Shown piece after piece: positions 1 through 64,000 of a DNA stretch of 64,000 bases (its first letter is position 1; each line of letters begins with the position of its first letter). The position numbers and the translations under genes were made by a program. The notes under the pieces are model-generated. The model saw only the letters and a list, made by a program, of their open reading frames with translations, was not told the DNA's origin and made no database searches. Source of the stretch: Rhodococcoides kyotonense (lineage in GTDB: Bacteria; Actinomycetota; Actinomycetes; Mycobacteriales; Mycobacteriaceae); NCBI RefSeq assembly GCF_900188125.1, contig NZ_FZOW01000006.1, positions 1 through 64,000 on the forward strand. Direction: 5' to 3'.

Positions 1-14
1 AGGGCAACTGTTCC

Positions 15-43
15 AGCCTATCCCAGCTTGGTCTCGGATGCAA
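15..43 (-). promoter_or_regulatory. Promoter (downstream copy, rrn-like)
   Basis: On the minus strand TTGCAT (38-43) and TAGGCT (15-20) are 17 bases apart. The sequence after the -10 box, GGAACAGTTGCCC, is close to the TGGCAGGGTTGCCC segment known at mycobacterial rrn promoters. This is the main basis for placing an rRNA operon just beyond the left edge. Confidence 0.55.
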
Positions 44-144
44 GCTCCGACTCTTGGGGGACAAACCATGCCAGGCACTCCGTACAACCTCGTTGCCATG
101 TCGTTGAAGACTTGGTCGGTGTCCGTGTCGCTCTGACTCGACAA

Positions 145-173
145 AAGTTACGCGAGCAGATCGCACCACGCAA
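145..173 (-). promoter_or_regulatory. Promoter (upstream copy of tandem pair)
   Basis: On the minus strand a -35 box TTGCGT (positions 168-173) and a -10 box TAACTT (145-150) are separated by exactly 17 bases. It is the first of two promoters directed out of the left edge, the arrangement usual for ribosomal RNA operons. No start site has been mapped. Confidence 0.5.
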
Positions 174-290
174 ATCCGCAGGTCGTCGAACATTCTTCGG
201 ACGTTTACCCAGCTAGGCGACCCGCAAACTGCCCGACACGAGCAACAGGCCTCGAATCCAGCCACTGTGACGCCGGACATACTTCGCCGG

Positions 291-974
291 TCAAGCGTCA
301 GCAACATCCAGAACATGTTGCGGCACAGCGACTTCGGGTTCGACATCGGCTGAGGTACGGAGTTTGCCCGTCGTCTCCGCGATCGGGACCACACCCGCCC
401 ACACGCCGCCGGCGTCGATGTCGCTCGCGTCGTCGACCGGATCACCTGCACGAGCCTTCACGGACGCTTCGTACAAGGGCAACGCAAGCACGACCGTCGC
501 CGCGAGTTCCTTCTTCGTGTGGGCCCGCAGATGGGTACTTCGCCCATCCACCACCTGATCGACGATCGCGTCCAATGCGAGGGCACGCTCAGCCTCGTCG
601 GTGACGACTCTCGGGGTTCCCAACACGACGGCACTCCGGTAGTTCATCGAGTGATGGAACGCCGACCTCGCCAGAACCAGACCGTCGAGGACGGTCACCG
701 TCACACAGATCTCGCCCGTCGGCGCGTCGACCAGACTTCGTGCGGCAACCGACCCATGCAGATACAGGCTGCCGCCGCGGTCCGGCCCATCGAAATCGAC
801 ACCGAACGCCGTCGGCAACACACGCACACATCCGTCGACGACCACCCCGAGATGGCAGATCCGCGACGACGCCAGCACATCGGCCAAGTCGGCTCGGTCC
901 GTGCGCGCTCGGATCTTCCCCCGTCGGATGGCCGAACGGGGTGTCGGGGACAGCTGCACGGGATCATTGCTCAC
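291..974 (-). CDS. Pyridoxamine 5'-phosphate oxidase family protein
   Basis: A protein of about 227 residues in the pyridoxamine-phosphate-oxidase / FMN-binding split-barrel family (Pyridox_ox_2, the group of putative flavin-binding and NimA-like proteins). Family features are the LSPTPRS segment near the N-terminus, CHLGVV, LPTAFGVDFDG and the following LYLHGS motif. The start at GTG 974 is chosen because similarity begins just after it and it leaves room for a divergent promoter; an upstream GTG at 1016 would leave 3 bases before the neighbouring gene. It is divergent from a MocR regulator, which hints at vitamin-B6-linked control. Substrate unknown; the family assignment is good. Confidence 0.8.
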   Translation of the reverse strand: MSNDPVQLSPTPRSAIRRGKIRARTDRADLADVLASSRICHLGVVVDGCVRVLPTAFGVDFDGPDRGGSLYLHGSVAARSLVDAPTGEICVTVTVLDGLVLARSAFHHSMNYRSAVVLGTPRVVTDEAERALALDAIVDQVVDGRSTHLRAHTKKELAATVVLALPLYEASVKARAGDPVDDASDIDAGGVWAGVVPIAETTGKLRTSADVEPEVAVPQHVLDVADA

Positions 975-1019
975 CCATCGATGATGCTCGACAAGTGGCC
1001 TCACGTCATGATCCACTGA

Positions 1020-2465
1020 ATGGAGATCTTGCTAGGCCACTTCTCGCTCCACCCGGAGGTCCCGTTGCTCCCGTCGTCGCTGTCGATCGCACTCGACCGA
1101 TCGGACAGCCGCACGCTTCCTGTCCAGATCGCCGATCGGATCCGCACGTCCATCAGCGACCGACTCCTCCCCGAAGAGTCCCGATTACCAAGCAGCAGAG
1201 CGCTTTCCGCTGAGATCGGCGTCGCACGGGGCGTCGTCGAGCATGCTTTCGATCAACTGATCGCAGAGGGTTGGCTCGAATCACGACGCGGATCCGGGAC
1301 GTATGTGCGGCGTCTGCCGCCGCCCGGAAGCAGTCCTCACCGGAGCAGTCCTCGGAAGTGCGGCACGCATCCCGCTGACAGCACTCTCCTCCGGCTTGCG
1401 ACCGGTACGCCGTGGATTCCACCCCACCTGTCTGCCGCATGGAAGCGCGCGTGGCGGGACGCCGGCACCGCCCCTCACCCAGATTCGTATCCGGACCCCC
1501 TCGGCGAACCGTCCTTACGCGCAGCCGTCGCCCAGCTCCTCGGCAGAGCTCGCGGGTTGCACACGGATCCGGATTCGATCGTGATCACAACCGGCAGCAT
1601 TCACGGACTCGGTCTGGCACTGTCCGCGCTTGCCGAGCCTGTTGGAGTCGGCGCACCGGTGCTGGCACACGAGAACCCCGGCTACCGCGTCGCCACCACC
1701 ACTGCCCTCCGGTCCGGGTGGTCGGTGTTCGACGTCGCGGTCGACGGCGATGGGATCGAGACCGACGATCTCGATGCCGCACCCGATTCCACACGCGCGG
1801 TCTATGTCACGCCGTCGCACCAACACCCCACCGGAGGACTCCTTCCAGTGGGCCGCCGACGGGCACTCGCCGACTTCGCACGGACGCGCAACGTGATGAT
1901 CCTCGAGGACGACTACGATTCCGAATTCCGTTACGACGTAGCACCTTTGCCGACTGTGGCCGAACTCGCGCCGGACAGGACGGTCTATCTCGGAACCGTC
2001 GCCAAGACCTTCGGCGGAGGAATCAGACTCGGGTGGTTGGTCGCCCCACCCCACGTCGTCGACGAGATCGTGTCGGTGCGCATCGACACCGGTGACTATC
2101 CGTCACTGCCCGTCCAACACGCCGTCGCATCGTTACTGCGTGACGGGGAATGGGACCGGACCGTGCGCGCCGCGCGTCGGCGATACCGAGAACGCGACCG
2201 ACGCATCACCGACGCGCTTGCTCCCTACGGGGAACTGCGCGGAGTCGGCGCCGGAATGCACACCACGTTGCTCCTGCCCGCACGCGTCGCCGCCGAAGTG
2301 GCCAGGCTCGCGGCGCGTCGAGGCATCGACGTCGACACGCTGGAGAAGTCGACGCGTAGTCCCTCACCCGTCACCGGCCTGATCGTCGGATACGGGTCAC
2401 TGTCCGAGGACCAACTCACCTACGGCCTCGACGTCCTGGTCGACGCGTTGAACAACGTCAGCTGA
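1020..2465 (+). CDS. MocR/PdxR-type GntR regulator with aminotransferase domain
   Basis: A 481-residue chimeric regulator. An N-terminal winged-helix GntR DNA-binding domain (about residues 25-95, with [17 protein letters not shown]) is followed by a fold-type I aminotransferase-like domain. The PLP lysine lies in [14 protein letters not shown] and the usual [11 protein letters not shown] segment is present. Known family members sense pyridoxal phosphate and activate pdxST or repress themselves. It is divergent from a pyridoxamine-phosphate-oxidase-like gene, so that gene is the obvious candidate target (inference). Its 3' end overlaps the convergent murA by 8 bases. Confidence 0.88.
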
Positions 2466-3711
2466 CGCGTTCGATCGTCCCGCCCAGCGCCGTCAGGTTC
2501 TCGACGAAACGTGGGTAGCCACGGTCGATGTGATAGACGTCGTGCACCTCGGTGACGCCGTCGGCGCACAGGCCGGCCAGCACGAGACCGGCACCGGCGC
2601 GGATGTCCGACGACCAGACCGGCGCGCTCGACAGTTGCGGGACTCCGCGCACGACGGCGTGGTGTCCGTCCGTCCTGGCATCGGCGCCGAGACGAATCAT
2701 CTCCTCGACGAACCGGAACCGAGCTTCGAAGACGTTCTCGGTGATCATCGAGGTTCCGTTGGCGACCGCAGCCAACCCGATCGCCATCGGCTGGAGGTCC
2801 GTCGGGAATCCCGGAAACGGCAGAGTCGCGAAGTTGACCGCCGTCGGGCGCTCGTGCTGGACCACCCGGAAACCGTCGGCCTCGAGCGTCACCTCGGAAC
2901 CGGCTGCTCGCAGCTTGTCGAGAACGAGCGACAGGTGCTTGGGGTTGACACCGCGCACTCGGACGTCGCCTCGGGTCATGGCCGCTGCGATACCCCAGGT
3001 CGCTGCGACGATGCGGTCACCGATGACTCGATGGGTCGTCGGCTTCAGCTTCTCGACGCCCTTGATGGTCAAGGTCGACGAGCCGCCGCCCTTGATGTTG
3101 GCGCCCATGTCGTTCAGCATGTTGCAGACATCGACGATGTCGGGCTCACGTGCTGCGTTGTCGATGACCGTTTCGCCTTTGGCCAGGACCGCGGCCATCA
3201 GGATGTTCTCCGTGGCGCCGACCGACGGGAACGCCAGTCTGATGTTCGCCCCGCGCAGTTCGTCTGCTTCGGCGACGACGCATCCGTGCTGGATCTCGCT
3301 GTGCGCACCGAGCAGCCGGAGGCCGGATTGATGCATGTCCAGTGGCCGCGAGCCGATGGCGTCGCCACCCGGCAACGCGACGACGGCCCGCTTGCATCGA
3401 GCGACCAACGGACCGAGAACACAGACCGACGCTCTGAACTGCGTCACCGCCGGGAAATCCGCATGATATTTCGGCTCGGCCGGCGTCGTGATGCGCACGA
3501 CGTCGCCCTCCAGCTCGACGTCACAGCCCAGGCCGCGCAACACCTCCGCCATCAACGGCACATCGAGGATGTCCGGGCAATTGGTGATCGTGCTCGTGCC
3601 CTCGGCCAACAGCGCCGCGGCCATCAGTTTCAGAACGCTGTTCTTGGCGCCGCCCACCGACACCTCACCGACGAGTCGGTTACCTCCGGATACCAAAAAG
3701 CGTTCACTCAC
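2458..3711 (-). CDS. murA: UDP-N-acetylglucosamine 1-carboxyvinyltransferase
   Basis: The first committed enzyme of peptidoglycan precursor synthesis, transferring enolpyruvyl from PEP to UDP-GlcNAc in the cytoplasm. The 417-residue length and the motifs [31 protein letters not shown] and [13 protein letters not shown] are typical. GTG at 3711 is chosen as start because homologues begin with [12 protein letters not shown]; an upstream ATG at 3747 would add an unrelated leader. The PEP-binding loop reads [14 protein letters not shown], so the cysteine alkylated by fosfomycin in other bacteria is aspartate here (codon at 3361-3363), as in mycobacteria. It is divergent from the PduO gene, 56 bases away. 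Confidence 0.97.
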
Positions 3712-3767
3712 AACTCGACAGCGTAGCTGTGGGAACAGAGACCCCATCCGAGCGGTACCGTGACTCC

Positions 3768-4352
3768 ATGGCTGTGCACCTCACCCGCATCTACACACGC
3801 ACCGGCGACGACGGCACCACCGGTCTCAGCGACTTCTCGCGGGTCACGAAGACCGACGCGCGCCTCGTCGCGTACGCGGACTGCGACGAGACGAACGCCA
3901 GCCTCGGAGTCGTTCTCGCACTGGGCAATCCGCCCCAGAAGGTCATCGACGTCATCAGGACGATCCAAAGCGATCTGTTCGACGCGGGTGCCGACCTGTC
4001 CACTCCGGTCGTCGAGGAGCCTAAGTATCCGCCTCTTCGTATCGACCAGGGCTACATCGACCGGCTCGAGGCCTGGTGCGATGAGTTCAACGAGGATCTC
4101 GAGCCTCTGACGTCGTTCATCCTGCCTGGCGGCACGCCACTCGGGGCGCTGTTGCACGCCGCGCGCACTGTGTGCCGTCGGGCAGAACGTGCCGCGTGGG
4201 CAGCCGTCGATGCGAGTCCCGACACGACGAACGCGTTGCCAGCGAAGTACTTGAACAGATTGTCCGACCTGCTGTTCATACTCAGCAGATACGCGAATCC
4301 GGACGGCGACGTCCAGTGGGTACCGGGAGCTTCGCGCTCCACCGGCCCTTAG
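3768..4352 (+). CDS. pduO: Cob(I)alamin adenosyltransferase, PduO/MMAB type
   Basis: A 194-residue ATP:corrinoid adenosyltransferase that makes adenosylcobalamin from cob(I)alamin. Motifs of the PduO family are [11 protein letters not shown] at the N-terminus (ATP binding), CRRAERA and [13 protein letters not shown] 3768 is preferred over an in-frame ATG at 3729 because the family starts with [13 protein letters not shown]. It matches the position of Rv1314c next to murA in M. tuberculosis. It runs convergently into the DUF2550 gene, with a 4-base overlap of the two stop codons. Confidence 0.93.
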
Positions 4353-4786
4353 GCAGCTGGTCGGCCGCGCTTCGAGCGGTCGGACGGCCTCGACTCGAGC
4401 CACGACATGAAGGCGGTCAACGCACCGCGGTCGAGTGCGATCTCGTAGCCCCGACCCTGATCGGTGAGCTCTAGAACAGCAATTTCGTCGCTCATGATGT
4501 CGAACTCGTTGTCACGCGGGCTGCGCCGCTCCCCCACTTCGATGCCCTGACGGGTCATCCGGTGGTTCGGGCCCAACCTCAAGCTCGACAGTTTGAAGAA
4601 CACCATCGTGTTGTCGCCGTAACGAATGACGCCGTGACGCCATCCACTACCACCGGCAGCCGGCGTCACGCGCATGATCGCCGCGGTTCCACCACGGCGG
4701 AGAACGTTCAGGCGATACAGAAAAGCCGCGACGAGACCTGCGAGCAGCACAACCAGGATGATCAGAACGATCACTCCGATGTGCAT
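4349..4786 (-). CDS. DUF2550 domain-containing membrane protein
   Basis: A 145-residue protein with one N-terminal transmembrane helix (about residues 4-24) and a cytoplasmic domain of the DUF2550 family (as Rv1312), with GWRHGVIRYGDN and FKLSSLRLGPN. Start ATG 4786 has GAGG six bases upstream; a GTG one codon earlier is less likely. It lies 33 bases after atpC in the same orientation, the normal actinobacterial arrangement, so it is probably read with the ATP synthase operon. Function unknown. Confidence 0.88.
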   Translation of the reverse strand: MHIGVIVLIILVVLLAGLVAAFLYRLNVLRRGGTAAIMRVTPAAGGSGWRHGVIRYGDNTMVFFKLSSLRLGPNHRMTRQGIEVGERRSPRDNEFDIMSDEIAVLELTDQGRGYEIALDRGALTAFMSWLESRPSDRSKRGRPAA

Positions 4787-4819
4787 CACAGACCTCGTCG
4801 CGGCTTTCTCTACTAGAAC

Positions 4820-5203
4820 CTAGGCGCGCTCAGCGGCACGAATTCGGCCCTTCGCGATGGCGAGGGCTTCCTTGTCGTCTCCGCCTGCGTCCAATACTGC
4901 ACGAGCTGCGTCGACGTCGATGTCCTGCGCGAAGTCCGCGGACTCCGCGAGAACGGTGACGGTCTTGCCCGTGACCGACAGGAAGCCACCGTGGACTGCA
5001 GCCACGATCTTCTCCCCGTCGGTCGTCGTGATGGACACCGTCCCTGCCTCGACGAGCTGACCCAGTACGGGCTCATGGCCGGCCATGATGCCGATCTCAC
5101 CCTCGGTGGTCTGAGCACTGACCAGGGTCGCGTTTCCGGACCACAGACGCTGCTCCACCGCGACGAGTGAAACTTCCATGCCGTTCGTTTCCGCAGAAGT
5201 CAC
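4820..5203 (-). CDS. atpC: ATP synthase F1 subunit epsilon
   Basis: The 127-residue central-stalk subunit that couples gamma rotation to the c-ring and regulates ATP hydrolysis. The N-terminal beta-sandwich is clear ([34 protein letters not shown]). The C-terminal part ([14 protein letters not shown]) is short, as in other actinobacteria. The start is GTG 5203; an internal ATG at 5179 ([10 protein letters not shown]) is an equally reasonable start. It is the last F1 gene of the operon, 6 bases after atpD. Confidence 0.95.
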
Positions 5204-5209
5204 GTCGGG

Positions 5210-6661
<1,452 letters not shown>

Positions 6662-7636
6662 TTAGTCACTTCCTGCGCTGTCAGCCAACGCGTTCGCGCC
6701 ACCAACGATTTCGCTGATTTCCTGGGTGATCTGTGCTTGCCGAGCCTGGTTAGCCTGGCGGCTCAGGTTCTCGACCAATTCGTTCGCGTTGTCCGTCGCC
6801 GCCTTCATGGCGGTACGGCGCGCGGCCGACTCGGATGCAGCCGCGTCGAGCAACGAGGAGTAGATCCTCGTGCTGACGTACTTCGGCAGCAGAGCCGACA
6901 GGAGGGTTCCGGCCTCGGGTTCGAAGTCGTACTGGGCCTGCACCTCCGACGCCGAAGGAGAATCGGTGAGCGCGTCCGCGCCCATCTGGATCTCCTCGTC
7001 GGTGTACGAGATCTCCAGCGGAGCCATACGGCGAACTTCCGGCTTCTGCGTCAGCATCGACACGAATCGTGTGTAGACGATGTGCAGTTCGTCGACACCT
7101 TCGATGGTGCCTTCACCGTTCGGTGCGTCCACGTTGGAACCGGATCCCGCCATGAACAGCTCGACCAAGTGCTTGCTGGCCTTCGCGGCATCGGCGTAAC
7201 CCGGCTCCTGGGAGAAGCCCGTCCAAGCACCCTTCACATCGCGCTCGCGGAAGGTGTAGTACGTGAGTCCCTTCGCACCGAGCACGTAGATGACCGGATC
7301 CTTGCCCTCGGAACGGAGAAGCTGGAACAGCTCTTCTGCTTCCTTGAGGACATTGGAGTTGTAACCGCCGCACATACCGCGGTCACTGGTGACGACCAGG
7401 ACCGCTGCACGCTTGGGCTCGGGCCGCTCGTTCAGCAGCGGGTGATCCAGCGAACCGGATGCACTCGCCAACGCCGAGAGCACGTTGGTGATCTCTTCCG
7501 CGTACGGCTTCGATGCAGCGACACGGGCCTGCGCCTTGGTGATTCGCGATGTCGCGATCAACTCCTGCGCCTTGGTGATCTTCTTCGTCGAGTTGACCGA
7601 CTTGATCCGGGAACGCAGCTCGAGGATGCTTGCCAT
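6662..7636 (-). CDS. atpG: ATP synthase F1 subunit gamma
   Basis: The rotor shaft of F1, 324 residues. Family ends are intact: [20 protein letters not shown] at the N-terminus and [15 protein letters not shown] with [14 protein letters not shown] near the C-terminus. Around residues 165-185 it carries an extra loop ([19 protein letters not shown]) of the sort described in mycobacteria and relatives, where it lowers ATP hydrolysis. It lies between atpA (54 bases upstream) and atpD. Confidence 0.98.
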
Positions 7637-7690
7637 CAGCTGTTCACGCTCCCTTCTCTACTCGTAACGACACTGGGCATCACTCGCGAC

Positions 7691-9334
7691 CTACTTGCTG
7701 ACGGTCTTGCGAGTGACGTTGACCTGCTCCTGGTTGACCTCGTCGGGGTTCAGCGTGTCGGCCTCGGCCTCGTTGACGACGCGGTTGCCCTCGGAATCCA
7801 GGAATCCGGCCTTGAACTTGTCGGTGGCTGCGAGAAGAGCCTGCTGAGCGTCGTCGTCGAGAGCCTTGCCACCGGCAATGCTGTCGTAGACGCCGCTGGC
7901 GTTGCGGTGCAGATCCTCGAGCAGCTCGCTCTCGAAGCGACGGACGTCGCCGACGGGAACGGAGTCGTACGTGCCCTGTCCGGCGAGCCAGATCGAGATG
8001 ATCTGATCTTCGACGGCGATCGGCGCGTACTGGTCCTGCTTCAGCAGCTCGACCAGGCGTGCGCCGCGCTCGAGCTGAGCCTTGGAGGCAGCGTCGAGGT
8101 CGGAGGCGAATGCCGAGAAGGCTTCGAGCTCACGGTACTGAGCGAGCTCCAGACGCAGCGATCCGGAAACCTTCTTCATGCCCTTGGTCTGCGCGGCGCC
8201 ACCGACTCGGGAGACGGAGATACCGACGTTGATTGCGGGGCGAACACCCTTGTTGAACAGGTCCGACTCCAGGAAGACCTGGCCGTCGGTGATGGAGATG
8301 ACGTTCGTCGGGATGTATGCCGAGACGTCGTTCGCCTTGGTCTCGATGATCGGCAGTGCCGTCAGCGATCCACCGCCGAGCTCGTCGGACAGCTTCGCCG
8401 AACGCTCCAGCAGACGGGAGTGCAAGTAGAAGACGTCACCGGGGTATGCCTCGCGGCCCGGCGGGCGACGCAGCAGAAGCGAGATCGCGCGGTAAGCCTC
8501 GGCCTGCTTGGTCAGGTCGTCGAACACGATGAGGACGTGCTTGCCCTGGTACATCCAGTGCTGGCCGATGGCCGAGCCGGTGTACGGAGCGAGCCACTTG
8601 AAGCCGGCGGAGTCGGAAGCAGGAGCGGCGACGATCGTCGTGTACTCCAGTGCGCCCTGCTCTTCGAGCGCAGCCTTGACGCCTGCGATCGTGGAGCCCT
8701 TCTGGCCGATGGCGACGTAGATGCAGCGAACCTGCTTCTTGTCGTCGCCGGACTCCCAGTTGGCCTTCTGGTTCAGGATGGCGTCGATGCAGACGGCGGT
8801 CTTGCCCGTCTTACGGTCGCCGATGACGAGCTGACGCTGGCCGCGGCCGATCGGGGTCATCGCGTCGATGGCCTTGATACCGGTCTGCAGCGGCTCTTCG
8901 ACCGGCTGACGCTCGAGCACGGATGCTGCCTGCAGCTCGAGTGCGCGGGTCTCCGACGACTCGATGTCGCCGAGGCCGTCGATGGGCTGGCCCAATGGGT
9001 TGACGACGCGGCCCAGGTAGCCGTCGCCGACCGGCACGGACAGAACGTCACCCGTGCGCTTGACTTCCTGGCCTTCTTCGATGTGCTCGTAGTCACCGAG
9101 GATGACGGCACCGATCTCGGTGGCATCCAGGTTGAGCGCCACACCGAGTACGCCACCGGGGAATTCCAGCAGCTCGTTGGACATCGCCGACGGCAGTCCG
9201 GACACGTGAGCGATTCCGTCGCTCGTGTCGGTAACCGTGCCGACCTCCTCGCGGGAGGACTCCGGTGAGTAGCTCGCGGTGAAGTTCTCGATCGCGCTAC
9301 GGATCTCGTCGGAGGAGATCGTCAGCTCCGCCAT
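7691..9334 (-). CDS. atpA: ATP synthase F1 subunit alpha
   Basis: The 547-residue non-catalytic nucleotide-binding subunit. Walker A GDRKTGKT is near residue 172 and the arginine-finger region [18 protein letters not shown] is present. It has a polar C-terminal tail of about 35 residues (after [10 protein letters not shown]) beyond the length usual in Escherichia coli; in mycobacteria such a tail is known to suppress ATP hydrolysis. ATG 9334 follows a weak purine-rich site. The gene sits between atpH and atpG. Confidence 0.98.
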
Positions 9335-9424
9335 ATTGTTTCCTGCTCTTCCTTCAATGTTCGCGGTATCAAACGCTTCGCAGTTCGAAACGTCTATCGG
9401 GAGACCGTGGGGTCCGTACTCGGA

Positions 9425-10258
9425 CTACTTGAGTGTCTTTCGCAATGCAGCGAGGCGTCCTGCCCCACTACCGTCGATGACCTCGTCGCCTATCCGGACC
9501 ACGAGTCCGCTGAGCAGTTCGGTATCGACCTCGACATGCACGGTGACGGGCTTGCCGTACGTGCGCGTCAGTGTCGCAGTCAGCTTCTCGAGCTGACTGT
9601 CGCTGAGCGGCGCCGCGCTGCGCACATGTGCGACAGCTCGGTCACGGACCTGGGCCGCTTGTCCTGCCAGCGCATCCAACGCGTCGGCCGGGGCCGTCGT
9701 GCGAAGACGGCTGATCGCCTGGATCGCCAGAGCCTCGGTAACCGCAGTCACCTTGCCGTAGAGGAGGCGTCCGAGCAGCTCACGCTTGGCCTGAACCGGC
9801 TTGCCGAGATCCGACAACGCCTGCTCGAGCGAGGGGTTGGCTGCCACGATGCGGCCGAGGCGGAACAGTTCGTCCTCGACGGTATCGAGCTGGTCCTGAT
9901 CGGCCGCGGCACGAAGCAGAGCTTCGCGTCCCAGCTCGACCAGCGAGTTCAGCAGGTCCGATGCCTTGGACCAGCTCTCCGAGACCGCGCTCTTCAAGAT
10001 CTGAGCGGTGATCCCGGAGACCTGTCCGGCGAACAGCTCCTCCACGAGAGCGCTGCGACGACTCGCCGAGACCGACGCGTCGGCCAGCGCGGTACGCAAC
10101 GTGCGCTGTCCGTCGAGGGTCTCGACGACAGCGAAGAGCTCGGCACCGGTCTGCGCGGCAGAAGCAGTAGCTTCACCTGCCGACGCAGACCCGAGCGCAT
10201 CGTTCGCAACCGAACGCGTGCGGGCAAGTGCCTCACGAGAAGTTGCGTACATGGTCAT
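9425..10258 (-). CDS. atpH: ATP synthase F1 subunit delta
   Basis: The peripheral-stalk subunit linking b to the top of the alpha/beta hexamer. At 277 residues it is longer than the roughly 180 of proteobacterial delta but normal for corynebacteria and rhodococci. In mycobacteria the same gene is fused to a b subunit; here there is no fused membrane segment. The conserved C-terminal part reads [27 protein letters not shown] 10258 or ATG 10252 can serve as start; GGAAAG lies just upstream. It starts 1 base after the atpF stop. Confidence 0.95.
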
Positions 10259-10259
10259 C

Positions 10260-10823
10260 TCACTTTCCGGCTGCAGAGTCAGCCGTGACGGAGTCGAGTT
10301 CGCTCAGGAAGCGGTCGATCGAGCCTGCGCGCTTCGCCTCGTCGGACAACTGCTCTCCGATGACCTTCTCGGCGAGTTCCACTGCCGTACGTCCCAGGTC
10401 GCCACGAAGTTCCGTGACGATCTGCTGACGCTGCGCGACGAGCTGGCTGTGGCCTGCGGCCACGATCCGGTCGCTCTCTTCCTGCGCCTTCGTCTTCATT
10501 TCGGCGAGGATGGCCTGACCCTGGGTGCGCGCTTCCTCACGGATCTGCGCAGCCTCGGATCGAGCGTCGGCAAGCTGCTTCTGGTACTGCTCGAGAGCAG
10601 CCTTCGCTTCTGCCTGCGCCTCTTCGGCCCTCTTGATGCCGCCTTCGATCAGATCGCTGCGCTGGCCCAGCACCTGCTGGAACTTCGGAAGGATGTACTT
10701 CCAGAAGACGAAGCCGATGACAGCGATGCAGACCAAAGACCAAACGATGTCGTATGTCGCGGGGAGGAGAGGATTGATGTCCTCGCCTTCCTCCGCGGCC
10801 AAGATCGCGATGTTGGTTGCCAT
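10260..10823 (-). CDS. atpF: ATP synthase Fo subunit b
   Basis: A 187-residue peripheral-stalk subunit. One transmembrane helix (about residues 25-48, [20 protein letters not shown]) precedes a long charged amphipathic helix rich in Glu, Ala, Gln and Arg (residues 60-150), as expected for the b dimer. Start ATG 10823 lies 6 bases after the atpE stop. Only one b-type gene is visible in the operon. Confidence 0.97.
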
Positions 10824-10829
10824 GTCGAA

Positions 10830-11138
<309 letters not shown>

Positions 11139-11155
11139 CTAGTCGGTCGAGCGGT

Positions 11156-11932
11156 CTAGTGAGAGTCGGCGTGCAGCGCGAGATCGATGTACACCGCGGT
11201 CAGCAGCGCGAAGACGTATGCCTGCAGACCGATGACGAGCATCTCGAACAGCGTGAAGCCGAAGCCCGCTGCAAGGGAGAACACGCCGAAAATCTTCATT
11301 CCCGCCGCGGCCTGGAAGAAGAAGAACTGGGTCGCGCTGAAGAACAGCACGAGCATGAGGTGGCCGGCCAGCATGTTGGCCATGAGACGAACGGTCAGCG
11401 TGAACGGCCGAAGGATGAAGGTCGAGATGAACTCGATCGGAATCAGAATGATGTGCAGAGCAGGCGGCACGTTGGGAACCACGATGCTGCTCTTGACGTA
11501 CTTGAAGAAGCCGTACTTCTTGATACCCACGTAGTTGAACGTGACGTAGGCGATGGCCGCAAGCACGATCGGCATACCGATTCTGGCGTTCGGCGAGATG
11601 TTCAGGAACGGGATGATGCCCGACAGGTTCATGAACAACACGGCGAAGAAGATCGTCATGATGATCGGAAGGAACCGCTTGCCCTGCTCCTTGCCGAGGA
11701 TCTCGTCGGCGATCTGAACCTTGACGAAGTCGAGCATGTACTCGACGCCGTTCTGCAGACCGCGCGGGACGACCTTCGGGCTTCGCATCGCGAACGCGAA
11801 CAACACGACCAGCACGAGGGTCATGAGAATGCGAATCAGCATCAGCCGGTCGAGTTCGAAGGGGGTGCCTTCGAACAACACAGCGGGAGGAAAGAAGTCG
11901 GATAGTGACGGCGGGTGGAACTCCGCAGCCAA
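11156..11932 (-). CDS. atpB: ATP synthase Fo subunit a
   Basis: A membrane stator subunit of about 258 residues that forms the proton half-channels. Transmembrane segments run throughout, and the essential arginine is in LTVRLMANMLAGH. No in-frame ATG or GTG is available at the front: the only usual start codon is TTG 11932, which lacks a nearby ribosome binding site. Five codons upstream a CTG (11945-11947) has GGGAGAG placed four bases before it and would add MSVTN, so the true start may be CTG. The gene is preceded by a 325-base leader. Confidence 0.93.
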   Translation of the reverse strand: MAAEFHPPSLSDFFPPAVLFEGTPFELDRLMLIRILMTLVLVVLFAFAMRSPKVVPRGLQNGVEYMLDFVKVQIADEILGKEQGKRFLPIIMTIFFAVLFMNLSGIIPFLNISPNARIGMPIVLAAIAYVTFNYVGIKKYGFFKYVKSSIVVPNVPPALHIILIPIEFISTFILRPFTLTVRLMANMLAGHLMLVLFFSATQFFFFQAAAGMKIFGVFSLAAGFGFTLFEMLVIGLQAYVFALLTAVYIDLALHADSH

Positions 11933-12257
11933 GTTGGTGACGCTCAGCGGTCTCTCCCGTGTTCGGGCCGCAGACGTCTACGACTGCGGTTCGATCGGAC
12001 ATTGACGATCTATCAAGTCGACGATATCGGCTCGAGGTCGTCAGCAGCTGAGGCACGATTTTCATCGTTGCCAGCGTCTGTCGGGTGTCGGCGACTCACG
12101 TCGACTCGGTAACTTCTCGTTACCTGCAAGTGCCTTCGTGCACGCGAAATGTCCCATTCGCGGCAGTCCACCACTTACTTGGTCGGAACTTTATCAACAC
12201 AACTACGACGTTGTGTAGGTGGGGCCACATCTTGACCGATTACGACGCGGCGTCGTA
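11933..12257. other. Leader between atpI and atpB with hairpins
   Basis: No gene is supported in these 325 bases. On the minus strand it follows atpI and precedes atpB and holds three inverted repeats: TACGACG/CGTCGTA (12241-12257) directly after the atpI stop, ACACAAC/GTTGTGT (12197-12216), and GGTAAC/GTTACC (12108-12124). A TTGATA box is present, but I could not match it with a well-spaced -10. It probably contains the main atp operon promoter or a processing site (inference). Confidence 0.45.
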
Positions 12258-12710
12258 CTACTTCTCGTCGGACCCGGACTGCGTCGGGGGTTCGTCGACG
12301 TACGGGGCCTTGGTCCGCACGACGCCGTATACCTCGGCACCCAGCACCAGAACCAGCGCCGCGATCACGACACCCGCGAGTGCGCCCTTGCTGTAGAAAT
12401 CCATGTCCTTCAGGACGGCCAGAACCACGACGGCCAGGAGCATCTTGACGATCCAACCGCCGAGCAGGACCGCGCCCGCCATCGTCGGAGGGAACTTCGA
12501 CGTCAACGCGATGGACAACGCCGTCGTCAGAATGAAACCGCCGCCGAGGGCAGCCCCGATGAGCGCTCCCCACAGACCTGGAACCCCAGCGATCAGCGTC
12601 GAGACGACTGCGCCGAGCACGGCCAGCACCGCCAGACCGATGATGCCGTAGCGGACGGCAGCGCGCATCGCGTCGGACTGATCGGGCACAGGCACAGGAG
12701 AGAAGCTCAC
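12258..12710 (-). CDS. AtpI-like membrane protein upstream of atp operon
   Basis: A 150-residue protein with four predicted transmembrane helices (about residues 20-42, 45-68, 78-100 and 108-130), in the position of Rv1303 between wecA and atpB. By location and topology it is the actinobacterial counterpart of AtpI, thought to help c-ring assembly or ion supply; sequence similarity to proteobacterial AtpI is not obvious by eye. The start is GTG 12710. A short perfect hairpin follows the stop. Confidence 0.75.
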   Translation of the reverse strand: MSFSPVPVPDQSDAMRAAVRYGIIGLAVLAVLGAVVSTLIAGVPGLWGALIGAALGGGFILTTALSIALTSKFPPTMAGAVLLGGWIVKMLLAVVVLAVLKDMDFYSKGALAGVVIAALVLVLGAEVYGVVRTKAPYVDEPPTQSGSDEK

Positions 12711-12741
12711 AGGCGCACAGACTACCCACTGCCTACCGGCG

Positions 12742-13953
12742 TCAGCCCCGACGCCCTCGCCGACCAGCGGTTCGCGTCCTTCGGCGCTGACGCGCCAGGT
12801 CCAACCGGACAGAAGGGACAGCGGTCACGACCAGCGCGAACACGAGTCCTGCCGCGACGAGCAGGACCACGACGCGACGGTCGATGAGCGACGATCCGAC
12901 CGCGCCGAACGCAAGGACGCCGACCCACAGGTAGATCACCAGCACGACGCGGCGATGCGAGTGACCGATCTGCAGAAGTCTGTGATGCAGGTGCATCTTG
13001 TCCGGACTGAACGGACTCCGGCCTGCGCGGGTGCGTCGGACGACGGCGAGCAGCAGATCCAGAATCGGAATGAACATGACCGCGCCGACGAGCAGGAGCG
13101 GCGACAGCAGACCCAGCAGATCACGCGGGCCGTAGGCGATCAACGGGATTCGACCCGATGCACTCGTCGACACCGTCGCCAGCATCAGACCGATGAGCAT
13201 CGAGCCCGAATCGCCCATGAAGATGCGTGCAGGTTGGAAATTGTGGGGCAGGAATCCGAGGCACGCGCCCGCCAGAGCCGCCGCGATGACAGTCGGCGGG
13301 TAGATACCGACGTCGCCGCCCTGCTCGTGCAGCAGCCCGACGGAGAAGACGCAGATCGCGATCGACGCGATCAGTCCAAGCCCTGCGGCGAGCCCGTCGA
13401 GTCCGTCGACGAAGTTCATCGCGTTGACCATCACGACCGTCACCAGAACCGTGACGAGCCCTGCCTGCAGCTGGTCGAGAACGACGGTGTTGCCGCCGTC
13501 CGACCACGGCACGTAGAGGATGTACCAGCTCACGCCCATCACGACGAGCACGCCTGCCGCGGTCACCTGGCCGACGAACTTGGTCAGGGCGTCGAGACCC
13601 CATCGGTCGTCGATGATGCCGACGACGACGATGACACCGCCCGCGACGAGCGCGGCAGGCACGTCCTTCGTGTATTCGGAATCGAAGCCTCGCGCCAACG
13701 CCGGAAGCTGCGACGCGAACAGCAACGCAACCAACATGCCGACGTACATTCCGGTCCCACCGAGCCTCGGCGTCGGAGTCACATGAACGTCGCGTTCACG
13801 CGGCGCAGCCATCGCCCCGAACTTGATCGCGAGAACACGAACGCCGCCGGTGGCGAGGAACGTGATCACGGCGGCGGTGAGGAACACGAGAAGCAGTTCT
13901 CGAATCGGAACCCCTGCGCCCTGCCCCGTCTGCGCGAGAACCTCGACCGTCAT
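12742..13953 (-). CDS. wecA: Undecaprenyl/decaprenyl-phosphate GlcNAc-1-phosphate transferase
   Basis: A 403-residue polytopic enzyme of the MraY/WecA family, orthologous by position to Rv1302 (Rfe). It would transfer GlcNAc-1-phosphate to a polyprenyl phosphate, which starts the arabinogalactan linker unit in mycolic-acid bacteria. About eleven transmembrane helices alternate with family motifs: [33 protein letters not shown] and HLHHRLL. The tail is arginine-rich. ATG 13953 overlaps the glyA stop by 4 bases, showing translational coupling. Confidence 0.92.
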
Positions 13954-15230
13954 GCGCGGGGGTACGCGGGTGTGCGTGTCACGAGGCTCGTGACGTCGTC
14001 GCGGATGGACGCGATCTCGCGGTCGCCGGCGTCGGTGCCCATCTCGGCCCGCACGGCGCGCGCGACGAGGGACGCGACGGTCCTCATGTCGGTCGCGTCG
14101 AGACCTTGCGTCGTCACCGCTGCAGAACCGACACGGATTCCCGACGCGACCGCGGGCGGGGCCGGGTCGAACGGGATCGCGTTCTTGTTCAACGTGATGC
14201 CTGCTGCCTCGCAGCGAGCCTCGGCGGTACGCCCGTCGACCCCGGTCTCGCGTAGATCGAGGAGCGCGAGGTGGGTGTCGGTTCCACCCGACACCGCGCG
14301 CATGCCGTGCTCGGTGAGCGACGCGGTCAAGGTTGCAGCGTTGGTGACGACGTCGGACGCGTAGCGCTTGAATCCGACGGTGCTTGCCTCGGCGAAGGCG
14401 ACGGCCTTCGCTGCGATGGTGTGCATCGCCGGCCCACCCTGACTGAACGGAAACACTGCCTTGTCGATGGCGCGCGCATGATCGGCGCGGCACATCAACA
14501 TTCCCCCGCGGGGACCGCGAAGTACCTTGTGCGTCGTCGCCGACACGACGTCCGCGTACGGAACCGGCGATGGAATTGCCTGTCCTGCAACGAGACCGAT
14601 GAAGTGTGCCGCGTCGACCCACAGGATGGCGCCGACCTCGTCGGCAATCGCACGGAACGCTGCGAAGTCGATGAGGCGGGGATAGGCCGTCGCTCCGGCG
14701 ACGATGATCTTCGGCCGGTGTACGAGGGCGAGCTCACGCACCTCGTCGTAATCGATCAGTTCGGTGTCGCGGCGGACGTGGTACGGAATGGGCGAGAACC
14801 ATCGACCCGAGAAACTGACCTTCGAGCCGTGTGTGAGATGCCCGCCGTGCGGCAAGCTCATCGCGAGAATCGAGTCACCGGGCTGAGCGAACGCCGCATA
14901 CACCGCCAGGTTCGCGTTGGCGCCCGAGTGAGGTTGCACGTTGACGTGATCAGCGCCGAACAGTGCTTTCGCGCGCTCGATCGCGAGGTTCTCCGCCCGA
15001 TCGACGACTTCGCAGCCCCCGTAGTAGCGGTTGCCCGGGTACCCCTCGGCGTATTTGTTGCTCAGGACACTCCCCTGCGCCGCGAACACCGCCGGGCTCG
15101 CGAAATTCTCGCTCGCGATCAACTGCAGGCCGGACCGGACGCGGCCGAGTTCACCGAGCAGGACGTCGGCGATCTCGGGATCGGCAGCCTCCAACTCGGT
15201 GAAGTCGGGGCCGAAGAATTCTCCGCTCAC
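13950..15230 (-). CDS. glyA: Serine hydroxymethyltransferase
   Basis: A 426-residue PLP enzyme interconverting serine and glycine with tetrahydrofolate. Family motifs are [12 protein letters not shown], the PLP-lysine segment [14 protein letters not shown], and [14 protein letters not shown]. It is inserted between tsaC and wecA, where the M. tuberculosis block has no such gene, so it is likely a second copy of SHMT in this genome (inference). GTG 15230 overlaps the tsaC stop as GTGA, and its own stop overlaps wecA, so it is fully embedded in the operon. Confidence 0.95.
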
Positions 15231-15895
15231 GTTGCCGGACTCCCCTGCCGCAGGCTGTCCGCCGTCACGCCGAGCACCTCGGCGACCGCCTCCGCGGAAA
15301 TCGCACCCTCACGCAGAATGCGGGGGTTCTCCGAGGTCAGATCGACGATCGTCGACGCAACCGCGTGCTCTGCCGGTCCGCCGTCCAGGTAGACCGCTGC
15401 AGAGCCGCCGAGCTGATCGCGAGCCTCGGCGACCGTCGTCGCAGGCGGTTGTCCCGAGATGTTGGCGCTGGAGACCGCCAGTGGGCCGACCTCACGCAGA
15501 AGTTCGAGGGCAACCGGGTGCAGCGGCATGCGCAGCATGACCGTCCCCTGGGCATCGCCGAGATCCCACGCAAGGGACGGCGCCTGCTGCACGACGACGC
15601 TGAGCGCTCCCGGCCAGAACGCCTTGATCAGATCGCGCGTGCGGGGCCGCACACTCATGACGAGCCCGTCGATGGTGTTCCAGGATCCGACGAGTACCGG
15701 CACCGGCATGTCGCGGCCGCGGCCCTTGGCGCGAAGAAGGTCGGTGACGGCGCTGCCGTCGAACGCGTCGGCGGCCAGGCCGTACAGGGTGTCGGTCGGC
15801 ATCACGACGAGTCGTCCGGACTTGAGGGCGCCTCTGGCTGCGGTCAGTCCGGCGGCCCGGGAATCGGCTTGCTGGCAGTCGTAGACGGTGCTCAC
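15227..15895 (-). CDS. tsaC: L-threonylcarbamoyladenylate synthase (Sua5/YrdC)
   Basis: A 222-residue YrdC-domain enzyme making threonylcarbamoyl-AMP from threonine, bicarbonate and ATP, the first step of the t6A37 modification in tRNAs reading ANN codons. Motifs include [30 protein letters not shown] and [11 protein letters not shown]. It lacks the C-terminal Sua5 domain, so it is the short form. Start GTG 15895. It corresponds to Rv1301 in the mycobacterial block. Confidence 0.93.
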
Positions 15896-15953
15896 TCCCC
15901 TATCCTGTCACTCGCGCGTGACGGCGATGGAGAAGGCTCGCGGGAGGGCGTCG

Positions 15954-16838
15954 TCAGTCCAACGCGGGAGCCGCTCGGGACGCGACGACGAAGCGCGGCC
16001 GTCCCGCGAGATCCGGGTGCTCTCGCACGTCGGTGAAGACACGTCGCCGCTCGAACAACTCGGCAACCTGGCGTCCGTGCGAGTCGTCGTGCTCGACGCC
16101 GACGGCGCCTCGGGCGCGCAACAACCGTGCGACCGTGCCGATCATGGGCTCGATGACCGACAGTCCGTCGGCACCGCCGAACAGCGCAAGGTGCGGATCG
16201 TGGTCCAGAACCTCCGGTTCGAGGTCGGCGCCCAGCGGAATGTACGGCGGATTCGACACGATCAGGTCGACGCGTCCATCGAGGTCGGTCAGCAGCGATC
16301 GGTCGGTCACGTCACCGTGGTGCAGCGTGATCGGAGTGTCTCCCGATTCCGCTCGCAGATCGGCGTTGCGTCGCGCCCAGGCGAGCGCGGGCGGATCGAG
16401 TTCGACGGCGTGCACCTGAGCGTCCGGCCGCGCATTCGCGATCGCGAGCGCCAACGCGCCTGAGCCCGTACACAAGTCGACGACGACGGGCGGCCGACTG
16501 TCGACACCCTCCAGAAACGCCAGAGCCCACCCCAACAGCAACTCGGTCTCCGGACGCGGAACGAACACTCCCGGACCGACTTCCACGTCGATATTACCGA
16601 GAGCCGTTGTGCCCGTGATGTATTGAAGTGGGATCCGCTTCGCGCGCTGCTCGACCGTCTTCATGTACGCGTCGATGATCTCCGGCTCGACCAACGGCAC
16701 GAGTCCGAGCCTGCCGCGTTCGACTCCCACGATGTGCGACGCCAACAACTCCGCGTCGACTCGAGCACTCGGCACGCCTGCGGCCTCCAGAGTCGAGGTC
16801 GCGTCGAGGATGGCCAGGCGAAGCGGTTTGCGGGTCAC
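15954..16838 (-). CDS. prmC: Peptide chain release factor N5-glutamine methyltransferase
   Basis: A 294-residue SAM-dependent enzyme that methylates the glutamine of the GGQ motif in release factors. The SAM motif VVDLCTGSGALALAIA and the catalytic IVSNPPYIPLG are intact; an N-terminal helical domain of about 80 residues recognises the release factor. It follows prfA, its substrate gene, by 65 bases, the usual pairing. Start is GTG 16838. Confidence 0.95.
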   Translation of the reverse strand: MTRKPLRLAILDATSTLEAAGVPSARVDAELLASHIVGVERGRLGLVPLVEPEIIDAYMKTVEQRAKRIPLQYITGTTALGNIDVEVGPGVFVPRPETELLLGWALAFLEGVDSRPPVVVDLCTGSGALALAIANARPDAQVHAVELDPPALAWARRNADLRAESGDTPITLHHGDVTDRSLLTDLDGRVDLIVSNPPYIPLGADLEPEVLDHDPHLALFGGADGLSVIEPMIGTVARLLRARGAVGVEHDDSHGRQVAELFERRRVFTDVREHPDLAGRPRFVVASRAAPALD

Positions 16839-16903
16839 GCGTACAGCCTGCCACGTGCGGCTTCGTTGCCCGTCTGCGCGGGGAGCTGCTGTGCGAAGCC
16901 GGG

Positions 16904-17983
16904 CTATTCGGCCTGCATACGCGCGTCGCGGTCAGCCTTGCCCAGTGCGTCGAGCAGGGCGTCGAGCTCACCGTCGAGGACGGCGTCGAGGTTGTGGGAC
17001 TTGAAACCGATGCGGTGATCGGTGATTCGGTTCTCCGGGAAGTTGTAGGTACGAATACGCTCGGACCTGTCGACGGTCCGCACCTGGCTGGCTCGGCCTG
17101 CCGCTGCTTCCTCGTCGGCTGCCTCCTCGGCCGCCGCTTGCAGGCGGGCCGCGAGCACCTGCATCGCACGCGCCTTGTTCTGGAGCTGAGACCGCTCGTT
17201 CTGGCACGTCACGACGATTCCCGTCGGCAAGTGCGTGATTCGGACCGCGGAGTCCGTGGTGTTGACGCCCTGGCCGCCCTTGCCGGACGACCGGTAGACG
17301 TCGATCCGCAGATCGGTCTCGTCGATCTGGACTTCCTCGACCTCTTCGGGCTCGGGGTAGACGAGGATGCCTGCGGCGGAGGTATGCACACGGCCCTGCG
17401 ACTCGGTCACCGGCACACGCTGCACGCGGTGCACGCCGCCCTCGAATTTCAGTCTCGCCCAAACACCGTCGAGCGAATCACCCTTGGCCTTGATGGACAG
17501 CGTCGCATCCTTGTAGCCACCGAGATCGGAGACATTGGCGTCGAGAACCTCGACGCGCCAGCCGCGACGCTCCGCGTACCGGACGTACATCCGGGCCAGA
17601 TCCGAAGCGAACAGCGCCGATTCCTCACCGCCCTCACCGGACTTGACCTCGAGGACGATGTCGTCACCGTCGTGCGGATCCCGCGGAGCGAGCAGATCGG
17701 CGAGCGTCTGCTCGAGCGTCTCGACGGTGCTTTCGAGTTCGGGGATCTCGGCCGCGAACGACGCGTCGTCGGCCGCGAGTTCACGCGCTGCCGCCAGATC
17801 GTCCTGCGCCGAAACGAGTTTGCCGTGCACGGACATGATCGGTGCCAGCTCGGCGAAGCGCTTTCCCGCACGACGGGCTGCACTGGGGTCGTTGTGCAAC
17901 GCCGGATCTGCCAGCTGCTGCTCGAGGCCCGAGTGTTCGGCCAGAATGTCGTCGATGGCCGAAGGCTTCGTCATCCTCGCCAT
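16904..17983 (-). CDS. prfA: Peptide chain release factor 1
   Basis: A 359-residue release factor for UAA and UAG stops. The peptidyl-hydrolysis motif is in [20 protein letters not shown], and the downstream sequence with EERSQLQNK-type residues ([13 protein letters not shown]) is typical. ATG 17983 is chosen because GGAG lies seven bases upstream; the later ATG at 17974 is too far from it, and a frame upstream to 18046 would run through the preceding hairpin region. It is followed by prmC. Confidence 0.96.
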
Positions 17984-18021
17984 GGGTGTGCTCCGCTCTA
18001 GGTCGATCCCCGATAGATATG

Positions 18022-18068
18022 AAAAAAGCCGACGCCCGCCCTGCAAACTTCACAGGACGGGCGTCGGC
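18022..18068 (-). terminator. Rho-independent terminator after rpmE
   Basis: A near-perfect 16-base stem (GCCGACGCCCGCCCTG pairing with CAGGACGGGCGTCGGC, one mismatch) at 18028-18068 is followed on the minus strand by six T residues (18022-18027). It lies just after the rpmE stop, so rpmE and prfA are probably separate transcription units. Confidence 0.85.
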
Positions 18069-18075
18069 GAAACAG

Positions 18076-18309
18076 CTAGCTGTCGGCTGCAGCCTTCTTG
18101 CCGGCGCGCTTTCCGTAGCGAGCCTCGAAGCGTGCAACGCGACCACCGGTGTCGAGAATCTTCTGCTTGCCCGTGTAGAACGGGTGGCACTGCGAGCAGA
18201 CCTCGACGTTGATGCGCTCTTTGTCGGTGGTGCTACGCGTCTCGAAAGTATTTCCGCAACCGCACACAACCGTGGTGGTGGTGTAGTCGGGGTGGATTCC
18301 TGCCTTCAT
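18076..18309 (-). CDS. rpmE: Ribosomal protein L31, zinc-binding type
   Basis: A 77-residue 50S subunit protein. Four cysteines (CGC at residues 16-18 and CSQC at 38-41) form the zinc site of the C-plus type of L31, which in many bacteria is replaced by a cysteine-free paralogue under zinc starvation. The tail ([11 protein letters not shown]) is basic. It is flanked by a strong terminator downstream and a large hairpin upstream, and so is probably expressed alone. Confidence 0.96.
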
Positions 18310-18464
18310 GGTGTCCCTTTCATATGGTCGCCGGGTCGACCTCGCCGATCGAGGACGTGAACCGGAACCGGACTCGGCCGTTCAGTATGCCAGACAGAGC
18401 GCTTGACCTGCTAATCGCTTGCTGACAGGTCTCTCAACACGGGCTGGGGCCGCGTTGTTCCCCA

Positions 18465-18534
18465 GGCGCTTCGCGCATGTGCACGAAAGTACATAGCCCT
18501 CTATGTATTTCCGTGCACATGCGCCGAAGGCGCC
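18465..18534 (-). terminator. Large hairpin at the end of rho (CATAG-core family)
   Basis: A 70-base imperfect palindrome starts at the last base of the rho stop codon. Outer arms GGCGC..GGCGCC surround an inner stem GCATGTGCACG/CGTGCACATGC and a core CATAG-CCCT-CTATG (18492-18505). There is no U-tract, so termination may rely on the stem alone or another mechanism. The core recurs at 43209-43248 and 49593-49640. Confidence 0.7.
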
Positions 18535-20600
18535 TAGTCGTCGATCGCGCCGGGCGCGGTCTTCGATACCTGGATCAGGAACTCGAGATTGCTCTTGCTC
18601 TTCTTCAACCGGTCGATCAGAAGATCGATCGCCTGGTGAGAGTCGAGGCCCGACAGCACACGGCGGAGCTTGTGCAGCACGGCCGCCTCGTCGGAGCTCA
18701 GCAGCAGCTCGTCCTTACGGGTACCGGACGGGTTGACGTCGACGGCCGGGAAGACGCGTCGTTCGGCGATCTTGCGATCGAGCTTGAGCTCGGCGTTGCC
18801 GGTGCCCTTGAACTCCTCGAAGATGACCGTGTCACCGGTGGAACCGGTCTCGACCATCGCGGTGGCGATGATGGTGAGCGATCCGCCGTTCTCGATGTTG
18901 CGTGCCGCACCCAGGAAACGCTTGGGCGGGTACAGCGCGGTCGAGTCGACACCACCGGACAGGATTCGTCCCGACGCGGGTGAGCTGTTGTTGTATGCGC
19001 GCCCCAGTCGCGTGATCGAGTCGAGCAGCACGACGACGTCCTGGCCTGCCTCGACGAGACGCTTCGCACGCTCGATGGCGAGCTCGGCGACCGACGTGTG
19101 ATCGCCCGGCGGACGGTCGAACGTGGAGGCGATGACCTCACCGTTCACCGAACGCTGCATGTCGGTGACTTCCTCGGGACGCTCGTCGACGAGGACGACC
19201 ATCAGGTAGCACTCGGGGTTGTTGACCGAGATGGCGTTGGCGATGGCCTGCAGAACGCTGGTCTTACCGGCCTTCGGCGGGCTCACGATCAGCGCACGCT
19301 GTCCCTTGCCGATCGGCATCACCAGGTCGATGATGCGCGTCGTCAGGATGTTCGGTGTGGTCTCGAGACGCAGACGCTGGTTGGGGTACAGCGGCGTCAG
19401 CTTGCCGAACTCGGGACGCTTCCGTGCTGCTTCGACGTCGCCGCCGTTGACAGTGTCCAGACGGACGAGCGGGTTGAACTTCTGCCGCTGGTTCGACTGC
19501 TCGCCTTCACGTGCGACACGAACAGCGCCGGTGATGGCATCGCCGCGGCGAAGTCCGTTCTTGCGCACCAGGTTCATCGACACGTACACGTCGTTCGGGC
19601 CGGCGAGGTAGCCGGACGTGCGCACGAACGCGTAGTTGTCGAGGACGTCGAGAATGCCCGCTACGGGCTGAAGGACGTCGTCCTCGCGGATCTCGGGCTC
19701 GCGCTCGCGGCCTTCGTTGCCTTCGCCGCGGTCACGTCCACGACGACGCTCGCGGAAGCGACGTCCCCGCCTGCCCCGGCCGTCACCGTCGTCGTCCTGA
19801 TCGCGGTTGTCGCGGTTGTCGCGGGGACCGTTGTTCCGGTCTTCACCGCGGCTGTCGTTGCGGTTGTCGCTACGACCCTCGCCCTGGTTGCGGCCTTCAC
19901 CCTGGTTGCGGTTGCGTCCGCGGTTGTTGTCGCCACGACCCTCGCCACGATTGTCGTTGCGACCTTCGCCACGATTGTCGTTGCGGTTGCCCTCACCGCG
20001 GCTGTTCTCACCACGGTTGCTCTCGCCACGATTATCGGAACGCGTGTTGTCGCCACGGGTTTCCGACCGGTTGCCGTCGCCGCGGGCGGGAGCGTCGTTG
20101 TCCGACGACTCGGTGCGCGCAGGCGCATCCGCACGGTTGCCGCGGCCCCGACGGGGACGTTCGGCAGGAGCGCTGTCGGCCTGCTCGGTGTCGGCTACAG
20201 GCGCGCTCGGCTCAGGTGCCGACTCGGCTGCGGTGTCGTCGAGCGGAAGCTGGTCGGGTGCGCCTGCACGACGACCCGACGCACGACGGCCTCGCGTGCG
20301 ACGCGGGGTCTCGCCTGCGTCCTCCGCCACGGCGGGAGCTTCTTCGGCCGGCGTCTTGTCCACGGCGGGCGCAGACGCTGCGCTACGACGCGAAGTCTTG
20401 GGTGCAGCCTCGGCCTTGGGTGCAGCAGCACCGGCCTGACGTGCAGAAATTGCGGCGATCAAGTCGCCCTTACGCATGCCCGAGATGCTCTTGATGCCGA
20501 GTTCTCCCGCGAGACTACGCAGCTCGGTGAGCACCATTCCGGACAGGCCAGCTCCGCGGCGCGTTTTCTCGGGCGCAGAGATCAGTTCCGTATCGGTCAC
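18534..20600 (-). CDS. rho: Transcription termination factor Rho, with long disordered insert
   Basis: A 688-residue hexameric RNA helicase that ends transcription. After the N-terminal Rho-N helical part (residues 20-55) comes a region of about 240 residues of low complexity: first Ala/Pro-rich, then Arg/Gly/Asn/Asp/Glu repeats (about 173-300). The cold-shock RNA-binding domain (from about 306) and ATPase domain follow, with Walker A PPKAGKTS at about 441-448 and LDSITRLGRAYN. GTG 20600 has AAAGGA upstream; an earlier in-frame ATG at 20843 would add an arginine-rich leader unlike any Rho. It follows thrB after a 308-base leader. Confidence 0.95.
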   Translation of the reverse strand: MTDTELISAPEKTRRGAGLSGMVLTELRSLAGELGIKSISGMRKGDLIAAISARQAGAAAPKAEAAPKTSRRSAASAPAVDKTPAEEAPAVAEDAGETPRRTRGRRASGRRAGAPDQLPLDDTAAESAPEPSAPVADTEQADSAPAERPRRGRGNRADAPARTESSDNDAPARGDGNRSETRGDNTRSDNRGESNRGENSRGEGNRNDNRGEGRNDNRGEGRGDNNRGRNRNQGEGRNQGEGRSDNRNDSRGEDRNNGPRDNRDNRDQDDDGDGRGRRGRRFRERRRGRDRGEGNEGREREPEIREDDVLQPVAGILDVLDNYAFVRTSGYLAGPNDVYVSMNLVRKNGLRRGDAITGAVRVAREGEQSNQRQKFNPLVRLDTVNGGDVEAARKRPEFGKLTPLYPNQRLRLETTPNILTTRIIDLVMPIGKGQRALIVSPPKAGKTSVLQAIANAISVNNPECYLMVVLVDERPEEVTDMQRSVNGEVIASTFDRPPGDHTSVAELAIERAKRLVEAGQDVVVLLDSITRLGRAYNNSSPASGRILSGGVDSTALYPPKRFLGAARNIENGGSLTIIATAMVETGSTGDTVIFEEFKGTGNAELKLDRKIAERRVFPAVDVNPSGTRKDELLLSSDEAAVLHKLRRVLSGLDSHQAIDLLIDRLKKSKSNLEFLIQVSKTAPGAIDD
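19701..20084 (-). repeat. Degenerate tandem repeat inside rho (RG/NRGE repeats)
   Basis: A run of imperfect 6- to 12-codon repeats based on NRGEG, RNDNRGEG and RNQGEG. It encodes an RGG-like polyampholyte segment between the Rho N-domain and the cold-shock domain. The DNA repeats use a small set of codons, so length variation between strains by slippage is plausible. Confidence 0.7.
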
Positions 20601-20908
20601 GGAGGTCCTTTCCTTCCCTCGCTCGCAGTCTGCGCAGTCGAGGGTTCGTTCCGGAGCTCGAATCTCGTATCGAACCCGGATGTAGCCGTTCACGATCGAA
20701 GCGCTTCGGACAGACGACCGATCCCGATGCCGCGTGTGTGTTGCGGATGGGAATCGAGCCAGGAACGTCAACCACCCCGGACGTGGAATCCCCCGGATGC
20801 AGCAACTTGAATGCCCTGGTGAAAACCGGCGTCTGAAGCGCACGATGTACGGACGAACCTCAGAATAGCCCTGTTCGGCACAGTCGGCAAGAACCGGTTA
20901 CCGGCGAG
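20601..20908. other. rho leader region
   Basis: A stretch of 308 bases between thrB and rho on the minus strand. No gene is supported; the rho frame stays open upstream to 20843, but its composition is arginine-rich and unlike Rho. A TTGACG hexamer is present in the middle without a convincing -10. Long untranslated leaders with self-regulation are known for rho in other bacteria, so such a role is possible (inference). Confidence 0.4.
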
Positions 20909-22922
<2,014 letters not shown>

Positions 22923-22926
<4 letters not shown>

Positions 22927-24224
22927 TCGGTGGTGCCTTCCAATCTGAGAACGCTTGCGACTGAGGTGACGACGTCGAGCTTGTCCAACGCCGAGACGGT
23001 TTCGGACAGAGCGGAGTCCGCGGCGACATGAGTGACGACGACGAGTCGTGCTCCGTCGCCTGCGCCCTCCTGCCGCACCGTCGAGATACTGACGTCGCGC
23101 TTGGAGAACTCGGCCGCGACGGTAGCGAGAACTCCCGGCTTGTCGGCCACCTCCATGCTGACGTAGTACCGAGTGGGGATGTCTCCCATGGGCGCAACCT
23201 TGAGTTTGGCGTACTTGGACTCGAGCGGGCCACGTCCGCCGTAGAACTTGTTGCGCGCAGCCATCACGAGATCGCCGAGCACCGCGGAGGCCGTCGGCGA
23301 TCCGCCTGCGCCCTGCCCGTAGAACATGAGCCGGCCGGCTGCCTCGGCCTCGACGACGACGGCGTTGAACGCACCGTTGACCGTTGCCAGGGGGTGATTC
23401 CGCGGCACGAGTGCCGGGTAGACGCGCGCGGAGATGCGCTCCTTGCCCTTGGGCGTCGTGATGCGCTCGCAGATGGCGAGCAGCTTGATGGTGCAGTCGA
23501 GAGACCGTGCCGTCTGCAGATCCTCGGCGGTGATCTTGCTGATGCCCTCACGGTAGACATCACCTGCAGTGACGCGTGTGTGGAACGCGATCGACGCGAG
23601 AATCGCTGCCTTGGATGCGGCGTCGTAGCCTTCGACGTCGGCCGTCGGGTCGGCTTCGGCGTATCCGAGTCGTCCTGCTTCGGCGAGCGTCTCGGCGTAG
23701 TCGGCTCCGGTCTCGTCCATCGCGGAGAGGATGAAGTTCGTTGTGCCGTTGACGATTCCGGCGACCTTGTTGACGCGGTCACCGGCGAGAGACTGCATCA
23801 ACGGACGCACGACGGGGATGGCACCCGCGACCGCTGCCTCGAAATACAGGTCTGCGCGCGACTTCTCGGCCGCGTCGTTGAGCTCCCCCGCGTACTCCGC
23901 GAGCAGCGCCTTGTTCGCGGTGACGACCGACTTGCCCTTCTCGAGAGCCGAGAAGATCAGCTTGCGCGGAACGTCGATGCCGCCCAAGACCTCGACGACG
24001 AGGTCGACGTCGTCGCGTTCGACGAGCGAGGCCGGGTCGTCGGTCAACAGCGAGGAGTCGACGCCGCGGTCACCGTCGACGCGGCGGACGGCGATACCGC
24101 GAATCTCCAGCGGCGCACCGACTCTCGCCTCGAAATCGGCGGCGTTCTCGGTCAGGATTCGAACGACTTCGCTTCCGACGTTTCCGAGTCCGAGAACGGC
24201 GACGCCCAACGGCTTCGTGGTCAT
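22923..24224 (-). CDS. hom: Homoserine dehydrogenase
   Basis: A 433-residue NAD(P)H enzyme reducing aspartate semialdehyde to homoserine. It has an N-terminal Rossmann motif [15 protein letters not shown], a catalytic domain with [12 protein letters not shown] and [13 protein letters not shown], and a C-terminal ACT domain from about residue 355 ([18 protein letters not shown]) expected to mediate threonine feedback. ATG 24224 overlaps the lysA stop by 4 bases. It is not fused to an aspartokinase. Confidence 0.97.
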
Positions 24225-25642
24225 GGCTGCACCTCCAAGCTGAGCAGATCTTCCAATGTCTCCCGGCGCAGAACGAGGCGGGACTTTCCGTCTTTCACTG
24301 CCACGACGGCAGGTCGAGTCAACAGGTTGTACCGACTGGACATCGAGTAGCAGTACGCGCCGGTCGCCGCGACGGCCAACAGGTCGCCCGGCCCGACGTC
24401 GCTCGGCATCCACGTGTTCTTGATGACGATGTCCCCGCTCTCGCAATGCTTTCCGACGACGCGAGCCAACACCGCATCGGATTCGCTGTCACGCGAGACG
24501 AGCCTGCAGTCGTACTCCGCCTGATACAGCGACGTGCGAATGTTGTCGCTCATGCCGCCGTCGACGCTGATGTAGCGACGACGGGTCTTCGCGTCGACCG
24601 TCACGTCCTTGGTGGTACCGACCTCGTACAGCGTGACCGTTCCCGGACCTGCGATGGCGCGTCCCGGCTCGACGTCGATGCGCGGCACCGGGAGTCCGAC
24701 GGCCGCGGATTCGGCCTCGACGATGGACTTCAATTTCGCGGCGAGATCCTCGACCGCGGGCGGGTCGTCGCTCGCCACGTACGAGATGCCCATGCCGCCA
24801 CCGAGATCGATCGTCGAGATCTGCGACGTCTTGTCCGTGCCGAACTCCGACACCACGTCTCGGAGCAGGCCCAGCAACTTGTGCGCTGCGAGTTCGAATC
24901 CGTCGACCTCGAAGATCTGCGATCCGATGTGGCTGTGCAGTCCGACCAAACGCAGATTGTCCGTGGCGAAGACGCGGCGGACGGCTTCGAGCGCCGAACC
25001 GTCGGCGAGCGAGAAGCCGAACTTCTGATCCTCGTGCGCGGTGGCGATGAACTCGTGCGTGTGCGCCTCGACACCGACGGTGACGCGAACCAGCACGTCC
25101 TGCACGACGCCGAGTTCGCCTGCGATGGTGTTCAATCGCTCGATCTCGATCATCGAGTCGAGAACGACGTGCTCGACACCGGCACGGACGCCCGCGGTCA
25201 GTTCGTCGATCGATTTGTTGTTGCCGTGCATGGCAATTCGGTTCGCCGGGAAGCCCGCGGCGAGCGCGATGCCCAGTTCGCCACCGGAGCACACGTCGAG
25301 AGAGAGGCCCTCGTCGGCGATCCAGCGGGCGATCTCGCCACACAGAAACGCCTTCGACGCGTAGTGCACGCGAGCCGGACCGCCGAATGCATCGGCCATT
25401 TCCCGTGCACGCGAACGGAAATCGTCCTCGTCGATGACGAACAGCGGCGTACCGTACTGTTCCGCGAGCTCGGCGACCGACACACCCGCGAGACGGACGA
25501 CGCCGTCGTCACCGCGAGATGCATTGCGCGGGAAGACATGCGCGGGCAGTGCCGTCATCTCCGACGCCGAAGCGGGCCGCTCCGTCCACGACTCCTTGGC
25601 CGCGACGTCGGCATGCTTCGGGCCGGCGGGATGCGCGCTCAC
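24221..25642 (-). CDS. lysA: Diaminopimelate decarboxylase
   Basis: A 473-residue fold-type III PLP enzyme, the last step of lysine synthesis. The PLP lysine is in [22 protein letters not shown] and the catalytic cysteine region KHCESGD are present. GTG 25642 is chosen because it overlaps the argS stop as GTGA, while the frame upstream to 25774 lies inside argS. The N-terminus is slightly longer than in E. coli, as usual in actinobacteria. Confidence 0.96.
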
Positions 25643-27291
25643 ATGCGCTCCGGTGCGCTGACACCGAGCAGACCAAGGCCGTTGGCCAAGACCTGTCGGG
25701 TTGCGTTGCCCAACGCCAAACGGGCAGTGTTCACGGGGCCTGGCTCCTCGTCTCCTTGTGGAAGCACTCGACACGCGCCGTAGAACCGGTGGTAAGCACC
25801 CGCCAGTTCTTCGAGGTAGCGAGCGATACGGTGCGGTTCACGCAAATCTGCCGCGCTGGCAACGACTCTGGGGTATTCGCCGATCGTCCGAATGAGCTCG
25901 CCTTCCTGCTCCTGCGTCAACAGTGCAAGATCCGGGTCGTCGCCGGACAGCCCGAGCTCGGCTGCATTGCGCGCCAACGACGCAAGCCGCGCGTGCGCGT
26001 ACTGGACGTAGTAGACCGGGTTCTCGTTGCTGGCGCTCGCCCACAGCTCGAGGTCGATGTCGATGCTCGAGTCGACCGACGACCGGACCAGAACGTAGCG
26101 GGCCGCGTCGACGCCGATCGCCTCGACGAGGTCGTCGAGCGTGATGACGGTGCCCGCACGCTTGCTCATCTTCACGGCCGCGCCGTCGCGCACGAGGTTG
26201 ACCATCTGACCGATGAGCACCTCGACACTGTTCGGGTCGTCGCCGAATGCCGCCGCGGCGGCCTTGAGGCGGCCGATGTAGCCGTGATGATCGGCACCGA
26301 GCATGTAGATGCACAGGTCGAAGCCGCGCTGACGCTTGTTCTGGAAGTACGCGATGTCGCCGGCGATGTAGGCGGCGTTGCCGTCGCTCTTGATGACGAC
26401 GCGGTCCTTGTCGTCACCGAAGTCGGTGCTGCGCAGCCACCAGGCGCCGTCCTCGGCGTACAGGCTGCCGGAGTTCTTCAGGTACTCGACGGACTTCTCG
26501 ACGGCACCGGACTCGAACAGCGAGTTCTCGTGGAAATAGACGTCGAAGTCGACACCGAACTCGTGCAGATTGTTCTTGATCTGCGTGAACATCAGATCGA
26601 CGCCGATGGCCCGGAAGGTCTCCTCCTGGGCAGCAGGCGCCATCGCGAGCACTTCGGGGCTCTTGGCGAGCACGGCCTGGGCGATCTCACCGATGTACGC
26701 GCCTGCGTACCCGTCCTCGGGTGCGGGCTCGCCTTTGGCTGCCGCGATGAGCGAACGGCTGAACCGATCGATCTGTGCGCCGTGGTCGTTGAAGTAGTAC
26801 TCGCGTACCACCTCGGCGCCCTGTGCCGACAGGATTCGACCGAGAGCATCGCCGACGGCGGCCCAGCGGGTCCCGCCGAGATGGATCGGACCGGTCGGGT
26901 TGGCCGAGACGAACTCGAGATTCACCTTGCGGCCGGAGAGCGCGGTTCCATGACCGTAGTTCTCGCCCGCAGCGAGTGCCTGCGCGACGATGGCGCCCTG
27001 GGCGTCGGCTGCCAGACGAATGTTGAGGAAGCCAGGCCCTGCGACGTCGGCGCTGGAAATGGCGCTGGTCGCGGAAAGGGCGTCGGCCAGCCAACCCGCG
27101 AAGTCGCGGGGGCTCACGCCGGCTTTCTTGGCGACCTGAAGTGCGACGTTGGTCGCGTAGTCGCCATGTTCGGGGTTGCGGGGGCGTTCGACCGTCAGCT
27201 TTTCGGGCAGCACGGACGCGTCGAGACCGCGTTCGGCAAGCACCTTCGCGGCGGTCGCGCGTAGCAGTTCGGCAAGGTCGGCTGGAGTCAC
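25639..27291 (-). CDS. argS: Arginyl-tRNA synthetase
   Basis: A 550-residue class I synthetase charging tRNA-Arg. The HIGH-type signature is [15 protein letters not shown], the KMSKS-type signature KMSKRAGT, and the C-terminal anticodon domain ends with [13 protein letters not shown]. An N-terminal Add1 domain ([11 protein letters not shown]) is also visible. It heads the operon argS-lysA-hom-thrC-thrB; a CATAGGAT sequence shortly upstream could be its -10 box. Confidence 0.97.
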
Positions 27292-27502
27292 AGGTAGCTA
27301 TCCTATGGTCTGGGGCGCGGCAGGTCGGCAGCCAGTGTCGTATGAGGGCAGGCGTCACCGCCCGATGGCCTCAAAGCATGCGCTCAGAATGAGAACGTAC
27401 AGTAATGACGCTCTGCGATCACAGGTCGCCACGACTCGCAGTGCCTGCAGCCATGTGCGTGGATACGGCGCACTTCCCACAACCGAAAGAGCGACGACAG
27501 CG

Positions 27503-28417
27503 ATGCCCACGGGTTCCGATAACGGCGGTCGAGGAAACAAGTCGGCTGCCAAAGCCAACAAGGCCATCAAAGCCGCCAAGCGCAAGAGCGGCGTTCCGGC
27601 CACCAAATCAGGCCGCCCGGGACGACAGATCCCCTGGTTGACGGTCGGCGCACTCGTCGTCGTGGTCGGTTTGATCGCCATCCTCGCCATCAACCTGATC
27701 CCGAAGTACCAGGACCGCGCCGAGGCGCAGAAGTGGGAACCGAGCGAGAGCAACCAGGATCCGTCGACCTCGATCGCGGACGTCGTGAAGATCGATTACC
27801 CGGCCGCTCTGCACGTCAGCCCGACCCAGCGCGTCGCGTACGACCAGACTCCCCCGTTCGGCGGACCGCACGACGCAACCTGGGCCACGTGCACCGGCGT
27901 CGTGTACCCCGAAGCCATCCGCACCGAGAACGCCGTGCACTCGCTCGAGCACGGTGCCGTGTGGATCACGTACAACCCCGACGAGCTCAGCGAAGATCAG
28001 ATCGCGACGCTGGCCGACAAGGTCGACGGCGAGTCCTACATGCTGATGTCGCCGTTCCCGGGCCAGGACACCGCCGTGTCGCTGCAGTCGTGGGGTCACC
28101 AGCTCAAGGTCGACAGCGTCGACGACGAACGTATCGACCAGTTCGTGTCGGCTCTGCGCCTGAACCGCTACGCGTACCCGGAGGTCGGCGCCAGCTGCTC
28201 GACGGTTCCCGGCTCGTTCGATCCCGACAACCCGCCTGCATTCGATCCGTCGGCACCGGGACCCGACGCAGTGCCGATGGACGGCGCCGGCATCACACCC
28301 GACGCCAGCGAGTCCGGCGCTGCCGGTGGAACCGCCGGACTGCCGTCCGATCTGCAACTCCCGTCCGACCTGCAGCTTCCGACCGAAGCTCCGGCGGAAC
28401 CGGCTCCCGCGTCCTGA
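27503..28417 (+). CDS. DUF3105 domain-containing membrane-anchored protein
   Basis: A 304-residue protein with a lysine-rich cytoplasmic N-terminus, one transmembrane helix (about residues 50-72, LTVGALVVVVGLIAIL) and an outer DUF3105 domain with PPFGGPHDATWATC and HSLEHGAVWITYNP, whose histidines suggest metal binding. The C-terminal 80 residues are Pro/Ala/Asp-rich with two copies of LPSDLQLP. ATG 27503 is used; the open frame further upstream overlaps the argS start region and is not protein-like. It overlaps the DUF305 gene by one base. Function unknown. Confidence 0.87.
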   Translation: MPTGSDNGGRGNKSAAKANKAIKAAKRKSGVPATKSGRPGRQIPWLTVGALVVVVGLIAILAINLIPKYQDRAEAQKWEPSESNQDPSTSIADVVKIDYPAALHVSPTQRVAYDQTPPFGGPHDATWATCTGVVYPEAIRTENAVHSLEHGAVWITYNPDELSEDQIATLADKVDGESYMLMSPFPGQDTAVSLQSWGHQLKVDSVDDERIDQFVSALRLNRYAYPEVGASCSTVPGSFDPDNPPAFDPSAPGPDAVPMDGAGITPDASESGAAGGTAGLPSDLQLPSDLQLPTEAPAEPAPAS

Positions 28418-29133
28418 TGTCCGATCAGCCCCGTAAGAAGTCGGAGATCGCCGCACTGGCGGTTCTCGGACTGATCGCTGCCGTCGCGATCGGATTCGCA
28501 CTCGGATTCCTGGCCCGAACCAATTTCATCGGCGGCGACGACTCGGTCCCGGCGGCGGATTCGGTCGACGTCGGCTTCGCGCAGGACATGTCGGTGCACC
28601 ACAACCAGGCCATCGACATGTCCTCGATCGCGCTGACCAATGCGACGGATCAGCCCGTACGGACGCTCGCGTTCGACATGCTGACGTCGCAGCAGAACCA
28701 GGTCGGTCAGATGCAAGGCTGGCTCGCCATCTGGGACCGGGCCCCCGTCGGATCGAACGGTTACATGGGCTGGATGAAGGACGACGAAGGCCACTCCCAC
28801 ACCATGTCCATGGCGACGCAAGCACCGGATTCCGGTCACTCCGCAGGCTCCGCTCCTAGCGGCTCGGTTGCCGCCATGCCGGGGATGGCCACGGCCGACG
28901 AGTTGGCCGCACTACGCCAGGCCACCGGACCGGCCGTCGACGTGATGTTCCTGCAGCTGATGCTGCGACATCACGAGGGCGGGCTCTCGATGATGGAGTA
29001 CGCCGCCGACCACGCGGAGACTCCTGCGCTGATCCGGCTCGCACAGTCGATGATCTCGACGCAGGAGAGCGAGGCCACGCTCATGAAGCAAATGCTCGCC
29101 GAGCGTGGCGCCGCTCCACTGCCTTCTAACTAA
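28417..29133 (+). CDS. DUF305 domain-containing protein
   Basis: A 238-residue protein with an N-terminal transmembrane anchor (about residues 10-32) and an outer DUF305 domain. The two histidine-methionine segments MSVHHNQAIDM and LMLRHHEGGLSMM are typical of this family, which is often linked to copper. Its ATG lies in the stop codon of the DUF3105 gene (TGATG), a pairing common in actinobacteria. Role unknown; a metal-handling or envelope function is an inference. Confidence 0.88.
   Translation: MSDQPRKKSEIAALAVLGLIAAVAIGFALGFLARTNFIGGDDSVPAADSVDVGFAQDMSVHHNQAIDMSSIALTNATDQPVRTLAFDMLTSQQNQVGQMQGWLAIWDRAPVGSNGYMGWMKDDEGHSHTMSMATQAPDSGHSAGSAPSGSVAAMPGMATADELAALRQATGPAVDVMFLQLMLRHHEGGLSMMEYAADHAETPALIRLAQSMISTQESEATLMKQMLAERGAAPLPSN
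28834..28859 (+). repeat. Imperfect direct repeat, first copy
   Basis: Twenty-six bases within the DUF305 gene (GGTCACTCCGCAGGCTCCGC..) recur with about four changes at 29135-29160, just after the same gene stops. It may mark a small duplication. Confidence 0.5.
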
Positions 29134-29134
29134 G

Positions 29135-29160
29135 GGTCATTCCGCAGGCTCCACTCCCGG
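29135..29160 (+). repeat. Imperfect direct repeat, second copy
   Basis: Second copy (GGTCATTCCGCAGGCTCCAC..) of the repeat at 28834-28859. It fills the whole gap between the convergent DUF305 and phosphoketolase genes. I see no U-tract or clear terminator in it. Confidence 0.5.
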
Positions 29161-31554
29161 CTAATCAGAAGCCGAGAACGTCCAGTCGGCCACCTCGGGC
29201 ATGTCCTCGAGGTGGTCGACGACGTATTTCTCGTGCCGCGCGAGTTGTGACGTGCAGTAGTCGACCAACTCACTGCCCTTCTCCGGCACCCGACGCGATC
29301 GCCGCAGCGCTTCGAGCACGAGGTGGTAGCGGCTCATCTTATTCAGAACCACCATGTCGAACGGCGTCGTCGTCGTGCCCTGTTCGTTGAAGCCGCGCAC
29401 GTGGAAGCGTCCGGCATTGGTGCGACCGTGCAAAAGCTCGTGCACGGCGCGCGGATATCCGTGAAACGCGAACACGACGTCGGTGTCGGCGGTGAACAAG
29501 TCCACGAACTTGGTCTCGGGGAATCCGTGCGGATGTTCCTCGGGCGTCAGCAATCCCATCAGATCGACGACGTTGACGACGCGCACCCGCAGGTACGGAA
29601 CCCATTCGCGCAGAATCTGCGCCGCTGCGAGGATTTCCTGCGTCGGGACGTCTCCTGCAGCAGCGAGCACGATGTCGGGCTCGTTCGGTGTTCCCGCCGT
29701 ATCGGTTTCGGTACCCGCCCAATCCCAGATCGACGCACCGGCCGCACAATGCACGTTCGCCTGCTCCAGCGTCAGGTACTGCAGGTGCGGCTGCTTGTCG
29801 ACGACGATCAGATTCACGTGATCGCGGCTTCGCAGGCAGTGATCGGAGATCGACAGCAATGTATTCGAGTCCGGCGGAAGCCAGACCCGCACGACGTCCG
29901 GAGCGAGCGGAATGACCGCATCGATCATGCCGGGGCCTTGGTGGCTGAAGCCGTTGTGATCGTTGCGCCAGCACGTGCTCGTCAGCAGTACGTTGAGCGA
30001 CGCGACGGGCTCGCGCCAGGGCAGGTCCGCCGCGTGCTGAAGCCACTTGACGTGCTGGATCATCATCGAGACGCTGACCATCGCGAACGCCTCGTAGCTG
30101 GCGAACACGCCGTGCCCGCCCGCAAGCAGATAGCCTTCGAGCCAGCCTTCGCACAGATGCTCGCTCAGCACCTCCATCACACGTCCGTCGGGTGACAAGT
30201 GGTCGTCCCATTCCTCCACCGGCAGCTGCCAGCAGCGGTCGGTCTGCTCGAACACTGCCGCGAGTCGGTTGCTCGCCGTCTCGTCCGGACAGAACAGTCG
30301 GAAGTCGCCACCGCCGTCGTCGCGCGTGTTGTCGGCGTAGATGTCGCGCATGAGCTCCCCGAGGACACGCGTCGTCTCGTGGAAGCCTGCGCCCGGTGAC
30401 TCGATCGGGATCTCGTACTTCTCGAGCGCCGGAATACGAAGGGGACGAAGGAGTCTGCCGCCGTTGGCGTACGGCGTCGACCCCATGCGCTTGTCGCCCG
30501 ACGGAGCCAGTGCGACAAGCTCTTTCACGAGCGCACCGTCGTCGTCGAACAGGTTGTGCGGTTCGTAGGATTTCAGCCACGTCTCCAGCTGAGCCAAGTG
30601 GTCGGGGTTGGTGCGGACGCCCGACAACGGAACCTGATGCGCACGGAATGTGCCCTCGACGAGGACGCCGTCGACCGTGTGCGGGCCGGTCCATCCCTTC
30701 GGCGTGCGCAGAACGATTGCAGGCCAACGGAACTCAGCCCCGCCTCCCCCGGACCGCGCCGCATCCTGGATCGCACGAATCGAGCTGTGCGACTGCGCGA
30801 TCGCGCGTTCGAGGGCCGGGAACACCTGTCGCGGATCGTCACCGGACACGACGACGGGATCCCACCCCTGGCCACGAAGGAACGCCTCGACGTCCTCGTC
30901 ATTGCTGCGTCCGAACACCGTGGGACCCGCGATCTTCGCACCGTTGAGATTGAGGATCGGTAGAACTGCGCCGTCGCGTCGCGGATTGAGGAACGCCGGA
31001 AGCTTCCAGGACCCGGCGAGCGGACCCGTCTCGGCTTCACCGTCGCCGATCACGCACGCGACCGTCAGATCGGGTCGGTCGAACGCCGCGCCGCCCGCAT
31101 GGACGAGCGCGTACCCGAGCTCTCCTCCCTCGTGGATGCTGCCGGGCGTCTGCACACTCACATGGCTCGGAATGCCACCGGGCGACGAGAACTGGCGGCA
31201 CAGGCGTCGAACGCCCTCGGTGTCCTGCGAGACGTGCGGATAGATTTCCGAATAGGTGCCCTCGAGATACGTCGACGCCACGAGGGCAGGCCCACCGTGA
31301 CCCGGGCCCGTCACGTACAGCCAATCGGAATCGGTGTTCTTGATGTGCCTGTTCAACAGCGTGTAGATCATGGACAGCGCGGGGCTCGTTCCCCAGTGCC
31401 CGAGCAGCCGCGGCTTGATGTGTTCGGCAGTCAGAGGCTGCCGAACGAGAGTGTTGTCCTTCAGATAGATCTGAGCCACGGTCAGGTAGTTCGCTGCGGC
31501 CCACCACTTCAAGTCGAGATCCAGGTCGTCCGTCGAGTACTGATGTGCGGTCAC
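29161..31554 (-). CDS. xfp: Xylulose-5-phosphate/fructose-6-phosphate phosphoketolase
   Basis: A 797-residue thiamine-diphosphate enzyme splitting xylulose 5-phosphate or fructose 6-phosphate to acetyl phosphate. Signature segments are GHWGTSPALSMIYTLLNR, GPGHGGPALVASTYLEG and VIGDGEAETGPLAGSW (the ThDP motif), with FRLFCPDETASNRL in the middle domain. GTG 31554 is chosen for its AAAGGA site eight bases upstream and because it gives the family's normal N-terminus; the frame upstream to 31596 lacks a site. No acetate kinase or phosphotransacetylase gene lies nearby. Confidence 0.95.
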   Translation of the reverse strand: MTAHQYSTDDLDLDLKWWAAANYLTVAQIYLKDNTLVRQPLTAEHIKPRLLGHWGTSPALSMIYTLLNRHIKNTDSDWLYVTGPGHGGPALVASTYLEGTYSEIYPHVSQDTEGVRRLCRQFSSPGGIPSHVSVQTPGSIHEGGELGYALVHAGGAAFDRPDLTVACVIGDGEAETGPLAGSWKLPAFLNPRRDGAVLPILNLNGAKIAGPTVFGRSNDEDVEAFLRGQGWDPVVVSGDDPRQVFPALERAIAQSHSSIRAIQDAARSGGGGAEFRWPAIVLRTPKGWTGPHTVDGVLVEGTFRAHQVPLSGVRTNPDHLAQLETWLKSYEPHNLFDDDGALVKELVALAPSGDKRMGSTPYANGGRLLRPLRIPALEKYEIPIESPGAGFHETTRVLGELMRDIYADNTRDDGGGDFRLFCPDETASNRLAAVFEQTDRCWQLPVEEWDDHLSPDGRVMEVLSEHLCEGWLEGYLLAGGHGVFASYEAFAMVSVSMMIQHVKWLQHAADLPWREPVASLNVLLTSTCWRNDHNGFSHQGPGMIDAVIPLAPDVVRVWLPPDSNTLLSISDHCLRSRDHVNLIVVDKQPHLQYLTLEQANVHCAAGASIWDWAGTETDTAGTPNEPDIVLAAAGDVPTQEILAAAQILREWVPYLRVRVVNVVDLMGLLTPEEHPHGFPETKFVDLFTADTDVVFAFHGYPRAVHELLHGRTNAGRFHVRGFNEQGTTTTPFDMVVLNKMSRYHLVLEALRRSRRVPEKGSELVDYCTSQLARHEKYVVDHLEDMPEVADWTFSASD

Positions 31555-31654
31555 TGATCGTCCTTTCGAACCGATGTCGGCGTCTCCACTCCACACACGA
31601 CACTAGGGCGATTTCGGCTGCCGGGGGTGATGCGCTAGTCTTGGACCCGCCCTG

Positions 31655-31727
31655 GCCCCCGTAGCTCAGGGGATAGAGCGTTCGCCTCCGGAGCGAAAGG
31701 CCGCAGGTTCGAATCCTGCCGGGGGCA
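31655..31727 (+). tRNA. tRNA-Arg (anticodon CCG)
   Basis: A 73-base cloverleaf: acceptor GCCCCCG pairs with CGGGGGC, discriminator A, D arm GCTC/GAGC, anticodon loop CTCCGGA with CCG, and T arm GCAGG-TTCGAAT-CCTGC. It reads codon CGG. No CCA is encoded. A -10-like TAGTCT lies at 31636-31641. Confidence 0.97.
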
Positions 31728-31751
31728 CACATTCTTTGCGAGTATTGCGGT

Positions 31752-32642
31752 GTGCCCGATCAAGTCGATGTCGACGAGGTAGCCGACGAGCTGTATGCGC
31801 TCGATCCATCCGAGTTCGTTGCCGCACGCAAGGACGCCGTTGCCCGCGCGCGTCAGGCAGGCGACCGTAAGACAACAACCGCTATCGGGGCGCTGCGCAA
31901 ACCCACCGTGGTCGGGTGGATGGTCAACCTACTGGTTCGCGAGGAACCGGAGGACATCGCCGAATTGTTCGACCTCGGCGACAGTCTGCGCGACGCTCAA
32001 AGACGTTCCGCGACCGACGCGCTCAAGGAACTCTCCGGAGCCCGACAGCAGGCGATACGGGCGCTGACGCGTCGAGCAGTGAAGATCGCGGCCGAGCACG
32101 GCAAGCCTGGTGCCGACGCGGAGCGCGAAATCGGCCAGACCCTGAACGCGGCTCTCGCCGATCCGGAGATCGCCGAGCGGGTGCGCGCGGGGCGCGTCGT
32201 GACCGCGGAGTCGTACAGCGGGTTCGGTCCGGCGATGTTGACGCTGGCGCCGGATCCGGAAGAGCCCGCCGAGGACGAGGTCGTCGCCCAGGAAGAGGAC
32301 GATTCCGTCGACCAGGAGGCTCTCGAGCGAGCCAAGGAGCTGCTCGACCAAGCCCAGGAAGAGCTCGACGACGCGAGGGAGGACGAGGCGTCCGCGCGCG
32401 TGGCCGCCGAATCCGCCCGTGTAGAAGCGGAATCCGCCGAGGAGAGTCTCGCCGAGGTCAAGGAACGCCTCGCTCGCTTGAGGGACGAACTACACGAGGC
32501 CGAGGAGCAGGAGGCCGACGCGCGTCGGGCCGTGAAGTCGACCGATCGTGAAGCACGGCGGCTGAAGAGAGTGCTCACCGACGCCGAAGCGCGGACGGAG
32601 GAAGCACAGAACGCCGTGGACCGCGCTACGCAGGCTCGATGA
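31752..32642 (+). CDS. Conserved hypothetical coiled-coil protein
   Basis: A 296-residue acidic protein with no recognised family. The N-terminal part (1-110) is helical with VADELYALDPSEFVAARKDA. From about residue 185 onward a long coiled coil rich in Glu, Ala and Arg covers the rest (QEALERAKELLDQAQEELDD and following). GTG 31752 begins 24 bases after the tRNA, so it may be co-transcribed. Its 3' end overlaps convergent cysQ by 17 bases. No signal peptide or membrane helix; function unknown. Confidence 0.78.
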   Translation: MPDQVDVDEVADELYALDPSEFVAARKDAVARARQAGDRKTTTAIGALRKPTVVGWMVNLLVREEPEDIAELFDLGDSLRDAQRRSATDALKELSGARQQAIRALTRRAVKIAAEHGKPGADAEREIGQTLNAALADPEIAERVRAGRVVTAESYSGFGPAMLTLAPDPEEPAEDEVVAQEEDDSVDQEALERAKELLDQAQEELDDAREDEASARVAAESARVEAESAEESLAEVKERLARLRDELHEAEEQEADARRAVKSTDREARRLKRVLTDAEARTEEAQNAVDRATQAR

Positions 32643-33720
32643 TCGCGGTGATGGCAGTGATGTCGCCTGCCGGGATCTCGAAGTGCTCGGTGACGGACAC
32701 GGTGATTCCGCCGTCGAGGTCGAGCAGATAGCGCCCGACGACGTTGCTTCCCCATTCGCGCAGATTTAGCTCGCGCACTGCGACGATGGGCTTGTACTGC
32801 TGGCCCTGCTCCAGGTCGTCGCAGATGAATTGCCCTGTGTCGCCGGTGCTTCGGCCGTTCTCGACACGGCGGCACGCGTCGGCGAGTCGTAGTTTGGTGG
32901 CGTCGTGGCTGACGAGAGCCTTGATGTATTCGCGCGCCATCGCGACACGTCCGGAATCGGCCTCGCGGGTGGCGTGCGTCGCGATTCCACGCAGGAGCGG
33001 CTCGGCGAGTTCGGGGCGGCAGATCAGGAGATCCGGAACGTACGGGTGAGAGTTGTTGTACGTCAACGGCTCTCCGTCGATGCGCGAGCAGTGCAGTCCA
33101 GCTGCCAGCGCCACCCCGACGGGCGCGGCCGAATCCCACTCCCACTGACCACCCGAATGGACGTACGCGTCGACGTCACCGCGTACCACCGCCATCGCCT
33201 TGGCACCGGCTGATCCCATCGTGACGACATCGCCGCCGACGTCCGCCGCCAGTGCGTCCATGTAATACGGCGGCCGGCTGTCGCTGACGACGAGCTGCGG
33301 CCTGCGATCGACCGCAGGCGACAGCGTCACGTCCGCAGTGGAGTAGACGACCCCCAGAGCCGGCTGCGCGACGGCAGATGCAGTCATCCCCTTCCCTGCC
33401 TCCCACAGGCCCACGTGAACCGCCCAGTCGCCGCGACCGGCCATGCCGTATTCACGGGATCCATCGAGCGGGTCGATGATCCAGACTCGTGACGCGTCGA
33501 GCCTGGTGAGATCGTCGGCCGACTCCTCGGACAGCACCGAATCTCCCGGTCGCTCGGCCCGCACACGATTCAGAATCAGGTCGTTGGCCTGCGTGTCACC
33601 GAGTCGACCCAACTCACGTCCCCGCACGTCGCTGGTGTCGCGGATCCGGAGCAGAAGTTCCCCGGCCGCGCGCGCGACGTCGGCTGCGAATTCACTGTCC
33701 TGCTGTGTCGAATGCGTCAC
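32626..33720 (-). CDS. cysQ: 3'(2'),5'-bisphosphate nucleotidase CysQ fused to a C-terminal NTF2-like domain
   Basis: 364 residues in two parts. Residues 1 to about 250 are a CysQ/inositol-monophosphatase-type enzyme that hydrolyses PAP (and PAPS): LSEESADD, WIIDPLDGSREY and GQWEWDSAAPVGVALAAGL carry the metal ligands. Ordinary CysQ ends soon after PYVPDLLICRPE. Here the frame continues without a stop into about 105 further residues (MAREYIKALVSHDATKLRLA, RRVENGRSTGD..) resembling SnoaL/DUF8021 small domains. GTG 33720 overlaps the cysNC stop by 4 bases, so it is the third gene of the cysD operon. The enzyme call is firm; the role of the tail is unknown. Confidence 0.85.
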   Translation of the reverse strand: MTHSTQQDSEFAADVARAAGELLLRIRDTSDVRGRELGRLGDTQANDLILNRVRAERPGDSVLSEESADDLTRLDASRVWIIDPLDGSREYGMAGRGDWAVHVGLWEAGKGMTASAVAQPALGVVYSTADVTLSPAVDRRPQLVVSDSRPPYYMDALAADVGGDVVTMGSAGAKAMAVVRGDVDAYVHSGGQWEWDSAAPVGVALAAGLHCSRIDGEPLTYNNSHPYVPDLLICRPELAEPLLRGIATHATREADSGRVAMAREYIKALVSHDATKLRLADACRRVENGRSTGDTGQFICDDLEQGQQYKPIVAVRELNLREWGSNVVGRYLLDLDGGITVSVTEHFEIPAGDITAITAIIEPA

Positions 33721-35546
33721 GCGCCCAACAATTCCACAATACGAGCTGCTTGTGTCGTCGGATCGCCATCGGACGGGTGAAGAACGAGGTCGGCGTGGTC
33801 GGGAGTTTCGTACGGGTCGTCGACGCCGGTGAATCCGGTGATCTCACCGGCACGCGCCTTGGCGTACATACCTTTCGGGTCCCGCTCGGCACACACGTCG
33901 ACGGGCGTGTCGACATAGACCTCGAAGAACGGAAGGCCTGCTCGTTCGTGAATTCGACGCACCTCGTCGCGGTCGGTTCGATACGGGCTGATGAGGCACG
34001 CGATGGCGACGAGCCCCGCGTCGGACATCAGTTCGGCGACCTCGCCGACCCGTCGCACGTTCTCGGAGCGGCCGGCCCGGTCGAAGCCCAGGTCCGAATT
34101 GAGACCGTGCCTCAGGTTGTCGCCGTCGAGGCGATATGCAGGACGGCCCGACGCCACCAGAATCCGTTCGAGTTCCGCGGCGATCGTCGATTTGCCCGAC
34201 GCCGACAGCCCGGTCAGCCATACCGTCGCCCCTCGCGTCGCCCGATTCTCGCGCTCGACGCGCGCGGCATGCCACACGACGTTCGACGCCGCGAGCGCAG
34301 GCCCGCCGATCATTCCTGCTGCGACGGTGGCACCCGTGGTCTCGTCGACGAGCAAAAAGCTGCCGGTCACGCGATTGCGGCGATACGGGTCGAAGAACAG
34401 CGGATTCTGGGTTCTGATCCGCACTCGCCCGATGTCGTTGAGCGCCAACGCAGTCGAGCCCTTGTCGCGGTGGAGTGTGTCCACGTCCAGCCGATAGTCG
34501 AGCCGAGTGATGCGCGCGACCGTCGTGTTCGTCGTGTGCATCAGCATGTACCGGTCGTCGGTGCGCAGTTCGGAGCCCTCGGCGAGCCAACACACCATGG
34601 CGTCGATCTCCGTACCGATCTCGGGACGGTTGTTCGGCCTGCACAGCATGTCACCACGTCCGACGTCGAGTGCATCACCCAGTTCGATACACACCGCCGA
34701 CGACGCGAACCCCGCCGCCATGGACGCGCCGCCCGGCCCCCAGACCGCCGCGATGGTCGTCTGAAAACCGGAGGGCAGCACCACGACGTCGTCTCCGGGG
34801 GCGAAGGTTCCGCCCGCGACCGTCCCGGCCAGACCCCGGAAGTCACTGCCGTTCCTGGGCCTGACGACGTATTGGACCGGAAACCGCGCGTCGATGAGGT
34901 TGCGGTCCGACGCTACGTGCACGTCCTCGAGCAGGTGCAGCAGCGAGGCACCGGTGTACCAGGGCATCGACTGGGTTCGGTGCACGACGTTGTCGCCATC
35001 GCGGGCGCACATCGGGACGAACGTCAGATCGTGGACGTCGAGCTTGGCCGCGAACGCCGCGAAGTCGGCCTTGATCTCCTCGAACCTGTCCTCGGACCAG
35101 TCGACCAGGTCCATCTTGTTGATACACAACACGAGGTGCGCGATGCCGAGCAGCGACGCCAGAAACGCGTGGCGCTTCGTCTGCTGAAGCACGCCTGCCC
35201 GAGCGTCGACGAGAATCAGCGCGAGATCGGCCGTCGACGCACCCGTCACCATGTTGCGGGTGTACTGAACGTGGCCCGGGGTGTCCGCGATGATGAATGT
35301 CCTTCGCGGAGTGGAGAAGTAACGGTACGCGACGTCGATGGTAATGCCCTGCTCTCGCTCGGCGCGCAACCCGTCGGTCAGCAACGCGAGATCGGCGGCA
35401 TCGCCGCCACGTTCGCGCGACGAACGTTCCACCGCGTCCCACTGGTCCTCGAAGATCGCCTTCGAGTCGTACAGCAGCCTGCCGATCAACGTCGACTTGC
35501 CGTCGTCGACGCTGCCTGCAGTGGCGACCCTGAGCAGCTGCGACAT
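33717..35546 (-). CDS. cysN: Bifunctional sulfate adenylyltransferase large subunit / APS kinase (CysNC)
   Basis: A 609-residue fusion. Residues 1 to about 430 form the GTPase CysN, which drives ATP sulfurylase: G1 GSVDDGKSTLIGRLL, G3 DTPGH, G4 NKMD. Residues from about 440 form APS kinase CysC with P-loop GLSASGKSTIA and the DGDNLRHGLNSDLGF segment, producing PAPS. The same fusion is known in mycobacteria. ATG 35546 overlaps the cysD stop (TGATG). The downstream fused CysQ would dispose of PAP. Confidence 0.96.
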   Translation of the reverse strand: MSQLLRVATAGSVDDGKSTLIGRLLYDSKAIFEDQWDAVERSSRERGGDAADLALLTDGLRAEREQGITIDVAYRYFSTPRRTFIIADTPGHVQYTRNMVTGASTADLALILVDARAGVLQQTKRHAFLASLLGIAHLVLCINKMDLVDWSEDRFEEIKADFAAFAAKLDVHDLTFVPMCARDGDNVVHRTQSMPWYTGASLLHLLEDVHVASDRNLIDARFPVQYVVRPRNGSDFRGLAGTVAGGTFAPGDDVVVLPSGFQTTIAAVWGPGGASMAAGFASSAVCIELGDALDVGRGDMLCRPNNRPEIGTEIDAMVCWLAEGSELRTDDRYMLMHTTNTTVARITRLDYRLDVDTLHRDKGSTALALNDIGRVRIRTQNPLFFDPYRRNRVTGSFLLVDETTGATVAAGMIGGPALAASNVVWHAARVERENRATRGATVWLTGLSASGKSTIAAELERILVASGRPAYRLDGDNLRHGLNSDLGFDRAGRSENVRRVGEVAELMSDAGLVAIACLISPYRTDRDEVRRIHERAGLPFFEVYVDTPVDVCAERDPKGMYAKARAGEITGFTGVDDPYETPDHADLVLHPSDGDPTTQAARIVELLGA

Positions 35547-36448
35547 CAGAAGTAGCCTTCCTTCTTGCGATCTTCCATGCCCGTCTCCGAGATGCGGTCG
35601 TCGGCGCGCGTCGCACCGCGTTCGGTGGTTCGGGAGGCGGCGATCTCGGCGACGACGGCAGCAGCATCGGCAGCTGCGGACTGCACGCACCCCGTGCATG
35701 TTGCGTCGCCGACGGTTCGAAAACGGACGAGGGCCTCGAAGGGCGCCTCGTCGGGATCGACGAAACGAGTTGCGGCGAGCAACATTCCGTCGCGCGCGAA
35801 GACCATTCGACGGTGTGCGTAATACAGGGGCGGAAGCACGATGCGCTCGGCGGCGATGTACTGCCAGATGTCGAGTTCGGTCCAGTTGGACAACGGGAAG
35901 ACACGACACTGCTCACCTCGTCGATGACGACCGTTGTACAGCTGCCACAGTTCCGGCCGCTGCTTGCGTGGATCCCACTGGCCGTGTTCGTCTCGAAAGC
36001 TGAAGACTCGCTCTTTGGCGCGCGCTTTCTCCTCGTCACGACGCGCTCCCCCGAACACGACGTCGAACCGGTTCTCCTCGATCGCTCGAAGCAATGTTCT
36101 GGTCTGCAGTCGGTTACGCGAACCGCCTGGCTCCTCGACGGAGCGGCCGGCGTCGAGGTCGTCCTGGACGCGGGCGACGAGCAACGAGACATCGAGGTCG
36201 GCGACGGTGCGGTCACGAAACTCGATGACCTCGTCGAAGTTGTGCCCGGTATCGATGTGCAACGCCGCGAACGGAATTCGCGCCGGCCAGAACGCCTTGG
36301 CCGCGACATGCAGCATGACGACGGAATCCTTGCCTCCCGAGAACAGCAGTACCGGGCGCTCGGCGGTGGCCGCCACCTCGCGGAAGATGTGCACTGCCTC
36401 GGCTTCCAGCGCGCCGAGATGCGACAGCTCGTAGTCGGTCGAGGTCAC
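35546..36448 (-). CDS. cysD: Sulfate adenylyltransferase subunit 2
   Basis: The 300-residue ATP pyrophosphatase subunit of sulfate adenylyltransferase, acting with CysN to make APS. The PP-loop LLFSGGKDSVVMLH and the later RRDEEKARAKERVFSFRD are diagnostic. GTG 36448 is selected because AGGGAGGG precedes it by about seven bases and homologues begin shortly before YELSHLGALEAEA; the frame upstream to 36493 has no site. It is first in cysD-cysNC-cysQ and divergent from the sulfotransferase set. Confidence 0.96.
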   Translation of the reverse strand: MTSTDYELSHLGALEAEAVHIFREVAATAERPVLLFSGGKDSVVMLHVAAKAFWPARIPFAALHIDTGHNFDEVIEFRDRTVADLDVSLLVARVQDDLDAGRSVEEPGGSRNRLQTRTLLRAIEENRFDVVFGGARRDEEKARAKERVFSFRDEHGQWDPRKQRPELWQLYNGRHRRGEQCRVFPLSNWTELDIWQYIAAERIVLPPLYYAHRRMVFARDGMLLAATRFVDPDEAPFEALVRFRTVGDATCTGCVQSAAADAAAVVAEIAASRTTERGATRADDRISETGMEDRKKEGYF

Positions 36449-36492
36449 CCCACCCTCCCTGATAGAACTCGTTACACCACCGCGGGCGCACA

Positions 36493-36521
36493 TTGACCAC
36501 GCGCGATGCTTATCATAGTCT
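36493..36521 (+). promoter_or_regulatory. Promoter of the DUF1214/SDR/sulfotransferase operon
   Basis: TTGACC (36493-36498) and TAGTCT (36516-36521) are separated by 17 bases, a good vegetative promoter. The expected start of transcription falls at about 36528, immediately before the KstR-like operator. Confidence 0.6.
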
Positions 36522-36528
36522 CACATAC

Positions 36529-36542
36529 TAGAACCTGTTCTA
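36529..36542 (+). promoter_or_regulatory. KstR-type operator
   Basis: TAGAACCTGTTCTA fits the published KstR consensus TNNAACNNGTTNNA at every fixed position and is a palindrome apart from its two central bases. It starts about one base after the expected transcription start of the rightward operon, a position fit for repression. The cysD start lies about 80 bases to the other side, so an effect there is possible but unproven. Confidence 0.7.
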
Positions 36543-36566
36543 TTTATACGGAACGAGGAGATGCGA

Positions 36567-37727
36567 GTGCTCACCGACCCACTTGCCGACGCGATCGTCA
36601 CCGCAGAGAAGATCATCGAGGACGCGCCTCATGTTCGGGACGAGCGGGACCTTGCCGAGGGCTACGACTACCTGGCCGGCAACATCCGGGCATCGATCCA
36701 GATGGCGTGGGCGTACGACCCCGACTTTCCCTTCTTCGCATCGTCCACCGGTCCGTACACCAAGATGGGCCTCGACAACCCCGACACACTGTACTTCCAC
36801 GCGAACATTCGTGACGACCAGGAATACGTCGTGTCCGGAAGGCGCGGTACCACAACCGATCTCAGCTTCCAGATCCTGAAGGGCGACTACTCCCCCGTCG
36901 ATGTGCCGGACAGCCTCACCGCGTTCGACGATCGGCAGATCCACATCGACGCCGACGGGGCGTTCGAACTACATTTCGGGCGGGCATCGGACCTGCCGAA
37001 CCACTTCACTCTCGGACCCGGGTCGTCGATGCTCGTCGTGCGGGAGGTCTACAGCGACTGGTCGGCCGAGCGCGGCACCCTGACCATTCGACGGGCAGGG
37101 AGCGAAGGAGAGTCACCCGAGCCGGTGTCGAAAGACTCTGTTGCCAAGCGATATTCGACGGCAGGCAAGATGCTCCTAGGTCGGTTGAACACGTTTCTGC
37201 AGTTCCCGCAGTGGTTCTATCTCGACCTCGACGTCAACACGATGACCGAACCACGGTTGACGCCAGGTGGACTCAGCACTCAGTACTCGTCGGCCGGGCA
37301 CTACGAACTGACCGCCGATCAGGCGATGATCATCACCGTCCCGAAATCCGATGCGCCGTACCAAGGATTCCAGCTCGGCAGCCTGTGGTACATCTCCCTC
37401 GACTACATCGACCATCAGACGTCGCTGACGTCGGAGCAGGCACAGACGGATCCGGACGGGAACATCAGACTCGTCGTCAGCGAACGAAATCCTCACGTGG
37501 CCAACTGGATCGAGACCACCGGACATGCCCGCGGGTACGCCCAGTTCCGGTGGCAGCGTGTGGCACGGGAGATGACGGCAGCCGACGGACCGAGCGTCGA
37601 GGTGGTCGACTTCGATCAGGTGGCCTCGCGCCTGCCCTACTACGAGCAGAACAAGATCTCGGCCGAGGACTTCGCCCGTCGCATCACCGCACGACGTGAT
37701 GCCGTAGCCGCGCGGATGCTCGGATGA
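36567..37727 (+). CDS. DUF1214-like protein (Rv3531c-type), KstR-linked
   Basis: About 386 residues, resembling the actinobacterial family of Rv3531c with DUF1214-like segments: NPDTLYFHANIRDDQEYVV, WFYLDLDVNTMTEPR and LGSLWYISLDYIDHQTSL. GTG 36567 is preferred because GGAG stands six bases upstream; for ATG 36561 the site would abut the codon. No catalytic motif is obvious and there is no signal peptide. It is first in an operon with an SDR and a sulfotransferase, the same trio as Rv3531c-Rv3530c-Rv3529c in the M. tuberculosis cholesterol region. A steroid-related role is inferred from the operator and synteny. Confidence 0.82.
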   Translation: MLTDPLADAIVTAEKIIEDAPHVRDERDLAEGYDYLAGNIRASIQMAWAYDPDFPFFASSTGPYTKMGLDNPDTLYFHANIRDDQEYVVSGRRGTTTDLSFQILKGDYSPVDVPDSLTAFDDRQIHIDADGAFELHFGRASDLPNHFTLGPGSSMLVVREVYSDWSAERGTLTIRRAGSEGESPEPVSKDSVAKRYSTAGKMLLGRLNTFLQFPQWFYLDLDVNTMTEPRLTPGGLSTQYSSAGHYELTADQAMIITVPKSDAPYQGFQLGSLWYISLDYIDHQTSLTSEQAQTDPDGNIRLVVSERNPHVANWIETTGHARGYAQFRWQRVAREMTAADGPSVEVVDFDQVASRLPYYEQNKISAEDFARRITARRDAVAARMLG

Positions 37728-38506
37728 CCGGCCTGCTCGACGGCAGGGTCGTCGTCGTATCAGGGGTGGGGCCCTCGCTGGGCAGATCGATCGCACTGCG
37801 GAGCGCTGCGGAGGGTGCCGACCTCGTACTGGCCGCGCGTACCCCGAGCTACCTCGACGACGTCGCGAAGGAGGTGGCCGGCCTCGGACGTCGGGCAGTG
37901 GTGATTCCCACCGACATCACCGACGAAGAATCGGCGACGAACCTCGCTGTCCGTGCCGTCGACGCCTACGGGCACGTCGATGCGCTGATCAACAACGCCT
38001 TCGCGATTCCGTCGATGAAAGACTTGGCCCACACAGCTTTCAGCTCGATCCAACGAGGACTCGAGCTGTCACTGTTCGGGACCCTGCGGCTGTCGCACCT
38101 GTTCACTCCTGCACTGACAGCGTCGCACGGCTCGATCGTCATGATCAACTCGGCGGTGATCAGGCACTCCCAGCCGAAATACGGTGGGTACAAGATCGCC
38201 AAGGCGTCGTTGCTGGCAATGTCGCAAACCCTGGCGAGCGAGCTCGGCCCGCACGGGATACGCGTCAATACTGTTGCACCGGGCTACATCTGGGGTGAGA
38301 CGCTGCAGGGATACTTCGCGCACATGGCACAGAAGTACGGGACGACGAGCGAGCAGATATACGAGCAGACCGCGTCGGCGATCGATCTTCGTCGTCTCCC
38401 CGAACCCGACGAGGTCGCCGACGCCGTCGTGTTTCTCGCGTCGTCGCGAGCGCGTGCGATCACCGGCCAATGCCTCGACGTCAACTGCGGCGAATACCAC
38501 CACTAG
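37724..38506 (+). CDS. Short-chain dehydrogenase/reductase (Rv3530c-type)
   Basis: A 260-residue classical SDR. The cofactor motif is VSGVGPSLGRS (a variant of TGxxxGxG), followed by NNAF and the catalytic pair YGGYK with upstream Ser in MINSAVIRHS; the HGIRVNTVAPGYIWG segment is typical. ATG 37724 overlaps the previous stop by 4 bases. By its operon and KstR-like operator it would act on a steroid or related hydroxyl/keto group; substrate not shown. Confidence 0.9.
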   Translation: MTGLLDGRVVVVSGVGPSLGRSIALRSAAEGADLVLAARTPSYLDDVAKEVAGLGRRAVVIPTDITDEESATNLAVRAVDAYGHVDALINNAFAIPSMKDLAHTAFSSIQRGLELSLFGTLRLSHLFTPALTASHGSIVMINSAVIRHSQPKYGGYKIAKASLLAMSQTLASELGPHGIRVNTVAPGYIWGETLQGYFAHMAQKYGTTSEQIYEQTASAIDLRRLPEPDEVADAVVFLASSRARAITGQCLDVNCGEYHH

Positions 38507-38514
38507 GAGTTGCC

Positions 38515-39666
38515 ATGACCAGCACGGAACGCACCGATGTCGGCACAGTGGAGGACTTGCACGCGTCGGCGACACGGGTGACGGGGTTGTCGGATTTCGG
38601 CGACGACGACTACGTGGAAGCGCTTGGCGTGCTGCTGGATTCGTACAGTCGGGATGCGGAGCTGACGGCACTGGGGTCGAAAATGAACCGCTACTTCCTG
38701 CGCGGTGCGCTCGTTGCTCGGTTGCTGAGCGAACAATCGTGGAAGCAGAATCCGGAGTATGCGTCGGTCCCGATCGACCGGCCTATCTTCGTCACCGGGT
38801 TGCCACGTACGGGAACCACTGCGCTGCACCGACTTCTGACTGTCGACCCGTCGCACCAGGGATTGGAGATGTGGCTGACGGAGGTGCCACAGCCTCGGCC
38901 GCCGCGTTCGGGGTGGGAAGCGAATCCGGTGTTCGCCGGAATCGAGAAGGGATTCGAACAGCATCACGTCGAACACCCCGAATTCATGGGTGTGCACTAC
39001 ATGTCGGCCGCCGAGGTCGAGGAATGCTGGCAGCTGCTCCGGCAGTCCGTGCATTCCATCGCCTACGAGTGTCTGGCGTATCTGCCGACGTACTCGTCGT
39101 GGCTCGCCGAGCAGAGTTGGCTCGGTGCGTACGGTCGGCACCGTCGCAACCTGCAGCTCATCGGATTGCACGACGCCGACCGACGGTGGGTGCTCAAGAA
39201 CCCGAGCCACCTCTTCGCACTCGACGAGTTGCTGCAGGTCTACCCGGACGCACTCGTCATCCAGATGCACCGCGAACCGCGCACGATCATGCCGTCGATG
39301 TGCAGTCTCGCCGAACACGCGACGGCAGGCTGGAGTGAGAAATTCGTCGGCGACGTCATCGGCAGTACCCAGCTGGACCTGTGGGAGCGGGGGTTGGGAA
39401 TGTTCGCGGCTGCTCGGGCCCGGGCTGATTCAGCCCAGTTCTACGACGTCGACTACCACGACTTCGTCGCCGACCCCCTCGGCACCGTCGAGCGGGTGTA
39501 CCTCCATTTCGGTCTGGACCTGACCTCGGACGCTCGCGAACAGATGGAGGCCATGCACGCCGATAGCCGCCGCGGGGGTCGAAAGCCTGCGCACAAGTAC
39601 ACCCTCGGGGACTTCGGGCTCGACGGTGACGAGGTCGACCGGCGGTTGGGTGTGGGAGGTGGCTGA
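38515..39666 (+). CDS. PAPS-dependent sulfotransferase family protein (Rv3529c-type)
   Basis: A 383-residue protein of the sulfotransferase P-loop family. The 5'-phosphosulfate-binding loop is FVTGLPRTGTTALHRLL (about residues 92-108). The region WVLKNPSHLFALDELLQVYP and QMHREPRTIMPSM includes the 3'-phosphate-binding Arg/Ser segment. ATG 38515 has AGGAG upstream and starts 8 bases after the SDR stop; a longer frame from 38470 would overlap the SDR. PAPS made by the adjacent cysD-cysNC would be its donor and PAP its by-product. Acceptor unknown. Confidence 0.88.
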   Translation: MTSTERTDVGTVEDLHASATRVTGLSDFGDDDYVEALGVLLDSYSRDAELTALGSKMNRYFLRGALVARLLSEQSWKQNPEYASVPIDRPIFVTGLPRTGTTALHRLLTVDPSHQGLEMWLTEVPQPRPPRSGWEANPVFAGIEKGFEQHHVEHPEFMGVHYMSAAEVEECWQLLRQSVHSIAYECLAYLPTYSSWLAEQSWLGAYGRHRRNLQLIGLHDADRRWVLKNPSHLFALDELLQVYPDALVIQMHREPRTIMPSMCSLAEHATAGWSEKFVGDVIGSTQLDLWERGLGMFAAARARADSAQFYDVDYHDFVADPLGTVERVYLHFGLDLTSDAREQMEAMHADSRRGGRKPAHKYTLGDFGLDGDEVDRRLGVGGG

Positions 39667-39689
39667 CTGTCTTGGACTCTGGAGCGAGG

Positions 39690-39734
39690 GTGACATTCGG
39701 TCACTCAGAGTGAGCGAAGGAGGCATTCGCTCAC
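39690..39734 (+). terminator. Double hairpin after the sulfotransferase gene
   Basis: Two adjacent inverted repeats: GTGAC-ATTCG-GTCAC (39690-39704) and GTGAGCGAA-7-TTCGCTCAC (39710-39734, nine-base arms). There is no U-tract. Lying 23 bases after the operon stop, they probably form the 3' end of that transcript. Confidence 0.55.
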
Positions 39735-39759
39735 CGGGGGCCCGGGTTAGTCTGGCGCA

Positions 39760-40350
39760 ATGGCCCCGACACGATGGCAGAGCGAGAACACCGAGGACCA
39801 ATCGCGGCAGTACGTCCGACGCTTCGACAGGCTCGAGGCGTCGGGAGTCGATCTACACGGTGAAGCGCGGATGGTCGATGCAGTGGTGGCCCCCGGGAGT
39901 TCGATACTCGACGCCGGTTGTGGCACAGCACGTCTCGGCGCGGAACTCGCGAGGAGGGGTCATACGGTCACCGCCGTCGACCTCGATCCGGTGTTCGTCG
40001 AGGCCGCGCGAGCGCACACTGCGATCACGGTGCACCAGGCGGATCTGACTGCACTCGAACTGGGCGAGACCTTCGATTGCGTGGTCGCCGCGGGCAATGT
40101 CATGGTCTTCATGACGCCAGGGACCGAGCGAGCAGCACTCGAACGCATTGCGGCACATATGAACCCGACTGCAGTATTCGTTGCCGGCTTCGCGACGGAC
40201 CGGCAGTACACCGTCGAGCAATTCGACGACGACCTCGCCGCCGCGGGCTTACGCGTCGAACAGCGGTTTGCGACGTGGGATCTGCGGACGTGGCACGACG
40301 GCGCGGACTGGGCCGTCACGGTTGCTCGCCCCTCCGGACTACTGGCCTGA
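39760..40350 (+). CDS. Class I SAM-dependent methyltransferase
   Basis: A 196-residue protein with the SAM motif I ILDAGCGTARLGAELARRG, the acidic residue after strand 2 (VTAVDLDPVFVEAA) and ADLTALELGETFDCVV. Small-molecule methyltransferase fold without a recognisable substrate domain. It is separated from the upstream operon by hairpins and overlaps the convergent PadR gene by 12 bases. Substrate unknown. Confidence 0.85.
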   Translation: MAPTRWQSENTEDQSRQYVRRFDRLEASGVDLHGEARMVDAVVAPGSSILDAGCGTARLGAELARRGHTVTAVDLDPVFVEAARAHTAITVHQADLTALELGETFDCVVAAGNVMVFMTPGTERAALERIAAHMNPTAVFVAGFATDRQYTVEQFDDDLAAAGLRVEQRFATWDLRTWHDGADWAVTVARPSGLLA

Positions 40351-40869
40351 CGTCAACTCATCTGGCAGCGCGTCGAACCAGTCGAGCGTCGCCTTTTCGT
40401 AACGGATCCCGAAATCGAGTGTGGCGGAATCGAATACCGTCCGCTGATCGGCGTGTGCCTGCTGCTGAGCCAAGTAGCCTTCCAGGACCTGCTCATGGCG
40501 TCGGCGATGCTCGTGGAGAATCTCCGCCCGACGGGCGGGTTCAAGGTGCTTGCCGAACGCGATGGTCAGCAGCAATGGGTGGCGGATGTTGGCTTCCCCT
40601 GGATCGCGGTCGATCCATTCGGTGAACGCAGCTCGGCCGGCGTCGGTGATGGTGAACGGCTTCTGCGCCCGTGCGCCGACGTCGCCCTCCTCTACGAAGC
40701 CACGCGCGGACAACGCCGACAACTCTCGGTAGACCTGGCTGCGCGTCACGGTCCAGAATCCGCCGATGCATGCCTCTGCCGTCGCATGCAGGTCCCAGCC
40801 TGTCATCGCACCGTCGTGCAGGAACCCGAGGAGCGAGGCGGCGGTGGCGTTGAGCGGCGAGTCGGTCAC
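40339..40869 (-). CDS. PadR family transcriptional regulator
   Basis: 176 residues: an N-terminal winged helix (about 5-80, ASLLGFLHDGAMTGWDL and TRSQVYRELSALSARGFV) and a C-terminal helical dimerisation part (VirulActC-like). GTG 40869 is chosen because homology begins right after it; a frame upstream to 41112 would cross the operator repeats and the divergent gene. It is divergent from a DUF1707 gene, which is the likely target. Ligand unknown. Confidence 0.88.
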   Translation of the reverse strand: MTDSPLNATAASLLGFLHDGAMTGWDLHATAEACIGGFWTVTRSQVYRELSALSARGFVEEGDVGARAQKPFTITDAGRAAFTEWIDRDPGEANIRHPLLLTIAFGKHLEPARRAEILHEHRRRHEQVLEGYLAQQQAHADQRTVFDSATLDFGIRYEKATLDWFDALPDELTSGQ

Positions 40870-40889
40870 CGCTCCATCGTCACACACCT

Positions 40890-40944
40890 TGACATTCCAC
40901 AGTGGGAGGTCGATGCTGGAGCGCAGTGACATTCCACAATGGAA
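40890..40944. promoter_or_regulatory. Two direct repeats, candidate PadR operator
   Basis: TGACATTCCACAGTGGGA (40890-40907) and TGACATTCCACAATGGAA (40927-40944) agree at 16 of 18 positions and start 37 bases apart. Each contains an inner inverted repeat TTCCA-CAN-TGGRA. They lie between the divergent PadR and DUF1707 genes, so autoregulation by the PadR protein is the simplest reading. Confidence 0.6.
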
Positions 40945-40973
40945 CGTCCGCCCCGACCGGTTCGGAGATCTCG

Positions 40974-41393
40974 ATGTCCTACCAACCGTCCGTGCACCAT
41001 TCTCCTGCCTCCCGTGTGTCCGACGCAGACCGCGACGACGCCGTCGAAGCGCTGACCAGCCACGTTGCAACAGGTCGGCTGTCGATCGACGACTTCGACA
41101 CCCGCGCCGCACGCGTCTACGCCGCGGTGACGCGTGCCGATCTGGCGCAGGTGTTCGACGACTTGCCTTCCGCCGTCGAGAAGCCTGTTGTCACACCGAC
41201 GCGCGTCGATCGAGAAGTGGCGGTGTGGGCAGCCGTCGGCGCGCTCTGCCTGGTCATCTGGGGTGTCACATCGATCGCGACGGGGACGTTCCTCTGCTTC
41301 TGGCCGGTGTGGGTGATCGGCCCGTGGGGCGCGATGCTTGCATTGCAGCGCGTGACCGGAATGCAGATGGGTTGTGCACGGATGCGCGTCTAG
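40974..41393 (+). CDS. DUF1707 domain-containing membrane protein
   Basis: A 139-residue protein. A DUF1707 domain (about residues 13-62: VSDADRDDAVEALTSHVATG, then RLSIDDFDTRAARVYAAVT) is followed by two closely spaced transmembrane helices (VWAAVGALCLVIWGV and LCFWPVWVIGPWGA). DUF1707 proteins are common in actinobacteria near envelope genes; function unknown. ATG 40974 is used because the frame upstream runs through the operator repeats. It converges with the VOC gene, overlapping by 4 bases. Confidence 0.85.
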   Translation: MSYQPSVHHSPASRVSDADRDDAVEALTSHVATGRLSIDDFDTRAARVYAAVTRADLAQVFDDLPSAVEKPVVTPTRVDREVAVWAAVGALCLVIWGVTSIATGTFLCFWPVWVIGPWGAMLALQRVTGMQMGCARMRV

Positions 41394-42166
41394 GACCGAA
41401 CGATCGACGCGATCTGAAGGCGCGCGCCCAGTGGGTCCGCGATGCCTGCGATGCGTCCGAACGGTGAGTCTTCCGCGGCGTCCACGACCGTGCCACCCAA
41501 GTCCTTCACCTTCTCCACGGCTGCGTCGGTGTCGTCCACTCCGATGTAGAGCCTCCAGTGAGACGGGACGTCTGCCGGCAGGAATACTTCGGCGTCCATG
41601 ATTCCGGCGATCATGTCGCCGCCGACGATGCCCTGCGAGTATCGAAACTCGTCGGTGTCGCCCAGGACGTCGTACGTCCAGTCGAACACCGACTCGTAGA
41701 AGGCCAGCGCCGCTCTGTAACCACGCGTGAACTGCTCGTGCCACACCGGAGTTCCGTGTTCACCCCACAGTCCGTAGCCCCGGTGCCGATTGGGCTGCCA
41801 GACACCGGCGATCGCTCCCCCGGCATCGACGACGAGTGCCATCGTGCCCTGATCCCCGACCTGCATCGCCGGGCACAGAACCTGGCCTCCCGCGTCTGTT
41901 GCCCGAGCGACGGTCGCATTCGCGTCGGCCGATCCGATGTAGGTGTTCCAGACGTTGGTCACCGTGGTCCCCGGCATCTGACCGCCGAGGCCGGCGACGG
42001 CCACCCCGTCCTTGAAGAACGTGGTGTATCCGCCGTACTCGGCTTCTTTGCTGACATCGGCCTCCCAGCCGAACAGCCCGTTGTAGAACGGGACGACGGT
42101 ACTGGGATCCGAGCTGGTGAGGTCGACCCAGCATGGGGCGTCGACCAGGTATTCCTTGGCAGGCAT
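41390..42166 (-). CDS. VOC family protein with two glyoxalase-like domains
   Basis: 258 residues in two vicinal-oxygen-chelate halves: first PCWVDLTSSDPSTVVPFYNG to about 125, second FTRGYRAALAFYESVFDWTY to the end. Layout and motifs (WNTYIG, GVWQPNRHRG) follow the mycobacterial CFP32/Rv0577 family. ATG 42166 gives the family N-terminus (MPAKEYLVDAPCWVDL); a GTG at 42196 would add ten residues. Substrate unknown. Confidence 0.87.
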   Translation of the reverse strand: MPAKEYLVDAPCWVDLTSSDPSTVVPFYNGLFGWEADVSKEAEYGGYTTFFKDGVAVAGLGGQMPGTTVTNVWNTYIGSADANATVARATDAGGQVLCPAMQVGDQGTMALVVDAGGAIAGVWQPNRHRGYGLWGEHGTPVWHEQFTRGYRAALAFYESVFDWTYDVLGDTDEFRYSQGIVGGDMIAGIMDAEVFLPADVPSHWRLYIGVDDTDAAVEKVKDLGGTVVDAAEDSPFGRIAGIADPLGARLQIASIVRS

Positions 42167-42259
42167 GCCCCACAACGTACGCGGCACCTCTGACACTCAC
42201 AGCACAATCGCAGCCCGAATGCATGTTTCCTCACAGCTACGCCGTGGAATGTAGTGAGC

Positions 42260-42478
42260 ATGGCTACATACCAGTTGCGCGGCGCCGACGACGCCGTGCT
42301 CGCTCAAACCGAACTCCCGTCGGACACTCGCGCGATGGCGTGGATGGTGTCGGCGGCGACCGTCAACCGTCGTGAGCTCGACGGACGCCGATGGGAAGGG
42401 TTCCGCCTCGCGGAGACCGGGTGGGAACACCGATTCTCCGGCGCCTACCGAAAGGAGAAAGTCGGAGCCGGTCGTTGA
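42260..42478 (+). CDS. Small hypothetical protein
   Basis: A 72-residue soluble protein (MATYQLRGADDAVLAQTELP..) with Arg/Glu-rich ends and no recognised domain. A GTG two codons earlier (42254) is an alternative start. Support comes from protein-like composition and from a strong terminator whose loop contains its stop codon. It is divergent from the VOC gene. Function unknown. Confidence 0.5.
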   Translation: MATYQLRGADDAVLAQTELPSDTRAMAWMVSAATVNRRELDGRRWEGFRLAETGWEHRFSGAYRKEKVGAGR

Positions 42479-42495
42479 CCGGCCCCGACTTCTTC
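42459..42495. terminator. Bidirectional rho-independent terminator
   Basis: A stem AAGTCGG-A-GCCGGTC with GACCGGC-C-CCGACTT (42459-42491, one mismatch) and a 3-base loop is followed by T-rich sequence on both strands (TTCTTC rightward, TTTCTCCTTT leftward). It ends the small gene on the plus strand and tRNA-Cys on the minus strand. Confidence 0.8.
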
Positions 42496-42499
42496 ATCG

Positions 42500-42570
42500 A
42501 GCGAGCGACGGGATTCGAACCCGTGTAAACGGCTTTGCAGGCCGGTGCCTAGCCACTCAGCCACACCCGC
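42500..42570 (-). tRNA. tRNA-Cys (anticodon GCA)
   Basis: A 71-base cloverleaf on the minus strand. Acceptor GCGGGTG pairs with CGCTCGC (with G-U pairs), discriminator U as required for tRNA-Cys, anticodon loop CTGCAAA with GCA, T arm ACGGG-TTCGAAT-CCCGT. CCA is not encoded. Confidence 0.97.
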
Positions 42571-42612
42571 ATCGACTAGAACTATGCCGTCTCGACCACG
42601 CGTCGACCATGC

Positions 42613-42633
42613 TTCGAATCAGCGTGATTCGAA
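42613..42633. promoter_or_regulatory. Perfect palindrome, candidate MarR operator
   Basis: TTCGAATCA-GCG-TGATTCGAA has nine-base arms without mismatch and ends 33 bases before the MarR start. Size and AT-rich arms are typical of MarR-family sites, so autoregulation is likely. It also lies upstream of tRNA-Cys on the other strand. Confidence 0.65.
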
Positions 42634-42666
42634 CGTACGCTGACGCGCCGTGGGAGGATGGACGAC

Positions 42667-43200
42667 ATGTCTTCATCGTCGCCACTTCCCCTCGATCCCA
42701 TTGCAGAAGCCCATCGTCAGTGGGCCGCGCATGGATGGGGAGACGCCGCCGACGGAATGGCCGCTGTCACTTCGTTGATGCGCGCGCAGCAGATCATGCT
42801 GGCCCGCGTCGAAGAGGTGCTCAAGCCCACAGGATTGACGTTCTCGCGATACGAACTGCTGACGCTCCTGACGTTCACGAAGAACGGCGCACTCCCCATG
42901 GCCAAGGCCAGTGCACGCCTTCAGGTCCACCCCACCAGCGTCACCAACGCGGTGGATCGCCTCGAAGCCGCCGGATACGTCCAGCGCACACCGCATCCGA
43001 GCGACCGTCGGACGACGTTGGTGGAAATCACCGAAGAGGGCCGAAAGCTGGCGGTCGACGCCACCGAGAAACTCAACGACCAGGTGTTCGGCAAGCCGGG
43101 TCTCGCGAAGGAACGCCTGACATCGCTGGTACGCATCCTCGCCGAACTGAGGCGTACCGCCGGGGATTTCGACGACGCGGGAACCACCTCGACCTGGTGA
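42667..43200 (+). CDS. MarR family transcriptional regulator
   Basis: 177 residues with a winged helix in the middle: FSRYELLTLLTFTKNGALPM, then ARLQVHPTSVTNAVDRLEAAG as the recognition helix, and the wing HPSDRRTTLVEITEEG. ATG 42667 has GGAGG eight bases upstream; ATG 42658 directly abuts it and is less likely. A perfect palindrome lies just upstream. It is followed by a CATAG-core hairpin and then an Hsp70-like gene. Ligand and targets unknown. Confidence 0.92.
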   Translation: MSSSSPLPLDPIAEAHRQWAAHGWGDAADGMAAVTSLMRAQQIMLARVEEVLKPTGLTFSRYELLTLLTFTKNGALPMAKASARLQVHPTSVTNAVDRLEAAGYVQRTPHPSDRRTTLVEITEEGRKLAVDATEKLNDQVFGKPGLAKERLTSLVRILAELRRTAGDFDDAGTTSTW

Positions 43201-43208
43201 CTCTCCTT

Positions 43209-43248
43209 GTGAGTGAAAATGCATAGAGGGCTATACATTTTCACTCAC
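43209..43248 (+). terminator. Hairpin after marR (CATAG-core family)
   Basis: Arms GTGAGTGAAAATG and CATTTTCACTCAC pair perfectly around CATAG-AGGG-CTATA. It lies between the MarR stop and the Hsp70-like start. The core is shared with hairpins at 18465-18534 and 49593-49640. Confidence 0.7.
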
Positions 43249-43257
43249 GTAGGTTTC

Positions 43258-44142
43258 ATGATCAAATACGACGTGCGTGCGGCGGGGGCTGCGCGCAGGT
43301 TGGAGTCAGCAGTGTTGGTCGTCGGTGTCGGGGCAGGTGCACATGGGGCACGCGCGATCCTGACGTATCTGGACAGTCCGCATCGCGCACCCATCGCATC
43401 GCGCACCGTGCGTAGACGTGCTGGGCAGTCGCTCGTCTCCGCGGTGTCCGACGGCGTATCCGCACTTCATTCAGTAGCGTCGAAACTGGCTCTGCAGGTT
43501 GGTCACTCCGCGATCGCCTATCGCGTCAGCGAAGATGCCGACGCCATCACAGCGCACGGCGACGCACGACCGTCGGCCCTCGTGCACGAAACCGACGCAC
43601 AGCTGCGGTATCTGCGATTCACCGGAACGGTTCCCAACCATGGTTCGACGGTCGTGTGCGACATGGGAAGCACCGGAATGACTGCGTCGGTGGTCGACCT
43701 CGCCGGAGGCGAAACCGTCACGGCGCGAAGAACTTCCACGTTCTGCGGCGATGACCTGGATCACCTGATACGACGCCACCTCGCGTCGAACGGGGTGCGT
43801 ATCGGTGTCGATCGGTCGCGTCTTCTGAAAGAGCAGCTCGGCATCGGCGGAGTCGTCAACGCACACAACGCAGATGGGCCCGGACACCATGTCCTCACTC
43901 GAAAGGACTTCGAGGACATGATCGCCGGGCCGGTGCGCTACGCCACGATGGTGGTCGACCAGACGATCGAGCTATCGGGAGTGAAGCCGTCGTCGATCGT
44001 GCTGGTCGGCGGTGGTGCGAACGTCTCGTCGATCGGCGCGTCGTTCGAACGCCACATCGGTCTGCGTACACACGTACCCGACCGTCCCGAACTGGTGTCG
44101 GCGCGAGGCGCAGCCCTGCTGTCCGTGGATCAGCAGGGCTGA
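43258..44142 (+). CDS. Hsp70/actin-fold family protein, truncated form
   Basis: A 294-residue protein with the second half of an Hsp70-type ATPase. The phosphate-2 motif reads VVCDMGSTGMTASVVD, followed by FCGDDLDHLIRRHL, RLLKEQLGI, and the adenosine motif SIVLVGGGANVSSIGA. The N-terminal phosphate-1 loop (DLGTTNS type) is not recognisable and no substrate-binding domain follows. ATG 43258 is used since an upstream start at 43213 would lie inside the hairpin. It may be a non-chaperone relative; function unknown. Confidence 0.72.
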   Translation: MIKYDVRAAGAARRLESAVLVVGVGAGAHGARAILTYLDSPHRAPIASRTVRRRAGQSLVSAVSDGVSALHSVASKLALQVGHSAIAYRVSEDADAITAHGDARPSALVHETDAQLRYLRFTGTVPNHGSTVVCDMGSTGMTASVVDLAGGETVTARRTSTFCGDDLDHLIRRHLASNGVRIGVDRSRLLKEQLGIGGVVNAHNADGPGHHVLTRKDFEDMIAGPVRYATMVVDQTIELSGVKPSSIVLVGGGANVSSIGASFERHIGLRTHVPDRPELVSARGAALLSVDQQG

Positions 44143-44148
44143 CTCGCC

Positions 44149-44925
44149 TCAGCGGTTGACGAACTTGGCTTGCCGCTTCTCGACGAACGCGGCCATGCCT
44201 TCCTTCTGGTCCTCGGTGGCGAACGTCGAGTGGAACAGTCGACGTTCGAACCGAACGCCCTCTGCCAGAGACGATTCGAACGACCGATTCACGGCGTCCT
44301 TCGCCATCATCGCAACAGGAAGCGACATTTCCGCGATGGTCGCCGCGGTCTTGATGGCGTCGTCGAGCAGTTCGGCCGCAGGCACGATGCGTGAGACGAG
44401 TCCCGCGCGTTCGGCCTCCTCGACCTTCATGTTCCGTCCGGTCAGCACCATCTCCATCGCCTTGGCCTTGCCGACCGCGCGTGTGAGTCGCTGTGAGCCA
44501 CCGATTCCCGGGATGACGCCGAGCTTGATCTCGGGCTGACCGAACACCGCGGTGTCCGACGCGATCAGGACGTCGCAGATCATCGCAAGTTCGCATCCGC
44601 CACCGAGCGCATACCCGGATACGGCCGCCACGATGGGTGTACGGGCTGCGGACAGGCGATCCCAGGCGCTGAAGAAGTCTTCCTGGTACACATCCATGTA
44701 CGACTTCGGCTGCATCTCCTTGATGTCTGCGCCCGCCGCGAATGCCTTCTCCGACCCGGTGATCAGGATCGCGCCGATGCCCTGATCCGCGTCGAATTCC
44801 TCGACGACGGACACGACTTCGCGCATGAGCTCGGAGTTCAACGCGTTCAACGCCTTCGGGCGGTTGAGCGTGATGATTCCGACGCGTCCGCGGCGTTCCG
44901 TCAGGATGGTCTGGTAGTCCGTCAT
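44149..44925 (-). CDS. Enoyl-CoA hydratase
   Basis: A 258-residue crotonase-family enzyme close in length and motifs to mycobacterial EchA8. Oxyanion-hole residues are in [12 protein letters not shown] and [12 protein letters not shown], with both catalytic glutamates in the expected places ([20 protein letters not shown]). ATG 44925 overlaps the mmsB stop by 4 bases. As last gene of the valine operon it would hydrate methacrylyl-CoA (inference from context). Confidence 0.93.
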
Positions 44926-45830
44926 TCCGCAGCCCCCGTCGAACGCTCGCGGATGTCGTTGATGATGCCGGAGAAGTCGACATCGGTTCCGCCGCCGGAG
45001 GTCTCCTTGAACTTGGAGTAGATCTCCGCGGCCTGCAGACCGAGAAGACCCTCGACGCCGTTGGCGCGCAGTGCGTTCGCGGCCAGACCGAGGTCTTTGT
45101 CCATCAACGCTGCCGCGAACCCCGGCTTGTAGTCGTTGTTGGCGGGGCTCGTCGGAACCGGGCCGGGCACAGGACAATTGGTGGTGAGCGCCCAGCACTG
45201 ACCCGAGGCCGTCGACGAGACGTCGTACAGCGCCTGGTTGCTCAGCCCCAGCTTCTCACCGAGAACGAATGCCTCGCTGATCGCGATCATCGAGACGCCG
45301 AGGATCATGTTGTTGCAGATTTTCGCGGCCTGGCCGTTGCCTGCCTGACCACAGTGCACGACCTTACGACCCATGACGTCGAGAACTGCTGCGGCAGAGG
45401 CGAAGTCCTCCTCCGATCCACCGACCATGAACGTCAACGTTCCGGCCGCTGCACCGCCGACGCCACCGGACACGGGCGCGTCGAGACCGCGGTGGCCTGC
45501 CGCCTGGACCAGCTTGTGCGCAGCATGGGCGTCGGCGACGTCGATGGTGGAGCTGTCGATGAACAACGTGCCGGGGGCCGCAGCAGGCAGCAATTCTTCG
45601 TAGAGGCCGAGCACCAGACGCCCGTTCGGGAGCATGGTGACGACAATGTCCGCGTCTTTCACTGCAGCCACGGCGGATTCGACGACGGTGATGCCGTCGG
45701 CCTTCGCCTGTGTCAGTGCGGCTTCGACCAGATCGAAGCCTTGCACCGTGTAGCCGGCCTTGACCAGGTTGGCGGCCATCGGGCCACCCATATGGCCGAG
45801 TCCGACGAAACCTACAGTCTTCTCACTCAT
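44922..45830 (-). CDS. mmsB: 3-hydroxyisobutyrate dehydrogenase
   Basis: A 302-residue NAD-dependent enzyme oxidising 3-hydroxyisobutyrate to methylmalonate semialdehyde in valine degradation. The Rossmann motif [20 protein letters not shown], the substrate motif [14 protein letters not shown] and the catalytic lysine segment [13 protein letters not shown] are present. It overlaps the upstream hydrolase gene by 8 bases. Confidence 0.95.
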
Positions 45831-46878
45831 GCGCTTTCTCCAGACCTAGTTCCAAGCTACCCAGCGATTCGAAGTACCGATCCACGTCGGCCTGCGTGAC
45901 ATCCGCCAGCGTCGCGGGCGACCACTTCGGGTTCCTGTCCTTCTCGACGACCTGCGCGCGGATGCCCTCGACGAGGTCGTGTGATTCGAGGGATGCCAGC
46001 GACACCCGGTACTCCTCGTTCAACACCTCTTCGAGCGACGACGCCTTCGCGGCGCGACGCAGCGATTTCAGCGTCACCTTCAGCGACACAGGCGACTTCG
46101 ACTCGATGTCCGACGCCGCCTTCTCTGCGTCGGGAATACCGCTGCCGCGCAGACCTTCCAGGATTTGTTCGACCGTCGCGGCGCTGTAGAAGCGGTCGAT
46201 CCAGTCCTTCGAGGCGTCCAAAGTCGATGCCGGCGCTTCCTCTGTGAAAGCGTCGAGTGCTTCCGCCAACGAGCTCGACTCGAGTGCGTCGTAAAATTTC
46301 TCGAGATTGTCCGACGGCATGTAGTGATCGGCGAATCCAGCGGCGATGGCGTCGCCTGCATCCATGCGAGCCGTCGTCAGACCGAGGTGCGTGCCGAGCT
46401 CGCCGGGGCTGCGCGCGAGGAGGTACGTGCCACCGACGTCGGGGATGAATCCGATGCCGACCTCGGGCATGGCGATCTTCGACCGCTCCGTGACGATGCG
46501 CGTGTTGCCATGCGCCGACAGTCCGACGCCACCGCCCATGACAACGCCGTCCATGATGGCGACGTAGGGCTTGTCGAAACGAGCGATCGCAGCGTTGAGG
46601 ATGTACTCCTCGCGCCAGAAGTCCTTCGAGCCGCTGCCGCCTTCTTTGGCGTCGTGATAGATCGAGACGATGTCGCCGCCGGCACACAGACCGCGCTCAC
46701 CTGCACCGACCAGCAGAACTAGTTCGACGGAGTCGTCCGTGGCCCACTCGTCGAGTTTCGGCGCAATCTGTTGCACCATCGCGTGATTGAGCGCGTTGAT
46801 GGCTTTCGGGCGGTTCAGGGTGATCCGGCCGACACCGTTCCGAACGTCGAACAGAACTTCGGGCTCTGGCTCTGTCAT
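45823..46878 (-). CDS. 3-hydroxyisobutyryl-CoA hydrolase
   Basis: A 351-residue crotonase-fold enzyme with the extended C-terminal part of the hydrolase group. Motifs are GLCAGGDIVSIYHDA, DGVVMGGGVGLSAHG and PEVGIGFIPDVGGTYLLAR. It releases free 3-hydroxyisobutyrate for MmsB. ATG 46878 overlaps the acyl-CoA dehydrogenase stop by 4 bases. The longer length than EchA separates it from ordinary hydratases. Confidence 0.94.
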   Translation of the reverse strand: MTEPEPEVLFDVRNGVGRITLNRPKAINALNHAMVQQIAPKLDEWATDDSVELVLLVGAGERGLCAGGDIVSIYHDAKEGGSGSKDFWREEYILNAAIARFDKPYVAIMDGVVMGGGVGLSAHGNTRIVTERSKIAMPEVGIGFIPDVGGTYLLARSPGELGTHLGLTTARMDAGDAIAAGFADHYMPSDNLEKFYDALESSSLAEALDAFTEEAPASTLDASKDWIDRFYSAATVEQILEGLRGSGIPDAEKAASDIESKSPVSLKVTLKSLRRAAKASSLEEVLNEEYRVSLASLESHDLVEGIRAQVVEKDRNPKWSPATLADVTQADVDRYFESLGSLELGLEKAHE

Positions 46879-48014
46879 GCTGCTCCCACAATCGAGCGAG
46901 CCACGACGACTCGCATGATCTCGTTGGTCCCTTCGAGGATCTGGTGCACACGAAGATCGCGGACGATCTTCTCGACACCGTACTCGGCAAGATACCCGTA
47001 ACCACCGAGAAGTTGCAGTGCATTGTTCGCGACCTCGAAGCCGGTGTCGGTGGCGAATCTTTTTGCCATCGCACACAGTTCGACCTTGTCGGGAGCATTG
47101 TTCTGCAGTGCGTCCGCAGCTCGCCACAGCATTGTCCGAGCGGCCTCGAGCTCGGTCTTCATGTCCGCCAACCGGAACTGCAGAGCCTGCGCATCGAGAA
47201 GCCGGTTGCCGAAGGCCTTGCGCTCGAGCAGATACGCGACCGCCTTGTCGAGTGCACTCTGCGCACCACCGATCGAGCACGCCGCGATGTTCAAGCGACC
47301 GCCGTTGAGACCGTTCATCGCGATCCGGAAGCCGCCGCCCTCGTCGCCGAGCACGTTCGCCGCCGGAACCCGCACGTCCTCGAAGATGACCTGCCGAGTG
47401 GGTTGGGCATTCCAGCCCATCTTCTTCTCGTTCGCACCGAACGACAAACCCGGTGAGTCCTTCGGCACGATGATCGCCGTGATGCCCTTGGGTCCGGCGT
47501 CGCCGGTGCGGACCATCACGACGTAGACATCCGATGTGCCTGCGCCCGAGATGAACTGCTTGACGCCGTTGAGGACATAGTCGTCACCGTCGCGAACTGC
47601 TTTGGTGGACAAGGCCGCCGCGTCGGAACCCGCTCCTGGCTCGGTGAGGCAGTAGCTACCCAGCTGATCCATCGAGCAGAGTCCGGGAACCCACTGGCGA
47701 CGCTGGTCGTCGGTGCCGTAGGTGTCGATCATCCACGTCACCATGTTGTGGATCGAAATATAGGCCGCGATGGACGGATCACCCGTCGCGAGCTGCTCGA
47801 AGATCCGCACCGAATCGAGCCGCGTCAGGCCCGATCCGCCGACATCTTCGTTGATGTAGATCCCACCCATCCCGAGACCCGCCGCTTTACGCAGCACATC
47901 CACCGGAAAGTGCTTGGCCTGATCCCATTCCACCGCGCTGGGGGCCAGGAACTCGTCGGCGAAATCCCGTGCAGTTTCGTTTATTGCCTGCTCGTCTTCG
48001 GTCAATGTGAACAT
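46875..48014 (-). CDS. Acyl-CoA dehydrogenase (probable isobutyryl-CoA dehydrogenase)
   Basis: A 379-residue FAD enzyme. CLTEPGAGSDAAALST (FAD/substrate site), RQVIFEDVRVPAANVLG and the C-terminal QLLGGYGYLAEYGVEKIVRD with RVHQILEGTNEIMR are typical. Its place between mmsA and the hydrolase points to isobutyryl-CoA as substrate. The start is ATG 48014, 3 bases after the mmsA stop. Confidence 0.93.
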   Translation of the reverse strand: MFTLTEDEQAINETARDFADEFLAPSAVEWDQAKHFPVDVLRKAAGLGMGGIYINEDVGGSGLTRLDSVRIFEQLATGDPSIAAYISIHNMVTWMIDTYGTDDQRRQWVPGLCSMDQLGSYCLTEPGAGSDAAALSTKAVRDGDDYVLNGVKQFISGAGTSDVYVVMVRTGDAGPKGITAIIVPKDSPGLSFGANEKKMGWNAQPTRQVIFEDVRVPAANVLGDEGGGFRIAMNGLNGGRLNIAACSIGGAQSALDKAVAYLLERKAFGNRLLDAQALQFRLADMKTELEAARTMLWRAADALQNNAPDKVELCAMAKRFATDTGFEVANNALQLLGGYGYLAEYGVEKIVRDLRVHQILEGTNEIMRVVVARSIVGAA

Positions 48015-48017
48015 GCG

Positions 48018-49526
<1,509 letters not shown>

Positions 49527-49563
49527 GGGAACGGTCCTAACGATGAGGAGATGTTGTGCGCTC

Positions 49564-49592
49564 ATCCTATAGTCGGACTTCCAAGTAATCAA
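49564..49592 (-). promoter_or_regulatory. mms operon promoter with spacer palindrome
   Basis: On the minus strand TTGATT (49587-49592) and TAGGAT (49564-49569) are 17 bases apart, upstream of mmsA. The spacer begins with ACTTGGAAGT (49577-49586), an inverted repeat ACTT-2-AAGT that could be a repressor site. Confidence 0.6.
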
Positions 49593-49640
49593 CCATGTGC
49601 ATGAAAATCCATAGCGGGCTATGTATTTCCATGCACATGG
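49593..49640. terminator. Hairpin between the SWIM gene and mmsA (CATAG-core family)
   Basis: A 48-base palindrome: 22-base arms beginning CCATGTGCATG and ending CATGCACATGG, two mismatches, loop CGGG within CATAG-CGGG-CTATG. It lies 12 bases after the SWIM stop and abuts the mmsA promoter. Related elements are at 18465-18534 and 43209-43248. Confidence 0.7.
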
Positions 49641-49651
49641 GGCGAAGCCCC

Positions 49652-50404
49652 CTACAGGCGCGAGTAGAACGCCTTCAGATCCGCGACGGCCTGGGTGACC
49701 TCGTGCTCGTCGGACCCCGTTGACCTCATTGCACGCCGGAGGACCATCGAGTCCAGGTCGTCGACGGCGGGCGCGAAGTTCGGCTTCGGCAGCGACGGGA
49801 ACGGCATGTCGTCGCCGAACCAATCGTCGCGATCCACCTCGACCTCGGCCTCGCCGACACCTTCGATCAACTGGTCCAGGTCGACGCCACGCAAGGTAAG
49901 GATCGTCGTCGCCGACGCGTCGATGTGTTCGGCCGCGATGTACATCAGCGCGGCCGCGTGCTTGCACGGCCACCCGTCGTCGGGGCAGGTGCAGTCGAAG
50001 TCGAGTTGTCCGCGGTCGTGCGGCAGCAGCGCCGACGCCAATGCCTGCGGAATCGCATTGGACGCGAGCTCGGCCAGCATCCCCGGATTCGACGTCACCC
50101 GCGCCATCAGCGCCGCCACCTCGCCCTGCGACAGCGGATCGACCGTCACCGAAGCCGAAAAGGGCTCGAGCTGGCTGCCCTGCACCTCGCCGTAGATCTG
50201 GCCGCGCTCGATGCCGAGGTTCAACACCTGTCCCCCACGCGCGTACGTTCGGCCACGCGCGATGCGACCCGGGTCGGCAAGTTCCTCCATCGCCGTCACG
50301 AAATGGCGACCCCACCACGTCTCACCGAACGCTCCGCGCTTGTTGCGCGCCTCGATGCCGCCCTTGACCTTTCGCCGTTTTCCGTACTGACTGAAGTCGG
50401 CCAT
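49652..50404 (-). CDS. SWIM zinc finger protein
   Basis: A 250-residue protein with the SWIM motif C-x-C-x6-C-x-H in DCTCPDDGWPCKHAAAL (about residues 137-153). Its N-terminus is basic (YGKRRKVKGGIEARNKRG) and contains GETWWGRHFVTAMEEL. ATG 50404 shares a base with the helicase stop (TGATG), so the two are translationally coupled; the pair resembles Rv2102 and Rv2101 (HelZ). Probably a nucleic-acid-binding partner of the helicase; function unknown. Confidence 0.9.
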   Translation of the reverse strand: MADFSQYGKRRKVKGGIEARNKRGAFGETWWGRHFVTAMEELADPGRIARGRTYARGGQVLNLGIERGQIYGEVQGSQLEPFSASVTVDPLSQGEVAALMARVTSNPGMLAELASNAIPQALASALLPHDRGQLDFDCTCPDDGWPCKHAAALMYIAAEHIDASATTILTLRGVDLDQLIEGVGEAEVEVDRDDWFGDDMPFPSLPKPNFAPAVDDLDSMVLRRAMRSTGSDEHEVTQAVADLKAFYSRL

Positions 50405-53196
50405 CACTCGCCCACCGCATCCTCGCCGAGCCGGAACAGCTCGCGCAGTTCCGCGGTATCCATCTCGGTCACCCAGTTCTCCCCGGTGCCGACGGCCAGA
50501 TCCGCGAGATCCTGCTTGGACGACAGCATCCCGTCGATGCGCTCCTCGACAGTGCCGACGCACAACAACTTTCGCACCTGCACGTTCTTGCGCTGGCCGA
50601 TTCGGAAGGCACGGTCGGTTGCCTGATTCTCGACTGCAGGGTTCCACCACCGATCCAGATGCACGACGTGGTTAGCCGCCGTCAGATTCAGGCCTGTACC
50701 ACCGGCTTTCAGCGACAGCATCATGATGGGCGGGCCATCGTCGCTCTGGAACCGCTCGACCATGCGGTCGCGCTTCGATTTGGTGACGCCGCCGTGCAGG
50801 AACGGAACCTCGGTCCCGAATCGCTCGGCGAGGTACGGCGCCACGATGTCACCGAACTCGCGAAACTGCGTGAACAACAACGCTTTCTCGTTGTCGCCCA
50901 GCACCGAATCGAGAATGTCCTCCACGAGCCCGATCTTCCCGGACCGATGCTGACCACGCTTGAGCACCGGCGAACCGTCGGACAGGAAGTGTGCGGGGTG
51001 ATTGCACACCTGCTTGAGCCGCGTCAGCGCCGACAGCACCGCGCCCTTGCGCTTCATCCCCTTCTTGTCGGCGATCTGCTCCAGCATCTCGTCGACGACG
51101 GCCTTGTACAGCGCAGCCTGCTCTGCGGTGAGGTTCGACCGCACCGTCATCTCGTTCTTCTCCGGCAGATCCGAGATGACCGACGGATCGGTTTTGACCC
51201 GTCGCAGAATGAACGGCGACGTGATGGCGCGCAGCCGCGTCACGGCTCCCTCGTCCCCCTCGCGTTCGATAGGAACCGAGAACCGCTTGCGGAAATCCGA
51301 CGGCCGACCCAGCATGCCGGGGTTCGCGAAATCCAGAATCGACCGCAGCTCGTCGAGCCGGTTCTCGACCGGGGTTCCGGTGAGCGCCAGCTTGTGCTCG
51401 GCCGGGATCGCGAGCGCGGCCCGCGCCTGCGACGTCGCCGAGTTCTTGATGTGCTGCGCCTCGTCGAGAACCACTCGACGCCAAGTCTTTTCCGCAAGTT
51501 GCGCACGATCTTTCGCCATCAATGCGTACGTGGTGACGACGAGGTCGTGCTCGGAAATCGCCTTGTCGAGATCGTCACCCTTGTCACGCGCGGGCCCGTG
51601 ATGGACCAGAACCCGCAGTGCGGGCGTGAACTTGGCCGCCTCACGCTGCCAGTTTCCGACGACGGACATCGGCGCGACGAGCAGCGTCGGCGTCGGGCTC
51701 TGCTCGTGCGCGAGAAGCGACAGCACCTGCAGCGTCTTCCCGAGGCCCATGTCGTCGGCCAGCACAGCACCGAGACCGAGCCGGCTCATGAACACGAGCC
51801 AGTCCAAACCGCGGCGCTGATAGGGCCTGAGCACTGCGTCGACACCGTCGGGCGTGGGAATCTCCTCGGGGGACGCACCCGGATCCAGCAGCGTCGCAGC
51901 CCACCCCGTCGCCTGGATGTCCTCGACGGGCGCCGGCGGTGGTTCCTCAAGTGTCATCTCCCGGACGAGCTTGCCGAGCGTGGTGCCGTCGCCGTGATGC
52001 TCCGCGACATATCGTGCAGCCCTGGCGAGTTGACCGCCGTCGGCCATCACCCATTTTCCGCGAAGCTTGACCAGGTCGCCCTTGGACACGGCCAGGCGAT
52101 TCATTTCCGCCTCGGTGAGGACCATGTCGCCCAGTTGCAGCTGCCAGTCGTACGAGACCAGCTCGTTCATTCCGACAGCTCGGTTCTCCGCGGCCTTCGT
52201 CACCGGCACGTCGACGCGCAACCGCATCGACGGATCGAGTCGGGTCCACGCACGCGGCAGCAGAACCGCGACACCTGCGGACTGCAACGCCTTCGCACCA
52301 TGTTCGACGAGGTCGATCACGACCGACGTCGGCAGCAACAGATCGAGCGTGCCCTCGTTCGACGGCAGATCCCGCAGCCTCGGATACGCCGTGACGGCTT
52401 CACCGAGTTTGCGTACCGCGGTGGACAACAACGTCGCATCGACGCGGCGGTTCATCGGAACCGGTACGGGCGCTTCACCATCCGCGCGCAGGCACACCTG
52501 CAACGTCCAGAGGGCCTCGTCCTCCTCGTCGTCGGGTTCGAGAAGACGCAACACGAGCGACGGCTCGTCGACGGTCAAGCTTGCCCGCCACTTGTCGAGC
52601 AGCGTGGCGGTCTCCTGGGTGCCCGTCGTGTACGGCTCGTCGTGGACGAGTGCCGTCCACATCGGGTGTTCCGTGCCTGGCTTACCGAGGATCGACCGGA
52701 CGATGGGATCGGTGAGCTCGTCGACGATGTTGCCGAGCAACTGCTTCGGCCTGCCCTCGGACCGCAGCACCGACGGCATCATGACCGCCAGCTCGCTGAT
52801 CCACGCACGTTGACGTTCGCCGCCGACAAGTTTCCACCGCGGCCACCACTGCCCGTCGGCGCGTATCAACGACGGCACGACGCGTCCCGCCTTCGCCCAT
52901 GCCTCGATCCCGTGCGCCACATGGCCGAGATAACGCAGATCCCCGGAGATCCCAGCGTGCGACGACGGGGTGCGCAGCAACAGAGCCGCGGCATTCGACG
53001 GTGCGAGAGCGATGGCCGGAATCTTCGCCTTCTTCGTCTCTCCCCCGGCCGAGGGGAACGTGACCGTCGCACTCGCCCGAAAAGACTTGGTCAACGCGCG
53101 CGCATGGGCGGCAGGGAGTTCAGGTTCATTCCCGGCGGATATCTCGTCGTCCCACAGCAACAGCCCCGAATTCGGGGACCAGAGACCGTGCAGCAT
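50404..53196 (-). CDS. helZ: SNF2-family DEAD/DEAH-box helicase (HelZ-like)
   Basis: A 930-residue protein. The first 450 residues belong to the bacterial SNF2-associated region (LHGLWSPNSGLLLWDDE, DGQWWPRWKLVGGERQ). The ATPase part has LADDMGLGKT (motif I), VVLDEAQHIKN (II), LTGTPVENRLDEL (III) and QATDRAFRIGQRKNVQV (VI). ATG 53196 matches the family N-terminus; the frame upstream to 53364 is arginine/proline-rich and not conserved in type. It is likely a DNA translocase or remodeller; no restriction or methylase genes adjoin. Confidence 0.93.
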   Translation of the reverse strand: MLHGLWSPNSGLLLWDDEISAGNEPELPAAHARALTKSFRASATVTFPSAGGETKKAKIPAIALAPSNAAALLLRTPSSHAGISGDLRYLGHVAHGIEAWAKAGRVVPSLIRADGQWWPRWKLVGGERQRAWISELAVMMPSVLRSEGRPKQLLGNIVDELTDPIVRSILGKPGTEHPMWTALVHDEPYTTGTQETATLLDKWRASLTVDEPSLVLRLLEPDDEEDEALWTLQVCLRADGEAPVPVPMNRRVDATLLSTAVRKLGEAVTAYPRLRDLPSNEGTLDLLLPTSVVIDLVEHGAKALQSAGVAVLLPRAWTRLDPSMRLRVDVPVTKAAENRAVGMNELVSYDWQLQLGDMVLTEAEMNRLAVSKGDLVKLRGKWVMADGGQLARAARYVAEHHGDGTTLGKLVREMTLEEPPPAPVEDIQATGWAATLLDPGASPEEIPTPDGVDAVLRPYQRRGLDWLVFMSRLGLGAVLADDMGLGKTLQVLSLLAHEQSPTPTLLVAPMSVVGNWQREAAKFTPALRVLVHHGPARDKGDDLDKAISEHDLVVTTYALMAKDRAQLAEKTWRRVVLDEAQHIKNSATSQARAALAIPAEHKLALTGTPVENRLDELRSILDFANPGMLGRPSDFRKRFSVPIEREGDEGAVTRLRAITSPFILRRVKTDPSVISDLPEKNEMTVRSNLTAEQAALYKAVVDEMLEQIADKKGMKRKGAVLSALTRLKQVCNHPAHFLSDGSPVLKRGQHRSGKIGLVEDILDSVLGDNEKALLFTQFREFGDIVAPYLAERFGTEVPFLHGGVTKSKRDRMVERFQSDDGPPIMMLSLKAGGTGLNLTAANHVVHLDRWWNPAVENQATDRAFRIGQRKNVQVRKLLCVGTVEERIDGMLSSKQDLADLAVGTGENWVTEMDTAELRELFRLGEDAVGE

Positions 53197-53381
53197 CTGT
53201 CCATCCAACCAGGGCTCACGAGGCCCGGGTGCGCGAGTCCCAGCGTCCGGCCACCGGTCCGACAAACCAGGATGTTCCAGTTGCGCCCTCCGCGGCGTTG
53301 TTTTCCTGATCCAAGGGCCGCAAGCGGGACATCTGGCCCGCCCTCTGCCCGTCGAATCGGACAATGAGGCAAAGTGGATGC

Positions 53382-54275
53382 ATGATCGCGTATGGATTCA
53401 GCGAGTACGGTGGCCCCGAAACCGAGTACTTTCTCGACATTCCGATCCCGGACCCAGGACAGGGACAGCTGCTGATCGCAGTGCACGCCGCAGGCGTGAA
53501 TCCCGCCGACTGGAAGGTCAGGTCCGGCAATCGCAAGGACACCGTGCAGACGGTGCTACCTGCGGTTCTCGGTCGAGAAGTAGCAGGAACCGTCGTCCAG
53601 GTCGGCACACACGTCGACGGGTTCTCGGTCGGAGATCAGGTGTTCGGTGCGACGGCGTCGGGTCACGGCGGATACGCGCAATACACCGTTCTCAACGCCG
53701 CCAACGCCGCGCACAAACCGGACTCCGTGTCGTTCGCCGTGGCAGCGACACTCCCCGTGGCAGCAGGCACGGCCTACGACGCGCTGGACCACCTGGCACT
53801 GCACAAGAAAGACACTCTGGTGGTACTCGGAGCAGGCGGCGGGGTCGGTTCGGCGGCGCTGCAGTTGGCGCATGCCGACGGAATCTCCACGATCGGCGTC
53901 GCGAGCGAGGGCAAGAAGGAGTGGATCGAGAGCCTGGGCGCGAGGTTCGTCGCATCGGGCACACCGCTCGGCGGCACTGCCGACGGCATCTTCGACCTCG
54001 TCGGCGGCGACGTCCTGCGCGACGCCGCGACGCGCACCGCACCCGGCGCGCCGATCGTCAGCGTCGCCGACCCCATGCTGGCGACGTCGCTCGGCGGCTC
54101 GGGTGTCACCCGGGATCGCAGTGCCGCAGCCTTCACCCGGCTCGCCGAACTGGTGGCATCGGGGGTTCTGAAGCCGCGCGTCGAGAACGTGCTCCCGCTC
54201 GAACGTGCCGGTGACGCACTCGCGCTCGTCGAGACCGGCCATGCGACAGGAAAGGTCGTCATCGAGGTCAGCTGA
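53382..54275 (+). CDS. Zinc-independent quinone oxidoreductase-type MDR protein
   Basis: A 297-residue NADP-dependent oxidoreductase of the QOR branch of medium-chain dehydrogenases. It has the GroES-like N-domain (GVNPADWKVRSGNRKD), the cofactor motif VLGAGGGVGSAALQLA, and a C-terminal LERAGDALALVETGHATGKVV. No catalytic zinc cysteines are seen. ATG 53382 is preferred over 53364, which adds six residues. It is divergent from the helicase. Substrate unknown. Confidence 0.88.
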   Translation: MIAYGFSEYGGPETEYFLDIPIPDPGQGQLLIAVHAAGVNPADWKVRSGNRKDTVQTVLPAVLGREVAGTVVQVGTHVDGFSVGDQVFGATASGHGGYAQYTVLNAANAAHKPDSVSFAVAATLPVAAGTAYDALDHLALHKKDTLVVLGAGGGVGSAALQLAHADGISTIGVASEGKKEWIESLGARFVASGTPLGGTADGIFDLVGGDVLRDAATRTAPGAPIVSVADPMLATSLGGSGVTRDRSAAAFTRLAELVASGVLKPRVENVLPLERAGDALALVETGHATGKVVIEVS

Positions 54276-54328
54276 ACGTGTCGGACCCGTAGGGCACACT
54301 TCTACGCAGAACTGGAACTGACGATTGG

Positions 54329-55051
54329 GTGTGTGTGAAGAAGCTGCGTATTGCGCTGCTGTTGGTGGTCGTCACGTTGGTGATGTCGGCGTTCGGGTCC
54401 TGTGACACGTCGGATATTCCGGGTTTCTCTGCGCCGCCGCCGGCTCCCGGAAGCCCCACGCGCACACAGATAGACGAGCTTCTCGCCCAGGTGCAGGTCG
54501 TCGCCGCGCGGCCCGACGCATTCGGTTACGAGCGCGGATGCAAGAGCGGTCAGGGTTGTGTCTTCGGCCCGGCGTGGACCGACGACTACGACGGCCCCGG
54601 TGGGCACGACGGCTGCGGCACTCGCGACAACGTCCTCGCCAAGGACATGACCGATCTCGTGTTCAAGAACGGAACGCGTAACTGCGTCGTGCTGGAAGGC
54701 ACTCTCGCGGACCCGTATTCGGGGACCGTCATGACGTTCAGCAAATCCGACGCGAGCAAGGTCCAGATCGATCACGTCTACCCGCTGTCCGCGGCGTGGG
54801 ACATGGGAGCCAACGGGTGGCTTCCGGAGAAGCGCGTTCGCTTCGCCAACGACATCGACTTCAATCTCATGGCCGTCAACGGCAGCGACAACCAGTCGAA
54901 GAGCGACAAGACGCCGTCGCACTGGCTTCCGCCGAACGAGGCGTACCACTGCTTCTATGCCGGCAAGTATCTGTCCGTCGCGGCACAGTACGGGCTGCCG
55001 ATCACCCAGGCCGATCAGCGAACACTTGCCGACATCTCCGCAACGTGCTGA
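54329..55051 (+). CDS. Secreted HNH-type nuclease (GmrSD C-terminal-like/DUF1524), probable lipoprotein
   Basis: 240 residues. The N-terminus is a signal sequence (KKLRIALLLVVVTLVMSAFG) ending before Cys24 in a lipobox-like SAFGSC. The mature part has the His-Me finger pattern IDHVYPLSAAWDMGANGW, then FANDIDFNLMAVNGSDNQSK and DKTPSHWLPP, as in DUF1524/HNH family nucleases. GTG 54329 or GTG 54335 may start it. Other cysteines could form disulphides outside the cell. An extracellular or cell-surface DNA/RNA hydrolase is inferred. Confidence 0.8.
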   Translation: MCVKKLRIALLLVVVTLVMSAFGSCDTSDIPGFSAPPPAPGSPTRTQIDELLAQVQVVAARPDAFGYERGCKSGQGCVFGPAWTDDYDGPGGHDGCGTRDNVLAKDMTDLVFKNGTRNCVVLEGTLADPYSGTVMTFSKSDASKVQIDHVYPLSAAWDMGANGWLPEKRVRFANDIDFNLMAVNGSDNQSKSDKTPSHWLPPNEAYHCFYAGKYLSVAAQYGLPITQADQRTLADISATC

Positions 55052-55069
55052 GCGCGTAATGTACTGACA

Positions 55070-55885
55070 ATGTCTCGCAGCTTCCTGAACCGTGAAACTC
55101 AGCTCTGCATGTCGCTGTCGGCGCGACCGAGCAACATCGGCACGCGGTTTCACAACTACCTGTACGACGAGCTCGAGCTGAACTTCGTCTACAAGGCATT
55201 CACGACGACGGATCTGCCCGCCGCGATCGGCGGCGTCCGCGCGTTGGGCATCCGCGGCTGCGCGGTGTCGATGCCGTTCAAGGAGGACGTCATCGCGTTG
55301 GTCGACGTGATGCACGATTCGGCGAGCGCAATCGAGTCGGTCAACACCATCGTCAACGACGACGGCGTCCTGCACGCCTACAACACCGACTACCAGGCCG
55401 TCGCGAATCTGCTTGCGTCGTCGGGCTTCTCGACGGACTTCTCCGTAGCCGTGACCGGAAGCGGAGGCATGGCCAAGGCAGTCGTTGCGGCACTGCGGGA
55501 TTCGGGGTTCACCCGAGGGACGGTCGTCGCGCGAAACGCCGAGACGGGTCCTGCGCTGGCGTCGGCCTACGGTTACGAGTGGTCCGCAGAGGCAGTCTCG
55601 GCCGACCTTCTCGTCAATGTGACGCCGGTGGGTATGGCAGGCGGTCCCGACGCCGACGCGTCGCCGTACTCCGACGCGCAGATCGAGTCGGCACAGGCGG
55701 TGTTCGACGTCGTGGCGATGCCGTCGGAGACGCCGTTGATCGTGAAAGCGCGCGCGGCCGGAAAACCAGTCGTGACCGGCGCCCAGGTCATCGCACTGCA
55801 AGCGGCCGAGCAGTTCGTGCTCTACACCGGAGTTCGGCCGTCGGACGACCAGATCCAGCGGGCGTCCGAGTTCTCCCGACGGTGA
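55070..55885 (+). CDS. Shikimate 5-dehydrogenase-like protein
   Basis: A 271-residue AroE-family oxidoreductase. It shows MSLSARPSNIGTRFHNYLYD (substrate domain), GCAVSMPFKED with the catalytic lysine, SVNTIVNDDG, and the cofactor loop VTGSGGMAKAVVAAL. It belongs to the SDH-L/AroE-like branch rather than the classical biosynthetic AroE, so its substrate may differ. ATG 55070; the stop overlaps the BenE start as GTGA. Confidence 0.88.
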   Translation: MSRSFLNRETQLCMSLSARPSNIGTRFHNYLYDELELNFVYKAFTTTDLPAAIGGVRALGIRGCAVSMPFKEDVIALVDVMHDSASAIESVNTIVNDDGVLHAYNTDYQAVANLLASSGFSTDFSVAVTGSGGMAKAVVAALRDSGFTRGTVVARNAETGPALASAYGYEWSAEAVSADLLVNVTPVGMAGGPDADASPYSDAQIESAQAVFDVVAMPSETPLIVKARAAGKPVVTGAQVIALQAAEQFVLYTGVRPSDDQIQRASEFSRR

Positions 55886-57054
55886 CGCACGAGGGGCCAC
55901 TGCAGCCCGTCCTGGCCGGTGTCGTGGCCGCGCTCGTCGGATTCACGAGTTCGTTCGCGGTCGTTCTCACCGGCCTCCGCGCTGTCGGAGCCTCGCCTGC
56001 CGATGCCGCGTCGGGACTTCTCGCGATCTGTGTGACACAAGCCCTCGGCATGCTGTATCTGTCGCGACGGTATCGACTGCCCATCACGCTGGCCTGGTCG
56101 ACGCCCGGAGCTGCGTTGCTCGCCGGGACCGGAACGGTCGCCGGCGGATGGCCTGCCGCGGTGGGCGCGTTCGTCGTGGTCGGTGTGCTCGTGGTGACGA
56201 CGGGCCTGTGGCCGTGGCTCGGGGCGTTGATCACGTCGATTCCGACGTCGCTCGCCCAGGCGATGCTCGCGGGCGTCCTGCTTCCTCTGTGTCTGAAGCC
56301 GGTGACCGCGTTCGCGGCGTCGCCTGCCGTCATCGCCCCGGTCGTGCTCGTGTGGCTTGTACTGCAACGCTTCTCGAAGCGGTGGGCCGTGCCCGCGGCG
56401 TTCGGTGTGGCCGCGATCGTCATCGCTGTCGACGTCGTGGTCGAGGATCGCGTTCCGAGCGCGTCCGACTTGATTCCACACATCGCTCTGACGGCACCCG
56501 CGTGGACGTGGCAGGCGATCATCGGGATCGCCCTGCCGCTCTACATCGTCACGATGGCGTCGCAGAACATCCCGGGAATGGCCGTCATGAAATCCTTCGG
56601 GTACGACGTTCCATGGCGACCCTCGATGAGTGTCACGGGAATCGGCACGGTACTCGGAGCGCCCTTCGGCGGGCACGCCATCAATCTCGCCGCGATCAGC
56701 GCAGCACTCGCCGCCGCACCCCAGGCGCATCCGGATCCGAAGCGGCGGTGGATCGCCGCGTCGTCCGCCGGGTGGTTCTATCTCCTTCTCGCGCTGTGCT
56801 CGGCGGCAGTCGCGACGCTCGTCGCTGTTGCACCTGCGGGCGTCGTCGAAACGGTTGCGGGCCTTGCCTTGCTGGGCACACTCGCCGCCTCGCTCGCCGG
56901 AGCGCTGAAGGACGAGAGTTCACGGGAGGCTGCGGTTCTGACGTTCGTCATCGCGGCGTCGGGAATCGGCATCTTCGGCATCGGCTCGGCGTTCTGGGCG
57001 CTCGTCGTCGGCCTCGTGATTCGCTGGGTCCTGAAGCCGAAACCGATAGAGTAG
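55882..57054 (+). CDS. benE: BenE-family benzoate/proton symporter-like transporter
   Basis: A 390-residue membrane protein with about twelve transmembrane segments. LPITLAWSTPGAALLAGTG, MASQNIPGMAVMKSFGYD and GAPFGGHAINLAAISAAL are the conserved BenE stretches. GTG 55882 overlaps the AroE-like stop. Benzoate is the best-known family substrate, but no benzoate dioxygenase genes are near, so the substrate here is open. Confidence 0.92.
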   Translation: MTHEGPLQPVLAGVVAALVGFTSSFAVVLTGLRAVGASPADAASGLLAICVTQALGMLYLSRRYRLPITLAWSTPGAALLAGTGTVAGGWPAAVGAFVVVGVLVVTTGLWPWLGALITSIPTSLAQAMLAGVLLPLCLKPVTAFAASPAVIAPVVLVWLVLQRFSKRWAVPAAFGVAAIVIAVDVVVEDRVPSASDLIPHIALTAPAWTWQAIIGIALPLYIVTMASQNIPGMAVMKSFGYDVPWRPSMSVTGIGTVLGAPFGGHAINLAAISAALAAAPQAHPDPKRRWIAASSAGWFYLLLALCSAAVATLVAVAPAGVVETVAGLALLGTLAASLAGALKDESSREAAVLTFVIAASGIGIFGIGSAFWALVVGLVIRWVLKPKPIE

Positions 57055-57060
57055 GCCGAT

Positions 57061-57525
57061 ATGACAGCTTCTGCCGGTCAGCGCGCCGAACACAACACCG
57101 CAGCCGACTACCCGGCCCTCTGGCCCGTCGCGACGCGATGGGACGACAACGACCACTACGGGCACGTCAACAACGTCACCTACTACTCGTACTTCGACAC
57201 CGCGGTGAACGGTTGGCTCATGTCGACCACCGGGGTCGACATTCGGGACCTTCCGGCGATCGGCGTCGTCGCCGAGACGTCGTGCCGATACAGGCGCGAA
57301 CTGTCGTTCCCCGACCGACTTCAGGTGGGACTGTCCGTCGAGAAACTGGGCACGCGCAGCATCGTCTACTCGCTCGCGCTGTTCCGCGAGAGCGACGAGG
57401 ACGAACTACAGTTGGCGGCGACGGGCAGGTTCGTACACGTCTACGTCGACGCCACCACCCGCACGCCGGTGACTATTCCCACCGAGATCGAGGCTGCCGC
57501 ACGCACTCTCGTGGTACCGAGCTAG
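57061..57525 (+). CDS. Acyl-CoA thioesterase, 4HBT hotdog fold
   Basis: A 154-residue single-hotdog thioesterase of the 4-hydroxybenzoyl-CoA type: TRWDDNDHYGHVNNVTYYSY carries the catalytic aspartate, followed by CRYRRELSFPDRLQVGL. ATG 57061 begins 6 bases after benE, in an apparent operon with it. It converges with the phosphotransferase gene, sharing the CTAG of both stops. Confidence 0.9.
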   Translation: MTASAGQRAEHNTAADYPALWPVATRWDDNDHYGHVNNVTYYSYFDTAVNGWLMSTTGVDIRDLPAIGVVAETSCRYRRELSFPDRLQVGLSVEKLGTRSIVYSLALFRESDEDELQLAATGRFVHVYVDATTRTPVTIPTEIEAAARTLVVPS

Positions 57526-58547
57526 AGACCGATGTCGTCGGCGATCGATGTCGCGCGCGCGAGGATGTCGTCGACCAACGTCGTCGTGGGTGCGCCCGCA
57601 GCGGCACGGTTGCGCGCGTCGGCCTCGGCGCGGCGCATCACCCCTTCGGCGATGATCGCCAGCTTCCACAGTGCGAGCACCTGCCAGTAGTCCGCCGCGG
57701 ACACGTCGCGGCCGGTGGACCGCGCGTATTCGGCGACCAGCTCGGCGCGCGTCGGGAAACCCGGAAGAGTCGACGCCATGAACGGGCCGGCGACATCGTC
57801 ACCAGCCTCCGGCCAGTACGCGAGCAGACCGCCGAGGTCGGCCAGCGGATCGCCCAGCGTGCACAACTCCCAGTCGACGACGGCCACGATCGACCCGTCC
57901 GTCCGAGACGTGATGACGTTGTTCAAGTGGAAGTCGCCGTGCACGAGCGAAAGTTCGTGCTGTTCAGGTGCATTGGCCGCGAGACGCCTCGCAAGCGAAT
58001 CGATCGCGGACACGTCGCGCGTCTTCGTGTGCTCCCACTGCGTCGTCCACCGCTTGAGCTGCCGCTGCGCGTAAGGCTTGTGACTGGCCAGATCGAGCAA
58101 CCCGACACTCTCGAGGTCCACCCGGTGGATCTCGGCGAGCGCATCGGCCATGCCGAGGCCGACGGCGCGTCGAACATCGGTATCGGTTGTGTTCGCGACG
58201 GCGACGGAGTCGATCACGACACCGTCGACGTGACTCATCAACACCAGTGGAACGTCCGAGACCGCTGGGTTCTCCGACAGCGCCAACATCTTGGGAACCG
58301 GAACTGCCGTGTTCTGCAGAGCGGACAGAATCCGATACTCACGAACCACGTCGTGAGCCGACGCCAGAAGCGTGCCGAGCGGGGGCCGTCGCAGAACCCA
58401 CCGCGACCCACTGGCGTCGGAGACCGCGAAGGTCAAATTGGATTGGCCGTTACCGATTCGCTGGAAGTTCAGCGGCGAGACCGCTCCGATTCCCAGCGAC
58501 CCGATCCACTCCGACACCGCGGATTCGTCGACGCCTGCAGACGGCAT
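57522..58547 (-). CDS. Kinase-fold phosphotransferase family protein
   Basis: A 341-residue aminoglycoside/choline-kinase-like protein. The catalytic loop LSLVHGDFHLNNVI and the metal loop VVDWELCTLGDPLADLG are intact, with an N-terminal GNGQSNLTF glycine loop. In this ACAD10-like subfamily the genes often accompany acyl-CoA dehydrogenases, but none is adjacent here. ATG 58547. Substrate unknown. Confidence 0.88.
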   Translation of the reverse strand: MPSAGVDESAVSEWIGSLGIGAVSPLNFQRIGNGQSNLTFAVSDASGSRWVLRRPPLGTLLASAHDVVREYRILSALQNTAVPVPKMLALSENPAVSDVPLVLMSHVDGVVIDSVAVANTTDTDVRRAVGLGMADALAEIHRVDLESVGLLDLASHKPYAQRQLKRWTTQWEHTKTRDVSAIDSLARRLAANAPEQHELSLVHGDFHLNNVITSRTDGSIVAVVDWELCTLGDPLADLGGLLAYWPEAGDDVAGPFMASTLPGFPTRAELVAEYARSTGRDVSAADYWQVLALWKLAIIAEGVMRRAEADARNRAAAGAPTTTLVDDILARATSIADDIGL

Positions 58548-58570
58548 TCAGTCCCCTTCTCACGACTACT

Positions 58571-58605
58571 CGTATCCCGAGTGGATGGTAGCCACTCGGG
58601 ATACG
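58571..58605 (-). terminator. Perfect hairpin after the 58633 gene
   Basis: CGTATCCCGAGTGG and CCACTCGGGATACG pair over 14 bases around a 7-base loop; outer CACGAC/GTCGTG can extend it. It lies between the small gene ending at 58633 and the phosphotransferase start, most likely ending the former's transcript. Confidence 0.65.
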
Positions 58606-58632
58606 TTCAGGGTCGTGATCGAAAAGGGTTGC

Positions 58633-59007
58633 TCAGCTTGCGCGCAGGAAAGAGGGAGAGTCCGACGCTCCCGCCGACGTCGTGTCACGACGGGCAGCGA
58701 TCTCGTCGACATCCCCGACGAGAAGCGCGACGAGAGCCTCCGGCTCGCTGATCCAGGCCTGTGCCATTGCCCGAAGCTCGGACGACACGAAGAACCCGCT
58801 CATCTCCAACGCCCCAATCCACTCCGCCACCACCTCGGTGGTCGGTTCGGGGAGAGCGCTACGGTCGAGCCGAGCGACGTCGAACTCGTAACAGAAGAAG
58901 GCGCGCATCATGTCCAGCTGGCCCTGCGACAGCGAGGGCCCGGCCTCGGAGGGGGCCTCGACGGCAGGGGGTGCATCTGCCAGAGCGGGTGCATCTGCGA
59001 GAGTCAT
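58633..59007 (-). CDS. Hypothetical protein
   Basis: A 124-residue acidic protein. The Ala/Pro-rich N-terminus (about 25 residues, APALADAPPAVEAP) is followed by a helical domain (QLDMMRAFFCYEFDVARLDR and AEWIGALEMSGFFVSSELRA). AAGGAG lies five bases before ATG 59007 and a strong hairpin follows, supporting expression. No family recognised; no signal peptide. Confidence 0.7.
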   Translation of the reverse strand: MTLADAPALADAPPAVEAPSEAGPSLSQGQLDMMRAFFCYEFDVARLDRSALPEPTTEVVAEWIGALEMSGFFVSSELRAMAQAWISEPEALVALLVGDVDEIAARRDTTSAGASDSPSFLRAS

Positions 59008-59131
59008 GGTTTCTCCTTCGATCGGCTTCGCTGAGCAATCGGCGTCGTTGCGCGACCACTTTCTGTGCGAGATCCGGTCAGTGCAATGTCCGGTCAGCCA
59101 CGAGGCTGGACGTGCCCGGTACCGTTTTCAG

Positions 59132-59157
59132 ATCGTTACGATCGTCGGTGTAACGAT
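59132..59157. promoter_or_regulatory. Inverted repeat, possible operator
   Basis: Eight-base arms ATCGTTAC and GTAACGAT are separated by ten bases. The spacing of about 18 bases between arm centres fits a dimeric regulator touching successive major grooves. It lies 125 bases upstream of the small gene start. Regulator unknown. Confidence 0.45.
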
Positions 59158-59226
59158 TTCTCAGTTGTCCGCGATGCTTCGAAGCTACGCTCTGCCCAAC
59201 CCGCACCACCAGACCAAACCGGATGA

Positions 59227-59242
59227 TGTGATAAGCGTCACA
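59227..59242. promoter_or_regulatory. CRP/GlxR-type binding site
   Basis: TGTGATAAGCGTCACA matches the TGTGA-N6-TCACA consensus of CRP-family regulators (Crp/Rv3676, GlxR) at all ten fixed positions. It lies 90 bases upstream of the MFS start codon, so cAMP-linked control of that gene is likely (inference). Confidence 0.65.
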
Positions 59243-59331
59243 GTTTGTCTTTCCATCCAGTCACTTTCCAGTTACGAATCATCTGTCACGCTCGCCCGTT
59301 TCCGGAGGGACCGCCCCGATCCGTCGAATAG

Positions 59332-60531
59332 ATGCAGGTAGCGTGGTTTCACGTGGTGAACGAAGCAACGACCCTCCCTGTTCGCCTACGCCGGGCCCGA
59401 GCAGCGATATTCGGCGTGTTCGCGGTCAACGGTTTCGTCTTCGCTATCTGGGTCGTGCACATCCCCAGCGTCGAAGATCGCGTCGGGATTTCGCATGCCA
59501 CGCTCGGGTCACTGCTGCTCGTTCTCGGAGCCGGCGCGATCGTCGGGATGCAGACGGCGGGCCCTTTGTCGGACCGCTTCGGGAGTAACCGTCTCGTGAC
59601 CATCGCGGGCATCGTGTTGTCGATCGCCGTGATGGGTCCCGCTCTGTCGACGAGCCCCATGGCGCTCGCGGCGTCACTGTTCGTGTTCGGGATGTTCAAC
59701 GGTGCGCTGGACGTGTCGATGAACTCCCAAGCCGTCGACGTCGAGCGTCTCTACGAGCGACCGATCATGTCCGCGTTCCATGCCTTGTTCTCCGTGGGCG
59801 GTGTCGTCGGTTCACTCGTCGGCGCGGCGACGCTGGCCGCCGGCGTGCGCATCGAGGTCTCGATGGGCGCAGCGGCGATACTGGGCATCGCGTCGATCAT
59901 GGTCTGCAGCCGCTTCCTGCTCCAGGCGTCCGAACACATCGCAGAGACACACGACGCGCCCGGCGGGAAGTTCACCCCTCGGGTCCTCACGCTCGGTGCG
60001 CTCGCGTTCTCCCTGATGTTGGCCGAAGGCGTCGCCAACGATTGGAGCACCCTGCAGGTCAAGGAACACCTCGACACCGCCGACGGCACGGCAGCGTTGG
60101 CGTTCGGATTCTTCGCCGCGATGATGACGGTCGGTCGATTCTGCGCGGACCGCGTCAGCGCGAGGTTCGGGCCCGTCGCCGTCGTGCGGTACGGAAACCT
60201 GATCGCGGCCGTCGGGATGCTGGCGGTCTTCTCGTCCGAGTGGCTGCCGCTCACCCTCGCCGGATGGGCGGCGTTCGGGCTCGGGTTGTCCGGCAGCATT
60301 CCGCAGATCTTCACCAGCGCGGGAAACCTGGGGTCCGGTCCGTCCGCAACCAACATGTCCCGCGTCGTCGGGATGGGGTACGTGGGTCTGCTCGCCGGGC
60401 CCGCCCTCATCGGGTGGCTGTCACATGCGATCCCGCTCACGACCGCGATGCTGGTGCCCTTGGCTCTGACGGTCGTCGCGGCCGCGTCGGCCGGCACTGT
60501 GAGACCGCCCCGAACGCACGTTCCCCAGTAG
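59332..60531 (+). CDS. MFS transporter
   Basis: A 399-residue major facilitator with about twelve transmembrane helices. The loop 2-3 signature is GPLSDRFGSNR, and NGALDVSMNSQAVDVE after helix 4 is typical of a sugar/unknown-substrate MFS subgroup. It begins at ATG 59332; GTG 59353 or 59356 are possible starts. A perfect CRP-type site lies upstream. Substrate not predictable. Confidence 0.88.
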   Translation: MQVAWFHVVNEATTLPVRLRRARAAIFGVFAVNGFVFAIWVVHIPSVEDRVGISHATLGSLLLVLGAGAIVGMQTAGPLSDRFGSNRLVTIAGIVLSIAVMGPALSTSPMALAASLFVFGMFNGALDVSMNSQAVDVERLYERPIMSAFHALFSVGGVVGSLVGAATLAAGVRIEVSMGAAAILGIASIMVCSRFLLQASEHIAETHDAPGGKFTPRVLTLGALAFSLMLAEGVANDWSTLQVKEHLDTADGTAALAFGFFAAMMTVGRFCADRVSARFGPVAVVRYGNLIAAVGMLAVFSSEWLPLTLAGWAAFGLGLSGSIPQIFTSAGNLGSGPSATNMSRVVGMGYVGLLAGPALIGWLSHAIPLTTAMLVPLALTVVAAASAGTVRPPRTHVPQ

Positions 60532-60556
60532 CCTCACGGCCGCTTCACATGCCGCG

Positions 60557-60584
60557 TTCAGACTCCTGCTGCATCCTCTAGAGT
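60557..60584 (+). promoter_or_regulatory. Possible promoter of the 60618 gene
   Basis: TTCAGA (60557-60562) and TAGAGT (60579-60584) with a 16-base spacer lie 34 bases before the ATG. Moderate match only. Confidence 0.35.
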
Positions 60585-60617
60585 CGTGTCGCTTATGAAT
60601 GAGGGGGTGTTCGGGGT

Positions 60618-61319
60618 ATGAGCGCAGATACGGACAGCATGGAGCTCGTCGAGCTCGAGGAATCCGAGCTGTACGAGGAGGATTCGGACGCGATCGCACG
60701 GCGTCGACGAATACTGGCGAGAGTCGTCGCCGTCGGTGCGGCGGTCGCAGGACTGATCGTCCTGCTCGCGGTATTACCGTTGGCCGGCATCGACTATCCG
60801 CACTCGCGGGCCGTCGTTCCGAGTCTGGTGAGTCCGTCGGACGCTGTGCTGACGGCGTTCGGCATCACGCCGGTTCTCGTGGCCGTCGCGGCGCTGACCG
60901 TCGTCGCGTTGATGCGAAAACTTCCGTACGGGATCGGGGCGGTCATCACGCTCGTGATCGGCGCGTCTCTGACGACCGCCGGAGTTCGCGCGTGGGCGAA
61001 CGGCTGGGTTCCGGCGTCGGCGTTACCGAACGGCTACGTCACGGCTGCGGTCGCACTCGTGTGCGCGACGACGCTCGTGGCGTCGAGCAGATTCCTGCCG
61101 ATGGTGTGGGGGCTGGGCGGTGTCGGAGCTGCGACGGTATGCGCGGCTGCGGTCATCGGAGGCGCTACGTCGGTCGTGGGAGTTCTGACCACTGTGCTGA
61201 TCGTGCTGGGCTGGTGGGCCGCGTCGTCGGCAGTGATGGTCTACTCCCCCGTCGCAGCGGAACGGGAGAAGCAGAATCCGTTCGATACTGCGGCGCTCGC
61301 GTTTCGCAGGATGCGCTAG
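60618..61319 (+). CDS. Conserved hypothetical membrane protein
   Basis: 233 residues: an acidic cytoplasmic N-terminus (MELVELEESELYEEDSDAIA), then about five transmembrane helices (near 33-55, 75-97, 103-120, 140-160 and 165-200) and a short cytoplasmic tail. No family recognised. ATG 60618 follows a G-rich stretch. A long hairpin follows the stop. Function unknown. Confidence 0.75.
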   Translation: MSADTDSMELVELEESELYEEDSDAIARRRRILARVVAVGAAVAGLIVLLAVLPLAGIDYPHSRAVVPSLVSPSDAVLTAFGITPVLVAVAALTVVALMRKLPYGIGAVITLVIGASLTTAGVRAWANGWVPASALPNGYVTAAVALVCATTLVASSRFLPMVWGLGGVGAATVCAAAVIGGATSVVGVLTTVLIVLGWWAASSAVMVYSPVAAEREKQNPFDTAALAFRRMR

Positions 61320-61322
61320 CGC

Positions 61323-61370
61323 GCCTGTGCGTGCGTAGTTTGCCTATGGACCAACTACGCACGCACGGGC
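61323..61370. terminator. Hairpin between the membrane protein gene and pntB
   Basis: Arms GTGCGTGCGTAGTT (61327-61340) and AACTACGCACGCAC (61353-61366) pair perfectly; three more pairs and a G-U extend them. The loop contains CCTATGG. The two flanking genes converge here, so it can end both transcripts. No U-tract. Confidence 0.7.
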
Positions 61371-61382
61371 AGCGAAGCTGCA

Positions 61383-62825
61383 CTACAGAGCTTTGAGCTC
61401 CTCGATGACCGAGTTGACGGACTTCTTGGCGTCACCGAACAGCATCGACGTGCGATCTGCAGTGAACAGCGGATTGTCGATACCGGCATAGCCGGAACTC
61501 ATCGACCGCTTGAGCACGATCACCGAACGAGACTCGTCGACATTGAGGATCGGCATCCCATGAATCGGCGACGACGGATCATTACGCGCCGCCGGATTCG
61601 TGACATCGTTCGCACCGATCACGATGGTGACATCGGTGCGATTGAACTCACCGTTGATGTCGTCCATTTCCTTCATCGCGTCGTACTCGACATCCGCCTC
61701 CGCCAGAAGCACATTCATGTGCCCCGGCATACGACCGGCGACCGGGTGGATCGCGTACTTGACCTCCACACCCTTGCTCTCGAGGATCGACGCCATGTCC
61801 TTGACCGCATGCTGCGCCTGCGCCACCGCGAGCCCGTACCCGGGAACGACGATGACCTGCGAGGCGTACGCCATCTGAATCGCCGCATCCGCAGCCGAGG
61901 TGGACCTGACCGTGCCGCCCTCATCCCCCGGACCGCCCGCAGCAGCAGCGCCGCCGCCACCGAACGACCCGAACACGATCGCCGGGATCGAGCGGTTCAT
62001 CGCCGTCGCCATCAGATTCGTCAGAATCGAACCCGACGCACCGACGATCATGCCCGCCACGATCATCGCGGTATTGTTCAGCGCCAAACCAGCTGCGGCA
62101 GCCGACAATCCAGTCAACGCGTTCAGCAGAGAAATCACGACAGGCATGTCCGCGCCGCCGATCGGGAACACCACGAACAAGCCCATCAGACCCGCCGCGA
62201 TCAACACCACGACGATGGTCCACCACGCCGTACCACCACCCGGGGTCGCTTCGATGCCGATGTAAATCGACACCGCGACCGCCAGCACCAACAACACGAT
62301 GTTGGTGAGCTGGAAGATGCGCGCGTTCTTCACGAACGCCTTCTCCACGTTCTTGTTCAGCAGTTCCTGCAGCTTGAGGAACGCCACCAGCGAGCCCCAG
62401 AACGACACCGAACCGATGATCGCCGCGAACAACGAACCGACGACGATGTGGACCGTCGGCTCCTCACCGTGATGGAACACCGAGAACCCGTCGGTCTCGA
62501 TGAATTCGGCCCACGCGATCAACGCGACGGTGCCGCCGCCCACACCGTTGAACAGAGCCACCAACTGCGGCATCGCCGTCATCTTGGTGCGCTTGGCCGG
62601 CGGAACACCCAACAGCACACCGATCCCCAGACCGGCCGCGATGAGAATCCAGTTGATCGCGGCCGCGTCGCGCACCTCGATCAGGGTCGCGACGACGGCG
62701 ATACCCATACCGACCGCCGCGATCCAGTTACCGCGCACCGCGGTCTTCGGGCCCGTCAGACCCATCAGACCGTAGATGAACATCGCAAACGCGACGATGT
62801 AGAGAATGTTGACCAGGTTGTTCAT
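61383..62825 (-). CDS. pntB: NAD(P) transhydrogenase subunit beta
   Basis: A 480-residue subunit of the proton-translocating transhydrogenase. About nine transmembrane helices fill the first 260 residues; the NADP-binding domain III follows, with VIVVPGYGLAVAQAQHAVKD, HPVAGRMPGHMNVLLAEADV and NDVTNPAARNDPSSPIHGMP. ATG 62825 shares a base with the pntAb stop. It couples proton entry to NADPH formation. Confidence 0.97.
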   Translation of the reverse strand: MNNLVNILYIVAFAMFIYGLMGLTGPKTAVRGNWIAAVGMGIAVVATLIEVRDAAAINWILIAAGLGIGVLLGVPPAKRTKMTAMPQLVALFNGVGGGTVALIAWAEFIETDGFSVFHHGEEPTVHIVVGSLFAAIIGSVSFWGSLVAFLKLQELLNKNVEKAFVKNARIFQLTNIVLLVLAVAVSIYIGIEATPGGGTAWWTIVVVLIAAGLMGLFVVFPIGGADMPVVISLLNALTGLSAAAAGLALNNTAMIVAGMIVGASGSILTNLMATAMNRSIPAIVFGSFGGGGAAAAGGPGDEGGTVRSTSAADAAIQMAYASQVIVVPGYGLAVAQAQHAVKDMASILESKGVEVKYAIHPVAGRMPGHMNVLLAEADVEYDAMKEMDDINGEFNRTDVTIVIGANDVTNPAARNDPSSPIHGMPILNVDESRSVIVLKRSMSSGYAGIDNPLFTADRTSMLFGDAKKSVNSVIEELKAL

Positions 62826-63154
62826 CAGGAATCAGCACCCTTCTCGACTGCAGCGGCAGGTGCCTTCTTGGACTTGAACATTCCCAGCATGCGATCGGTG
62901 ACCAGGAAGCCACCGACGACATTCAAGGTGCCGAAGATCAACGCGACGAACGCGATGATCCGCACACCCCACGACGCATCCTCCGGCAACCGGCCGAGCA
63001 CGATCAGAGCGCCGAGCACGACGATGCCGTGAATGGCGTTGGTACCCGACATCAACGGCGTGTGCAGCGTGTTCGGGACCTTGGAGATGACAGCGAAGCC
63101 GACGAAGCCGGCCAAGACAAGAATCGCGATGTTCGCGAGCAGAGAGGTGTACAT
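62825..63154 (-). CDS. pntAb: NAD(P) transhydrogenase subunit alpha, part 2 (membrane)
   Basis: A 109-residue membrane subunit corresponding to the C-terminal part of E. coli PntA. Three transmembrane helices (about 5-25, 38-58 and 64-88) include VPNTLHTPLMSGTNAIHGI. The split form is known in Rhodospirillum and many actinobacteria. Its ATG lies in the pntAa stop codon (TGATG) and its stop in the pntB start. Confidence 0.95.
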   Translation of the reverse strand: MYTSLLANIAILVLAGFVGFAVISKVPNTLHTPLMSGTNAIHGIVVLGALIVLGRLPEDASWGVRIIAFVALIFGTLNVVGGFLVTDRMLGMFKSKKAPAAAVEKGADS

Positions 63155-64000
63155 CAGTTCTCGGCCTTCCGGGTGACGCAGGACTGCGCGAGGACCTCGT
63201 CCGAGAAGTCGGGCGCCACAGCCCCGTTCTCGTCGAGCAACAACTCCAGCAGCGCGGACACGTTCTTCGAATACAGCTCACTGGCATGCTCGGGCATCGT
63301 CGCCGGCAGATTCAGCGGCGAAGCGATGGTCACGTCGTGCTTGACGACGGTCTGCCCCGGCTCGGTCAACTCGCAGTTACCGCCCGTCTCACCGGCAAGA
63401 TCGACCACGACACTGCCAGGCTTCATGCCCTCCACCGCAGCAGCGGTCACCAAGCGCGGCGCGGGACGACCCGGCACCAACGCGGTGGTGATCACGACGT
63501 CGAAACCCTTGATCGCCTCTTCCAGAGCCTGCTGCTGCTGCGCACGCTCGTCCTCGGTGAGCTCACGGGCGTAACCGCCCTCACCGGCAGCGTCGATACC
63601 CAGATCGAGCCACTGCGCACCGACCGAGCGGACCTGATCGGCCACCTCCGGGCGCACGTCGTAGCCGGTCGGGCGGCCACCGAGCCGCTTCGCCGTCGCC
63701 AAGGCCTGCAGGCCAGCGACACCGACCCCCAGCACCAGGACAGTGGCCGGCTTGACGGTGCCGGCCGCGGTGGTGAGCATCGGGAAGAACCGCGTCGACT
63801 CCGACGCCGCGAGAATCACCGACTTGTAGCCTGCGACATTGGCCTGCGAGGACAACGCGTCCATCACCTGGGCGCGGGAGATACGCGGAATCGCCTCCAC
63901 CGCGAACGCCTGCACACCCGCATCCGACAACGCGCCGATCTTGTTGTCGGCGTTACGCGGCGCCAGGAAACCGATCAACGTAGACCCGGACTTCAGCTTG
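63154..64000 (-). CDS. pntAa: NAD(P) transhydrogenase subunit alpha, part 1 (NAD domain), partial
   Basis: The soluble NAD-binding domain I, cut by the right edge; about 282 C-terminal residues are present and the N-terminus lies beyond 64000. The cofactor motif VLVLGVGVAGLQALATAKRLG and SSQANVAGYKSVI are diagnostic (alanine-dehydrogenase-like fold), as is GSVVVDLAGETGGNCELT. The frame is open through the edge, so a TTG at 63978 is not the start. It is the first gene of the pntAa-pntAb-pntB operon. Confidence 0.95.
   Translation of the reverse strand, partial: KLKSGSTLIGFLAPRNADNKIGALSDAGVQAFAVEAIPRISRAQVMDALSSQANVAGYKSVILAASESTRFFPMLTTAAGTVKPATVLVLGVGVAGLQALATAKRLGGRPTGYDVRPEVADQVRSVGAQWLDLGIDAAGEGGYARELTEDERAQQQQALEEAIKGFDVVITTALVPGRPAPRLVTAAAVEGMKPGSVVVDLAGETGGNCELTEPGQTVVKHDVTIASPLNLPATMPEHASELYSKNVSALLELLLDENGAVAPDFSDEVLAQSCVTRKAEN

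Follow-up and report, generated by a model that had tools for sequence, protein, structure and literature searches.

A KstR-type operator lies at the start of a run of three genes (the trio) in the stretch of DNA analysed here (the window, 64,000 nt; the whole genome comprises 6.3 Mb), and a cysD-cysNC-cysQ set is arranged divergently from it. Based on gene content and predicted sites, we consider it probable, at about three in four, that the two arms would form a sulfation module derepressed through KstR, combining PAPS synthesis, sulfate transfer and PAP removal, with an alcohol derived from or induced by steroids as acceptor. This suggests that steroid-eating bacteria may also attach sulfate to something while feeding. 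As KstR control of the homologous mycobacterial operon is already known (PMC1995591, in the part of that study drawn on here), the new part seems to be the sulfate-activation partner, not KstR control of the trio. In the open literature searched, no reaction is assigned to the trio, which has counted as part of the KstR regulon of mycobacteria since 2007, and no link between KstR and sulfate activation was found; subscription papers on Rhodococcus steroid transcriptomes may mention one, and PMC3916317 contains the terms 'KstR' and 'sulfate adenylyltransferase' together.

Promoter, operator and genes of the trio

Direct reading and a script both recovered the arrangement given in the preliminary description, a TTGACC-17-TAGTCT promoter followed at about +1 by a KstR-type palindrome (Table 1); the operator TAGAACCTGTTCTA spans approximately +1 to +14. 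The pattern TNNAACNNGTTNNA occurs three times in the window compared with 0.15 times on average across 100 shuffles, the third occurrence (44837) lying within coding DNA. Genome-wide there are 57 matches to the consensus versus 31 to a reversed control pattern, and five sites have the perfect form TAGAACNNGTTCTA, the operator at 36529 among them. A matrix built from 43 distinct sites in Table 3 of Kendall 2007 (PMC1995591, the portion with the site list) was applied to the genome's consensus matches, and with 22.7 bits the operator ranks eighth among the 54 matches listed (of 57). The training sites themselves have a median of 22.3 bits (range 12.6-25.2), and 0.16 scores like that of the operator are expected by chance in 6.3 Mb, assuming independent bases. 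The shuffles, the count of perfect palindromes and the matrix score led us to reject a chance motif at 36529. The full consensus is also found 5' of the first trio gene in all 14 genus loci, in 18 of 20 non-genus loci (L065-L084) and in 18 of 19 further named loci, while TTGACC-17/18-TAnnnT was seen in 27 of 31 upstream regions examined (TTGACG in one more, none in three).

Table 1. Positions of the features of the two arms in the window.
Feature	Positions	Strand	Remarks
cysQ-type PAP phosphatase, inositol monophosphatase family	32626..33720	-	PF00459 102.9 bits; 4-base overlap with cysNC
cysNC, PAPS-forming fusion of the large ATP sulfurylase subunit with APS kinase	33717..35546	-	NF004035 921 bits (cut-off 715); PF01583 222 bits
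cysD of the trio-linked type, small ATP sulfurylase subunit	35546..36448	-	GTG start; TIGR02039 435.9 bits (cut-off 396.6)
Second, weaker KstR-type site TAGAACTCGTTACA	36463-36476	strandless	15 bases 5' of cysD start
-35 box TTGACC of trio promoter	36493-36498	+	read directly and by script
-10 box TAGTCT of trio promoter	36516-36521	+	17-base spacer to -35
KstR-type operator TAGAACCTGTTCTA	36529-36542	strandless	22.7 bits; perfect palindrome
First trio gene, Rv3531c-type, remote DUF1214	36561..37727	+	start maybe GTG 36567
SDR, PRK07890 type (Rv3530c position)	37724..38506	+	NF005909 397.7 bits (cut-off 258); PDB 3ucx 323 bits
Sulfotransferase, Sulfotransfer_3 family (Rv3529c position)	38515..39666	+	PF13469 199 bits (cut-off 27)

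A second site at 36463, absent from the preliminary description, scores 15.6 bits; ten such scores are expected by chance, so it is not significant alone and is not supported as a strong operator by itself. It is kept as TGGAACTCGTTACA in loci L016 and L050.

The regulator itself is present: the genome encodes a KstR orthologue (292 bits to KstR in PDB 5ua2), whose absence would have spoken against the earlier proposal. Its gene carries a perfect site of its own and is divergent from an acyl-CoA dehydrogenase gene. For the mycobacterial operon, passages of PMC1995591 describe binding of KstR to the Rv3531c/Rv3532 site by EMSA and a 6-fold rise of MSMEG_5932, marked there as the Rv3531c orthologue, without KstR.

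The three genes stand in tandem and overlap or almost touch (37724 versus 37727; 38506 versus 38515). The DUF1214 label of the first one did not hold up, its product reaching 19.1 bits, below the cut-off of 25, and it is therefore not classed as a member; PDB 6ans, an uncharacterized protein, was the sole match of the sequence search (112.5 bits). Between the two candidate starts, ATG 36561 and GTG 36567, the latter, which was also the original choice, is favoured because of its spacing to GAGGAG and the first residues of the homologues. The sulfotransferase is placed in Sulfotransfer_3 by its family score and by the stretches GLPRTGTT and HR...S, which we take to bind PAPS and which are conserved in the alignment except for one V for P in L084; the NoeE profile gives a weak match only (24.9 bits, cut-off 500). 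The gene order, presumably that of Rv3531c-Rv3530c-Rv3529c as proposed before, recurs in 16 of 17 Mycobacterium-type loci with all three matches.

The divergent sulfate-activation genes

The cysD-cysNC-cysQ genes are a dedicated paralogue set travelling with the trio, and the cysDNC part would supply the sulfate donor of the sulfotransferase. The cysQ product matches a 3'-phosphoadenosine 5'-phosphate phosphatase (PDB 5djf) with 254 bits. In its own genome, the set is one of three CysD loci with three partner sets: the window CysD is accompanied by the trio and cysQ, a second CysD (C25) by a trehalose 2-sulfotransferase (the Stf0 locus) and a third (C45) by cysH, with sulfite reductase there too. 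The match of the C45 CysN ends at residue 422 and thus leaves out the APS kinase part. Neither cysH nor sulfite reductase was found beside the window cysD, which is thus not classed as an assimilatory locus.

Within the genus, a CysD of at least 81% identity occurs only in 14 of 37 genomes, exactly those with the first trio gene, while the best CysD of the remaining 23 reaches at most 66%. All 14 trio-bearing loci have matches to the SDR, the sulfotransferase, CysD and CysNC, with a CysQ near cysNC. KstR is likewise present in all 14 and in 2 of the 23 others, these two being KstR-bearing genomes without the trio. Fisher p values are 2e-10 and 2e-8, shared ancestry being ignored. Rows L085-L092 and L110 (copies of genus genomes already counted) and L113 (a 27% match) were left out of the counts.

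Of the 32 trio-linked loci, 28 have a KstR-type site of more than 15 bits in the 200 bp preceding cysD (none was found in L075, L079, L080 and L081), and neither of the two paralogues in the window's own genome has one; 45 of 3000 random windows reached 15 bits, a threshold that was set after the genome's matrix scores were known. In the window and in L050 the site in question is the operator common to the trio, so that the window arm would belong to the KstR regulon via the shared operator together with the weak site. The sulfate-activation genes are therefore a co-occurring, dedicated partner with KstR-type sites of their own in most relatives, and the earlier picture of a trio standing alone beside them does not hold.

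Arrangement of the locus in relatives

Outside the genus, the divergent pairing of trio and CysD was seen in 10 genera. Linkage was typed for the best 95 non-genus matches, and for 85 of these CysD lies within 4 kb, divergent in all cases. Eight of the 10 unlinked ones belong to one genus (g10), with CysD 6-11 kb off on the same strand in the four looked at. G218, first counted as unlinked, proved divergent and linked on closer look; G099 has no CysD of the trio-linked type. The layout of the window prevails in the relatives examined, and a quirk of one genome was rejected as an explanation of the trio.

No CysD was found in the examined stretch of 18 loci from Mycobacterium, Actinoplanes, Paractinoplanes and Salinispora (0/18, KstR-type site present) or in that of L084, which has a KstR-type site at the trio. 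L083, counted as unlinked, carries an IclR gene as well as trio genes one and three, but its 4.5 kb of upstream sequence contain no CysD; an SDR match is missing in L075 and L083. A linked PAPS supply is therefore dispensable.

In the Gordonia-like locus L081 the order is kstD, hsaEGF-type genes, hsaA, hsaC, hsaB, trio, MFS, TetR, cysD, cysNC and an inositol-phosphatase-type gene, so that the trio and the cysD genes lie inside an hsa steroid cluster, with a DHA2-type MFS exporter gene directly 3' of the trio. In Mycobacterium loci the trio follows kstD-hsaEGF-type genes in the steroid cluster. No steroid marker genes of the kstD/hsa-type set were found in the window. The proposal of a detached member of the steroid regulon thus stands as regards the KstR orthologue, the strong predicted operator and the order of the trio, but not as regards its isolation, the sulfate genes being a linked partner.

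Proposed mechanism, alternatives and known systems

KstR responds to CoA thioesters of sterol intermediates. In the proposed mechanism, such thioesters, arising during sterol breakdown in this strain, would make the repressor leave the operator at the +1 position of the trio promoter and, in most relatives, another site in front of cysD as well. CysD and CysNC would then convert sulfate and ATP via APS to PAPS, the sulfotransferase would pass the sulfate group to an alcohol, and the PAP left over would be cleared by CysQ. The alcohol acceptor, most likely an intermediate of steroid origin, is probably formed or handled by the SDR and the DUF1214-type protein. Going further, and at somewhat less than even odds, we tentatively envisage in steroid-eating actinobacteria a sterol-induced branch, equipped with separate enzymes for supplying PAPS and removing PAP, that sulfates a catabolic steroid alcohol either as activation before an elimination step or for export or parking, as a bacterial counterpart of animal steroid sulfation. 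With the private PAPS supply, the trio acquires a specific chemistry that can be tested, namely PAPS-dependent sulfation coupled to the use of steroids. Should this be correct, bacterial steroid metabolism would gain a sulfur branch, sulfated steroid metabolites still to be discovered would be expected in Rhodococcus-type bacteria, and sulfate demand would be linked to sterol growth.

Regulation and PAPS supply could be as proposed and the acceptor nevertheless be a cell-envelope lipid or another non-steroid compound needed more during sterol growth. The sequence itself names no acceptor, the same genome carries the parallel Stf0 locus, and the substrates of known mycobacterial sulfotransferases are trehalose and lipids of the menaquinone type (excerpts of PMC6469627 and PMC3141025). 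We regard a non-steroid acceptor as rather unlikely, as the trio is found inside or behind steroid ring genes in the Gordonia-like and Mycobacterium loci and its SDR would suit a steroid hydroxyl or ketone.

It is improbable that the main control lies with an IclR-type protein encoded between the arms, or with another TetR protein, and that KstR only touches its sites. An IclR-type gene does separate the arms in 9 of the 14 loci within the genus and in 17 of the 18 CysD-linked loci outside it, so control need not rest with KstR alone; however, that gene is without a match (E up to 1e-20) in the window's own genome and four other trio-bearing genomes, and the KstR-type sites, which fit the published KstR matrix, are kept in the IclR-free loci.

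General sulfate assimilation by a cysD-cysNC-cysQ set merely sharing an intergenic region with the trio would agree with the weakness of the cysD-proximal site in the window. The trio-linked CysD type can moreover serve general needs, because among the Mycobacterium genomes examined, which contain it, it is the only CysD in two of three. Against this, the genome has a separate CysD-CysN with cysH, the CysD type is distinct and tracks the trio (14/14 versus 0/23), and the linkage extends over 10 genera with KstR-type sites at cysD; this explanation is disfavoured as very unlikely. Sulfotransferase chemistry is in principle reversible, but a reverse reaction that regains PAPS, sulfate or ATP by desulfating steroid sulfates is most improbable, as the linked CysQ, given its usual function, would destroy the PAP needed and CysNC makes new PAPS.

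Several known systems resemble the module proposed here. In Nod-factor sulfation, nodPQ together with nodH ties donor synthesis to one sulfotransferase, and animal steroid sulfotransferases likewise sulfate steroids; in both cases families and regulators differ from those of the window. PDB 2zq5, to which the window sulfotransferase aligns with 564 bits over 374 residues, is named only a putative uncharacterized protein in its entry; we take it to be Mycobacterium tuberculosis Stf1, Rv3529c. The CysN2C-CysD2-Stf0 locus of Rhodococcus qingshengii IGTS8 (PMC8557817, the part describing that locus) likewise pairs a sulfotransferase with a PAPS-forming CysD-CysNC that is separate from the assimilatory copy; unlike in the window, the CysD is of another type and the sulfotransferase belongs to the trehalose 2-sulfotransferase family, and the counterpart of this locus in the genome analysed here lacks a KstR-type site at a distance of up to 200 bp from cysD. 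The mycobacterial Rv3531c-Rv3530c-Rv3529c genes (PMC1995591, in the passages used) share with the window the order of the trio and the KstR-type site in front of it. In the loci examined, the mycobacterial trio lies in the steroid cluster with no cysDNC beside it, whereas the trio of the window is divergent from a dedicated cysD-cysNC-cysQ set.

Operator sites and the KstR regulator

The best reading of the locus is that the trio (DUF1214-like, SDR and sulfotransferase genes) and the divergent cysD-cysNC-cysQ arm constitute a sulfation module derepressed through KstR, the steroid-sensing repressor. Regulation by KstR would follow from the motif, its conservation and published mycobacterial data, while catalysis by the module proteins is predicted from family membership. 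Direct reading of the window matched exactly the promoter and palindrome location claimed in the preliminary description. The window contains three KstR consensus matches, where shuffled sequences average 0.15; genome-wide the consensus matches 57 times versus 31 for the reversed pattern. Scored with a matrix built from 43 distinct sites (Kendall 2007, Table 3), the trio operator reaches 22.7 bits and is 8th among the 54 consensus matches listed, with 0.16 expected by chance. Near-top matches adjoin steroid genes, namely kstR, acyl-CoA dehydrogenase, hsaA, kstD, a steroid thiolase and an Rv3520c-type gene. The second window site is weak on its own by matrix score; the third consensus match, TTCAACGCGTTCAA, lies within predicted coding DNA and is probably due to chance. 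Further good KstR-type sites were seen at L010:5656, L007:4938 and L004:5807 (fetched loci), beside genes for a wax ester synthase/DGAT, a molybdopterin oxidoreductase and a luciferase-like monooxygenase.

The KstR gene presupposed by the preliminary description is present in the genome (292 bits to PDB 5ua2, named KstR) and is preceded by a perfect KstR-type site. Scored at E up to 1e-40, KstR was found in 16 of 37 genus genomes: every one of the 14 with the first trio gene, and 2 of the 23 without it.

The full consensus lies 5' of the first trio gene in 14/14 genus loci, 18/20 non-genus loci and 18/19 further named loci; it was not found upstream of that gene in L079, L081 and L104. Most relatives have the site in the -35/-10 spacer, the window and L050 at +1, a shift in operator position seen on comparing window 36450-36560, L051-L062 and L065-L082. 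Of 32 linked loci, 28 have a site above 15 bits within 200 bp 5' of cysD, versus 45 of 3000 random windows, the latter drawn from loci themselves fetched for a match; neither own-genome CysD paralogue has such a site in that interval.

Coordinates of the proposed module and associated features
Feature	Position	Strand
tRNA-Arg(ccg)	31655-31728	+
cysQ-type gene	32626..33720	-
cysNC	33717..35546	-
cysD	35546..36448	-
Second KstR-type site, near cysD	36463-36476	
KstR-type operator, trio promoter	36529-36542	
DUF1214-like gene	36561/36567..37727	+
SDR gene	37724..38506	+
Sulfotransferase gene	38515..39666	+
Methyltransferase-family gene	39760-40350	+
Third consensus match	44837-44850	
kstR (separate own-genome locus)	L003:11764-12444	

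Gene content and arrangement in relatives

Profile searches assign the second and third trio products to a PRK07890-type SDR and a Sulfotransfer_3 sulfotransferase, the DUF1214-like match of the first being below threshold. The divergent arm encodes CysD, CysNC including APS kinase, and a product with 254 bits to a solved PAP phosphatase structure. Together, the predicted products are those of the steps of PAPS-dependent sulfation (PAPS making, transfer, PAP removal), whose roles in M. tuberculosis are stated in excerpts of PMC3141025. In 14/14 genus loci the sulfotransferase gene is followed by one of the methyltransferase family, which had no match in the non-genus loci searched and may have joined the operon in this genus only. 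A tRNA-Arg(ccg) gene lies just past the cysQ end.

All 14 genus loci contain trio, CysD, CysNC and CysQ matches with divergent arms. Among the 20 non-genus loci fetched (L065-L084), CysD and CysNC are linked in 18, divergently in 17 and on the same strand in L081; no linked copies were found in L083 and L084. CysD lies within 4 kb of the trio in 85 of the best 95 non-genus matches, every one divergent, and the pairing spans 10 genera, counting genome G061 and the own genus. Mycobacterium and Actinoplanes-type loci have the trio but no linked cysDNC, so linkage to the predicted PAPS supply is optional. An IclR-type gene stands between the arms in 9/14 genus loci and 17/18 CysD-linked non-genus loci (HTH checked in four of these); the own genome contains no match to it. 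It is absent between the arms in the window, L050 and L059-L061, and therefore both arms share a single short intergenic stretch.

Steroid marker genes of our neighbourhood survey are absent from the window and from the other detached loci, where only weak matches occur (HsaA 27% in L088; FadA5 42-47% in Actinoplanes-type loci). In the Gordonia-like L081, hsaA, hsaC and hsaB, all identified by NCBIfam equivalog models at scores over the cut-off, precede the trio, and behind it come genes for an MFS exporter and a TetR protein, then cysD, cysNC and a gene of inositol-phosphatase type; Gordonia paraffinivorans L104 starts in the same way, with CysD 6.7 kb further on. In 11 of 13 Mycobacterium-type loci (L084, L098-L103, L105-L109, L111) the trio has kstD and hsaEGF-type genes on its upstream side; the exceptions are L098 (a 9.6 kb contig) and L100.

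A dedicated CysD copy and known systems

The own genome carries three CysD loci, in the window and on contigs C25 and C45. The C45 locus contains cysH, a gene of sulfite/nitrite-reductase type and a CysN lacking the kinase part. The C25 locus (L063, G000:C25:119000-137000) contains CysNC, a trehalose 2-sulfotransferase that scores 428 bits against a cut-off of 400, and a sulfatase-like gene scoring under its cut-offs, and is, by predicted content, a second sulfation locus of the same genome. Of 37 genus genomes, the 14 with the first trio gene all have a window-type CysD (at least 81% identity); the best CysD of the remaining 23, none of which has this type, reaches at most 66%. In a tree of 79 CysD rows, the rooting of which is meaningless owing to the very long row L143, cysH-linked (20 rows, support 100/100) and Stf0-linked copies (10 rows, support 94/86) form groups apart, and the remainder comprises trio-linked rows and unlinked copies. 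Among the latter, CysD of three Mycobacterium genomes (L127-L129) groups with the trio-linked and not the cysH-linked type, which suggests that Mycobacterium retained the sulfation-type copy and uncoupled it from the trio.

No report combining KstR control with sulfotransferase-linked PAPS supply was found in the open-access papers searched. KstR control is already known for the homologous operon (PMC1995591), as is PAPS supply adjoining a sulfotransferase in the case of Stf0 (excerpts of PMC8557817).
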